Shown here in pieces: positions 1 to 47,452 of a stretch of 47,452 nt of DNA. This stretch comes from a virus. The stretch spans positions 1 through 47,452 of the IMG/VR virus record IMGVR_UViG_3300032177_000019. One strand, 5' to 3'. The notes beneath the pieces were generated by a model. The model ran no database searches. It was not told the DNA's origin and worked only from the letters and a program-made list of their open reading frames with translations. Each line of letters opens with the position of its first letter. Position 1 is the first letter of the stretch. The translations under genes were made by a program, and so were the position numbers.

Positions 1-2
1 TA

Positions 3-1016
3 AATGCCGCGGGGTCTACCAGACAGGCCGATGCAACTTTGAATGCGCCTACAACCACTCCGACGGCCGTAGCCCCAGATACTCAAGCGTTAACGCAGGC
101 CCTGGCACAGATAAGTGGTTTGCTATCAACCTTAACTTCTCAGGGAGTTAAGATACCAGAGACTCTTACACAAAGTATAACCTCCGTAGGCGAGGCTATG
201 TCCACGGCATTTGATAAGAATCTAAAAGTTGAAGTAACCAATCCCAGCCTCACTGTCTCTGTGAGTAACTTAAGTGAGGTAACGGGGGCTTTGTCCGGAC
301 TAAGTGGCGTAGGAGCAGAGGTAGCGGATATAAGACTTAAGTTAACCGAGGTAGAAACTCAAGTTCAGCCCGGAGGAATAAGAGATAAAATACTATTTGA
401 GAAAGTAGATGCCGCGGTAGCAGAGAGTAAGCAAACCACCGATGCTCTAACTACACAGGTTACTGCTTTGGAAGCTAAGGTGCCTGACCCTGTAGAAATA
501 CAAAGTGTTATAGCGCGAGTTGCTTCTCTAGATGATAGTGTAACCACTTTAACGTCGACAGTGGATAAGGCGACCGTTGAAGTTTCCACAGTCAGCACTA
601 CGGTTACTCAAAATACAGAAGCTATTACTGCGCTAACAGAGACCCTCGCAACCTTTGATACTGAACTAAATGATATTATAATTAGAACAGCCAGTCAGGG
701 CGATAAGGTGGATACCCTGGAGACGGGGCTGGCCGATACACAGAAGCAGGTCGACGCCCTGGTTAGCGATATTACAACAGCTAATACCGATGCTAGTAAA
801 GCACTGGCTGCCACAGAAGCCTTCCCCAATATGTTGGAAGAGCGGGGACAAAAGATTGATCAGTCTATCCGTATCGTAGAGACTCGGTTAGCTTCTTTGG
901 ATACGGCTCAGGAAGGTATGACTAAAGAGATTTCTACTGTAAGGACGCTTGCTACCTTGGCCAACGCTCGCGCAGAACAGGCTTTAAATAGGGCTATGGG
1001 TAGTCAGAGTGTATAA
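3..1016 (+). CDS. Coiled-coil structural protein (5' end outside the window)
   Basis: The reading frame is open to the left edge (in-frame codons run from base 3), so this is the C-terminal part of a longer gene. A TTG at 39 is a possible start, but no ribosome binding site precedes it, so truncation by the window is more likely. The visible 337 codons are rich in Thr, Ala, Val and Leu with long heptad-like stretches (for example around LTTQVTALEAKV and LETGLADTQKQVDALV), pointing to an extended trimeric or dimeric coiled coil. It ends 13 bases before a baseplate-like gene and is read in the same direction. A role as a tail-tip, fibre or baseplate-associated rod is inferred from composition and position. 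No named family is recognised. Confidence 0.7.
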   Translation, partial: NAAGSTRQADATLNAPTTTPTAVAPDTQALTQALAQISGLLSTLTSQGVKIPETLTQSITSVGEAMSTAFDKNLKVEVTNPSLTVSVSNLSEVTGALSGLSGVGAEVADIRLKLTEVETQVQPGGIRDKILFEKVDAAVAESKQTTDALTTQVTALEAKVPDPVEIQSVIARVASLDDSVTTLTSTVDKATVEVSTVSTTVTQNTEAITALTETLATFDTELNDIIIRTASQGDKVDTLETGLADTQKQVDALVSDITTANTDASKALAATEAFPNMLEERGQKIDQSIRIVETRLASLDTAQEGMTKEISTVRTLATLANARAEQALNRAMGSQSV

Positions 1017-1029
1017 GTAAAGGAGTATT

Positions 1030-3045
1030 ATGCCGGCGCTTCTTCAGCAAAACGGTCTAAATGTTCTTCCTAGCGGGGATCCAAATTATGTAGATTTGGT
1101 GTTAGGGGGAAGTCCCTCTCCAGAAAACCAGTTATTAGATCAGAACCCAACAGACCCACTAACTCAAATTATTCTTCAGACTTTTGGAATCCCTTTTAGT
1201 CTTCCTATCTTTGGAAGCCCTCTGCCCGGGTATGACATAAGAAATCAAGATCCCGTGACAATGCTTAAACTTTCTTTAGTCACCGAGTTACTTAATAACA
1301 ACTTTGTTGAAGTTGAATTAGATGAATTTGGAATTGCGCGCTTCTATATTGTAGGTGATACTCCGGCTAATAACCTGGATATCAGGTACTGCGTACCTAC
1401 AAGCCAGTTTAAGAGCCCGGCCGATTTAGTAATAATTAGAGGGTATGATCCTCCTCCTCGAAGAGAACTTCGTGCTAGCTTTGACGGTTTAAAGAATAAG
1501 AATATATTTAATTACGTAGATTGTGCTGCAGATTCATGCGAAGAAGAGTATACTTCCCGACACGCGACTGTCTCTTATGACGATCCTATTTTAGACCAAG
1601 TATACTTAGACGATATGGTTAATGCCTATGAACTTAAAGCTTTTGAATCATTGGTTGGGTACTTAATAGACTTAGATCTTCCAGATGGTATCGATGCTGT
1701 TCCTGGGTTACAAATAACTTTTGGAGACACTACCAAGGAGTTTATTCAAGTAGGTTCAGGTGCCCTCGTAGGTAGTATCGAAAGCTCTAATACGGTGTAT
1801 AAAGTCTATACGACGGCGCTCGCTTCTCTAGTATGTAATTATCCAGAAGAACAGCTTAAAGGTAGTACAGTAAATCTTCCTCGTTCCAGATTTCTTAGAC
1901 TCAACAAATATGGTAAGATGGAATCAGACTTTGCGGGAATTGTTGATGTTGTATTTAGTGGTCATAAAGTAGTCCAGTTTACTTCTTCTCCAGGCGCGTT
2001 TGCGACTGCATCCTCCTCCGGATTTTGGACGGTGGAGAGGAGAAGAGATCTTATAAGTTTACAACATGGAAAAAATTGGGTTTGGAAGGTAGACGGAAAC
2101 GATAATATTCTTTTATATTTGTATATTCAGTTACCAGACGTTATGTCGGATACCATTTGGGCACTATATAATACCCCCTGGGGGTTTATGGGATTAAATT
2201 ATAGTGATGGTTCTTCTACTGGGTCTGTCCCCAGCGGAGCAGACTTTGTTATGGGGTTAGGTGATGTTTTAGGTTATTATCTTCCTGGAGGCAGTTTATG
2301 TGTTCTAGTAGAACGACGTAGACCAAGTATAAATATATTTGATCCTCGGGGAAACGCGGTCGCCATAGCTGAGCAAATACGGATTACTTACACACCCATA
2401 GTCGTGATAGACGAGCCGGCACCTATTGCATACGCATCTACGAAGACTGCATTATATAGTATAAGTGGTGCGCGTAGTCTTCCATCTACAGGTATTATAA
2501 ATCAAGTAGACGGCATAGTAGATGCAGACCCGACTACAACACAAGCTTTATCAGATAGTGAGCTTTCTATTTTGCAGGATAATACCAATGGAGCCACTAT
2601 CGATTTATCATTACCTTTTGCTAACGGGTCTCAGTGCCAGACTATCGCGCAGAACTTACTGGCTCTGCAAAGCGCAATCGTAGATACCAAATCTATAATT
2701 CTTGGTCCAGACTCCGAACCAAGACTCGGGGATGTTCTTCCAGATGGTTCCATTATAAATGAAATTCAATATTCATATTCGGATGCAGGGCAATATTTGA
2801 TAACTATCACGGCCGGCCCTAAATATCTAACTGTTGGAAGTTTCAATAACTCCAGTTATCAACTACAGTATGAAGAGGTTAGTAGAGAAGGCATTGTCGT
2901 GCAAGATAAAGGCAACGGTGTAGAATATGTTGTACGTCTTCCACAGTTTGGGGAAATAACAGCGCTTAGTATGATTTTAGATAACATCTACGTCGGAGAC
3001 AAAGTTTCCGTGAAAATATACAATAATCCAGTGGAGCGTATATAA
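1030..3045 (+). CDS. Putative baseplate or tail-hub protein
   Basis: This 671-residue protein has a good ribosome binding site (AAGGAG, 5 bases before ATG). The C-terminal third contains a segment (about residues 575-671) of the form NEIQYSYSDAGQY, then a GPKYL..GS motif, then REGIVVQDKGNGVEYVVR, ending in VGDKVSVKIYNNPVE. It reads like an OB-fold or beta-barrel module of the kind found in phage tail hubs and spikes. The first half is mixed alpha/beta with a small Cys cluster near residues 161-167. The gene shares one base with the next (TAATG), so the two are probably translationally coupled. Assignment to the hub is an inference from motif style and neighbours. It could instead be another baseplate protein. 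Confidence 0.6.
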   Translation: MPALLQQNGLNVLPSGDPNYVDLVLGGSPSPENQLLDQNPTDPLTQIILQTFGIPFSLPIFGSPLPGYDIRNQDPVTMLKLSLVTELLNNNFVEVELDEFGIARFYIVGDTPANNLDIRYCVPTSQFKSPADLVIIRGYDPPPRRELRASFDGLKNKNIFNYVDCAADSCEEEYTSRHATVSYDDPILDQVYLDDMVNAYELKAFESLVGYLIDLDLPDGIDAVPGLQITFGDTTKEFIQVGSGALVGSIESSNTVYKVYTTALASLVCNYPEEQLKGSTVNLPRSRFLRLNKYGKMESDFAGIVDVVFSGHKVVQFTSSPGAFATASSSGFWTVERRRDLISLQHGKNWVWKVDGNDNILLYLYIQLPDVMSDTIWALYNTPWGFMGLNYSDGSSTGSVPSGADFVMGLGDVLGYYLPGGSLCVLVERRRPSINIFDPRGNAVAIAEQIRITYTPIVVIDEPAPIAYASTKTALYSISGARSLPSTGIINQVDGIVDADPTTTQALSDSELSILQDNTNGATIDLSLPFANGSQCQTIAQNLLALQSAIVDTKSIILGPDSEPRLGDVLPDGSIINEIQYSYSDAGQYLITITAGPKYLTVGSFNNSSYQLQYEEVSREGIVVQDKGNGVEYVVRLPQFGEITALSMILDNIYVGDKVSVKIYNNPVERI

Positions 3046-3947
3046 TGACTTGTACTAATATCACGCTGGAGAGAATTCGTGCAGAGATAATTTTAGGAAG
3101 TCTTACTTTCGTAACTCCCTACATTAAGTCTTTCAGTGTTTCTCGTTCGCGTGGGCAACTCGCAGCTAGTTTCAGTGCTTCTATAGAAGTTCCGGCAACT
3201 ACGGTTTTTCCGGTACATTCTGACATAGTTATTCGGGCGGGGACATTAGGAAATCTTAAAACTATTTTTACAGGGACGGTTTTAAATATATCGGTAAATC
3301 CATCTTTTGAAAGAGGAACTTTTTATGTGGTTAGTTTGGCCGGACAGGACCGTTTCTGGGAGTTAGAGGGGAAGACGTTTTCTCGAAGACAGCGGACACG
3401 CGGGGCGAGTACGTTTGCGGCAATAACAGGGGTTAGTTCTAAGGCGCCGCAGCAAGGGGTTTCTGTAGAAAAGCATATTAAAAGTGGAGGAGTAAGTAGG
3501 ATTAAGGGCACGGATACTAATCTTGCTGAACATTCTCAATTAGTTAAAACAGATAATGTTTCTTGGGATCCCTTCGGGGCGGCCAAAGATCCCATAGCTA
3601 TCGATCCCAATAGCACTACAGATCCTACAGCGATTATAGACATTCGTCCTAAATCTATTGCAATTTCTCCAGGTTTATCGGTTTTGTATAAGATGACGGG
3701 CGTTACTTACGCAAGTACCGATTCTTGGGCAGTTTCTGACCCCCTTATAGGTACTATTGTAGATAACAGAGACGGTACAGCTACTTACACACAGAATGCC
3801 ATTGGTGAAAACGCCATCACTTTCAATCATGCTGCCAGCAGCACTCTCACCTTTACGGGTAAGGCCACGGCTATGGCGATGACTGTGCACGATCATAGTG
3901 AGCTTGGTCAAGGTGGTCCGGCCCTAGGCGTGTTCGGTTCCGACTAA
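3045..3947 (+). CDS. Putative baseplate hub component (late-control/gp44-like domain)
   Basis: 300 residues, starting on the ATG inside the TAATG junction with the previous gene. The N-terminal half has the pattern of phage hub beta-barrel domains: alternating strands around FSVSRSRGQLAASFSASIEV, then IFTGTVLNISVNP and GTFYVVSLAGQDRFWELEGK, followed by an Arg-rich stretch (SRRQRTRG). This arrangement, a modified tail-axis coordinate frame plus an F-x-G-x-V strand, is typical of Mu gp44/P2 gpD-like proteins, but the match is by eye only. The C-terminal part contains a bacterial Ig-like stretch (SVLYKMTGVTYASTDS to NAITFNHAAS) and ends with a His-containing tail, MTVHDHSELGQGG. Coupling to the preceding gene supports a joint role in the tail tip. 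Confidence 0.5.
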   Translation: MTCTNITLERIRAEIILGSLTFVTPYIKSFSVSRSRGQLAASFSASIEVPATTVFPVHSDIVIRAGTLGNLKTIFTGTVLNISVNPSFERGTFYVVSLAGQDRFWELEGKTFSRRQRTRGASTFAAITGVSSKAPQQGVSVEKHIKSGGVSRIKGTDTNLAEHSQLVKTDNVSWDPFGAAKDPIAIDPNSTTDPTAIIDIRPKSIAISPGLSVLYKMTGVTYASTDSWAVSDPLIGTIVDNRDGTATYTQNAIGENAITFNHAASSTLTFTGKATAMAMTVHDHSELGQGGPALGVFGSD

Positions 3948-4000
3948 TTTAGAAGTTGCTCAATCGGTTATAATGTCTTATCATTAGGAGGAAGAGATAC

Positions 4001-4651
4001 GTGGTATGTGAATGTAATGTCGCTTCTATGTTCCAGGTGGGCTATCCTGGGATTATCTCTGCCTCTATAACAGGCTCGGCTGAATTTATAGAAATACTCA
4101 ATTCCTGCCAAACGGGCGTAGACATCATCCCGACGGTCAGAAAGAAGCTGATGGGGCCGTCCTTGGGCACTATTAACATTTCTGCTTACGCCTTTGCCCA
4201 GACGGACGTTGATAGGTTTTTAGGCACGGCCTGTCCTTCTCAGGCCAGTTTAGACATACCTTTTCAGCAACGTTTTGACTGTGAACACAATACTACCCAC
4301 ATAATTAGGACTAAAACGGGTCAGGCATCTCGAGAAGGAGACCCTATAACTGGGATAACTCTTTCGGGGGATATTTGTTCTTTCCGAACGTTAAGTGCTA
4401 GTGCCCAAAGTGGACCTAACACCCGAGTAACGGATACTATAAAATATATAGGGACAGACCTAGCTTGGGCCGGTCCTCCCTTTCCAATTGATAGTCAAAA
4501 TGTGGACAGTCTGACGATTATTCTATTTGGAATAACTGCTTATTTGACTAATTTTAGTATTTCGATTAGCACCCCCTCCGTAGCTACAAACTCGTATACT
4601 TTTCAATACACTATAGACTCATGTTCTGGTGCTAATATCCCATTACCTTAG
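4001..4651 (+). CDS. Cysteine-containing putative tail structural protein
   Basis: 216 residues from a GTG start with a near-perfect Shine-Dalgarno (AGGAGGAAGAG about 8 bases upstream). The start reads M-V-C-E-C-N-V and further cysteines are scattered through the chain (for example NSCQTG, TACPSQ, FDCEH, DICSF, DSCSG). That is unusual for a virion protein and suggests metal binding or disulfides. The rest is beta-rich with a middle segment TINISAYAFAQTDVD and a hydrophobic region near TIILFGITAYLTNFSISIS. The 17 bases between its stop and the next gene hold that gene's ribosome binding site. No family recognised. Weak likeness to the product at 6157-6840 is noted separately. Confidence 0.65.
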   Translation: MVCECNVASMFQVGYPGIISASITGSAEFIEILNSCQTGVDIIPTVRKKLMGPSLGTINISAYAFAQTDVDRFLGTACPSQASLDIPFQQRFDCEHNTTHIIRTKTGQASREGDPITGITLSGDICSFRTLSASAQSGPNTRVTDTIKYIGTDLAWAGPPFPIDSQNVDSLTIILFGITAYLTNFSISISTPSVATNSYTFQYTIDSCSGANIPLP

Positions 4652-4667
4652 TAGGAGGAGAGATATT

Positions 4668-5000
4668 GTGACGACGCAGAGTATCTCGTACAAATTACGC
4701 TCCGGGGGCCCACAGCCACAAAAAGGGGACTGCACAACCTTGGGCCAGCCAATGCCTCTGAGCAGCTTTGTACTCCAAACCTTTATGGCGTCCAAGACGA
4801 TATCGGAGATCTGCGAGGATCAGGCTCGTTTCCTTTGCTCTACTGACATGGAAGGTTTAGGTGGGGAATATGTTTCTGCGAGTTATACTGCTCAGCGATT
4901 TTTTGACCCGGCTACCAAAGATTTAGTATTTCAATCTAATCAAGTAAGAAAAGACATCTACATCGAGGAAAATGAAGTTCCCGGTGTTACGAATCTCTAA
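4668..5000 (+). CDS. Small tail-region protein, unknown function
   Basis: 110 residues. I place the start at the GTG at 4668 because TAGGAGGAGA lies about 7 bases upstream. An upstream in-frame ATG at 4629 would put the first 13 codons inside the previous gene and has no ribosome binding site. The protein has three cysteines (GDCTTL, SEICED, RFLCS) and a C-terminal stretch rich in acidic residues (IYIEENEVPG). It overlaps the next start by one base (TAATG). No domain is recognised. It belongs to a run of small cysteine-containing proteins between the hub-like genes and the HNH endonuclease. Confidence 0.65.
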   Translation: MTTQSISYKLRSGGPQPQKGDCTTLGQPMPLSSFVLQTFMASKTISEICEDQARFLCSTDMEGLGGEYVSASYTAQRFFDPATKDLVFQSNQVRKDIYIEENEVPGVTNL

Positions 5001-5290
5001 TGGCGGATCAAAATTTTGAATTTCTAGATTGCGCTACGCTGAGTATCAACTATGACCGCACAGGTTTAGCTAACATTAGTTTTACTATCGTGTCTACGTG
5101 GCCTGTGCCTGGATTAAATCCTCCTCGAGATTTTACCCAGTTATCCTTCGGAGGTATAGACTTCAAAGGATATATTACGCAGTTGGATTCTACTATTATC
5201 ATTGGTTCTATACCGACAACGTATGAACACAAATTTTCATTAGCATGCACTGGCTGCGCTTCAGATTGTCCGCGCGGCGTGCCGCTATAG
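5000..5290 (+). CDS. Small cysteine-containing structural protein, unknown function
   Basis: 96 residues beginning on the ATG of a TAATG overlap, so translation is probably coupled to the gene before. Sequence is beta-rich with the pattern LSINYDRTGLANISFTIVST, then LSFGGIDFKGYITQLDSTII. It closes with a Cys cluster CTGCASDC that could bind a metal ion together with the early DCATLS cysteine. The F-x-G-I-D-F-K-G-Y-I-T motif is reminiscent of short tail beta-barrels (a strand followed by an F.G.I strand, like the hub protein upstream), but this is only a visual similarity. A tail-tip role is inferred from position. Confidence 0.6.
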   Translation: MADQNFEFLDCATLSINYDRTGLANISFTIVSTWPVPGLNPPRDFTQLSFGGIDFKGYITQLDSTIIIGSIPTTYEHKFSLACTGCASDCPRGVPL

Positions 5291-5299
5291 GAGAGTACT

Positions 5300-5503
5300 A
5301 TGGCTGGATGTTGTGGTCGGCCCAATAACCGGGCCGCAAAAGAAGGTAATTATTACGAGAGATTTGCTTATCTAAGTTCTCATCAGAAGCAAGTTCAAGC
5401 AGATACGGTGGGGACTACTTGTCCAACTTGCGACGCAATCACGTTAGGAAATCCCTGCCAGGTGTGTGGAAATCCAAAGGACCAACCTAAGGCAGAGGGA
5501 TAG
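5300..5503 (+). CDS. Zinc-ribbon miniprotein
   Basis: 67 residues with a clear ribosome binding site (TAGGAGAG). The C-terminal half contains two CxxC knuckles, CPTC and CQVC, about 15 residues apart, the signature of a small zinc ribbon. The N-terminus also has CC at residues 4-5. The middle is charged and helical (EGNYYERFAYLSSHQKQ). Such miniproteins may act as assembly factors, chaperones or small structural pegs, but no function can be assigned. It is the last gene before the HNH endonuclease. If the endonuclease is an insertion, this gene would originally have been followed directly by the gene at 6157. Confidence 0.65.
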   Translation: MAGCCGRPNNRAAKEGNYYERFAYLSSHQKQVQADTVGTTCPTCDAITLGNPCQVCGNPKDQPKAEG

Positions 5504-5506
5504 GTA

Positions 5507-6172
5507 ATGCCTGTTACGTGTCAAATCTGTAATTTTTCTACGAATAGCCACATGCAAATGCATTTGATTAGAAAGCACGGAATAACTCCAACAGAGTATC
5601 AAAACAGGTTTCCCGGCTTTTCTTGGAGATCTGAAGAATTTGCTGAAAAGATGGATGCCATTCGGGCGCAAAATGCAAAAACTGATTTAGCACTTGCGGC
5701 AAAAACGACTAATGGTAAGCGGAATAAAGGGAAGCGGCGATCTGATGTTTTTAAAAGCAATCGAAGTAAGGCTTATTCCGGAACCAATAATCCTTTTTAC
5801 GGAAAGAAACACTCGTTAGAGACCAAAATAAAACTCAGTTGCCATTTTAGAAACCTTCCTGTAGCAGACTTTGATGGTTTTACAAAACCAGAGAGTTTTA
5901 GACTAACAAAATCCGGAGCGTTTAAGACCTGGAGAAAACTGGTTTTTGAAAGGGATAATTTTACGTGTCTTCTTTGTAACAAACGGGGTGGGAATTTAGA
6001 ACCCCACCACATACTGCCCCGTAGAGAGAATCGTAACTTGGTTTACGAAATAACCAATGGGGCGACGCTTTGTGTAGAATGTCATAAGAAAACCTTTAAG
6101 AAAGAGGCGCAATTTGTAGATATTCTACTAGAGAAAGTCGAAAGGAGGGTACTACCATTACAGTTATCATAG
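5507..6172 (+). CDS. Free-standing HNH homing endonuclease
   Basis: 221 residues. Domain order: an N-terminal C2H2-type finger (C5, C8, H19, H24, in CQICNFSTNSHMQMHLIRKH), a short ITPTEYQ..FPG segment, a basic linker, a NUMOD3-type DNA-binding motif at about residues 91-108 (NNPFYGKKHSLETKIKLS), and an HNH nuclease from about 137 to 200. In the HNH part, two CxxC pairs (CLLC, CVEC) flank the catalytic PHHILPRREN and the ITNGATLC helix. This is the standard layout of phage homing endonucleases, which cut a target in related phages lacking the gene and spread by repair. It sits 3 bases after the zinc-ribbon gene, and its last codons contain the ribosome binding site of the downstream gene. Confidence 0.9.
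   Translation: MPVTCQICNFSTNSHMQMHLIRKHGITPTEYQNRFPGFSWRSEEFAEKMDAIRAQNAKTDLALAAKTTNGKRNKGKRRSDVFKSNRSKAYSGTNNPFYGKKHSLETKIKLSCHFRNLPVADFDGFTKPESFRLTKSGAFKTWRKLVFERDNFTCLLCNKRGGNLEPHHILPRRENRNLVYEITNGATLCVECHKKTFKKEAQFVDILLEKVERRVLPLQLS
6142..6149 (+). promoter_or_regulatory. Strong Shine-Dalgarno that points to an ATT start codon
   Basis: AAGGAGGG lies inside the end of the HNH endonuclease gene. Seven bases later comes ATT at 6157, in frame with the downstream 6157-6840 gene. There is no ATG, GTG, TTG or CTG in that frame between the upstream stop (6097) and 6256, and the TTG at 6256 has no Shine-Dalgarno. The site therefore decides the start. Confidence 0.65.
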
Positions 6173-6840
6173 GCGCGGGAACCACGGTCACGTCGGACAT
6201 AATAAGCGGAGGGTTTGTTTCCGTCAACTTCAGTATTTCTCCAAGCGTAGAACGTTTGTTTCAGCTTGGGACGGGTGTACCCTATGCAGTCAACGTAACA
6301 AGGCAGCAGAGTTTAAGTCTTACCAACTATGGCGGGGCGTCTACCCCTGTATTATTGGCGCCTTCTACTTCCTGCGCGGAAAGCACGGCTAAAATGAACG
6401 TGACTATTATTCCCGCGGCGTGCGTTGGCTCGGTTCCTTCTCTGGATCTAACTGGAGCTAACGCGCTATTCATCAATAGCTATTCATACTCTAAAGACTT
6501 TACGGCTTTTGGCCAGGAGAGTTGGAGTTTACAGGGTAAGCCACTTCTGGTGGGTTATACGGGAAATAGTTCTTTCGTCCAGGGTTTTTCTGAGGGAAAT
6601 CATCTTACTGGCGCAGACATTGTAAGTAACGATGGCATCGTTCTAACGGGCAGTGCTCCGGCCACGACTGAAGACGCTTCTGGACTTACTATTAGCGTAA
6701 GTGCGGGTTCCCCAAGTATAGGTCAGGCCGACGTACAGGTACTAGGCGCTGTAACTAGGATAGGTGGTGCGGTAGGTAAAGAAGATGGTAAGCGTGGAAA
6801 TGCTTCGGCAACGGTACCGCATCAATTGGTTTACTTCTAG
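6157..6840 (+). CDS. Putative tail structural protein with ATT start
   Basis: About 227 residues if it starts at the ATT at 6157, seven bases after AAGGAGGG. The first TTG in frame (6256) would discard 33 residues that look like genuine virion sequence (TVIIGAGTTVTSDIISGGFV, then SVNFSISPSVERLF). ATT is a rare but real initiation codon in bacteria. The protein is beta-rich and Ser/Thr/Gly-rich with a few cysteines (TSCAEST, AACVGS), and a C-terminal part, SPSIGQADVQVLGAVTRIGG. The start overlaps the stop of the HNH gene by 16 bases. A tail tube-like or baseplate role is possible but not shown. The family is unknown to me. Confidence 0.6.
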   Translation: MTVIIGAGTTVTSDIISGGFVSVNFSISPSVERLFQLGTGVPYAVNVTRQQSLSLTNYGGASTPVLLAPSTSCAESTAKMNVTIIPAACVGSVPSLDLTGANALFINSYSYSKDFTAFGQESWSLQGKPLLVGYTGNSSFVQGFSEGNHLTGADIVSNDGIVLTGSAPATTEDASGLTISVSAGSPSIGQADVQVLGAVTRIGGAVGKEDGKRGNASATVPHQLVYF

Positions 6841-6854
6841 AAAGGGGATTTTTA

Positions 6855-7271
6855 ATGAGAGTGCTAACTAAATATCGTTTAGAGTTACGGTGGGATAAGG
6901 TTTCGTATCCTGAGGAAGATGTGGCCGTTATTAAGGGGGCTTATTTCTGTGGTCCGGTGCTTCAGGAAGCCGCCAAGATTAATGAGAATGACCAGCTAAT
7001 CCTGGATATGACACCGCAACATCTAGTCTTTATCCCAGACTATTACCAAGCAGTTCTGAAATGGAAAGGGGTAGAATATCTAGATGACAAGATTTTTTTG
7101 AAAGGCGCGACTATAAAAGGTAAATACGTTAATTCTGTAGCCACCCTACGTGATACGGACTGGGTCCTGATAGACTGTACAGAACACGAGGTTAAATCTC
7201 ATCCTTTCCACATCGCGTACTGGGCAGAGGTTCATAAAGCAGAAGGTTCAGATAAGTTTAAGGAGGAATAG
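6855..7271 (+). CDS. Hypothetical phage protein
   Basis: 138 residues from ATG with an AAAGGGGA-type ribosome binding site. Composition differs from its neighbours: many charged residues, few Ser/Thr repeats, and a mixed alpha/beta pattern (LRWDKVSYPEEDVAVIKGAY, then DTDWVLIDCTEHEVKSHPFH). It is more like a soluble globular protein, such as an assembly chaperone or a small structural adaptor, than a fibre. No motif with a known function is visible. It is followed within three bases by a possible 12-codon micro-ORF and then by the next structural gene. Confidence 0.65.
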   Translation: MRVLTKYRLELRWDKVSYPEEDVAVIKGAYFCGPVLQEAAKINENDQLILDMTPQHLVFIPDYYQAVLKWKGVEYLDDKIFLKGATIKGKYVNSVATLRDTDWVLIDCTEHEVKSHPFHIAYWAEVHKAEGSDKFKEE

Positions 7272-7273
7272 GT

Positions 7274-7312
7274 ATGCCTAATCCTTCACTAGGTTCTAAA
7301 GGAGGCCAATAA
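7274..7312 (+). CDS. Possible 12-residue micro-ORF (leader-type)
   Basis: ATG at 7274 is preceded by a strong AAGGAGG (7259-7265) and opens a 12-codon frame, MPNPSLGSKGGQ, with TAA directly abutting the ATG of the next gene. The codons for Lys-Gly-Gly contain the AAAGGAGG ribosome binding site of that next gene. It could be translated and couple the 6855 gene to the 7313 gene, or be a chance ATG behind a duplicated Shine-Dalgarno. No function is claimed. Confidence 0.3.
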   Translation: MPNPSLGSKGGQ

Positions 7313-7711
7313 ATGGGAGTTTTTGATTTCTCTGGTTGGCCGCCGCCTGTTATTTCGGGGAGTAAAGTGACCGGGGCACACCTCTGGAAATATTGCGCCT
7401 ACAGCACACAGATTACTAATTACAACGGTGATTCGCGTATTCCGGAGGGGGAGAAAACTTACCATAACGAGACTCAAGGTTATATGCACTCGTATTCTAT
7501 TTCCGGCCACATGGGCTGGGCATGCGCAGATAATGGCTGTTCATTCTTTTTGGGCAGTGCGACCTCTACCGTCATGCAGTACGGTAGAAAATTTGTTCCG
7601 GCTTCCGGCACAACCGGAGGACCATCAGACCTTCCTACGTTAAGTGGGTCGGTGCAGAATGTACCCATTCCAAGAACTATAGCTTCTGGAACGCGTTACA
7701 TCGAGATCTAA
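7313..7711 (+). CDS. Small structural protein, unknown function
   Basis: 132 residues. ATG follows AAAGGAGG by 8 bases. The sequence has an aromatic and Gly-rich character (VFDFSGWPPPVISGSK at the start, then HMGWACADNGCSFFLGSAT, and VPIPRTIASGTRYIEI at the end). The single Cys pair (CADNGC) could form a disulfide or a metal site. The repeated Ser-Gly pattern resembles neighbouring tail proteins. No known family is recognised, and assignment as structural rests on composition and on its place in the operon. Confidence 0.6.
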   Translation: MGVFDFSGWPPPVISGSKVTGAHLWKYCAYSTQITNYNGDSRIPEGEKTYHNETQGYMHSYSISGHMGWACADNGCSFFLGSATSTVMQYGRKFVPASGTTGGPSDLPTLSGSVQNVPIPRTIASGTRYIEI

Positions 7712-7728
7712 TACAAGGAGGACAGGCC

Positions 7729-8679
7729 ATGGCAGTGAGCGTAACAGTTCGCGATATAGTTAATTTTCCAGGCGGAACCGCTAAAACAGTATCCGTCGAC
7801 GTACTTCAGATAGTTCCTAAAGGAACATCTGAGGGGGATGAGCAGTGGGTAGCTACTGCTTCCACTACAGCTACCGCTTCTGGAGGCGGAGCTATTCAAA
7901 GTATTTTTAAGACCGACCTAAAAAGAGGATTTATTAAGAGTTCTGGTTTAAAGGGTGGTAGTTTTAATATTGCAGCTAGTACAGGTATGGTAATTGCCAT
8001 AGATCAGGCAATTGGGCTTGGCGTCACGATAACTCTTGCTACTGGAAATAATATCTTAGGTGTCGATGTGGCGCAAGATATTGAGACTAAACTTCAGTCG
8101 CAAGCCGTTATTGGTGGCGGAGGCGCAAAAATTGGCAACCTTTCTTATCTAAACTGTCAAGTGCGCTTCATAAATAACAAGTTCATTATAGAATCCGGCA
8201 CAGTAGCTAACACTTTTACAGGCACGGGTAAGAGCTCTGTAGTAGTAGGTGCACCGCCTTCTGGAACAGATGCTCGTACTCTTTTAGGTTTTGATGTGCC
8301 TACTTCCAGTGAGACGCTTGCTGGACGACAGCTTGTAGAAACAGACATTACAGCAACGTATACAGCCGGAGACGTGCTCACGATGACTAGCACAGCTAAC
8401 TTAGCTACTGGTGATCCCATTATGGTTTATACCAATAGTTTAGTTTCCAGTTTTAGTCAGGCGGTTGTAGTTTCTGGTGTGTTGAGTAGTTCTCAGGTTC
8501 GATTTGTTACAGCCTCTGGATTAGGAACTAACTTGTCTGCAACTTTGCCGATAGGTAGCGTAGTTCGTAAGATGGAGCACGTAGATCAAGCAGACCCTGT
8601 TTCAGCGATAACTACGGTTGACCAGCTTTACAGATTTGCCCTTGATAGCTTGATAAATCAAATTAACTTTGGAGCTTAA
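7729..8679 (+). CDS. Tail protein with a repeat-module domain (DUF3383-like)
   Basis: 316 residues after an AAGGAGG site. The middle (about residues 85-200) has the phage tail pattern seen in DUF3383-like or sheath-related proteins: an ITLATGNNILGVDVAQDIETKL segment, a beta strand NKFIIESG, a SSVVV strand and a closing DARTLLGF. The same order of elements appears in the products at 17525 and 27386. The C-terminal half carries an insertion of the type DVLTMTSTANLATGDPIMVY, common in fibre and baseplate proteins that meet other tail parts. The end is helical (VDQLYRFALDSLINQINF). I infer a tail or baseplate structural role, with the exact place unknown. Confidence 0.6.
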   Translation: MAVSVTVRDIVNFPGGTAKTVSVDVLQIVPKGTSEGDEQWVATASTTATASGGGAIQSIFKTDLKRGFIKSSGLKGGSFNIAASTGMVIAIDQAIGLGVTITLATGNNILGVDVAQDIETKLQSQAVIGGGGAKIGNLSYLNCQVRFINNKFIIESGTVANTFTGTGKSSVVVGAPPSGTDARTLLGFDVPTSSETLAGRQLVETDITATYTAGDVLTMTSTANLATGDPIMVYTNSLVSSFSQAVVVSGVLSSSQVRFVTASGLGTNLSATLPIGSVVRKMEHVDQADPVSAITTVDQLYRFALDSLINQINFGA

Positions 8680-8688
8680 GGATAGGTC

Positions 8689-9216
8689 ATGCCTGTATTT
8701 TATGTGCGTAACACTAGAATTCCGGACGGAAAAATTGTTCCGATAACTGTGGCTTTGAACCAAGAGGCGCTTGTATCTTCTCCTTCTCCTGCTTTTCCAG
8801 ACTATAGTGATCCAGAGGGAGAAGGGATTTGGTTGTTAACAGTTTCTACTTCAGAGAAAGATAGCAGTGGTAACCCTATTTATCCGGAGTTCTTAAACGT
8901 AGTTACTACGGGTACCGTGCATCTCGAAATAGAAGCGGCCATAGGAAGGATTTGTCAGAAGATAGACTGGGGAACGCCCCTCGCTGACGTTGCTCCTCCT
9001 AAGATTGTAAGTATTCAGCCGCCACTAACACAGACAACGGATGTTAGTATATTTACCGATATTCTTGTGCGCATGATCGATCCTTTGCCGGCGGCCGGTA
9101 TAGATTTTTCCTCTATAACGGTTAAGATAAATGGACATAACGTTACTGGAAATGTTCAAGTAGCCGGTAATCCCCTAGACTTAACTTTAAAATATATTCC
9201 TACTCGCGTGATATAG
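8689..9216 (+). CDS. Structural protein ending in a half Ig-like domain
   Basis: 175 residues. The N-terminal part (to about residue 100) is beta-rich, with EPEFLNVVTTG-type sequence and a helix at VHLEIEAAIGRICQKIDW. From about residue 103 an Ig-like domain begins (APPKIVSIQPPLTQTTDVS, then a GIDFSSITVKINGHNV strand). The gene stops at LKYIPTRVI, before the last strands that the same domain type has in the product at 15526. The paralogous domain at the end of the 11831 gene stops at a similar point. The ribosome binding site is modest (AAGGA). It sits directly before a family of three Big1-capped proteins. Confidence 0.65.
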   Translation: MPVFYVRNTRIPDGKIVPITVALNQEALVSSPSPAFPDYSDPEGEGIWLLTVSTSEKDSSGNPIYPEFLNVVTTGTVHLEIEAAIGRICQKIDWGTPLADVAPPKIVSIQPPLTQTTDVSIFTDILVRMIDPLPAAGIDFSSITVKINGHNVTGNVQVAGNPLDLTLKYIPTRVI

Positions 9217-9225
9217 AGGTAGCCA

Positions 9226-10503
9226 ATGATTCAGAACGTACGTTTGTTGAAACCCAATATGACTAGGGTCGCCGGCTATTTTTATAGCATGGACGAAACT
9301 ACGGACTCTTTGATTCAGAAAACGGACGATGGTACGTTTGCTTTTTCTTATCCGCTAGATACGCCTATATCCAATCAAGTTAAATCTTTAGAACACGATG
9401 GTGAGAGTTTTTGGAGTTTAGCCTGGATTAACGATGGAAATTCTTCCGCAGGCTTTAGAATTAGAAGATGGTTAATCCAGAATTTCGTATTGGTTCTTCA
9501 ACAAACTTTTACTTATGCTAGCGGTGCCACAGACACGTTTGATTGTCAGTCTATGACTATCGAGAGGTACTCTAGTACTTTAGCTGCCGGTGCGAGTTCC
9601 GGGGCCACGAGTATATATGTTAATTATGATGCTACGCGTTATGCCTTAATAACACCGGGAGTTCATTTATATTTAGGTCCAAATGGAAGTGGTGCTTATG
9701 AGAGGGTAACTATATCAAGTCCGGGTCCTTCTGGAAATCAGTTACAACTAACTGCCCCTTTGACTAATAGTTATTTATCCTCGCAGGCCGTAACCTTTAG
9801 TAAAAATATTTGGTTCTTTAGCAATAACTATCTACTGCAAGTTGGGGTGGGTGGTCTTTATAAGGCCAGTGTTTTGGATGGAAGTATTTTAAGTCGTACT
9901 CAGGGTGGCGCTTATACGAGTGTGGACGCGTGCGGGTTCACTACCGTTAGTTCTTTTACAGGCGCATTGGCTGTACATAACAAGCCCTTCTTGATTTTTA
10001 TTCGAACAACTAACCTCTTATTTATAGACGTAAGTAATAGTAACTTGGTTACTGAACTTTCTGCTCTTCAAAATAATATAAACGCTGCAACGACTACCGT
10101 GTACAATGTTTACGATCTTGGTATTGAAGGTAATACTATTTATCGCTTACAGTTACTTTTTACTATAAATGCTGTCGATTCATCGGAAAGTACTTATAAT
10201 TACCAGTTGGCTACTTTTAAGCCGTTCCCAACAGCTATAGCCCTAACCGCTGTAGAAGCTATTCTTCCTGCTAGTAGCGGTGCTGCCACATCTGCTATTA
10301 CAGCTACAGTTACGGATCAGTATCTTCTGCCGTTTATTCATTCAGGTTCTACCCTCACGTATACCATTGCTGGAGGAGGTACTGGCTCCAGTATAAGCCC
10401 GGCTACGGCTATTTTGCTCGACTCGCTTGGACAGGCACATGCCACGTATACTACAGGCAGTGCCGCTGGGCTAGTCACTATTACGGCTACAGTAACCATC
10501 TAA
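9226..10503 (+). CDS. Receptor-binding or tail decoration protein with C-terminal Big1-like domain
   Basis: 425 residues. The N-terminal half looks like a beta-propeller or repeated-sheet adhesin body: YFYSMDETTDSLIQKTDDG, then SLEHDGESFWSLAW, then FRIRRWLI. A phage surface module follows (GATSIYVNYDATRY, GVHLYLGPNGSGAYERVTI). The C-terminal roughly 85 residues form a bacterial Ig-like Big1 domain (ITATVTDQYLLPFI, LTYTIAGGGTGSS, GQAHATYTTGSAAGLVTITA), the domain type found in intimins and invasins. The gene at 10506 is a clear paralog. Likely located on the outer tail surface. Confidence 0.7.
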   Translation: MIQNVRLLKPNMTRVAGYFYSMDETTDSLIQKTDDGTFAFSYPLDTPISNQVKSLEHDGESFWSLAWINDGNSSAGFRIRRWLIQNFVLVLQQTFTYASGATDTFDCQSMTIERYSSTLAAGASSGATSIYVNYDATRYALITPGVHLYLGPNGSGAYERVTISSPGPSGNQLQLTAPLTNSYLSSQAVTFSKNIWFFSNNYLLQVGVGGLYKASVLDGSILSRTQGGAYTSVDACGFTTVSSFTGALAVHNKPFLIFIRTTNLLFIDVSNSNLVTELSALQNNINAATTTVYNVYDLGIEGNTIYRLQLLFTINAVDSSESTYNYQLATFKPFPTAIALTAVEAILPASSGAATSAITATVTDQYLLPFIHSGSTLTYTIAGGGTGSSISPATAILLDSLGQAHATYTTGSAAGLVTITATVTI

Positions 10504-10505
10504 CG

Positions 10506-11831
10506 ATGCCTTCTAATATAAATATTTCTCAAGGTAATTTTTCGTTTGGCCCTACTGTAGGTTTATTTTATACGATGAGTCAGAGTCTTCAAACACTTTT
10601 AGTTGTTGAAGCCGATGGTACTCCAGCAGCAAGTTTTCCTATAACTTTGTCTACGTTACGTAATCCAGTTTCTTCTCTAAAGTATGACGGGACTTTTTTC
10701 TGGAGTTTAGAAGATCTTCCTTCCAGTCTTGGTGTTGTTATAAAGAAGTGGAGACTTTATCCATTTCCTACTGCGGCTTTACCCAGCGTATCTCCTTCGG
10801 AGTGCCGTTGGCAAGATGAACTTACTCTTATAAATAGTGTTGCTATAAAATGGGCTTCCCGGGCTATAGGTGTTGAATATTATAAGAGACTTATAAATGG
10901 GTCAGTTGCACGGGGAAGCACATCTATAGTCCTGAATAGTGTTGTTAATATAAGTATTGGTGATAAGTTATATCTAGGTCCAAGTACTTTTACGGGCTTT
11001 GTGGGAAATGAAGAAACCGTAACCGTAACTAACATTGTTAGTAATACCATCCTTTTTTCTAAAGTCGGTGGGTTAGAAAATAGTTATAATATATCCGACC
11101 CTGTGGATTTTCATAAAGCTGTTTGGTTATTTAATGACCACTCTTTTTCTGGGCAAGAGGACTATAAAGGAGATCTCGTTAAGTTTTCGTGGCCTGCTAA
11201 GGTCACGGTCTTTTCTAATCAGGGGGCCCAGTATAGTCTTGTTCAGGCTGCTGATTTTAATGGTACGGAGTTAGTATTCGTACGTGCTGACCAGATTATG
11301 CGTATAGATACTGCTACTTCTCCGTCTCTTGTCTATTCCTCGTTGGAGGCTAATCTTCGAGAAAGTGATTTAGCTACCCCTATTGTAGTTTACGATATTA
11401 TTGCAGATTTAGTAGGAAATCAGGTTTATAAACTTCAGCATAAAGAAACAGTTGAAACTATAAATACAGGTGCTTACGTAACGTCCACCTGGTCTAGTGG
11501 GTCTGTACCTTTATATAATTATCAAATAATTGCTACTTTGGCGTTCGTTAATTCTACAGCGCTATCATTTGACACGCGAATGACCTTCCCGTTTGTAACA
11601 GCCGATAAAATCAACATAATAGGAGAGGTACGCGATCAGTATAATCTACCAGTTCCGAGTAAAACGGTACAGTTCTCTTCTTCTTTAAACCCTTTGAGTG
11701 GGGCAGGAACACCGGGCACCTTTAGTCCTACGTCGGCTGTAACAAACGCATCTGGCATAGTTTCTACGCAGTATACGCCGAGTGTAACAGTCGCTGAGAT
11801 TTTGGTGGACGTTCAAGCGAAGGTACTCTAA
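10506..11831 (+). CDS. Paralog of the 9226 gene: adhesin-like protein with C-terminal Big1-like domain
   Basis: 441 residues, ATG 3 bases after the previous stop. Module order matches the preceding gene: LFYTMSQSLQTLLVVEADG at the start, SLKYDGTFFWSLEDL, then IKKWRLYPF, then the surface module GSTSIVLNSVVNISIGDKLYLGP with EETVTVTN. The C-terminus is a Big1-like domain (NIIGEVRDQYNLPVPSKTVQ to ASGIVSTQYTPSVTVAEILV). The pair therefore arose by duplication and then diverged. It shares one base with the next gene (TAATG). A role in host surface recognition is inferred from domain type and not proven. Confidence 0.7.
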   Translation: MPSNINISQGNFSFGPTVGLFYTMSQSLQTLLVVEADGTPAASFPITLSTLRNPVSSLKYDGTFFWSLEDLPSSLGVVIKKWRLYPFPTAALPSVSPSECRWQDELTLINSVAIKWASRAIGVEYYKRLINGSVARGSTSIVLNSVVNISIGDKLYLGPSTFTGFVGNEETVTVTNIVSNTILFSKVGGLENSYNISDPVDFHKAVWLFNDHSFSGQEDYKGDLVKFSWPAKVTVFSNQGAQYSLVQAADFNGTELVFVRADQIMRIDTATSPSLVYSSLEANLRESDLATPIVVYDIIADLVGNQVYKLQHKETVETINTGAYVTSTWSSGSVPLYNYQIIATLAFVNSTALSFDTRMTFPFVTADKINIIGEVRDQYNLPVPSKTVQFSSSLNPLSGAGTPGTFSPTSAVTNASGIVSTQYTPSVTVAEILVDVQAKVL

Positions 11832-13105
11832 TGGGTTCCCAACTTATAAAGGCACTGGTTACGCAGAAAGGTAATATTGCAACTAATCCTTCAGGGGCGA
11901 GTCCGTCTACGTCACGCCCAATAGAACAAGTAGTCAGACTTATTAAATCTCCTCAGCCCATCCAGCAGCTTTCGGCCCCGCGTACTGCGCGTAGTTCCGA
12001 TTTAGTTACAGAGTTTTCTAAACCTATACAGCAGATAGGCACTCTTGTTTTTGCTTCACAGGCGAACAGTCCTGTTAGGGGTAAAATAATAGAACAGAAA
12101 GGGGGTTTAACTAGCCCTTCAAGTCCTCCGGCAGATCCGCCTACAGAAGGTCTTATTGAGCAAGTTAGTCGTACAGGTTTTATAAATACGCAGCAGTTTA
12201 ATTTACGGACCGGGTTAGTGGCTAATACTAGTCGACCAGTTCAGCAAACCACCCTTGTTGTTAATCACATTCAAGTTACACAGTATGATTTTATTACGCT
12301 GGTAACCCCGCCATGTGGAAGTATAAAGAATTCAGTAAATACAAGTATTCGTTGGAGAATTAGAGATTTCGGCTTTCTTTTTAACACCTCTTCTCTTATA
12401 TTTAAAGTAGACGGGGTACCAGTTCAGAATTCGGCTAACTTCTCTGTCACGGGTATTACAAATGGTCTTCAACTAGACTATACGCCTTCCATACCTTTTC
12501 CTTACGGGCACCTGGTCGTTATACTGTTAGAGATAAGTGACATCGCGCCTACACCAAATCAGTTCTCGTATAACTGCAGTTGGATGACCACCGAGGATAG
12601 TATAGCCCCTGTATTTTCAAATATAGTTCCTGCTTGTGGTTCGTCTGGAGTTTCTACAACAGCTACGCTTTCTTTTGATGTTATCGACGTAGGAGAAGGA
12701 GTCGACCCTGATTCTATTTCTATATCGCTTGATGGTATAGGTGTTTGTAGCGGGATAAGTTTGGACGGCTTTACTACTTTAATTTCCGGAACAGGGTATC
12801 ACGTAACATATGTGGGCGCTCATTTTAATCATGAATCGGAGATATCCATATTCCTATCTGCTAGTGACCTATCCCCAAATAGAAATACTTCGTCATTTAT
12901 TTGTGCCTTTAATACAGCCGCTAGTTCTCCACCAGAGTTTATAAATATGGTTCCCGGGCCTTGCGACACTTTTGTTGATGATACTACAGGCTTAAAGTTT
13001 GAGGTCTACGGTGTAGAGAACGGGGTGGATGTGTCCACCCTGGAAGTTAGGATAGATAACGCGTTAAGAAGGGTTGTGGTTACGCCAAGGTTGTACCGTC
13101 CGTAG
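11831..13105 (+). CDS. Fibre-like protein with P-[IV]-[EQ]-Q repeats and Ig-like domains
   Basis: 424 residues, coupled by TAATG to the previous gene. Residues 1-150 hold a degenerate repeat roughly every 20-30 residues, with cores RPIEQVV, QPIQQLS, KPIQQIG, KIIEQKG, LIEQVSR and RPVQQTT. These may form a fibrous or trimeric segment. Three Ig-like domains follow, each starting with a P-x-x-x-x-x-x-P-x-x-G-type turn (TPPCGSIKNS, VFSNIVPACGSSGVST, FINMVPGPCDTFVDD) and containing GVD[PV]S.[ISTL].[IV].[IV]DG-like strands. The last domain is cut short at VVVTPRLYRP. Repeats of the same kind occur at the start of the 15526 gene. Likely a tail-associated host-contact protein. Confidence 0.65.
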   Translation: MGSQLIKALVTQKGNIATNPSGASPSTSRPIEQVVRLIKSPQPIQQLSAPRTARSSDLVTEFSKPIQQIGTLVFASQANSPVRGKIIEQKGGLTSPSSPPADPPTEGLIEQVSRTGFINTQQFNLRTGLVANTSRPVQQTTLVVNHIQVTQYDFITLVTPPCGSIKNSVNTSIRWRIRDFGFLFNTSSLIFKVDGVPVQNSANFSVTGITNGLQLDYTPSIPFPYGHLVVILLEISDIAPTPNQFSYNCSWMTTEDSIAPVFSNIVPACGSSGVSTTATLSFDVIDVGEGVDPDSISISLDGIGVCSGISLDGFTTLISGTGYHVTYVGAHFNHESEISIFLSASDLSPNRNTSSFICAFNTAASSPPEFINMVPGPCDTFVDDTTGLKFEVYGVENGVDVSTLEVRIDNALRRVVVTPRLYRP

Positions 13106-13119
13106 TAAGGAGGTAGATT

Positions 13120-15483
13120 GTGACAGTTCAGCAAGGAAGACTCCTAGCCGTTAGCACAGGTAAGACTATGGCTAATTTTTACTTCGATGCCGTGGCTAGT
13201 GGTATAGGTTCCGTAGACAAGATTATTCATAACGGTACACAATTCATACGAATGGTGCTCCGAAGACCCAAACCGGTTACGGCTTACACGGGATCAGCTA
13301 CACGCACAACCGCAACTCGTTTTATAGACGCTAGTTATACCCCTAGTTCATCTTCCAATATAAGAAATATAACTGTAGGTTTTGGGAGTAAGTTGGTTAC
13401 TACTAAGGTTATAAAGATTTTATCCACAGCCGCTATAGATACCACTACTGTGGGGTGGACTGTTTTTACGAGTTTAACTGATATAGAGGGAGAGTATATT
13501 AATAACTCTTTTAAGGCGGCGGTAGCTTCTGTCGGGCAAGCAATAGTAAGTACCCCAGCGGGTAATCAGTTTCAGTATACCGTTAATGTGTCTTCTCCAC
13601 CGATAGATACTACGGGGAATGGTCTTCCTTACTGGAGAATAACGCACACGGGAACCACAGCGTTTGATAATGTTACGGAAGTTCAGATTGTACCGCCACT
13701 AACACCCACTATGTCTTATTTTGATACTAACGGTAATTTTTCTAGTTCTGTCCCCTTCGAGAAATCTAATATCCTAGACGTTTGTTACGATGTTCCTAAT
13801 AGTACTTTTTATACGATACGTTATAATGACGGTACTATCGGTACAGCGACTGTAACTCTTAACGATACTTTTAGTGACGTAGACGCCGGCACTGCATCCG
13901 GAACTAGCGGTTTCAATCCCTCTCGCTGGACGGCTAGTAACGTTAATACTCAGTTTTTAAGAGTAGCCAATAAACTATCCTACAACGTTTCTAGTGGCAA
14001 AGGACAGATAAATACTACGTTCTCGGTAGCTAATAACGTAGATATAAATTTAGATGTTGTTCCGACTACACTTACTAGTAAGAAAATGTGGGTGACTATA
14101 CGGGGTTTAGATAGTAATAACAATACTAGATTTAGTGAGGGTGTTGGTTACGATACAGTTTCTGCTTCTGGTGTTTGGTTTGCAACACACCTTTCTAACT
14201 TAGTAAATTCCACGGCTGCCTCCCAAATAAAAGAAATTCGTCCGCTATGGCACAACACGGCTTCCGGTACAGACAGCTTTACAGTTGTCTTTACAGGGGG
14301 TTCGACTTGGACAGTTTCTGGGACCCTGACTGGCGCTTTAACTAGCGCGACCACAGGTGTAGCATATACTGAGACAGTCTCCGCCACCTCGCCAATTACG
14401 TTTCTTATATCGTCTACGGCTGCGCCTAATATCGGTGAGCAGTTTACTTTCGATTTATTTACTGATAATAAGAAGAAGAACGTAACGACTACGGGTATTA
14501 TCGGATTTACGCGTACGGGTTCTAATTATACTACTAAGCAAGTAATTACTTCTCCGCAAACAGCAGTAACCACGCCTGTAACCGTAGAGTTATTTGGTAA
14601 TACTGACGCGTTGGTAAATATTTCTGCCGATAACTTCAATGTTATAACAGGCAGTGGTACTTTCCCGAGCGTTGCTGTATTTACAGTAGAGAAAGTTAAT
14701 GCGGCGGGAAATGTAGTTAATCCACCACTAATTTCTTCTTTCGATATAATAGGTGATCCAAGCTTAACGTATAATGACTTTTTGGATGGTCGCGTACAGA
14801 TAGCAAGTACAACTTCTGGGACAGGGGGCGGCTTTATATATCTTAAGGTTAATAATGCTCTATATTCTTATGCCAACAATGTTTCTTTAGGAACAGAGAC
14901 GGGTGGAAGCGCAGTAGCAACTAGTTTAGCACAGATAAACAAAGATGGAATAAGTAGTTTTGCTTGGACACATAGATCCACAGCTTTGGGGATTCCCTTT
15001 CTAACCTATCTAGAGTACGACGCTGGTTTAGATATGCTTCATTGTAAGACTTTAGATAAAACCACCCTTTTGAGTACTACATCTACGCGGCAGGTATTTT
15101 TAAACATCAGTGACTATAGTACTAATGCCTATAAGGTTTTTTATGATCAGAACGATTTCAATACCTTGTATTACGTCGATTCAACTAAGATACTTCGCGC
15201 TTGGAATTTGAACGATACTATTTCTGCGTTCATGGCCGTTAATGCTGAAACCATTACTCTTCCAGCGGGAACAGCTCAGAATACTAACGTAAATGCGGAT
15301 GTTATTAATGCGTGGGGTGAGGTTTTGTCGGGTAAAGTTGTAACCTTTGCGGTCACAGCCGGGGACGGGGCGCTTACTCCCTCCACGGATGCTACGGACG
15401 TAGTTGGAAGAGCAACCACGCAGTATACGGTAGGAAGCACTGTAGGGGTTTCGACGGTGACGGCGACCGTAACGGAGACTTAA
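13120..15483 (+). CDS. Large tail-surface protein with C-terminal Big1-like domain
   Basis: 787 residues from a GTG with AAGGAGG 5 bases upstream. The N-terminus (TMANFYFDAVASGIGSVDKI, IIHNGTQFIRMVLRR) echoes the 'body' modules of the 9226 and 10506 products. Inside lies a common phage structural module (DSFTVVFTGGSTWTVSGTLT, GVAYTETVSATSPITFLIS, NIGEQFTFDLF). The last 80 residues form a Big1-like domain (NADVINAWGEVLSGKVVTF, then DVVGRATTQYTVGSTVGVST, then TVTATVTET). This makes it the third Big1-capped protein in the cluster. The gap of 42 bases to the next gene holds only AT-rich sequence, an eight-T run and no convincing promoter. Function as an adhesin is inferred. Confidence 0.65.
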   Translation: MTVQQGRLLAVSTGKTMANFYFDAVASGIGSVDKIIHNGTQFIRMVLRRPKPVTAYTGSATRTTATRFIDASYTPSSSSNIRNITVGFGSKLVTTKVIKILSTAAIDTTTVGWTVFTSLTDIEGEYINNSFKAAVASVGQAIVSTPAGNQFQYTVNVSSPPIDTTGNGLPYWRITHTGTTAFDNVTEVQIVPPLTPTMSYFDTNGNFSSSVPFEKSNILDVCYDVPNSTFYTIRYNDGTIGTATVTLNDTFSDVDAGTASGTSGFNPSRWTASNVNTQFLRVANKLSYNVSSGKGQINTTFSVANNVDINLDVVPTTLTSKKMWVTIRGLDSNNNTRFSEGVGYDTVSASGVWFATHLSNLVNSTAASQIKEIRPLWHNTASGTDSFTVVFTGGSTWTVSGTLTGALTSATTGVAYTETVSATSPITFLISSTAAPNIGEQFTFDLFTDNKKKNVTTTGIIGFTRTGSNYTTKQVITSPQTAVTTPVTVELFGNTDALVNISADNFNVITGSGTFPSVAVFTVEKVNAAGNVVNPPLISSFDIIGDPSLTYNDFLDGRVQIASTTSGTGGGFIYLKVNNALYSYANNVSLGTETGGSAVATSLAQINKDGISSFAWTHRSTALGIPFLTYLEYDAGLDMLHCKTLDKTTLLSTTSTRQVFLNISDYSTNAYKVFYDQNDFNTLYYVDSTKILRAWNLNDTISAFMAVNAETITLPAGTAQNTNVNADVINAWGEVLSGKVVTFAVTAGDGALTPSTDATDVVGRATTQYTVGSTVGVSTVTATVTET

Positions 15484-15525
15484 TATAATGTTTTTTTTAG
15501 AGGCATATAATGGTCAGAAGTAACC

Positions 15526-17499
15526 ATGGTAACAATAATAAGCGGTACACTCACATTAGTTCAGGCTTCGGGGATTGCCTCTAGGGCGCACGTAGAGCAA
15601 GGTGGAATAGTTGTTACTTCTAACACGCTATCTTCTTTCGAAGGCGGAAGTACTGCTACTACTATACAATCTTTTGATGGTTTTTCTAATTCTGCAAGAA
15701 TGCTATCTGCTTCTGGGGTAGAGCAGAAGGGAGAAATTCTTTCTTCTAATCCGTCTTCTACGGTGACGAATAATTTTATAATTTCCTATAATCCTACATT
15801 TTCTGGGGTAGCAACATTATTTAGAGTTATAGGAACTTCTGGTACAGTAGAGAAGTTTTTTGATCGTTCTCCTTTCTTTCATACCCCCAGCGAAGTAGAC
15901 GTTAATACCCTTAGAGATCTAATTGAGGTAGCTCCTTTCCTTCTTTATGGTAGTACCACTATAAACTCTTATGATTATACGCGACATATTTCATCTCAAA
16001 CGGCTATTATCGAGTCTGCGCAGCGTTTGGCTACTAGCGGTTCCGGGCATATAGTAACTAAATTACCTACGCTGAGCGGTTTGCCTTTTACACTTTCTGG
16101 TTCGGCAAGTATAACGGTACCTGATAATACTGCGCCGTATTTTGATCAGGCCATTCCTGCGGCTGGAAGTAGTTTTAACTCCCCTGCTACGCAAGTATCT
16201 TTCCACATAAAAGATTTAAGTTCCGCGGTGAGCCAGGGTAGCATTTACGTATGGGTGGACGGGTTAAACGTTGTGAGCGCCGGTACCGTTGTGACGGGAA
16301 CAACTTGGCCCACTATACAGAAGACTATATTTGATATTCACGATACGGGATTTGTTTTAACTAGGGGTACCGCCTTTACTCCTCAGTCCACAGTTACTGT
16401 GAGCGGTACGGCACAAGATTTAGCAGCAGTGGCTAATCCGTTTACTGGCCAATATAGGTTTAAGATTTGGGGATTAGCTAATATTTCTGGTAGTATCACA
16501 GGTTTGGCAGATGCAGACCCCCCGGTACTTACGCCTGTTTATCCGCAGAACGGGGACACCGATATCTCTCCCGACACCAATATATCTTGGACAGTGGTGG
16601 ACGCGGCCAGAGGAGTAGATCCAACTACCGTTAAGTTACATATAAACGGAGCTCTGAAAATAGACGGAGATACTAATATTACCGGAGGTACGCTAGCTCG
16701 TACTGGGGATGCGGTATCTGGATTTAGTTATACATATAACCCCACTAACTCTTTCTCTTATGGAAGTACGATCACGGGAACCCTATCTGGGGCAGACTTA
16801 GCGGGTAATAACACATCCAGTTCGTACTCCTTTAGAATCACGTCTTCGGATACACTCCTTATATCCAACTTCTTTATGAACTCGGGGGATACTCTTCCTC
16901 TAACTTCGGGCACGGTTATAAGTGTAGATGTTACAGACACTCTATACGGGGTTAATTCCTCTTCTAGTTATCTGACTATAAATGGGCAAACACCAATAGG
17001 TTTGACCACAAGTGTAATAACTAGCGGTATTCGTTTCTTAGTACCCGCCCAGCCAATCATTAATTTTGAAGAAGACTTAACCGTTTTTGTTCAAGGTGTC
17101 AATAACTATCCTGGTCCATTCCCAGTTACAAAGACCGCACAGTACCTACTACGCACTGGTTACGGAGTTACTTGGTATAATAGAGAATTAGATAACTATG
17201 AAAAAGTATTTCCGTTTATAACTAATATTCAAGTTCTTAGCGACATAAAGAATTTCTCTAAGAGAGCAGCCACTGGTTCTGTTTTCTATAGATTCCTTAC
17301 TGAGGATCAGCCCAAGGCTGATCTGTCCGCCTCTATAGTTTCTAATATACAGACGGCAGATCTACCCGCGGTTGTTGAGAGCGATAACCCATTCTTTGAG
17401 TACGGCAAGACTATAACGCTTGAAATACAAGCAACTGACTTGGAAGGAAATCAACTAGTATTTACGCATACGTTTACAATTGAACAAAGACCAAGTTAG
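15526..17499 (+). CDS. Ig-like multi-domain tail protein
   Basis: 657 residues. The first 110 residues contain two or more copies of the V-E-Q repeat shared with the 11831 gene (RAHVEQGGIVVTS, SGVEQKGEILSS). A middle part resembles a fibre body, then several Ig-like domains: APYFDQAIPAAGSSFNSPAT (about residue 205 on), PPVLTPVYPQNGDTDISPDT (about 330 on, with GVDPTTVKLHINGALK and a complete closing strand SADLAGNN..SSYSFRI), and a third near LLISNFFMNSGDTLP. The start ATG at 15526 has only a weak upstream AGAAG. Another ATG at 15510 is out of frame. Likely on the tail surface. Its complete Ig domain is the reference for calling the ends of the 8689 and 11831 products truncated. Confidence 0.65.
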   Translation: MVTIISGTLTLVQASGIASRAHVEQGGIVVTSNTLSSFEGGSTATTIQSFDGFSNSARMLSASGVEQKGEILSSNPSSTVTNNFIISYNPTFSGVATLFRVIGTSGTVEKFFDRSPFFHTPSEVDVNTLRDLIEVAPFLLYGSTTINSYDYTRHISSQTAIIESAQRLATSGSGHIVTKLPTLSGLPFTLSGSASITVPDNTAPYFDQAIPAAGSSFNSPATQVSFHIKDLSSAVSQGSIYVWVDGLNVVSAGTVVTGTTWPTIQKTIFDIHDTGFVLTRGTAFTPQSTVTVSGTAQDLAAVANPFTGQYRFKIWGLANISGSITGLADADPPVLTPVYPQNGDTDISPDTNISWTVVDAARGVDPTTVKLHINGALKIDGDTNITGGTLARTGDAVSGFSYTYNPTNSFSYGSTITGTLSGADLAGNNTSSSYSFRITSSDTLLISNFFMNSGDTLPLTSGTVISVDVTDTLYGVNSSSSYLTINGQTPIGLTTSVITSGIRFLVPAQPIINFEEDLTVFVQGVNNYPGPFPVTKTAQYLLRTGYGVTWYNRELDNYEKVFPFITNIQVLSDIKNFSKRAATGSVFYRFLTEDQPKADLSASIVSNIQTADLPAVVESDNPFFEYGKTITLEIQATDLEGNQLVFTHTFTIEQRPS

Positions 17500-17524
17500 A
17501 ATTTCTTAAGGAGGATATAATCTA

Positions 17525-19135
17525 ATGGTAGCTGTAAGTAGATTTGTGGAATTTTCGGTTACCTCCCAAACCTATGTTACTGGAGTGTCTACGGATGCTA
17601 CAGCTAAAGGTACCCGCGGTTATTTTCGCGGCACGGGACTAACTACCGGAAATGATGACTTTACCATTACTCTTAACTCTAATGACCAATTAGCAGTTGC
17701 TATTAATGGCGTTGGGCCCTTTACTATCACCCTGGCCTCTGGAACGGCGCTTGATCCCCGTTTTGTGGCCAGAGACATAACCTATAAGATTAATAGCGCG
17801 AGTTCGGACGCCTCGTTTGCATTCGCGCAGTGCGAATTTAGAAACGGTGGGTTGGTAGGGACTAACAGTTTTAACTCTTTCATAGTTAAGTCAGGAAAAT
17901 TAGGAAAAAATGCTAGTGGAAATACTGTTGCTATTACTTCTCCGGGCGGACGAGACGCACGAGCCACCCTGGGAATGGCTTCTTCTTCCGCAGCCGCAGG
18001 TCAGGACCAATCGGATTTAATAGCTTCTAGCTATACCGGTGCTGTCACTGTCTCTGGTGCTTACGGTGGGCAGTTTGACGACTTCTACACGGTAATGATC
18101 AGTAGTATAGAGACTGTCGGAACGGTTACACCCGGAGGTGGAAATACTTATAACGGTACAGCTACAGTCGGTGGCCTATATACAGGCGTGGCTGGAGATA
18201 GTTATACTGTAACTATAAGTACTACGGCTGGCTCTACGATGGGAGCCGGTTCGGGCAATGTGCCCACATTTACGGTAACCGACACTCCTGGCTCTGATGA
18301 TAATGCTAATCCAATAGAACTTCTATATCCCGGTGCTTGGTATGACATAGGTTCCCTCGGTGTACGGGCGAAGTTTACTGACGCGGTGTTTGGAAATGGC
18401 GATACGTTTGCTATTCAAGCCCTAACGGCCTCGGGTGGTACCGGTGCGGTAACAACTGCTAAGTATATCTGGTCTTCTACTTTAGAAGACTCGTCTAAGG
18501 CTTACGGTATTTCGGCTGTTACTACGTCTACAGTTGGTACACAGGTAGGAACTAAGGGCGTTACAATAGCATTTAGTAACTCCGGAACACTATCGGCGGG
18601 CGAGAGATTCCATATAATTTGCCGTGGTCCTCGTGCTACCAGTTCCAGTGTTACGCAGTTAAACTTCGGTAACGTCACCGTGTCTACAAACAGTGCTGTA
18701 AAGGTTGTCTGGTTCGAATTGATAAGTGGCGCGGTTTCTATGTCCACTGTGAAGTTTAGTTTACAGAATCACGGAACTTTTAGTCATCATAACGCTGGAA
18801 ATAACGATACCTACTTCCATTACGGAACAGTGGGCGGCGGACATAACGCAGCGGGGGCGGGCCCAACTACTAATAGTCAGGTAGCCTTCCCTGTAGATGC
18901 CACCGGTTTAGGAAAAGTTGTAGCCACGGATATTGACCAGGATATTCCACCTACCTATCTGTACGCAACGCAGAATAACCTAGCGGTTGTAAGTTCTGCG
19001 GACAGTTCACAGACGGTTGGTAATTATATGGGAGCTCTGGTCAGCGACTTTATCTTCTTAGCCATTCAGCTTGGCGCTAACGAAACAGGTGCAAACAGTA
19101 CAATGAATTACAGAATGTATTTTGATTTCCAGTAG
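17525..19135 (+). CDS. Tail structural protein with GxYTG repeats and DUF3383-like module
   Basis: 536 residues after a perfect AAGGAGG. The first third has the same module as the 7729 gene: NSNDQLAVAINGVGPFTITL, FVARDITYKINSA, a strand NSFIVKSG and a closing GRDARATLGM. The next section contains imperfect YTG-type repeats (SYTGAVTVSGAYGGQFDDF, then YNGTATVGGLYTGVAGDSYT), followed by a GVRAKFTDAVFGNGDTFAI strand typical of phage structural proteins. The C-terminal half is beta-rich and His/Gly-rich (TFSHHNAGNNDTYFHYGT). Likely a major tail or fibre component. It is the last structural gene before the second homing endonuclease insertion. Confidence 0.65.
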   Translation: MVAVSRFVEFSVTSQTYVTGVSTDATAKGTRGYFRGTGLTTGNDDFTITLNSNDQLAVAINGVGPFTITLASGTALDPRFVARDITYKINSASSDASFAFAQCEFRNGGLVGTNSFNSFIVKSGKLGKNASGNTVAITSPGGRDARATLGMASSSAAAGQDQSDLIASSYTGAVTVSGAYGGQFDDFYTVMISSIETVGTVTPGGGNTYNGTATVGGLYTGVAGDSYTVTISTTAGSTMGAGSGNVPTFTVTDTPGSDDNANPIELLYPGAWYDIGSLGVRAKFTDAVFGNGDTFAIQALTASGGTGAVTTAKYIWSSTLEDSSKAYGISAVTTSTVGTQVGTKGVTIAFSNSGTLSAGERFHIICRGPRATSSSVTQLNFGNVTVSTNSAVKVVWFELISGAVSMSTVKFSLQNHGTFSHHNAGNNDTYFHYGTVGGGHNAAGAGPTTNSQVAFPVDATGLGKVVATDIDQDIPPTYLYATQNNLAVVSSADSSQTVGNYMGALVSDFIFLAIQLGANETGANSTMNYRMYFDFQ

Positions 19136-19148
19136 GGGTTGATTTTAC

Positions 19149-19177
19149 TTGACATTTTCTCTTATTTATCCTATTAT
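19149..19177 (+). promoter_or_regulatory. Sigma70-like promoter for the second homing endonuclease
   Basis: TTGACA (19149-19154), an exact 17-base spacer, then TATTAT (19172-19177). The -35 matches the consensus and the -10 differs in one position. Predicted start of transcription is about 19184, inside the 5' arm of the hairpin at 19179-19201. In a one-way operon with almost no gaps, an internal promoter of this quality stands out. Confidence 0.75.
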
Positions 19178-19178
19178 T

Positions 19179-19201
19179 CCTTAGGGGGCACTGCCCTAAG
19201 G
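19179..19201 (+). promoter_or_regulatory. Hairpin overlapping the ribosome binding site of the endonuclease
   Basis: CCTTAGGG (19179-19186) and CCCTAAGG (19194-19201) form a perfect 8-bp stem with a 7-base loop. The 3' arm overlaps the Shine-Dalgarno AAGGAG (19198-19203) of the ATG at 19212. Read-through RNA from upstream can fold and hide the site. RNA started at about 19184 lacks most of the 5' arm and cannot. There is no following U run, so it is not an intrinsic terminator. Confidence 0.65.
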
Positions 19202-19211
19202 AGAAGAAGTG

Positions 19212-20015
19212 ATGCAGAGAAAAGATATACAGACAGAAGAGGTAGTCAGGTTCTATCAAAATGGGTTGATAGGGCGGGAGATCGCTGAGAAGTTAGGATG
19301 TTCTGTAACTCTGGTACAGCGGCGACTGACTAAAGCCGGAATAAAGATGCGGTCGTCTAACGACCGTATTACCATTCCTATTGATAAACACGTACTCGAA
19401 GAAATGTATTGGGTTAAGAAGATGCACCCTGTTGCAATTGGTAAAGTTTTTGGTGTACATAAAATGACAGTCACTAAAAAGATGCTTGAGTTTGGTATAC
19501 CTTTTAGAACAAAATCCCAAGCCCGCATAGGAAAGTTCAATCCGTTGTATGGGGTTGGGCATTCAGAAGAAACAAAAAATAAATTGTCTCAGCAATTTAT
19601 TGATGGACGAAGGAAGGTTTCTCTTCAAAACCAGTACGGTAATCCTACAAAGTATAAAGAGACTGTTTATAGGTCTTCGTGGGAAGCGGGGGTTGCTTTT
19701 TATTTGGATACCCGACTTATATCCTACGAATACGAGTATAGATCTTTTCCGTATCCGGCAGAGTATGGGCGTATTAGGAGTTATACCCCTGACTTCTATC
19801 TTCCCAACACCGATACCTATCTCGAAGTAAAGGGTGTGTTCCGCGAGAAGGATCTTTATAAGGTGAATAGCGTGATTGCAACACAGGGTATTAAGATAGA
19901 TTTTTGGGACGGGCCTAAATTAGTGGAGTTGGGGGTCATTAGTCCCGCCGGTAAGGTAATCATTGGTTTAGACGTCATTCACAAAGTTATAACTCCCTTA
20001 AAGGAAGACGAATAA
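19212..20015 (+). CDS. Homing endonuclease with PD-(D/E)XK-type nuclease domain
   Basis: 267 residues from the ATG at 19212 (a GTG at 19209 is also in frame, one codon earlier). Domain order: two helix-turn-helix-like segments (about residues 15-45 with GREIAEKLGCSVTLVQRRL, and 65-90 with PVAIGKVFGVHKMTVTKKML), a NUMOD3-type motif near 109 (FNPLYGVGHSEETKNKLS), and a nuclease from about 150. The nuclease shows SSWE, then YTPDFYLPNTDTYLEVKG near 191-206, which fits E...PD...ExK of the PD-(D/E)XK fold. DNA-binding repeats plus this nuclease indicate a mobile endonuclease rather than a restriction enzyme. Expression looks controlled by its own promoter and a hairpin. It shares one base with the next gene. 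Confidence 0.85.
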   Translation: MQRKDIQTEEVVRFYQNGLIGREIAEKLGCSVTLVQRRLTKAGIKMRSSNDRITIPIDKHVLEEMYWVKKMHPVAIGKVFGVHKMTVTKKMLEFGIPFRTKSQARIGKFNPLYGVGHSEETKNKLSQQFIDGRRKVSLQNQYGNPTKYKETVYRSSWEAGVAFYLDTRLISYEYEYRSFPYPAEYGRIRSYTPDFYLPNTDTYLEVKGVFREKDLYKVNSVIATQGIKIDFWDGPKLVELGVISPAGKVIIGLDVIHKVITPLKEDE

Positions 20016-20344
20016 TGTTTGTTGGCGAACGAGAAATAGTTATGTCTAAAGGTTGGATTGCTGAATATAAAGACGGCTCTGTCTTTTGTGAAGAGGACTG
20101 TCCTTGGAACAAACTACCTGATAAGAGAAACATAGCCCGACTTATCTTAAAATGGGAAGATAGGTTTTGGGAAATTACAGGTAAAGATAATTACACCGTA
20201 CCCTCAGTACGGGGTTATATCGACTCTCAAGGTTCGCAGGGAATTGATTCTAGAACCATAGGTTATTATGATACGGACAGTAAAGTTATACTACGTGTGT
20301 CTGAAGATACCGGAAGTATGAAATGGGAGCACGTGCCTTTTTAG
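20015..20344 (+). CDS. Hypothetical phage protein
   Basis: 109 residues if started at the ATG in the TAATG junction, which has AAAGGAAG upstream. A second in-frame ATG at 20042 begins MSKGWIAEYKDGSVFCEED, which looks like a natural N-terminus. The first nine residues may have been added when the endonuclease inserted. The sequence is globular, with a central DKRNIARLILKWEDRFWEI and a C-terminal beta part (SRTIGYYDTDSKVILRVSED, TGSMKWEHVPF). It resembles small hypothetical proteins common in phages. No function is known to me. It lies just upstream of the 2,220-residue protein. Confidence 0.65.
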   Translation: MFVGEREIVMSKGWIAEYKDGSVFCEEDCPWNKLPDKRNIARLILKWEDRFWEITGKDNYTVPSVRGYIDSQGSQGIDSRTIGYYDTDSKVILRVSEDTGSMKWEHVPF

Positions 20345-20364
20345 GCGGGAAAAGGAGAGTCTAA

Positions 20365-23300
20365 GTGGTTAAGTTTCTTTCCGGTTCGACGTACTCCGGA
20401 GAACGGATTAAAACGTGTACGTTCTGGCGGAGTGATCTAACCACTAATAAGACAAAGGACTATGCAGATATTTCCTCAACAGATGTTGGGGGAGGAAGCT
20501 GTGTGGCTAATGCCTTTTTCAAAAGAGAAGACATCTCCTGTTTTAATTCTGGAGATTGTAATAGTGAGGGTAAATGTCTTCCTTGTACTAAATATAAGTA
20601 CGGGGGTATGCAGTTAGGTATTAGCCATTCTCCCCCGCTAACTGTATTAAAAGAGTTTAATAAGGGCATAACGGATGATGACTTACGATCCCCTAATAAA
20701 CTGATTATTGGTAAAGAGATCGCCACACGTACTGACGCAGACCAGTTGCCATTTCACGTCGTCTTACGGAATATTCAGGCAGGTATCGCCAAGTGTTGCC
20801 ATTGGAGCGCGGGTAATGGCACTCCCAGTAAGTTTTACTTGGCGAAGATCATAAAAGGTAATGCTACTAAGACTTATATAGAGTATACAACTCTTCCTCA
20901 AGAAAAGGATAGCGCTGGTAATCCAGTAAAGGATAAAAATGGTAGAGTAATAGATCCGGTTATTCAGGAAGTAAAAACAGACGTTCCTGGTATTTATGTA
21001 ACTAATACGGCATTTGACGATAAGGTTGGCTCTTTCTTCCCCGTGGGCACGGTTGTGCTTGCAGGGTTTGAAGACCAGCCTTCTTTTTATTTGGAGCCTC
21101 GCACAGGGTTAATGAAACCGGGAGAGGATGTCATCTTTCTTGCTTCGGCCGCGGATAGTTATCTTACTAAGGCGAAAAAAACGGCCGTTAAGTGTACTCA
21201 GCCTACAATCGACGCTGTTAACGCGGCGCGTACGGCTAAAAATACAGCGGTAGCTTTACAAAATGAGGCAATAAATTATTATAACCAAACTCTTTTATCT
21301 AATGAGCCGGATTTAATTGCATCAGCCAAAGTAAAATCTGACTTGGCCACAGCCAATGCCGCTGCTGCCAGTGCTGCGTATACACAGGCCACAATTCTAG
21401 GTAATTCAGCTAATGTTACTATAGGAGATATTGTTAACGCCGAAGTAAGTGACGACATCACCGTAGCTGCTAAGGTCTTAGCCGATACACTAGATGCTTT
21501 AGCCGCACAAGTCACAATAACTGCTAACTGCGCCTCTGGTACAAGTGCGGGAAATACAGCCTCGATGATGGCTGGTAAACTGGTTATTCTTGCGCGCGCG
21601 ATGCGTTCTCTTGGCTATAAAGGGGCTAGCAAGTGTGAGCTTTTTTTTACCGCCGAAAACGTAGCAAAACAATGGAACGCCCCGACGGATGGAAGCCTTC
21701 CTTGTAATGGGGTTCGTACAGAGTGTCAATTTTATACGGGTCCCGTATGGGCCCACGCAACTGACGAAAAGTTGGAAGTAGGTAAGTCGATCATTGCCGA
21801 GCAGTTACAAGAATTGAGGTTTTATTCAGACGATTGGACTCGCTATACTGATCCTTTTACTACTTTTAGAAATAGATTTTCTACTCCTTATATTTGGGCG
21901 TTTAAAGAGTACTTGGATTCTGGGGGGACACCTGAGATAGGAGATATGGCTTTATATAAGCCAAAGTTATTGTTTTCCAAAATAGATACGACGTCTGCTG
22001 CCGTACAGTACGATACTGCCAGTATAGAGCGCGTATCCATCTCTGATTTTACTACTTTTGCAGTAGAGAAAACTAGGGCTTTGATTCAGCCGGGGTCTCC
22101 AAGTTTAGATAATAAAGATAAACCCCCCGCTTTTCCTACTGTTATAACTAGACCCGGGGAGCCTTCTGATGCGAGATTAAAAATAACTCATCCCCGTCTC
22201 GATAAGAAGACAGGACAGGAAGTCGTAGGTAAAACTGGTCCCTTTATTTTAAGAAACTGGAGCGAGAATAGAAACACAGCAACTCTATTCGGTACAGCTA
22301 CTCCCGGTGCTACCATTTTTTTGGTTAACGAGACTGCTTTACAGCGACGTTTTGAGTATAATGCTTTTTATGAGACCCAGAATACCTCGTTACCGGAATC
22401 GATTACTGGTATTCCTGGAGCACCTGATTTTTCTAGTGCTGAGGCGGTGGCGTCTTTAGTAGCGTTTATGACTGCATTAGAGGAAGAAAAATCTCTAAAT
22501 ACGAGTGAGGTCCCTAACCCTTTTGCTAAATTTTCAGCAGACTACTTATCCGGGCAGTGGGCGTCTATAAACGAAATAGGTTTAGTTTATAATGAAATAA
22601 ATAAAATCTATGCGTTTATATTTCTCTCTGATACTGCTATATTATTTGATTATACTCTTATAGACTTTAGACTCCTACACTCTGTGATCGCGCAAACAGT
22701 CTTTGAGGGCGAAGATTTTTCTATGTTTAGTGAGCCGGGTTCAACTAAACTAGGAGATGCTTCTAACGATACGGTGGCTAAAGGTTTCATAAGTGCTCAG
22801 GCTATACAAACGGTTGGGCGCGCTAAAGAAATTGTTAAACTTAGTTATGGTTATTATGCTTGGAGAGAAGTTAACCGTGGTCTAACTCTCGCTGCATCAA
22901 CGGGCACTGGGAATCCGGATGTGGTTTTGGAAAGTGAGGCTAATGCGTTTATATCCAGACAAGCATATCAAGTAGTTCAATATAGGAAAACTATTACTTT
23001 GGAGGACGGCTGGTACACTATAAATGACTGTGGCTATATTATGGTTCCGATACCGGATCTAAATGTACACAGAGTTCTTCCCCTCCCTAATGTGGTGGGC
23101 TCTTTGGTTGGTTTTCAGAATGTACTGACTAACTATGGTGGAAGGGGTTCTGTTGTAGCGCAGTGGGCTATAGAGTCGGCTTCTTTAAACATAAATGATA
23201 CAAAAAAGAATTTGCTTCAATACTATCGAGATACAGACGGGCGGGGTCTTCCAGCCAACTATGTTATTTTGGGCCCGGATACGAATTTTGAGCAAGCGTA

Positions 23301-26300
23301 CGGTCGCCCCGTTCCTGGACGCGACTCTATAGAGATAACGTTTACATTTCTTAGATCACAGACGTGCTCTCCGGCCGGGCTGCTCTCTGTACCGGAACTA
23401 GCAGAAGACGTAGTTGAACAGGATTTTTATAAGGAATTTTTTAGTCCTAGTCACCCTAGCGGAGACAAACCTTTTTGTGAGTACAAGCACGCTTTCTCTT
23501 TTGACGTAAAGGGTACTCTTACTGCCGGGGGTGTACGCGGCAGCGGGGAGTCCGTAGTGGCTATAACCAAGGAACAGCAGGAATATGTGTGGGTATTTGC
23601 TGATTCAGAAGGTAGACCTATAGGTAAGAAATATAGTAGACTACTGGTTATGTACTCCAACCTTTCCTGTATTTCTGTAGACATATTTTATCGTTGGAAG
23701 CAGTCTTGTATCCGTTACGCCCTTATGCCAGAGCTGTCTATCGCTATAGGTACGGCTGGTGGAACACTACTGGTTGCCCCAAGAGCTACGGTCAATCCCG
23801 CGGACTTACAGTTGGGCAGTAGGTATGCGGCTGGTTATTTGGGAGACAATACCTGTGACCGGACTCCTAGTTGTGGAGATCATGAACATGGGCAGTACGG
23901 GTCGGATCTTGCTGAGATAGAATACTCACATTTGGTTACACCTACTCAGACGGTGGGAGGTGAGACTATTCCAGCCGTTTATAAAATGTATTACCCCAGT
24001 GCGGGCCAGGTTCCTCCGGCGCCCATTTCTTCCGAGGCCGACGAGTTTCGTTATCCTGGAGATACTTGGCGTAAGCTTGTTGGTCCCGTGTGGTATCCGT
24101 ACACCGCGTGTGAAAATGCTAGGTACTACGCCAAGACCAACGCTGCTTTTGGAACAGACTCTACGGAACTTATAAATAAACCGCTTACGTCTCTTGCTGT
24201 GGGGCCGGTAATAACTTCTATAGAAGGCGAAGCTCTTAATACGGCTACCGGAAATAGACCTCCCGCGTCAGATGAGGCTTACAGAGGCATAGACCGTGTT
24301 ACAGCTGAGATTCTTGATACACACCCGTCTCTCCGCGCGTGCTCTAGTGAATATACGTATGGTAATTTAATAGCAGCGGGTCAGCCAGTTTTTGATGGGT
24401 ATGCTAGAAGGCGGGGGCAAATAGACTTGTTCTGGTACTCGGATCACGGGTTTGCTCCTCCTCCTTTTGGTAATTTTGGGCGTAATATGCTTATGTTTGA
24501 GGTTTCCGATAGAAGAGGGGATTACCTTGGTGACCCTCCGGACGGTGGGCAGGGGTTTAGGTGGATGCCTATTTTTCCTACGCGCGACAATATAGGTTCT
24601 AACATTGATATTCTAAGTGAGAGTTTGGAAGTGCAGCATTACCGACTGCAGTGTATGAATAATCCGGCCGGGGGAGGTACGGAGGGGATCACGAATACTC
24701 CACGTTATACACACAGAGCTCTGATCGAGAATAAGATAGGGGCTGTAGATTATCCGTACGTACCGTATTGGCCTAAATTTTTAGCAGACGCTTCGTTAGG
24801 GAAGGAGCCTGCGGGGCGTGCCGTCGATGCTGGTCCTATTTCTACGCAGTGGGCTTGGCGGGAGAAGGCTAAGCCTATTAAAAGAGGGCAGGCGGGATCG
24901 TCGATTATAAAAGGACTAGCTTTGGCGGCCCCAGATTATATTTTAGATCATCAAAGATTGGAAGTAAGTCTCAGACCTGCAGAGGGTGAGTATACTCTTA
25001 CATACGAGGGTCCTAAACATGATCAGTATGGGGCGCTTACTAAAAACGGTACACTTCGATTGGGAAGCGGGCCACCTAGAGAGATAATTATAGATTTCGC
25101 TAATCAGATATTTGGGTTAGCACCCATGATTGACACGGTTTATGATTTATCTCAGACGCTGGGGGGTTCTGCATTTCCTTGTATTCCCGGTACTCCTATA
25201 GATACTCCGAGTTTTGGAAAACCTTGTTCTTGTACAGGGGATATTACGGATCCACAATTTCAGAATGGGACGCAAATTCCGGCAATATTTACCCATTTAG
25301 ACAATAGGTCTACGTTAGGGTACTCAGGGCTTTATTCTGAAGAGACAATGAGCGCCCCTTTTGGCACAGATTTACCCCGTACAACAACCGCGGACCCCTC
25401 TGTTATGGGTAACTATTATATAAAGGGAATAGGTTTTAAATTGGATTACGATTTTATTCCCGTAACGGCTGTGAATCCTATGTCGGATTCTCGTGCTGTG
25501 GCTCAATACACTTGGAGTAGAACACCCCACGGTACCGCGTATCCTAACGAGGGTGGGGGTGTGGATGGTAGTTTTGGAACAGCGGAAACAAACACAGATG
25601 TCTATAAGTACGCTACCACTGGTAAAATTTTTACATCCGCCGTGGCTAGTGACGCTCTCGAAATAAGCAGTGTGTCTGGGGATATAGCTGCTTTTTTTCC
25701 CTCTCCTCTTTTAGCGCATACAGTACAAACAGAAAAAGATACTACAGGTCCTAAGACAACGCACCCTATTACTGTTTTAGGAATTTTACCCAGCGGTGAC
25801 CTTAAACTAAAGGGGCACACCCCTTGTACAGATATTGCGGCAGCCGGTAAAGGATATTCTAACGGCGAACCCGAACAAGTTGTTTTAAATATGACTTTTT
25901 TGCCGTATATGCGAATAACAAAAGTAACTATCTCTTTCGCTGCTGGTAAGGGTATGCAGGTACCCCGAGTTTCTTTAGGCGTAGTAGACCCTGTGAATAG
26001 AACGGGCAGTCTGCCTACCGTCAGAACTGCACGTGTTATTGGGGAAAGTATAGAAACGGCCACAGGTATGGATTTGGGTTTACGTGATTCCTCTCTTTAT
26101 TCACAAACAGCGCTAAATGAAGGAAGAACTATTTTTAGAGTAACCATTGTGCCCTCTTATCAGGACATGCCCTTCTGGAATCAATTTGGTCAGGAGTTTG
26201 AACTTATATTTGCGGACAGAGATAATGAACATTCTATGGGAATTATTGGTATCGCTCTAGAAGCGGCTATGGTTTCTACGGATGGAGCAGTTGAGATTAT

Positions 26301-27027
26301 TTTTATTCCAGCCAGAAAATACTATGTTGCTAAAGGCGATAGTACTAATAATCCAGAACAAGTTTTGGAGGGGGTTGATAGCGCCACTGCCTACTGGAGA
26401 ACCACTTCTACGAGTACAGCTATAAGTGGTAATCGTTATCGGGCATACGCCTGGGATGAAAAGATAGAGGATAATCAACCGCCTATAAAGAGTACCAATA
26501 TTAAAGAACTAGAGGCTTTGCAGAGTGTAGAATATAATAAGACTCTAGCTTTAATGGGGCATACTTTTTCTTTCAGCAGCTTTATACCTTTTGAGGAGAG
26601 TGCCTTTTTAACTTTTCTTAAAGAAGGTGAGCCTTCATGGCAACTTGAAATGCGAAGTAGTAGGAATAGAATGCAGGACGTAAAAAAGTATATTACGAGT
26701 GGTAAAACAACCAATGCAACTAAACTTTGGGGAACCATCCCTGAAAGGGAACCTTGGAGCGCCCCGGGTCACGCGTGGACGCATAAGTTAGAAGAAGATC
26801 CGGATTTTTCTACCTGTGGAGCCGTTAGTTCGTGGGCCGAACCCTATAAAATGATCATATTCTATCAATTTTTACATTTACATGACGAGCTTGCCGTTTT
26901 TCAACCGGCAGAATTCTGGAGTAGCATGCCTTCGTCAATGTCTCGCACGGCACAAGCTAATGGGTTTGTACTTGGCGGAGGGTTATCTTCACAAAAGGAC
27001 GTTGGTATTTTACATACAGATACTTAA
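20365..27027 (+). CDS. Giant (2,220-residue) putative tail or baseplate protein
   Basis: GTG start with AAAGGAGA 5 bases upstream. The N-terminus (residues 1-90) is Cys-rich (GGGSCVANAFF, ISCFNSGDCNSEGKCLPC) and could form a metal or disulfide cluster. Residues about 270-410 form an Ala-rich helical region (TIDAVNAARTAKNTAVALQN, LATANAAAASAAYTQAT), in contrast to the mainly beta and loop sequence elsewhere. The remainder has no repeats that I can define but is rich in Tyr, Pro and Asp with scattered cysteines, and carries segments such as CSCTGDITDPQFQNGTQIP. No tape-measure features (regular long coiled coils, transmembrane segments) are evident. Function unknown. Its size and place next to large adhesins suggest a tail-tip or baseplate scaffold. 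Confidence 0.6.
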   Translation: MVKFLSGSTYSGERIKTCTFWRSDLTTNKTKDYADISSTDVGGGSCVANAFFKREDISCFNSGDCNSEGKCLPCTKYKYGGMQLGISHSPPLTVLKEFNKGITDDDLRSPNKLIIGKEIATRTDADQLPFHVVLRNIQAGIAKCCHWSAGNGTPSKFYLAKIIKGNATKTYIEYTTLPQEKDSAGNPVKDKNGRVIDPVIQEVKTDVPGIYVTNTAFDDKVGSFFPVGTVVLAGFEDQPSFYLEPRTGLMKPGEDVIFLASAADSYLTKAKKTAVKCTQPTIDAVNAARTAKNTAVALQNEAINYYNQTLLSNEPDLIASAKVKSDLATANAAAASAAYTQATILGNSANVTIGDIVNAEVSDDITVAAKVLADTLDALAAQVTITANCASGTSAGNTASMMAGKLVILARAMRSLGYKGASKCELFFTAENVAKQWNAPTDGSLPCNGVRTECQFYTGPVWAHATDEKLEVGKSIIAEQLQELRFYSDDWTRYTDPFTTFRNRFSTPYIWAFKEYLDSGGTPEIGDMALYKPKLLFSKIDTTSAAVQYDTASIERVSISDFTTFAVEKTRALIQPGSPSLDNKDKPPAFPTVITRPGEPSDARLKITHPRLDKKTGQEVVGKTGPFILRNWSENRNTATLFGTATPGATIFLVNETALQRRFEYNAFYETQNTSLPESITGIPGAPDFSSAEAVASLVAFMTALEEEKSLNTSEVPNPFAKFSADYLSGQWASINEIGLVYNEINKIYAFIFLSDTAILFDYTLIDFRLLHSVIAQTVFEGEDFSMFSEPGSTKLGDASNDTVAKGFISAQAIQTVGRAKEIVKLSYGYYAWREVNRGLTLAASTGTGNPDVVLESEANAFISRQAYQVVQYRKTITLEDGWYTINDCGYIMVPIPDLNVHRVLPLPNVVGSLVGFQNVLTNYGGRGSVVAQWAIESASLNINDTKKNLLQYYRDTDGRGLPANYVILGPDTNFEQAYGRPVPGRDSIEITFTFLRSQTCSPAGLLSVPELAEDVVEQDFYKEFFSPSHPSGDKPFCEYKHAFSFDVKGTLTAGGVRGSGESVVAITKEQQEYVWVFADSEGRPIGKKYSRLLVMYSNLSCISVDIFYRWKQSCIRYALMPELSIAIGTAGGTLLVAPRATVNPADLQLGSRYAAGYLGDNTCDRTPSCGDHEHGQYGSDLAEIEYSHLVTPTQTVGGETIPAVYKMYYPSAGQVPPAPISSEADEFRYPGDTWRKLVGPVWYPYTACENARYYAKTNAAFGTDSTELINKPLTSLAVGPVITSIEGEALNTATGNRPPASDEAYRGIDRVTAEILDTHPSLRACSSEYTYGNLIAAGQPVFDGYARRRGQIDLFWYSDHGFAPPPFGNFGRNMLMFEVSDRRGDYLGDPPDGGQGFRWMPIFPTRDNIGSNIDILSESLEVQHYRLQCMNNPAGGGTEGITNTPRYTHRALIENKIGAVDYPYVPYWPKFLADASLGKEPAGRAVDAGPISTQWAWREKAKPIKRGQAGSSIIKGLALAAPDYILDHQRLEVSLRPAEGEYTLTYEGPKHDQYGALTKNGTLRLGSGPPREIIIDFANQIFGLAPMIDTVYDLSQTLGGSAFPCIPGTPIDTPSFGKPCSCTGDITDPQFQNGTQIPAIFTHLDNRSTLGYSGLYSEETMSAPFGTDLPRTTTADPSVMGNYYIKGIGFKLDYDFIPVTAVNPMSDSRAVAQYTWSRTPHGTAYPNEGGGVDGSFGTAETNTDVYKYATTGKIFTSAVASDALEISSVSGDIAAFFPSPLLAHTVQTEKDTTGPKTTHPITVLGILPSGDLKLKGHTPCTDIAAAGKGYSNGEPEQVVLNMTFLPYMRITKVTISFAAGKGMQVPRVSLGVVDPVNRTGSLPTVRTARVIGESIETATGMDLGLRDSSLYSQTALNEGRTIFRVTIVPSYQDMPFWNQFGQEFELIFADRDNEHSMGIIGIALEAAMVSTDGAVEIIFIPARKYYVAKGDSTNNPEQVLEGVDSATAYWRTTSTSTAISGNRYRAYAWDEKIEDNQPPIKSTNIKELEALQSVEYNKTLALMGHTFSFSSFIPFEESAFLTFLKEGEPSWQLEMRSSRNRMQDVKKYITSGKTTNATKLWGTIPEREPWSAPGHAWTHKLEEDPDFSTCGAVSSWAEPYKMIIFYQFLHLHDELAVFQPAEFWSSMPSSMSRTAQANGFVLGGGLSSQKDVGILHTDT

Positions 27028-27041
27028 AAAGGAAGTTAGTT

Positions 27042-27386
27042 ATGCCGTACAGTCAATTCCTGTATTGTGAGAAATGTGGAGCGCCCCACCGGCTTGAACT
27101 AGATCAGCAAGCCACTATCGAGGCTTATATTAAGGAGGGTCGAAGTAGTGCAAGTATAAATTACGCTCTGGTATTGTGGGATTACTTAATATACACTTGT
27201 TCTTTCTGTAAAACCTCCTTTCTTTACACCTATAGAGACGTAGAGAGGCGTGTCAGAGAATATTTGTCAGTTAAATCTCAGGAGCACGAAAGAAGGCTTA
27301 CTGAGGCTGTAGAGCAAAGTGAGATTTTTGAAAGTAATAGAGCACGTATAGAAAAAGAAGTTTTGAAACGGTATGGAAGGAGATAG
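27042..27386 (+). CDS. Zinc-ribbon protein with helical tail
   Basis: 114 residues from ATG with AAGGAAG upstream. Two CxxC knuckles (CEKC near residue 9 and CSFC near 53) are separated by a helical segment and look like a zinc ribbon. The C-terminal half is a charged helix (EHERRLTEAVEQSEIFESN, RIEKEVLKRYGRR) suited to a coiled coil. It lies between two giant virion genes and overlaps the start of the second by one base, so coupled translation and an assembly or structural role for that adhesin are plausible. This second zinc-ribbon miniprotein resembles the one at 5300 only in the CxxC pattern. Confidence 0.6.
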   Translation: MPYSQFLYCEKCGAPHRLELDQQATIEAYIKEGRSSASINYALVLWDYLIYTCSFCKTSFLYTYRDVERRVREYLSVKSQEHERRLTEAVEQSEIFESNRARIEKEVLKRYGRR

Positions 27387-30300
27387 TGGTATATAGTATA
27401 CTATCAGAAGCTCGGGTTAGTTCTTCTTTAGCAGAGAGGCAGCCCGCAGATAAAGCCTATTCTGTTATTTGGGATACCAACCGGGACCTCAAAGGCTGGA
27501 CGGCTGCTATAAATATGGAAGTGGTGGGGGCGTGGGGTAGTTTTTTTTACGCCACAAAGCTTACGTCGGCCGGGGGTTATATTGGCCCGGCTACCGCATT
27601 TACACCTGTTGATTCCTTAGAGGGCAATAGAATATTTTTTAGACTTAAGTACGACAAGCATCCTAAGAATAAGAATGCTACCAGTTTTGGTAAGATACAA
27701 TGGACGACTGTTGCGGATGGTACGTTTAACGACACTAAGTCTACGACTTTTTCACTTTTAGCGGACGGAAATTGGCATCTATACGAAGTAAATGTGGGTC
27801 AAAATGCGCAGTGGGTAGGCCTAATAAATAATATTAGATTTTATCCTTGTGAAGACGGGGCAAGAAATGACGAGTTCTTTATCAGTTATTTTGAGATAGG
27901 TAACACTAATTTTACCTTTGATCTTAGTAATCCTAAAGCAGGAACTCGTGGTTATGTTCTTGGCGAGAGAATACCAGAAGATCAAATTATCATACAAAAG
28001 GACGTCAATGACAAACTACTTGTTAACATAGATGGTTACGGGTTTGTTCAAGTTGTTTTAGTCCCTCAGACGGGTACGCTCCAAACTATAATGAGGGACC
28101 TCTCTCTTCAGTTGGGAAAGATATCGTTGGGTGGGTATTTAAGAGCCGAAGCCACCGTTGACGACACCACTGGGTATGTCAAGATACAATCTGGTACCTA
28201 TGCTAGCGATTCTTCTGTAGCGGTTTTGTTTGGGACGCACTCTTGTGGGCCTACGTTAGGGCTAATGAATTTATTCGGTACGTTTACTGGGACATCTGTT
28301 TTAGGAACCGAGCCGGACGCAGCCTATACCCCGCTAGCCGCTTATCGCCCTACAACTTTAGAAATCATCGCGCTATTTGATAATGACAGTTCTGTGCAGG
28401 CTTTTAGTCTTGATCCCCAGGAATATATTCTTCAAGGGGGACGTGCAGACTTTGGACTTAGCGGAAAACCTCTTGAAACCACACAGAACATTGCTTACTC
28501 TGCTTCTCCCACGGGGGGACAGACCACTATTACAAAGTCTCAGTTTGATTTTAGAGGCAGTACGGTTATTGATATAAACCATCCTTTTTCAGATGACGGG
28601 GTCCTTGAAAAAGTATGGGCTAACGGTATAATGGATGTAGCCGGGGGTAGTAAGTGGAAGATATTTCGTCCTAAACTTAATGGAGATATTTTATTAGTTG
28701 CCGAAGGGCAAATTGGACAAACTACGATTTCGTCCAATCCTAACGGGGGTTTAGTTCTAAGTGCTGAGGCTGGAGTATTTTTCGTAGACGTTTCTGGTCA
28801 AAACATTAGGGTTAGGCGCGGTGACCTATTGGGTCTCTATAACGCACAGCTACATGTGGGTATGGCAGATAGTCTAAAAATAGACGCTCTTTACTATACA
28901 ATAAGTGGGGACGCTACCGGCACCATAACTCCCCCTCCCCCTTCCGGGGCAGGAGAGCAAGGTCTTTCTATTTATGCTCGAGGTACAGATCTTAAAAAAA
29001 CAGCAGTATTAGATATAGATCTAAGGCGTAGATTAAATATCAATAAGATTAGCATTACCGGCGAACAGGTAACCCAGAATGTAGAGTATAATATTGCTAC
29101 CGCCTCTACCGCGTCTTTTAGTGCGGCTATTCCAGGCTCTCACACCGTTTGTTATCAGTACCCCCTAGCACCGCTACCCACTTGTTTTACTAGAACTAAT
29201 CAAGGTTTTAATATTCAAGCGCTAAACGATGACGTTTTGTATGCGAACAACGGGGTCACTGCCTTTGGCGACGGCGGGGACGGGGGTATAGGAGGGGCCA
29301 CTGTTGTTGGGGCTACATATTTTTATGGTAACGGCGATGGGGAGTTTTTGGGTGTATACGAACTGGTTACTGCCGGCGGGGAGGTTTACGACTATACTAA
29401 AGACACCCTATCTATAAGTTGTTTTTTTGGGTCTGTTAGTCCTCGTATAGATAAGCCGATAAGTAAAGCAGTTATGTATTTTAAAGACAGAAAGAATCAG
29501 CGCTCTTGGCAGATAGAATACGCGTTTAATGGCTCCGGGGGTGACGGTAGTTCTTCCGGTTTTAATAAAATACCGGAAGAGAGTATAACAGAGGTAAAGT
29601 TAGATAAAACATCCATATTTGCGGCCACTGCTTCAGGTACGGGTACTTCTAATCTTACTACTCTGTTTTTAAAAAACCCGGTTCTTTTGACTACGGTTGC
29701 AGACGGAGTTACTGGAGGAGTTGAGCCTCCAGCAGGGGTACATGCTACGACTGTCAATCTACAAGAGCAAGCCACGTTCATACAAACACAGTGGAGTAGA
29801 TTTGAATGGAACTTCACTCCCGTTAGGGCTACGGGTTTTCAATGGGTTTGCATGGAGCACTGGAGTACTAAAATATCAGAGTTTCAGATATTTTCTTCCT
29901 CTACCTCTGAAGAGACCATAGGAGATAATGCTCAAGTACTATTTTCAGCAGACGGGGAAAACTTTACGACGGCTGAACTGATATCCTCTAATACGGGTAC
30001 AGTTGAATATAGACTAGGAAATTCTCCGCAATATATGCGTATCGTATTTAGACCTACCTTACTTCTGGGTATAAACGACGTTTCATTGGAATTTGAAAAC
30101 GATACTGTATCTTTTGGTCCACACGGTAGACTAGACTCTTTATCCATTCCTGACGCTAAAGTAGGAAGTGTTGGCTCTTCTACCCCACTTTTGATAACTA
30201 ATACTACAGGGCAGACATCTAATTTAAGCGTAAACATTGCCCCTGATACTAACAGCACAAAGAGACTTATCTACTTTAATAAACTGCATAGCGAGGAGTC

Positions 30301-33300
30301 TATCCAAGCACCTGATTTTGGTGCGCCCGGGAAAATAGATTTTACTGACGATAAGATACTCTATGAAACATCTAATATTGCTATAAATGCTACATCTTAC
30401 GGTCTTCTAGACCTTACGGGCTTTAATAATTCCTCGTTAACTTCTAATCTTCTAACCAATCCGGGTTTTGAAACAGGAGACCTTAGTGGTTGGAGTTTGA
30501 GTGTCACGCATTCGGGGTCTCTATCTTTCCAAGTTCCTAGGGTTTATTCCATAACTAACTATGACCACGTGGAGTCTTTTCAGAATGGGTCTTACGTATT
30601 TGGCTTCTATATAGACGAGGTTGACCCAGAACATCAGAACGGAAGCGCTTGGGTAAAGTTCGATTTACAGCAAACGGTAGACGTCTCTTCGTATGTATCA
30701 CACATCACAAACGGGGGTACTGACTGTACCATTACTTTACCCTACCTTTACTTGGGACCAGCTTCTCCTCTTCCTATACTAACTATAACTGAGGGGGCTA
30801 CCTTAGCTGATATTACTACGGCCACCCCCACCACGTACATACACACTTTTTCTTTGATAGAGTCTGGTTACGTTGCCACGCCATCTATTAGTGATCAGTT
30901 AGTTTTTACTAATAAATTTACGCTTCACAAAACTACAAAGTATGTAAATATACGGTTATCCGTAAATAATACAGGTTTCCACCCTACGGGCTCTTTTCCT
31001 GTTCAAAGACAAGGTGTATTGGTAGAGGATGTTTCACTTGTGCTTTCTTTTCCGGGGACGAATAAATCTTGGTACAAGAGTTGGAGAACGGGGGCTGGAG
31101 ATTTTACAGATAGTTCTTTTGTTCCTGTAACGGAGTTCACGACTATAACAGGTTCCACGCATTGGTATCAGCCATATGTTCAGCGTACTTATCCCCTGGG
31201 TCCCGCAGCCAACCAAGTACAGGCAGTGACACACGCTTTAGGCTTGAATCGTTTCCAAGAGATTAGATCTTTTAGACGAATGACTGCTACCGATCCAGGT
31301 GTACTTGGCGTGGGGTGGCCGGGAGAGAAAACTATTGCTGGATTTAGAATAGCATGTATGGGCGGTACGTTTGTTCAGTCTTATCCAAAGAAATTTCAAG
31401 TAGAGACTTTAATACGCGCAGTAGACCTAGGAACTACTCCTGATCTTAATAACCCCAGTCACTACCAAGTTGTGAAAGTATATAGTTCTCTAAATTATAA
31501 TGCAGGTCCTAGTTATTTTACAGGGTCATCTATTAGGGAACTGTCAATAGTAACATTTTTGTTGGATACCCCTGTTATAACCACAGGAATGAAACTTGTA
31601 TTTACTCTTAATTGCGATACTTACGAGTTAAATATTGGTTATGCGGGAAATAGTACTACGATGCAGGCGGCCACGGGTTGTGCCGATTCTCCTTTTGGTG
31701 GCGGGGATTTTGTTTCTATTGAAGGTTTATATGTCTCTATGTTTTCTCCCTTGGAAAAAATTGGAATAACTTCTTTACCCCTAACTGATGAAAGAGAATA
31801 TAATCAAATTGGGGTTACCACTGTATACTCCGCTGTAGACTTAGGCAGACACTACGCTATAGATACTAATAGTAAGGTGTTTGAACTTATAGCGGAAACA
31901 ATCAATCAGAGCCAATGGAATGCTACCTCGGTTGCGTACAGTCTTACGAATACTTCGGATCCCAATGCAGTATCTTGGGGAAACACTACGGCGATAAATA
32001 CGCGGTGGATACGCTTCTCGTCTCCTGCTCAAGTAGAGTATGAATACGGGGTATTTAATACAGCCAGTGGCACGGTTTCTAAGTTGCCGCAGTCTTCCTT
32101 GCTAAGTGCGAGAATATACCCAGATATAACTGTATCTGAATTTCCTGTAGAGGGGTATAACTCTTCCTGGGTTAATTTAGGTAAAGCTTTAACAGATACT
32201 GATAGTTCTACCTATATTTACTATTCCGATTACCCCATTATAGCTATAGATATCGGAAACCTTGAACTAATTAATAATGACGTTGTTAACCCAGGTAATA
32301 ACCATGCCCTAGATTCTGGGTCTATTTGGGGGTCTACTGGAGATAAAGCGTACTGGGTGGCATATACAGAAACAGGCTATGCATATGCGGCCCAAGCATA
32401 CTCTGCTACTGTGCGGCCAGAACAGGTACGTTTTTCTTCTTTCGGTGCTGGGGTTCCACTCACGGCAGTGCGGTGGGTAGCCCTTCGAGGAGCTTCAAAT
32501 TTACATATTTCCTTTACCGGTAACCCTCCTAAGTCCTATAACTATAGAACTCCTGGTCAACTTCTTAGCGGGGCGAGATTTAAGCCTAGAGAGCTTCCGG
32601 TACCCACGGCTAAGCCTACTTGGTTCATATCTTCTAAGACCGGTCTACAGGATATTTCAACATTAGTTTCTACTCTAGGAAGGACGTCCCCGTACGTCGA
32701 AGGTACGGATTTTGGGGCGAATAATTCTAATATTGGGGCAGTTGTTAATGCTTTTTCCGGGCAGTTTACGTTGAGTGCCCCTGTCTTTTGGGGAGCGGGA
32801 ACAAGAGACTCTAGTACGGGGCAAGAATCCGCTGCTTTGGCGTTTCCACACAGTATTTGGAGAGTGTTTAGAGACCCTTACCGGGGTGGGGTTGTCACGA
32901 AACAGGTTGCGGCTGTGCTTATTTTAGGTTATAATTCTTTATATTACCCCTCCTCTTTCAAAATTCAGTCTCTTATAACCACCTCTTCTGATCCCACCGC
33001 TGAGGGTAGTTGGCAAGATGTGCCCGGGGCAGATTTTACGGGAGCAGATACTTGGCAAGGGGGTTTAGGTTTTACTTACATACTTATGGCCCCTGTAATT
33101 ACAGCGGGTATCAGACTTTATATTTCTGCGAGTGTGTATGATTCCGATGCAGCTAACAACCTTTCTGTAGGAGCGATCGGGGCTTATTCTAATCTAAGTT
33201 ATCGTGGTCCTCAGACTCGGGTTGGTAAAGTAGTTGTTTATGAACAGGTTTCTGAGGCTTCTCTACTTCAAGGGCAACTTTCAGTAAATCAGGCTTTATT

Positions 33301-35140
33301 TGCAACTATAACTTCTTCTGGTTCTACTCCGGATCATCCCATTTCTAACCTTAACGACGAAAGGATAGATACTTATTGGCAGTCACCTTCCTTTTCTGAT
33401 GTAGTTTATATTACACTACCCACCCCTAAAACTATTTCTAGCTTTATGTGGGAGTTGGATCCTAGTATAGGACAACAAAGCGGAGGACTGAGTATTAATG
33501 CTCCAGAAGATTTTCAGTTGTTCGCTAATGTCGGCGGATCGGATAGAGAACTACTGCACCAAGTTTCCTACTCAGGCACTTCCTTTAGTGGTACACTTTC
33601 TACCACAACCTCTGATTCTTTTACCTTCAAAATAAACAGTGTTCAGGGTCAGAATACGGATGCTAATTCTATACAGTTAAGTGAAATTAGTCTTATAGAA
33701 ACTCTAGTTCAGGTTGATCCCCTTGTAACGATTACAGGTGTGTTGGATAGACGACCTGGCGGTACAAATACGACTAGTACTAAAATTTCGTATGCCTCCG
33801 GTTCACAAGTTAATGCCCAAGTTTCTCTATTTGGTTTTGACGGGGGAAATGATCCGGATTTTTCTGAACGGGATTTATTTAGTCTCTGGATAAATATAAA
33901 TGACGTAGCGCTTTTAGATACTACTTTTGGTAGTATTAAGATTGGTAATAGTCCAGACATCTTTTATAGGTGGGACTTGAAAGACGTATCTTTGCATTCT
34001 GGTTGGAATAACCTTCAACTTCAATTTTCTACGGCGGCAGATAAGTCTGTTACTCCTTTCCAATTCGGAGAACGTTACGACCCGGCAACTGGTGAAAGTA
34101 AAGTAGACTTTATAACCGGAGATTATCTTAGATACGCTACTGGGCCGTGGGCCACCACACCTCCTAATCTTATAGAGTGTCCAGGTATTAGATTTATAGA
34201 ACTAGAGTTTAGAGGAACCGGTGGCGCATCTACGTTAGAGATGGTAGTAGATGATTTAAGATTTGTGAGAAATAAATTTTCAGATATCTGTAAATTTGCT
34301 CCGTCTTTGTATTTAAATAACGATGAAGTATTCACTATTTATACAGAGGGCTTAGACTTGGTAACGGGAACAGTAGAGTTTTGGCTGTCCCCAGACTGGG
34401 ATAGTGCCGGGCAGCTACTGGGCTCCCGCGCGGTTGTGCCTTGCTTATTTAGAGTAATTTTTCCCGATAATAGATTTCTAAGTCTTATCTTTCGTTTATC
34501 CGATAGATTTGTTTGTATAATAAACGATGGAGTTTTATCCCGTCAGTTCGTAAGTGTTCCTGGTATTTACTTTTTTAATCGTTATGAGACTTTTCACTTC
34601 GCACTCGCGTGGGATGTAAACGGGGGTATAGACGGTCGGGGGGTAACTCTAGCGATGTATATCAATGGTAGTTTGGTTTATGAGACTTACGAGACATGGG
34701 TAGGTTCAAGAGAGAGTGGGAGTACGGTATTAATAGGTGGTGAGGCTGGGCAGTTTGCTGCAGCCCCGCCACCTAACGAAACAGCCGCCGCCTACACAGC
34801 CGTCCCTACAATGCCGCTAACTACCACGCAATCCTGTTGGGCTTTATTGGAAAATTTAAAGATTTATAACTATGCTAAGACTGATTTTAGAGATAGAGAG
34901 AGCCCAGATGTAGATAAAATTCAGCTGGTGAATCCCTCTGAAATGCTTCAAATATCTTTAGATGACGTTAACTTCTACGATGTAGGGTCTTCAAACCTTC
35001 CGTTGGTAGTAAATAACGTTGTTTCTGGGGCCCCTGTTACTATTTACGTTAGAACTAACATACCCAAGGGATTAACTGGGCGTGAGAATAGGGACGCTTC
35101 TTTGCTAGTGCGATGGAAAGTACCAGATCCACAGTGTTAA
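27386..35140 (+). CDS. Giant adhesin-like tail protein with carbohydrate-binding modules
   Basis: 2,584 residues from a GTG that shares a base with the preceding stop (TAGTG) and follows AAGGAG. Visible modules: an N-terminal CBM-like beta sandwich (about 28-175, ending VGLINNIRFYPCEDGARNDE); the tail module shared with the 7729 and 17525 products (about 215-300); an F5/8C-like segment near 800 (TQWSRFEWNFTPVRATGFQW); a CBM-like start NLLTNPGFETGDLSGW near 1021; a discoidin-like domain at about 1983-2095 (HPISNLNDERIDTYWQSPSF); a LamG/ConA-like lectin domain at about 2324-2498 (GTVEFWLSPDW, VTLAMYINGSLVYET, LLENLKIYNYAKTDF); and a C-terminal module ending YVRTNIP. These are sugar- or surface-binding folds, so this is a strong candidate receptor-binding protein. 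Confidence 0.75.
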   Translation: MVYSILSEARVSSSLAERQPADKAYSVIWDTNRDLKGWTAAINMEVVGAWGSFFYATKLTSAGGYIGPATAFTPVDSLEGNRIFFRLKYDKHPKNKNATSFGKIQWTTVADGTFNDTKSTTFSLLADGNWHLYEVNVGQNAQWVGLINNIRFYPCEDGARNDEFFISYFEIGNTNFTFDLSNPKAGTRGYVLGERIPEDQIIIQKDVNDKLLVNIDGYGFVQVVLVPQTGTLQTIMRDLSLQLGKISLGGYLRAEATVDDTTGYVKIQSGTYASDSSVAVLFGTHSCGPTLGLMNLFGTFTGTSVLGTEPDAAYTPLAAYRPTTLEIIALFDNDSSVQAFSLDPQEYILQGGRADFGLSGKPLETTQNIAYSASPTGGQTTITKSQFDFRGSTVIDINHPFSDDGVLEKVWANGIMDVAGGSKWKIFRPKLNGDILLVAEGQIGQTTISSNPNGGLVLSAEAGVFFVDVSGQNIRVRRGDLLGLYNAQLHVGMADSLKIDALYYTISGDATGTITPPPPSGAGEQGLSIYARGTDLKKTAVLDIDLRRRLNINKISITGEQVTQNVEYNIATASTASFSAAIPGSHTVCYQYPLAPLPTCFTRTNQGFNIQALNDDVLYANNGVTAFGDGGDGGIGGATVVGATYFYGNGDGEFLGVYELVTAGGEVYDYTKDTLSISCFFGSVSPRIDKPISKAVMYFKDRKNQRSWQIEYAFNGSGGDGSSSGFNKIPEESITEVKLDKTSIFAATASGTGTSNLTTLFLKNPVLLTTVADGVTGGVEPPAGVHATTVNLQEQATFIQTQWSRFEWNFTPVRATGFQWVCMEHWSTKISEFQIFSSSTSEETIGDNAQVLFSADGENFTTAELISSNTGTVEYRLGNSPQYMRIVFRPTLLLGINDVSLEFENDTVSFGPHGRLDSLSIPDAKVGSVGSSTPLLITNTTGQTSNLSVNIAPDTNSTKRLIYFNKLHSEESIQAPDFGAPGKIDFTDDKILYETSNIAINATSYGLLDLTGFNNSSLTSNLLTNPGFETGDLSGWSLSVTHSGSLSFQVPRVYSITNYDHVESFQNGSYVFGFYIDEVDPEHQNGSAWVKFDLQQTVDVSSYVSHITNGGTDCTITLPYLYLGPASPLPILTITEGATLADITTATPTTYIHTFSLIESGYVATPSISDQLVFTNKFTLHKTTKYVNIRLSVNNTGFHPTGSFPVQRQGVLVEDVSLVLSFPGTNKSWYKSWRTGAGDFTDSSFVPVTEFTTITGSTHWYQPYVQRTYPLGPAANQVQAVTHALGLNRFQEIRSFRRMTATDPGVLGVGWPGEKTIAGFRIACMGGTFVQSYPKKFQVETLIRAVDLGTTPDLNNPSHYQVVKVYSSLNYNAGPSYFTGSSIRELSIVTFLLDTPVITTGMKLVFTLNCDTYELNIGYAGNSTTMQAATGCADSPFGGGDFVSIEGLYVSMFSPLEKIGITSLPLTDEREYNQIGVTTVYSAVDLGRHYAIDTNSKVFELIAETINQSQWNATSVAYSLTNTSDPNAVSWGNTTAINTRWIRFSSPAQVEYEYGVFNTASGTVSKLPQSSLLSARIYPDITVSEFPVEGYNSSWVNLGKALTDTDSSTYIYYSDYPIIAIDIGNLELINNDVVNPGNNHALDSGSIWGSTGDKAYWVAYTETGYAYAAQAYSATVRPEQVRFSSFGAGVPLTAVRWVALRGASNLHISFTGNPPKSYNYRTPGQLLSGARFKPRELPVPTAKPTWFISSKTGLQDISTLVSTLGRTSPYVEGTDFGANNSNIGAVVNAFSGQFTLSAPVFWGAGTRDSSTGQESAALAFPHSIWRVFRDPYRGGVVTKQVAAVLILGYNSLYYPSSFKIQSLITTSSDPTAEGSWQDVPGADFTGADTWQGGLGFTYILMAPVITAGIRLYISASVYDSDAANNLSVGAIGAYSNLSYRGPQTRVGKVVVYEQVSEASLLQGQLSVNQALFATITSSGSTPDHPISNLNDERIDTYWQSPSFSDVVYITLPTPKTISSFMWELDPSIGQQSGGLSINAPEDFQLFANVGGSDRELLHQVSYSGTSFSGTLSTTTSDSFTFKINSVQGQNTDANSIQLSEISLIETLVQVDPLVTITGVLDRRPGGTNTTSTKISYASGSQVNAQVSLFGFDGGNDPDFSERDLFSLWININDVALLDTTFGSIKIGNSPDIFYRWDLKDVSLHSGWNNLQLQFSTAADKSVTPFQFGERYDPATGESKVDFITGDYLRYATGPWATTPPNLIECPGIRFIELEFRGTGGASTLEMVVDDLRFVRNKFSDICKFAPSLYLNNDEVFTIYTEGLDLVTGTVEFWLSPDWDSAGQLLGSRAVVPCLFRVIFPDNRFLSLIFRLSDRFVCIINDGVLSRQFVSVPGIYFFNRYETFHFALAWDVNGGIDGRGVTLAMYINGSLVYETYETWVGSRESGSTVLIGGEAGQFAAAPPPNETAAAYTAVPTMPLTTTQSCWALLENLKIYNYAKTDFRDRESPDVDKIQLVNPSEMLQISLDDVNFYDVGSSNLPLVVNNVVSGAPVTIYVRTNIPKGLTGRENRDASLLVRWKVPDPQC

Positions 35141-35149
35141 AGGAAGATA

Positions 35150-38100
35150 ATGGTAGAAAGAAATTTATTTAAAGAAGGTTACATTTCTAACACCCTAACG
35201 CTGTCTGGAACTATTTCTGGAACCCAAACAATCGGTGTAAATGAAATTAATCTATTGGTGGACGGGGACACCGTAACCCCCGCTCTTACTCTCGCGTCTG
35301 GTAAGAAGATGGTCTTAGATTTTGATCTGGGGGCTAGATGGGCGATAAAGAGATTTGAATATTATACTTCCGAAGCTTCTACAGCAAGTTTCTCTATTAA
35401 ATTGAGTCAAGATAACTCTACCTACACCCCCATCGCGCTCTCTAATGTTGGAGCATATTTCTTAGGGCAGATGCCCGTGCCCGTTGCGTCTGGAGCGCCA
35501 AGATATATAAGACTTGAGCATACTGCTACTTCTGGTACTTTAATAAGAGAGTTTGTAGCAGTTAGTGACGATACTAAGGTAGACTTTGGAACGGATGGTT
35601 CGGTAACACAGGTTTCTCTAAATGATTCCCCGCTTGGGGAGGTTTCGCGTACTGTTACGGTTGTTCCCATTTTCAATAGGTCCACAACTCAGGCTGTGGA
35701 CGCCAGAGTTTTTATAGACAGAACCTTTAACTCTTCTGATGATGAACTGGAGATATCCGCAGCAGAAGTCGGTCCTTGGGTAGGAAGAAATACTGCGCAG
35801 TCTACGCAACCTCTTAATACTGACTGGGATAATGGATTATATACCAATACGCGTAAAGTTCCGGGTATTTCTTATTCAGTAAACTTTTCTGAAGATGGGG
35901 TATTTAATAGGTGGGCTACCTCTGGACTTACGAGTGTCGCCGTTACCGGGGGGTTTTTACAAGGAGTTACCCGTTCTGGAACTTGTACTTTTGAAACCAC
36001 TGCATCCGGGCTTCGAGTTATTGCTCCAGACTGCGAACTAGTTAAGGTTTCTTTGAAAGTACCCACTATCAGCGGTAGTTATACTCCACCTACTCTTTTC
36101 TGGAAGAACAACGGGGCAACCACTTATTCAGCGGATAAATCCATTCTTCCCACCAATACGCGAGCGTATAACGGACAGCTTCTAGAGTATACTTATCCGG
36201 TATCCACGATTACTACTTGGTCTGGGGTAATTTCTGATATCAAGATAGTTCCTTTTGTAGCTACTAGCGGCATTGCTGTTGGACACCTGGTTCAACTAAG
36301 TACTGTAGATATAGGAAACTTTGATGGTGGTCGTATCGCGCTGGATAGCGTGCCTGTGAAAGCTAATGAGGATCAGATTATCGCCTATAAGGAAGAGAAC
36401 TGGGTTGCATCTACCTCGTTTTTAGCTCCTATTATTTATTTAAATTACGATAATAGAATACTCGCCCCATGTGTAATAACTAAATTTAAAATGTCCGGTT
36501 CCCCGGAAATAGGTAGCGCTGCAGTTGAGACCCAGATTCTTCTTTTATCTATGACCTCCAGTTTTCCTGCTTCGGGTACGGTTACTATAAAGAAAAACCT
36601 TAGTTTCAGTTCTATTATAAGTGCGACTCAAGCGAATTCTTATACGGAAGTAGACGTTTTTTGGCCGGCCACTTCTGGTGACGCTATCGGTGTGTTTTTC
36701 CGTAGCTCCCCAGGACCCTCCGACTCAGCAAATTGTCCCGTAGGAACTGCCCCTAAGACGGGTGCCGGGTATCGGTTAACCGCGGTGACGGTTCCCTCCG
36801 TTATCGGTAATCTTCCGGTTATAGCAGGGACAGGAGCTTGGACGGGGACAAATGTAAACTATCTTATTGGCTATGACTATTTACCCCTTAAGTTTTCGTC
36901 TTCGGGCAGATACACAGCTCCTGTTTTCGATTTGGGAGACGCAGTGGAATTGTCTGCTGCCGTATTTACCGCGAATGAGCCTGCCAATACGAGTGTAGAC
37001 ACGGATACTTCTTCTGCCTTTAGTACGATTAACGGTCGTGCTAGTAATACACCTCCCCATTCTTCTAGTTTGACAACTATTAACGGAGTATTTACGGGGG
37101 AACGTTTTAAGTATAACGATACTCTGCCTTTTATTGGGCCATACGATGTTAATAGCATATGGGGAACTATTAGTACTAACGACCAGTTTCAGGTGCCGAC
37201 AGTTTCTGTTTACAACCAAGACACTCAAGAGCTCTGGGTATTGGCATCTATTTGTAGCGGTACGGCCCCTTATACGGTTAGTCCAGTAATAAATGTTTTT
37301 GATGCTCCCGCTAATCACAATCGGGCTAGATCTTTTCAGGTACAAGGGATAGGATATACCTATTCTAATAGTTTGAACCCTACTACGTTTCCTCAGCGTT
37401 TTGATCCCATAGGAATGGTTATAGACTATGCTCGTAAAGAAGTTTATATTGTCTGTAGTGACCCATCTTTCTTTGCCGGCTCGGTGGCATATCACGGTAT
37501 AGTAATAGATTATTCCGGTAACTTTAAGAGACTTGTTTTCCGGAAAGACCAGATAACTGTGATTGCCAGCACGATTAATAAGATAGCGGCTTCAAAACAT
37601 ATGGTTTTTGACGGAGTTTACTTTTATTTTCTATCTGTCGCAACGGGACCTGCCAGTAACCTCTCTGCTACACAGTCAATCTATATTTTTAAACTTCACA
37701 GTGACTTAAGTATCACAGAGGTAGATACTAAAGTTGTTTCGGCTATAAGTGGTCTTTCTTTTTCTAATGCCTCGCATCCACCCAGAGCTATGGGATATCA
37801 TAGTGCAGACAATTTAGTCTACCTTCTTTGGAATAATACGGTACTTACAGACTTCGCTAGCAATGATATTCCAACGGCCAGCGTTCCTAGATACTATGCT
37901 TTAAAATTTACACCAGACGTCAGTGATATTTTTACAGTGCAGTTATACAAACAAGGGACGGCAGATATAGCTATTCCTCAGCTCACAACTACGCAAGGGT
38001 ATACCCGGAAAGCGTCTAGTAACCAGAATTGGGTGGCTAATGGGGGCTGGTTTAATAACACCACCCAGTGGTTTTTTATCCGAAGTATGACGTATCTTCC

Positions 38101-38539
38101 TAATAGAAATACGTTTGCAATAACTACATACGAAGCAAGTACTATACACCCGGAGCAGGATCCTATGTCCTCGCTAAGTGTAGGCTTCTTTACGGAAATA
38201 GGTGCGGGAGTTAGTGGTACTTGGTCTGCAGGAACTTTAGCTAATCCTAACGATTCTCTTTGGGGATCTGCCTCCGGAACACTTTCCTATCAACCAGTTC
38301 AGAAGGATAGCGTACTATTTCCTAACGGCAGGTACGCTCAAGTTGATTATACTCTAAACTCTACGAATGGGGTACGTACGCCCCAGATAACAGATACTGG
38401 TTTTATAGAAGGGGTAGTTTTGCAGGGAGTGCCGGCTTCTGGAACTAGAAATTTGTACGTGCGCTCTAACATTCCTTCCGATGCTGATTTGTCCACGAGG
38501 ATAGGAAGACTGAAAGCCTATTGGCAGTTGAACGAATAA
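35150..38539 (+). CDS. Adhesin-like tail protein, paralogous in modules to the giant adhesin
   Basis: 1,129 residues with AAGGAAG upstream of ATG. The N-terminus has an F5/8C-like domain (about 50-145: KKMVLDFDLGARWAIKRFEYY, IKLSQDNSTYTPIALS, PRYIRLEHTA), then a VDFGTDGSVTQVSLNDSPLG module that also occurs in the giant adhesin (VSFGPHGRLDSLSIPDAKVG). The middle holds propeller-like repeats (FDPIGMVIDYARKEVYIVCS, HMVFDGVYFYFLSVATG, YHSADNLVYLLWNN). The last 60 residues (VVLQGVPASGTRNLYVRSNI, then DADLSTRIGRLKAYWQ) match the C-terminus of the giant adhesin in layout. The two probably share an attachment mode on the virion. Role in host binding is inferred. Confidence 0.7.
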   Translation: MVERNLFKEGYISNTLTLSGTISGTQTIGVNEINLLVDGDTVTPALTLASGKKMVLDFDLGARWAIKRFEYYTSEASTASFSIKLSQDNSTYTPIALSNVGAYFLGQMPVPVASGAPRYIRLEHTATSGTLIREFVAVSDDTKVDFGTDGSVTQVSLNDSPLGEVSRTVTVVPIFNRSTTQAVDARVFIDRTFNSSDDELEISAAEVGPWVGRNTAQSTQPLNTDWDNGLYTNTRKVPGISYSVNFSEDGVFNRWATSGLTSVAVTGGFLQGVTRSGTCTFETTASGLRVIAPDCELVKVSLKVPTISGSYTPPTLFWKNNGATTYSADKSILPTNTRAYNGQLLEYTYPVSTITTWSGVISDIKIVPFVATSGIAVGHLVQLSTVDIGNFDGGRIALDSVPVKANEDQIIAYKEENWVASTSFLAPIIYLNYDNRILAPCVITKFKMSGSPEIGSAAVETQILLLSMTSSFPASGTVTIKKNLSFSSIISATQANSYTEVDVFWPATSGDAIGVFFRSSPGPSDSANCPVGTAPKTGAGYRLTAVTVPSVIGNLPVIAGTGAWTGTNVNYLIGYDYLPLKFSSSGRYTAPVFDLGDAVELSAAVFTANEPANTSVDTDTSSAFSTINGRASNTPPHSSSLTTINGVFTGERFKYNDTLPFIGPYDVNSIWGTISTNDQFQVPTVSVYNQDTQELWVLASICSGTAPYTVSPVINVFDAPANHNRARSFQVQGIGYTYSNSLNPTTFPQRFDPIGMVIDYARKEVYIVCSDPSFFAGSVAYHGIVIDYSGNFKRLVFRKDQITVIASTINKIAASKHMVFDGVYFYFLSVATGPASNLSATQSIYIFKLHSDLSITEVDTKVVSAISGLSFSNASHPPRAMGYHSADNLVYLLWNNTVLTDFASNDIPTASVPRYYALKFTPDVSDIFTVQLYKQGTADIAIPQLTTTQGYTRKASSNQNWVANGGWFNNTTQWFFIRSMTYLPNRNTFAITTYEASTIHPEQDPMSSLSVGFFTEIGAGVSGTWSAGTLANPNDSLWGSASGTLSYQPVQKDSVLFPNGRYAQVDYTLNSTNGVRTPQITDTGFIEGVVLQGVPASGTRNLYVRSNIPSDADLSTRIGRLKAYWQLNE

Positions 38540-39477
38540 TGGTTACTCTTCTTGCACCTTTAGCCACTCAAAGCGGAGTTAGGGATCTTTATATATCCGA
38601 AGATCGTTATTTATTTACGGTAACCAGTGCTGGGGTGTCTATAATAGACCTTTATATGTCGGAGGTTATTTCTTCTGGAATACCTCCAGGTATAGCCACC
38701 TGTGTAACTGTAGACACCTCTGCTCCTGTTAGAAAGTTTTACGTAGGTACTTCGGGTAACGGAATATTTTCTGGTCCTTATAATTTAGCTATACATTCCT
38801 CTGGGTTAGAGTTTTCTTCTTACCTAACCCTGGCGTTTTCTACGGGTACTTCTCCGGCTATACTTTCTGATTATATAAATAGTTTGTCTGCGGCTAATGG
38901 TGGTTTACTTATCAGCAGTTCGGTAGGGGTAGACTTCATAACTAATAGTTTGTTAGGGGCGTCCAGAACAGTTACCTCGGGATCAAGTTCTTGTGTCTTA
39001 ACTAATACTGGAGAAGCTTACTGGACAGTAGTTAATAGTGGTATAGAGACCTGTTATAATATACTGCCTTCTTCTGGTACGGGAGTTATACCGGTATCTT
39101 TTCAGTATGATGCTTTAACTTCTGTACCCCCGCTCCCTTCCAATGTTATAAACGATATAGCGGTTTCTAAGACTGCTTATAATACTCTTGGTTTTGCTAC
39201 CGGAGTGGGAGGATTTATAGTTAGAGAGATGCAGGGGTCAGAGGGTGCTTCTTTATATAAGTCTTTATTTTCTTCTGATAATATTTCGTCTGTGTCCTTT
39301 TCTTCTCAGGCCGCCTACGATAGTGGCCGAGTTTATTTAGTCGGTGCGGTAGATATGAAAATTTTCAGTTTATCAGACAATACTGTTTTCGAAACCTATA
39401 ATTCAGAGAGCGGACCTAGGGGACAAACGTTGGCAAGTGGGACTCTGTCTAAAGTAAGAACAAGTAGCAGCGCATAG
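38539..39477 (+). CDS. Putative beta-propeller tail protein
   Basis: 312 residues. I start at the ATG in the TAATG overlap with the previous stop. The upstream TTG at 38521 would overlap the previous gene by 19 bases with no ribosome binding site. The chain shows propeller-like repeats: GVRDLYISEDRYLFTVTSAG with VSIIDLYMSE, CVTVDTSAPVRKFYVGTSGN with GIFSGPYN, GGLLISSSVGVDFITNSLL, and NVINDIAVSKTAYNTLGFAT with GVGGFIVRE. It follows the adhesin with propeller-like repeats of its own. A tail-surface, host-contact role is plausible. No catalytic motif is seen. Confidence 0.6.
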   Translation: MVTLLAPLATQSGVRDLYISEDRYLFTVTSAGVSIIDLYMSEVISSGIPPGIATCVTVDTSAPVRKFYVGTSGNGIFSGPYNLAIHSSGLEFSSYLTLAFSTGTSPAILSDYINSLSAANGGLLISSSVGVDFITNSLLGASRTVTSGSSSCVLTNTGEAYWTVVNSGIETCYNILPSSGTGVIPVSFQYDALTSVPPLPSNVINDIAVSKTAYNTLGFATGVGGFIVREMQGSEGASLYKSLFSSDNISSVSFSSQAAYDSGRVYLVGAVDMKIFSLSDNTVFETYNSESGPRGQTLASGTLSKVRTSSSA

Positions 39478-39485
39478 GGAGTAAT

Positions 39486-40493
39486 ATGATAAACTTTCCT
39501 ACATCGTTAGACGACAACACTACGTTATACGTAGCAGTAAATAATAAGAGAACTGCGCTTACTTCTAATATAGATGCGTCTACTTTAACAATACCTGTTC
39601 TAGCTACTACTGGTTTTCCTAGCTCTGGCTTTATTACTATTTTAACGGGAACGGACATCACAGTAGCAGAATGCATCGCTTACTCCTCTGTCGGGGCAAC
39701 GCAATTTAATGCCACACTTCGTGGGGCGGATGGTACAACCGCAGTGGCGCACACTAGCGGCAATAATGTTGATTTAACTATTGTGGCCGCGCACCATAAT
39801 ACTCTAAAAGACGCCACCATAGCGATAGAGGGGGTTATAGGTGTAACTGGGAATGAGAATTTTGTAAGAGTATCTTCGGGAAGTGCAGTAATTCCTCAAA
39901 ATACAGTAACCAACCGTGTTTCGGCCAACACTGTAGTGGCATCGGGCAGTTTAACTGTTTCCGGTTCCCCTGTATTGATAGGTTCTTCTATTAAAGCAAT
40001 TATTGGTGGCGGACAAATAACCGTTGTTACCGGTTCCAATAATATTACGGTTTCTTATACCGATACCGATATCCCTACGGCTATTGTGGGCGCTCGTGGG
40101 ATAACAGTTATATCAGGATCAAATACGGTTATTGTTTCAGGTACACTTCCTTCTAAATCTACTTCTACTTTTTTAACTAGTTCTATTTTAAGTGCTGGTG
40201 GAATAGGTACTTTTAATCAGACTTTTAATAATAGAGCTCTGGTGCGTAAACTTACTGTAACTCCGTCTGACGGAGGAGCAAACAGTACAGTAATAGAATT
40301 TTATACTAGTAGTTCTTTTTCAGCGGGGGCTTTAGAATATAGAGCGACTTCTTCTGGAACATATGTAGATAACGAGACTTGGTTCCACGAGGATAGCGAT
40401 GTTACTTCTAAGTACCATTTGAAAATAACTAATAATTCCTTAGTTAATAGTCAGTTTACTATAGACACCATCGAGGAAGTTTTTGAACCATAG
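39486..40493 (+). CDS. Tail-fibre-like protein (N-terminal attachment domain)
   Basis: 335 residues, with AGGGAG upstream. The N-terminus shows the typical phage fibre attachment pattern: MINFPTSLDDNTTLYVAVNN, then a module with GFPSSGFITILTG and ECIAYSSVGATQFNATLRGA, then GTTAVAHTSGNNVDL, and HHNTLKDATIAIEGVIGV, equivalent to the conserved H..L...I..IE..IG helix. The middle is Ser/Thr/Val repeats (VNTVVASGSLTVSGSPVLIG-like sequence), consistent with a beta-helical shaft. The C-terminal domain is a compact beta sandwich (RKLTVTPSDGGANSTVIEFY to FTIDTIEEVFEP). It is followed by a duplicated pair of proteins. A fibre identity is fairly well supported by the N-terminal motif. Confidence 0.7.
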   Translation: MINFPTSLDDNTTLYVAVNNKRTALTSNIDASTLTIPVLATTGFPSSGFITILTGTDITVAECIAYSSVGATQFNATLRGADGTTAVAHTSGNNVDLTIVAAHHNTLKDATIAIEGVIGVTGNENFVRVSSGSAVIPQNTVTNRVSANTVVASGSLTVSGSPVLIGSSIKAIIGGGQITVVTGSNNITVSYTDTDIPTAIVGARGITVISGSNTVIVSGTLPSKSTSTFLTSSILSAGGIGTFNQTFNNRALVRKLTVTPSDGGANSTVIEFYTSSSFSAGALEYRATSSGTYVDNETWFHEDSDVTSKYHLKITNNSLVNSQFTIDTIEEVFEP

Positions 40494-40503
40494 GGGGAGA
40501 TAA

Positions 40504-41397
40504 ATGCCTTTTGCTTATAAACGAGCAACTATTTCTGGAAACGTGGCGGGTACAGAAGGTACCTCTAAATTAATCCAAGAAATTAAAGATGTAGCTGTTA
40601 ATCAGATGGGTTGGACCCTCTATGACGATCGTACGGATCAGCGTAGTACTAATCATAAACTGGTTCTTAGTTCCAATGGGGAAGATGGAACTTACCCTAC
40701 TTTTTATATGGTTATAACATCAGGAAATACTACGGGTACGGCCGCACAAAACACGGTATTATTTCAAGTAGCTACGGCTTGGGATACCACCATCCATCGG
40801 GTACCAGCTAGCGGTATCGTAGTACCAGTAGCTAGCGGCGTTCAGATACTAGCTACGTCTACTAATACGCAGTACACCGCGTGGATATCTGGGGATAAGG
40901 ACGCTATACATGTGATTACTAAGGTATCGACTACTTACGATAGCACAGCGGTTGGGCACGTAAAACCTTTTTATTCACCCGCTTTGCATCCCTATCCCCT
41001 GTTTGTTAATGGCGATGCTACTACGACTACAGTAATTACTGACGCGGTCACTACTCGGCTTATTGCTGGTAACCCTCCGCGTGCCTTTACCACGGGGTCA
41101 GATGCACAATTTATGGGTATGGCTGTTTTTACGAATGCTAATCAGCCTTACATCGCGGCAGTGAATCCGGCCATCACTTCTATTTATATGGCGATGCCTT
41201 TGCTTGTCGGGCCTAATACTGTTGCTGAAGGGAAAGATTTTTTGGGCATAGCCCCAGGTATTTGGCAGGGTGCGGGAAGTAACGCAGGTATGTTAAATGA
41301 GGCTATTTTAACTATGTCTGGCACAGACGGGGTGGTGCAACAATATATTGCTTTTCTTATTAGTACTACAGCTAGTCTAATAGTAAGAAGGAGTTAA
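40504..41397 (+). CDS. Tail-associated protein, first copy of a tandem pair
   Basis: 297 residues after AGGGGGAGATAA. It is clearly homologous to the next gene, with the same length and the same landmarks: MPFAYKRATISG.....TEGTSK, LIQEIKDVAVNQMGW, DDRT, HKLVLSSNGEDG.YPTFYM, WISGDKDAIHV and a C-terminal IAPGIWQG...YIAFLISTTASLI. The family occurs in other tailed phages near fibre genes, as far as I recall, but I cannot name it. A globular beta-rich fold with aromatic tips would fit a fibre-tip or receptor-binding part. Placement right after a fibre-type gene supports this. Confidence 0.65.
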   Translation: MPFAYKRATISGNVAGTEGTSKLIQEIKDVAVNQMGWTLYDDRTDQRSTNHKLVLSSNGEDGTYPTFYMVITSGNTTGTAAQNTVLFQVATAWDTTIHRVPASGIVVPVASGVQILATSTNTQYTAWISGDKDAIHVITKVSTTYDSTAVGHVKPFYSPALHPYPLFVNGDATTTTVITDAVTTRLIAGNPPRAFTTGSDAQFMGMAVFTNANQPYIAAVNPAITSIYMAMPLLVGPNTVAEGKDFLGIAPGIWQGAGSNAGMLNEAILTMSGTDGVVQQYIAFLISTTASLIVRRS

Positions 41398-41403
41398 ATA
41401 ACT

Positions 41404-42297
41404 ATGGCGTTTGCATATAAAAATGTTGCTGTCTCGGGAAGTCGTTCAGATACCGAAGGTTCCTCTAAAACCATACAAGAAATAAAATCTGTAATGGTAA
41501 ATCAAATGGGTTGGGTAGTACATGACGACCGTACTACCGCGGCGGGAAACGCTCATAAGCTTGTTCTTCGTTCCAATGGCGAAGGCGACGATAAACCTAC
41601 CTTTTACATGATTATGACCTCGGGTATCAACAGCTCGTCTACAGCCGGGTCTAATGGGGTGACTTTTCAGATGTCTTCTTATTGGGATGCCGCTTCACAC
41701 ACACTGGGGAGTGGTGTGGCCACCTACTCGGGTCTTAACGCTACTAATAATCACTTCCTTGTCGTACAAGCTGAAAATGATAATCTTTTGTGGATTTCTG
41801 GAGATAAAGACGCGGTACATGTCGCGTCTAATTACTGGGCCCTTAACGCCACCTCGCATACTCTAGGTACTGTTTCTATGGGGCGCTGCTATAATTTCTT
41901 ACCGGTTAGTCAAGAGCCGTATGGTCTTTTTGTAAGATCTACTACTGGAACCGCGGTACTCGGAGCTGGCGCAATTCAACTTGTGGCCGGTAATAACCCT
42001 ATGCTGGACGTGCTTGGTATTACTACAAACTACACGATGGCTGCCACTAATCAACCTAGTACCTTTACAGATCCGGGCACGTTCCTATTTACTCCTTTGT
42101 TGGCGTTAATCGCAGATGTAACCCCCACTAGAAAGGGGGCGGTTGGTTTGTTACCCGGAGTATGGGACGGTATGGGCAGCGGTGTTATAGGATTACAGAA
42201 TTTTTCTACGGTAACGTCCTCTGGTACGTTTGGGACTCGAACGTATATAGCTTTTATAGCAGGTACCACTGAATCCATAATATTTAGAATGTCGTAA
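41404..42297 (+). CDS. Tail-associated protein, second copy of a tandem pair
   Basis: 297 residues, with AAGGAG 11 bases upstream. Same layout as the preceding gene: MAFAYKNVAVSGSRSDTEGS, KTIQEIKSVMVNQMGW, DDRTT, HKLVLRSNGEGDDKPTFYM, LWISGDKDAVHV, LLPGVWDGMGSG and YIAFIAGTTESIIFRMS. The central region (about residues 75-120 and 170-230) has diverged most, while the ends and the WISGDKDA core are kept. This is what a duplicated receptor-contact protein with a variable face would look like, but the interpretation is inference. Confidence 0.65.
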   Translation: MAFAYKNVAVSGSRSDTEGSSKTIQEIKSVMVNQMGWVVHDDRTTAAGNAHKLVLRSNGEGDDKPTFYMIMTSGINSSSTAGSNGVTFQMSSYWDAASHTLGSGVATYSGLNATNNHFLVVQAENDNLLWISGDKDAVHVASNYWALNATSHTLGTVSMGRCYNFLPVSQEPYGLFVRSTTGTAVLGAGAIQLVAGNNPMLDVLGITTNYTMAATNQPSTFTDPGTFLFTPLLALIADVTPTRKGAVGLLPGVWDGMGSGVIGLQNFSTVTSSGTFGTRTYIAFIAGTTESIIFRMS

Positions 42298-42306
42298 GGT
42301 AAGACG

Positions 42307-42822
42307 ATGCCCTTTTTCCCAGTAACGACTAGTGGTATAGTTATTATATCCGGATCAAACTATTTTGATTCTCTGACTAGTGATTTCCCTATAGTTATTG
42401 GTACGGTTATATCGTCACCCTTTCCATCCGATGTTTATGCTAATCCTGTGTTTCAGCAGGGGTTGGCGCAGGACCCCTACGAACCCGCCACTTTGGTTCT
42501 TTCCGGGACTGTTGTGGCTAAACTTTCTCCGGAGTTTTTTTTCCCACCTTTCGTTTATTCTAATTCTGTTTTTACTGCCGCTGGAAAAGTTCTACAGTTT
42601 GATAGAGACATCCGTATCAAGCAAACACTAGTTACAACTAGTGGTATAACTCTAGTAGACTTTGGTATAGATATTTTAACAGCTGGTTATATTGTTCCTG
42701 TATATATTAATTCTAGGCTCTTTCCATACCAACTACGTTTATTTCCGATTACAGACTCTACGACAAGTAGTGGTGTGAGAGTTTATCCCCGGCTGCCCCA
42801 GTTTTCCGTTATCATACCCTAG
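42307..42822 (+). CDS. Small structural protein, unknown function
   Basis: 171 residues with a modest ribosome binding site (AAGGTAAG). The sequence is rich in Val, Ile, Phe, Ser and Pro with alternating strand-like stretches (GIVIISGSNYF, FPIVIGTVIS, PATLVLSGTVVAKL, GYIVPVYINSRLFPYQLRLF), so an all-beta domain is likely. No Met-rich, cysteine or catalytic motif is seen. It lies between the duplicated pair and the repeat protein. A tail or fibre-tip role is inferred from context only. Confidence 0.55.
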   Translation: MPFFPVTTSGIVIISGSNYFDSLTSDFPIVIGTVISSPFPSDVYANPVFQQGLAQDPYEPATLVLSGTVVAKLSPEFFFPPFVYSNSVFTAAGKVLQFDRDIRIKQTLVTTSGITLVDFGIDILTAGYIVPVYINSRLFPYQLRLFPITDSTTSSGVRVYPRLPQFSVIIP

Positions 42823-42838
42823 GAGGTAAAGCGGCTAA

Positions 42839-44935
42839 GTGACCTATAATCGTAACCTCTACAACAGTGCGCTTTACAATGCGGGCCGTTCGGAGGCCGG
42901 GGCTGCGATTAAGTCTCTTATATCGGCGCACACAGGTCCGCATATAAAAGCAGTTGTAGGCGTAAGTGGTGGCGTTACTTTCATTTCTGATTTCAACATA
43001 GTTGAAGGATCTATTAGTAAGCCACCTACTTCATTTAGATTCCCAGATTTATCGGCAATAGTTACTGCTATAAGAATAGGTACTGCTGATTTGGGAGCAA
43101 GTATTCATGGGTTCGCTTATAAGGATTTATTAGCAAAGATTTTCCCCGTGGAAACTATCCCTGATTTAGTGGCGTATATAAAAGCCTTAGCCTCTTCCGA
43201 CATTCAAGCTAGCATCTTGGGTATGCTAGCTGAAGCTAATCTTGGTGCGACTCTTTTTGTTGCTATTCATAATTTATCGGCAAGAATTTTTAGTTTTGAT
43301 GCTCCTACTTTATCTGCAAGAATAACTCCTCATTTACCCGCAAATTTAGGTGCTCGTATATGGTCTCCTTTAGATTTGTTGGCTACTATAAATTATCCGT
43401 ACTATTCAGAGTTACCGGCTAGTATAAGTGGGCATCTTGCTGCTAACTTAATCGGCAAAGTCTTTCCCGTTTCTCGCATACCAAACCTCAGGGCGTATGT
43501 TAATGCTTCTCAAAGTTCGGTAAAAGATTTAATAGCTTATTTGAAGTGCAATGCTTCTTCTTCTGGAGATCTTGGTGCTTCGGTAGCAGGAGCTCACGGG
43601 GACTTCGATTTAACGGCCATACTGACTCCTTCCGGAGCGTATCAGAATCTTATAGGCTATCTAACTAGAGCAACTGCTGCTTCTGCAAATTTACAAGCTA
43701 CGTTAGGCTTATCTATCGGTAACTCCACGGATCTTGCTGCAAGTATTTCATTTTACGGCGCCAAAAATATATCTGCTAGTATAAGCGCCCTTCCTCTCGG
43801 TGCAAAGGATAGATTCTTACCCGCCATTATACAGAGTTTAAATATTGTAGATTTATCTTCTACTATAACAGGAACAACTAACAGAGCAAATCTTGCCGCA
43901 AGCGTTACGTCCTTTCCGTATTTCCATGACCTATCCGCCTTCCTTCGCGCAGCAGAAACATATATTACGTCCCTATTTACAGTAAGTACTTTGGCGTCTG
44001 CGGACCTTCGAGCGAGTATAGGCGTACCTTCTTGTGCTGGCGGTACGGGAATACTAAATATAGCAGCTCTTCTTACGGCTAAAAATAAGGGCGATCTACA
44101 CGGCACAATTTCTGCTTATCAGCTGGCTAATCTTGGGGCACAAGTAAATACCACTACTGGGCTCTATTATTTTGATACTGTTAATATTTCGTACACGCCC
44201 CAAAAGATTCGTATAGTTCATCCCTACCTTGTCTCTGATACTATAAATATTGTATATGCTCCTTTCCGGGGTCAAAATCTCAATGCATCTATTATTGGCG
44301 ATCTACCCAGTGTTAATCTAGCCGCTACTCTGCGAGTTGTACGTGTACTGCCTAGGGTAATGCCTGTTACATCCAAGATTTTATCTGCGGATTTACGATC
44401 TGGCGAAGCACAAAATATTCAAGAAATTCGTTTACAGTTAGAAGGGACTTTCTTTGACTTTATTTACATAAATGGTACTAACCAAGCGTTTATAAGGGAT
44501 TATACCCAGAAGTGGAAGTTAAATATCCGTTCGTTTAAGGCAATCGCTGCCAATTTATTTGGAGATTTTGCTGCCGCCAGAATTTGTAGACTTGGAGATC
44601 TTTCCTCATTTGATACAATAGATGCCGCTGTAAGGGCATGTATAGATGCTGTTCTAGGCTTAAGTAGTCAGACAGACTTAGGGGCGTCGATTACCGTAAG
44701 GGGTGGTTTTGCTGGACTTTCAGCCACGCTCGGTACTATAAACATTTTTACAGATATTCCGGCTTCTGTAGGTAGGGTATTCCCATCCGACTTGTTAGCT
44801 TCAGTGGCTTCTCAGGGCGATTACGGCGCTCTGGGGGGTATTATAAGCGGAGTTTCATCTACCAGTAGCAACCTCACAGCCAGCATAGACCCTTACGCCG
44901 TATCAGATATAGGTGCAGATATTACCGGCATTTAA
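42839..44935 (+). CDS. [DN]LxAxI-repeat structural protein
   Basis: 698 residues from a GTG (AGGAGG 12 bases upstream, slightly long spacing). The chain is dominated by a short motif of the form [DN]-L-x-A-x-[IVL], such as DLGASI, DLLAKI, DLVAYI, NLGATL, NLSARI, NLGARI, DLLATI, NLQATL, DLAASI, NLAASV, DLRASI and NLNASI. It recurs more than 30 times with spacing of about 10-25 residues. Two stretches interrupt it: about residues 449-480 (INIVYAP, VNISYTP) and about 523-612 (IQEIRLQLEGTFFDFIYING, IRDYTQKWKLNIRSF). The repeat suggests a solenoid or fibrous array. I know no named family. It is the last gene of the tail block, and a promoter follows. Confidence 0.7.
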   Translation: MTYNRNLYNSALYNAGRSEAGAAIKSLISAHTGPHIKAVVGVSGGVTFISDFNIVEGSISKPPTSFRFPDLSAIVTAIRIGTADLGASIHGFAYKDLLAKIFPVETIPDLVAYIKALASSDIQASILGMLAEANLGATLFVAIHNLSARIFSFDAPTLSARITPHLPANLGARIWSPLDLLATINYPYYSELPASISGHLAANLIGKVFPVSRIPNLRAYVNASQSSVKDLIAYLKCNASSSGDLGASVAGAHGDFDLTAILTPSGAYQNLIGYLTRATAASANLQATLGLSIGNSTDLAASISFYGAKNISASISALPLGAKDRFLPAIIQSLNIVDLSSTITGTTNRANLAASVTSFPYFHDLSAFLRAAETYITSLFTVSTLASADLRASIGVPSCAGGTGILNIAALLTAKNKGDLHGTISAYQLANLGAQVNTTTGLYYFDTVNISYTPQKIRIVHPYLVSDTINIVYAPFRGQNLNASIIGDLPSVNLAATLRVVRVLPRVMPVTSKILSADLRSGEAQNIQEIRLQLEGTFFDFIYINGTNQAFIRDYTQKWKLNIRSFKAIAANLFGDFAAARICRLGDLSSFDTIDAAVRACIDAVLGLSSQTDLGASITVRGGFAGLSATLGTINIFTDIPASVGRVFPSDLLASVASQGDYGALGGIISGVSSTSSNLTASIDPYAVSDIGADITGI
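43040..44932 (+). repeat. Protein-level [DN]LxAxI repeat array
   Basis: More than 30 copies of a six-residue motif in one gene, with variable spacers. The DNA itself is not a simple tandem repeat: different codons encode the motif (gatttgttggctact, aatttaggtgctcgt, gaccttcgagcgagt), which indicates long-standing selection on the protein pattern rather than recent DNA expansion. Confidence 0.7.
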
Positions 44936-44939
44936 TTTC

Positions 44940-44968
44940 TTGACATCTGCTGAATCGTATCTTATACT
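44940..44968 (+). promoter_or_regulatory. Sigma70-like promoter of the clamp-recA operon
   Basis: TTGACA (44940-44945), an exact 17-base spacer, then TATACT (44963-44968). Expected transcription start near 44975, about 37 bases before the clamp ATG. It marks the change from tail genes to DNA-metabolism genes and suggests transcription by host RNA polymerase, as would suit early or middle expression. Confidence 0.75.
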
Positions 44969-44978
44969 TACAACAAAG

Positions 44979-44995
44979 GGCAGGTAGGTCCTGTC
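44979..44995 (+). promoter_or_regulatory. Small 5'-UTR hairpin ahead of the clamp gene
   Basis: GGCAGG and CCTGTC can pair as a 6-bp stem (one G-U pair) around a 5-base loop. It would lie near the 5' end of the transcript from the promoter at 44940 and just upstream of, but not covering, the GAGGAG ribosome binding site (44999-45004). It may stabilise the mRNA or be fortuitous. Confidence 0.3.
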
Positions 44996-45011
44996 AGTGA
45001 GGAGTATTTAG

Positions 45012-46172
45012 ATGAAATTCACCATTGCGGCGCATGCCTTAAAGCGCGCTCTGGACCGCTGTAACCAAATAGCGCCGGCTTCTTCTGCCATCGCAGAAGA
45101 ACGGACGGGAGTTTTGTTACACGTCGAGAGTGAGCGCGTTATTTTTATGGCTTCCGACGACACCATGTCTATTCGTGTGGAAGTTCCAGCGGAAGTTGAG
45201 GAAGTTGGGGAAGCATTAGTTAAATGTAATGCGGTAAGTAGTGCAATTGTGGCTACTTTTGAAGACCGTAGTTTTGATGGTACAGAAAATTTTGTGGTTC
45301 TTAGTACAAATAATAAGAACATACTACGTATTACGGGTAGTACAAAGATTTCTGAAGGGGAAAAGCCATTAAGTCACAGTCGTAGTTTCCCGCTTTTAAA
45401 TGCTGACTTTTTTAGTGAAACTCCGGAGTTTGACGAGGCCAAGGTCACGCATTTCCCGGCCTTTGCCTTTATGGATGGGCTATCTTTAGTTAGCCACGCG
45501 GCTTCTAAAGACCCTTCCAAGTTGAATTTCAACTGTATTTGCTTAACGTTAACCGAGGACAACGTCGTGTTTGCCGCTACAGACGGTATTCAAATTGCTG
45601 AATACAGAAAAGCCGCAAAGGTTAAAGGCCTGCGCGGCTCTTTTATTTTAGGCTTAAAATTTGCTACCGTGGCCGGTAAAACTGTAGACCCCAACCTTGA
45701 ATCCGTGGAACTTTATGTAGAGGATAACAATATCTTTGTACGTAACGGAAGTTTTACGTTAGTAGGGGCACTATTAAACACGAAGTTCCCGGAATACGGT
45801 CCATATATGGATGTTTCTTCTTATAAGAAGGCTGTATTTAATACTGCGTCTTTTTCTTCGGTACTGGCAGGTATGCAGCCCTCTGTGGACGCTAAAACCC
45901 ACCGGCTGGTTCTTGATGCCAAGAAGTCTGGAACGGCGATATTGTCCACTTCTAGCACCACAGGTGAGGCGGAGAGCTCTGACTTGGAAATTCAAACTCC
46001 TGAGGACTTTGATTTCCAGTTTAATAGCGTTCTGTTGCAGAATGCGGTGCGTACTTTCACCAGCGGTACTTTCAACTTCTATTTTGATAAGAAAGGTAAA
46101 GGTGTTCTTCTTCAATCCGAAGTTCTGCCGGAGTTTAAGACTTACCTTTGCACGTTAAAGAAAGTAGCGTAG
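45012..46172 (+). CDS. dnaN: DNA polymerase III beta-type sliding clamp
   Basis: 386 residues, against about 366 in E. coli DnaN. The N-terminus MKFTIAAHALKRALDRCNQI and the first domain (LLHVESERVIFMASDDTMSI, RVEVPAEVEEVGEALV) match the repeated clamp fold. ATDGIQIAEY near 187 corresponds to the conserved ATDxxRLA, and LLNTKFPEYGPY near 254 corresponds to LVDGRFPDYRR. The last residues, LPEFKTYLCTLKKVA, stand where DnaN ends in the MPMRL hydrophobic-cleft strand. Function is to ring DNA and tether the replicative polymerase. It starts at ATG with GAGGAG 7 bases upstream and is first in an operon with recA. The divergence from bacterial clamps suggests a long phage history. Confidence 0.85.
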   Translation: MKFTIAAHALKRALDRCNQIAPASSAIAEERTGVLLHVESERVIFMASDDTMSIRVEVPAEVEEVGEALVKCNAVSSAIVATFEDRSFDGTENFVVLSTNNKNILRITGSTKISEGEKPLSHSRSFPLLNADFFSETPEFDEAKVTHFPAFAFMDGLSLVSHAASKDPSKLNFNCICLTLTEDNVVFAATDGIQIAEYRKAAKVKGLRGSFILGLKFATVAGKTVDPNLESVELYVEDNNIFVRNGSFTLVGALLNTKFPEYGPYMDVSSYKKAVFNTASFSSVLAGMQPSVDAKTHRLVLDAKKSGTAILSTSSTTGEAESSDLEIQTPEDFDFQFNSVLLQNAVRTFTSGTFNFYFDKKGKGVLLQSEVLPEFKTYLCTLKKVA

Positions 46173-46173
46173 T

Positions 46174-46716
46174 TTGCCTTCCCTATACTTCGATGAAGAA
46201 GAAGCTGTTAACGAACTCAGAGACCGGGGGTATAGGGTAGAAAAGGTTTGTTTTAAAGAAGTAGAAAGAATCACAACGCTCAGAGATTTAAGTGCTTTTT
46301 TCTACTACAAGCGGCGGTGCTATAATTTAGGTAGGCAGTATAATTATGAAGGTAACCTAGTTGAGGATTCAAAACCACTTAGTCTTTTTGTAACTGCTAG
46401 ACAGAAGTTGGGTTTAAGTAGGAAGCAGGCGATTCAGGAAGCTGCGGTTATTGTAGATGCCCTTTTTAAGTATGAAAAACATTTACACTTAAAGTCACCT
46501 GTTATAAGTCCGCATATTTTAGCGTCTGTTTCTGTAGTTAATAGACTTTGTTCCTATATGAATGGGGAAGTTCCGGATGTGTTGGAACAAGATAATGCAG
46601 AGTATATAGATCAAATAAATGCTCTTTACGTTCAACAGTATGAAAAAGAAGATTTGGAACGAATTAATAAAGAACGAAAGAGTGTGATGGAGGACTTAAA
46701 TGTCAAAAGAAGTTAA
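46174..46716 (+). CDS. Unknown protein between clamp and RecA
   Basis: 180 residues. The start is the TTG at 46174, one base after the clamp stop, because the frame is closed just upstream (TAG at 46165) and no good alternative start follows until residue 129. Ribosome re-initiation after the clamp is likely, as the Shine-Dalgarno is weak. The protein is charged and mostly helical (FDEEEAVNELRDRGYRVEKV, then RQKLGLSRKQAIQEAAVIVD, then EKEDLERINKERKSVMEDL). A central cluster, FYYKRRCYNLG, is basic and aromatic. It overlaps recA by 17 bases. No family recognised. Position suggests a replication or recombination accessory factor. Confidence 0.7.
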   Translation: MPSLYFDEEEAVNELRDRGYRVEKVCFKEVERITTLRDLSAFFYYKRRCYNLGRQYNYEGNLVEDSKPLSLFVTARQKLGLSRKQAIQEAAVIVDALFKYEKHLHLKSPVISPHILASVSVVNRLCSYMNGEVPDVLEQDNAEYIDQINALYVQQYEKEDLERINKERKSVMEDLNVKRS

Positions 46717-47452
46717 AGAAGTTAAAGTAGTCAATAATCTCAGTGTAATAACCAACGCGATCGAGAAAGAATTCGGTCCGGTAGTGAAGTGGCTTGGGGA
46801 GGCGTCTAGTTTTATTTCTGAAACCTTACCTACGGGTAGTCTTGGTTTGGATTTAGCCATTGGAAATGGTGGGTTGGAGCGGGGATTGGTTGCCGAGTTT
46901 TTTGGCGGGCCAGGCGCAGGCAAGAGTTTCCTTGCTTACTCTGTAATAAAAGAAGCTTGTCGGCGGGGGCATAAAAGTTTTATTGTGGACGCAGAGCACG
47001 CCTTAGACCCTCGTCTACTCATTAAGATGGGCTTTCCGGAAAACGATGTACTCATTGTTGACGGCGCCCCTACTGGAGAGGCAAATTTGGATATTGCTCA
47101 CCGGCTAATGGAAACGGGTCAGTTTGCTGTGGGCGTAATTGATAGCGTGGCAGCTTTAGTTCCTAACGCCCGCGTAGAGCAAGACTATGGCCAACAGACT
47201 ATGGGTCTACACGCAAGACTGATGAGTGCTGGACTTCAGAAGATCTCTACAGTTGTAAAGAAAACAAATACGCTCCTTATTTTTATCAACCAGCTGCGAC
47301 ATAAGATAGGTGAGTATGGTAATCCGGAGACAACTACTGGGGGTAACGCTTTACCGTTTTATGCTAGCTATCGTATCTCTCTTCGGGGCGGAGTCTCTAA
47401 GTCTAGCAGGTTAATAGACGAGGGTACGGGTGAGGTGTACGGACACCGTACG
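46700..47452 (+). CDS. recA: RecA recombinase (3' end outside the window)
   Basis: ATG at 46700 with GGAGG 7 bases upstream. 251 codons are visible before the right edge. Walker A is GGPGAGKS at residues 69-76 (Lys75), in place of the bacterial GPESSGKT. The catalytic glutamate is in FIVDAEHALDP (Glu99). VGVIDSVAALVP gives Walker B, QTMGLHARLMSAGLQKI and NTLLIFINQLRHKIGEYGNP cover the loop L1 region, and ETTTGGNALPFYASYRISL contains the conserved L2/strand motifs. These residues match RecA rather than RadA or UvsX. It promotes strand exchange in recombination-dependent replication and repair. It overlaps the preceding gene by 17 bases and is in the same operon as the clamp. Confidence 0.95.
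   Translation, partial: MSKEVKEVKVVNNLSVITNAIEKEFGPVVKWLGEASSFISETLPTGSLGLDLAIGNGGLERGLVAEFFGGPGAGKSFLAYSVIKEACRRGHKSFIVDAEHALDPRLLIKMGFPENDVLIVDGAPTGEANLDIAHRLMETGQFAVGVIDSVAALVPNARVEQDYGQQTMGLHARLMSAGLQKISTVVKKTNTLLIFINQLRHKIGEYGNPETTTGGNALPFYASYRISLRGGVSKSSRLIDEGTGEVYGHRT

Follow-up and report, generated by a model that had tools for sequence, protein, structure and literature searches.

A homing-type endonuclease gene in the tail operon of a jumbo-phage relative lies behind a predicted transcript-start-dependent Shine-Dalgarno hairpin

The window analyzed here, a 47,452-nucleotide stretch spanning positions 1 to 47,452 of IMG/VR virus record IMGVR_UViG_3300032177_000019, carries an endonuclease gene between two genes of a putative tail operon, with an intergenic gap of 73 nt ahead of it. 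This gap contains TTGACA, 17 nt, and TATTAT, followed by TCCTTAGGGGGCACTGCCCTAAGGAGAAGAAGTGATG, and the endonuclease leader is about 65 nt long. The relevant features, with the Shine-Dalgarno sequence abbreviated as SD, are as follows.

17525-19135, plus strand: upstream gene (open reading frame, 536 aa), taken as a tail or structural gene from its setting; source of the read-through RNA
19149-19154, plus strand: -35 element TTGACA (sequence and promoter scan)
19172-19177, plus strand: -10 element TATTAT, spacer of 17 nt (sequence and scan)
19177-19186, plus strand: 5' arm of the read-through hairpin, core 19179-19186 (sequence and folding)
19183-19184, plus strand: predicted transcription start, A or G, 6 to 7 nt past the -10 element (from sigma70 geometry)
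19185-19197, plus strand: alternative 5'-terminal hairpin of the local RNA, 19185-19189/19193-19197, SD free (folding)
19194-19203, plus strand: 3' arm of the read-through hairpin including the SD, core 19194-19201 (folding)
19198-19203, plus strand: SD AAGGAG (sequence)
19209-20015, plus strand: free-standing homing-endonuclease-like gene, starting at GTG 19209 or ATG 19212 (Pfam and profile)
20015-20344, plus strand: next gene, overlapping the endonuclease stop codon (TAATG); right edge of the exchanged cassette (orthologues and identity break)
44940-44968, plus strand: second promoter of the same type, ahead of the sliding-clamp gene 45012-46172

The endonuclease product gave Pfam matches to HTH_23 (just under the cut-off), NUMOD3, and Phage_endo_I, and a profile of four homologues matched T7 endonuclease I structures at 4e-9. 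Residues E158, D194, E205, and K207 (numbered from ATG 19212) were invariant among the homologues, and GTG 19209 aligned by eye with the homologues' ATG codon (MVQRKD versus VMQRKD). With a nuclease domain, intact catalytic residues, and DNA-binding modules, the protein has the makings of a free-standing homing endonuclease, and the PD-(D/E)XK nuclease named in the original prediction can be specified as T7-endonuclease-I-like. No relatives of the endonuclease were found in bacterial and archaeal genomes, and no near-identical match was found among named phages.

A search of other viral contigs returned homologues of both flanking genes. The 536-aa upstream product has homologues at 58 to 70% identity in six viral contigs and one MAG contig, with no Pfam or PHROG family name assigned to it. 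An endonuclease homologue occupies the site in L004 (the same as L010), L006 (a 296-kb contig), and L008/L009 (197-kb and 298-kb contigs that are identical in sequence at this site), and L002/G007 contains a partial endonuclease gene there; further viral scans for occupied sites returned no additional ones. The comparison with relatives lacking the gene, proposed alongside the original prediction, was thereby made: the site is empty in L003 (the same as L005), L007, and L069, and in these three relatives orthologues of the 20015-20344 gene directly adjoin the upstream gene. Such presence or absence at one site is the pattern of a free-standing homing endonuclease. L069 (WJJK01000099.1), a contig from the same group of phages, was assigned by binning to a Candidatus Altiarchaeales MAG and is probably a misbinned phage. 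In L006 and L008, extra small genes lie between the endonuclease gene and the resumed flanking gene. G007 matches the window at 99.9% identity for 7 kb from the end of the endonuclease gene onward, yet the C terminus of its endonuclease differs from that encoded in the window, i.e., it is a different allele. The endonuclease tree conflicts with the tail gene tree: L006 and L008 are 74% identical in the endonuclease and 62% in the tail protein, and L004 and L006 are 63% and 77% identical, respectively. The allele swap in G007 and these conflicting identities indicate that the endonuclease moves independently of its neighbors, and, judging from the sequences compared, the gene is mobile at this site.

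The near-consensus promoter that had been proposed for the gene is present at 19149-19177. With a score of 11/12, it ties for the best sigma70-type match in a scan of 10-30 kb, and among the matches with this score in that region it alone has a 17-nt spacer. In the whole window, two sites on the plus strand scored at least 11/12 with a 17-nt spacer, compared to 0.2 expected under a first-order Markov model, and both are positioned 35 to 43 nt ahead of a start codon; the other one precedes gene 45012-46172, which encodes a sliding clamp (PHROG 947; Pfam DNA_pol3_beta). The aligned -35 elements of the three homologous loci are TTGACA, TTTACT (L006), and TTGACA. A terminator between the tail gene and the endonuclease gene was considered and rejected, as our scan found no stem plus T-run in the gap.

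Consistent with the original prediction, the gap encodes an exact 8-bp hairpin, CCTTAGGG (19179-19186) paired with CCCTAAGG (19194-19201), whose 3' arm lies over the endonuclease SD; U19178-A19202 and U19177-G19203 can extend it to 10 pairs (19177-19186/19194-19203), so that the whole SD is covered. About five 8-bp hairpins are expected per window by chance, and 9 matches at 7 places were found; rarity of the hairpin in itself was therefore rejected as an argument, and the evidence rests on its position, i.e., within the 73-nt gap, over the SD, and divided at the predicted +1 (19183/19184 by sigma70 geometry), which falls inside the 5' arm as had been foreseen.

Folding of the two RNAs predicts markedly different states of the SD. 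In an RNA starting at 19149, pairing probabilities were 0.99 to 1.00 for 19194-19202 and 0.82 for 19203, with the anti-SD strand made up of the last base of the -10 element and 19178-19183. An RNA starting at 19184 is devoid of 19177-19183 and folds at -7.3 kcal/mol. To compare the two, the cost of opening the SD was computed for RNA beginning 60 nt ahead of the last base of the -10 element and for RNA beginning at the predicted +1; the predicted cost was 9.1 kcal/mol in the read-through RNA versus 0.04 kcal/mol in the RNA from 19184. The computation thus backs the claim that read-through RNA hides the SD and local RNA exposes it, with the refinement that the local RNA, in which the SD is indeed predicted to be open, retains a short 5'-terminal hairpin, GGGGC/GCCCU. 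Altogether, the folding predictions support the reading of the window leader as a switch that depends on the transcript start.

The three diverged homologous loci in L004, L006, and L008 gave the same pattern. The predicted cost of SD opening fell from 9.5 kcal/mol in read-through RNA to 2.3 in local RNA in L004, from 5.9 to 2.1 in L006, and from 7.2 to 0.4 in L008, so that the contrast ranges from 3.8 to 9.1 kcal/mol across the four loci and is largely stable to altered fragment ends and to a +1 shifted by 1 nt. As a control, 28 genes with the same promoter type in the same phages exhibited a median change of 0.04 and a maximum of 3.2 kcal/mol, and under most fragment choices none reached the weakest endonuclease locus; with a shorter upstream or longer downstream fragment, one did. 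That weakest locus is L006, with its poor -35 element, where the contrast drops to 2.1 kcal/mol with the longer downstream fragment and is matched by one control. When virtual starts were placed at the same distances in 760 genes, the contrast gave p = 0.003 for the window, 0.007 for L004, 0.025 for L006, and 0.007 for L008; these values are not independent because the loci share ancestry, and the four-locus Fisher value of 4e-6 is to be discounted on that account.

According to the pair probabilities, the SD at all four loci pairs chiefly within the -10 box or the next six bases, and the predicted start-dependent contrast arises because these partners are missing from the local RNA. The letters involved differ: UUCCUUA pairs with UAAGGAG in the window, UACUUCUC with GAGGAGGUA in L004, UAUACUU with AGGUAUA in L006, and a UUCUUC stretch with GGAGGAGG, in several registers, in L008. 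Folding predicts a stable stem over the SD in upstream-initiated RNA at four loci, and RNA from the proximal promoter, assigned by sequence with its +1 placed by geometry, would lack too much of the 5' arm for the stem to re-form. In these models the fold of the leader is kept across the four loci while its sequence changes.

We then weighed other explanations of this arrangement. One is that a pyrimidine-rich promoter pairs with a purine-rich SD by composition, with no selected switch. When the promoter region was shuffled by dinucleotides with the SD and downstream sequence held fixed, the observed occlusion was reached in 2/300 shuffles for the window, 41/300 for L004, 88/300 for L006, and 30/300 for L008. 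At three of the four loci, much of the occlusion thus survives shuffling, because any purine-rich SD finds partners in pyrimidine-rich DNA, and composition accounts for a good part of it outside the window. Read-through occlusion alone places the loci among the top 2 to 12% of genes; the unusual part is the contrast between the two starts, not this occlusion alone. The rarity of the window stem among shuffles, the Fisher value against the 760 genes, though not fully independent, and the predicted +1, which at 4/4 loci coincides with the first base of the inner hairpin or precedes it by 1 nt, all speak against chance pairing, which we consider quite unlikely. A somewhat less improbable, but still unlikely, alternative is that the leader forms the ordinary 5'-terminal stem-loop of promoter-proximal messages, which protects the RNA, and that it occludes the SD of read-through RNA only incidentally. 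Inspection showed a stem-loop close to +1 in several leaders of this class, those of the clamp genes of four phages among them, and in three homologues the SD lies outside the inner hairpin. However, the start position hardly alters SD access in other leaders (median of 0.04 kcal/mol), whereas in each of the four endonuclease leaders the SD is predicted to be buried solely when the RNA reads through. The two roles, RNA protection and SD switch, are in any case compatible.

Control might also be exerted mainly at the DNA, with the endonuclease or another protein acting on a promoter-adjacent operator, similar to I-TevI autorepression, and with the stem being secondary. The element ACATTCYATACTT is conserved just ahead of the -35 element in L004, L006, and L008; AGAACATTCT of L008 repeats part of the upstream gene's 3' end exactly in inverted orientation, a match found in 1/500 shuffles, and in L004 the element is the reverse complement of this 3' end as it reads in the relatives. 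This region (L008 6612-6680; L006 6618-6660; L004 5915-5935) is a candidate operator resembling a homing site. The ACATTCYATACTT element is nonetheless absent from the window, AGAACATTCT is nearly palindromic itself, and the inverted match lacks significance both in L006 and within L004, so an upstream inverted repeat was rejected as a general feature. Moreover, an operator leaves the RNA pairing unexplained, and we regard control mainly at this level as highly improbable.

The reading that we favor, and consider probable from the predicted folds, their retention at four loci, the control genes, and the mobility of the gene, is that a mobile cassette of a promoter, an RNA leader, and a homing-type endonuclease gene sits in the tail operon of a jumbo-phage relative and operates as a transcript-start-dependent switch. 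RNA reading through from the tail genes would carry an anti-SD strand encoded by the -10 element and the discriminator, and with its SD folded into the stem the endonuclease would be poorly translated. RNA from the local sigma70-type promoter would begin just past the anti-SD strand, form only the short 5'-terminal hairpin, and keep the SD open. Because the SD would be hidden in the one RNA and open in the other, the nuclease would be made mainly when the local promoter is active.

When this would occur depends on the promoter class. In two large genomes, sigma70-type promoters with 17-nt spacers were enriched over reversed controls, which by sequence makes them a real class there. Genes downstream of such promoters include those for the clamp, thymidylate synthase, a DnaQ-like exonuclease, and a clamp-loader/RuvB-like ATPase, the last with a phage sigma factor gene after it. 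In the structural block of G006, the endonuclease promoter was the only strong one of this type seen. Many sigma70-like promoters in G003 and G006 (L027-L056) have GGGGA and further fixed bases in common within their 17-nt spacer (TTGACAnnnGGGGAnnATnnCnTATNAT; examples at G006:2407, 50368, and 76981-77009), and AGGGGA is enriched in intergenic DNA (38 regions versus 14 expected); the endonuclease promoters have pyrimidine-rich spacers instead. In the clamp-gene leaders of four phages (window 44969-45011; G006 near 112,660; G003 near 204,890; G004 near 13,130), a stem-loop follows soon after the predicted +1 with the SD outside, and several other leaders of the class are alike; these stem-loops possibly provide general 5'-end protection.

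The open RNA would thus be driven not by a T4-type late promoter but by TTGACA-17-TATTAT, as at clamp and replication-type genes. Since a promoter like those of replication genes lies here within a tail operon, the timing may be inverted relative to T4; judged from the promoter type, the endonuclease would be on with the replication genes and off on tail read-through, when tail messages dominate. Searching by k-mer enrichment, we found no distinct late-promoter motif but, tRNA sequence aside, mainly sigma70-type elements and AGGGGA, and so we only infer the late timing of the tail operon. The inverted timing stays tentative also because a TATNAT-type element occurs at a structural gene and because sigma and RNA polymerase-like proteins are phage encoded. 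The former, a conserved TTGC...TATNATT(A)GGAGG-like element, lies ahead of an apparently orthologous structural-block gene of 213 to 217 aa in six phages (window 3948-4000; G006:156905; G003:247521; G004:78373; G001:35699; G002:22569); its -10-like box is a few bases from the SD, and it is possibly a structural-gene promoter with an extremely short leader. As for the latter, the phage RNA polymerase protein has beta-like and beta'-like matches in a single 1054-aa frame, and the phage sigma factor adjoins the clamp-loader/RuvB-like gene (RNA polymerase-like and sigma genes at G006:26734-29898 and 44073-44909 and at G003:124232-124516 and 140541-141341). The stronger proposition, that the switch reverses every T4 case, with translation from an early host-type promoter only and late tail read-through silenced, and that it is separate from that of T4 and kept by selection despite its rewritten sequence, is possible but rather doubtful. 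If true, gating of invading endonucleases by the transcript start extends to phages that lack T4 late transcription.

The logic of an SD hairpin that depends on the transcript start is already known, and the likeness to T4 I-TevI put forward in the original prediction was borne out. Two reviews describe hairpins over the SD that are relieved by proximal promoters for I-TevI, I-TevII, I-TevIII, segB, and Aeh1 mobE (PMC2988022, PMC3014915), and the hairpin-controlled genes of T4 are late genes on early messages, as reviewed (PMC2988022). As predicted for the window, a read-through hairpin buries the endonuclease SD of I-TevI (td intron), I-TevII, and I-TevIII, and for I-TevI a promoter immediately upstream yields RNA short of enough of the stem (PMC2988022). 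Compared to I-TevI, however, the window gene is free-standing, encodes a T7-endonuclease-I-type nuclease rather than a GIY-YIG or HNH enzyme, has a sigma70-type instead of a T4 middle or late promoter, lies within a tail operon rather than in early or middle units, and belongs to an unrelated phage group. Aeh1 mobE and T4 segB are likewise free-standing endonuclease genes with an SD-sequestering hairpin and a nearby promoter (PMC2988022, PMC3014915), but they encode HNH or GIY-YIG enzymes in T4-like phages and use late promoters, with apparently opposite timing. The leader of T4 gene e (lysozyme) also hides the SD in a long early RNA and not in RNA from the proximal late promoters (PMC3014915), but the gene is non-mobile and, with its late promoters, of opposite inferred timing.

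A distant relative of the nuclease, with about 30% identity over 137 aa, is found in the T4-like phages IME341, EcWhh-1, F25, and HEMP5. In its leader (L070 1329-1371, Enterobacteria phage IME341; L072-L074), the SD would be buried by a perfect 12-bp hairpin, TTCTCCATGAAT/ATTCATGGAGAA, omission of the 5' arm lowers the predicted cost of opening from 14 to about 3 kcal/mol, and the hairpin loop holds the late-promoter-like TATATAAA; from this model it looks like a T4-type late-promoter switch. The IME341-type gene thus resembles the window gene in its nuclease domain and SD-burying hairpin but differs in that TATATAAA in the loop takes the place of a sigma70-type promoter, in its unrelated leader, in its N terminus, and in its insertion in a tRNA region. 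In the literature covered, start-dependent SD hairpins on homing endonucleases were described from T4-like phages; what differs here is the nuclease type, the promoter class, the phage group, and possibly the timing. That this design recurs in jumbo phages unrelated to these, built on a different nuclease domain and promoter class and with leaders of little common sequence, suggests that endonucleases residing in phage operons repeatedly need to have their translation from read-through RNA shut off. The reversal of timing relative to T4, if true, would separate two explanations of these hairpins, a need for late expression and the keeping of the endonuclease off the messages of the operon that it interrupts.
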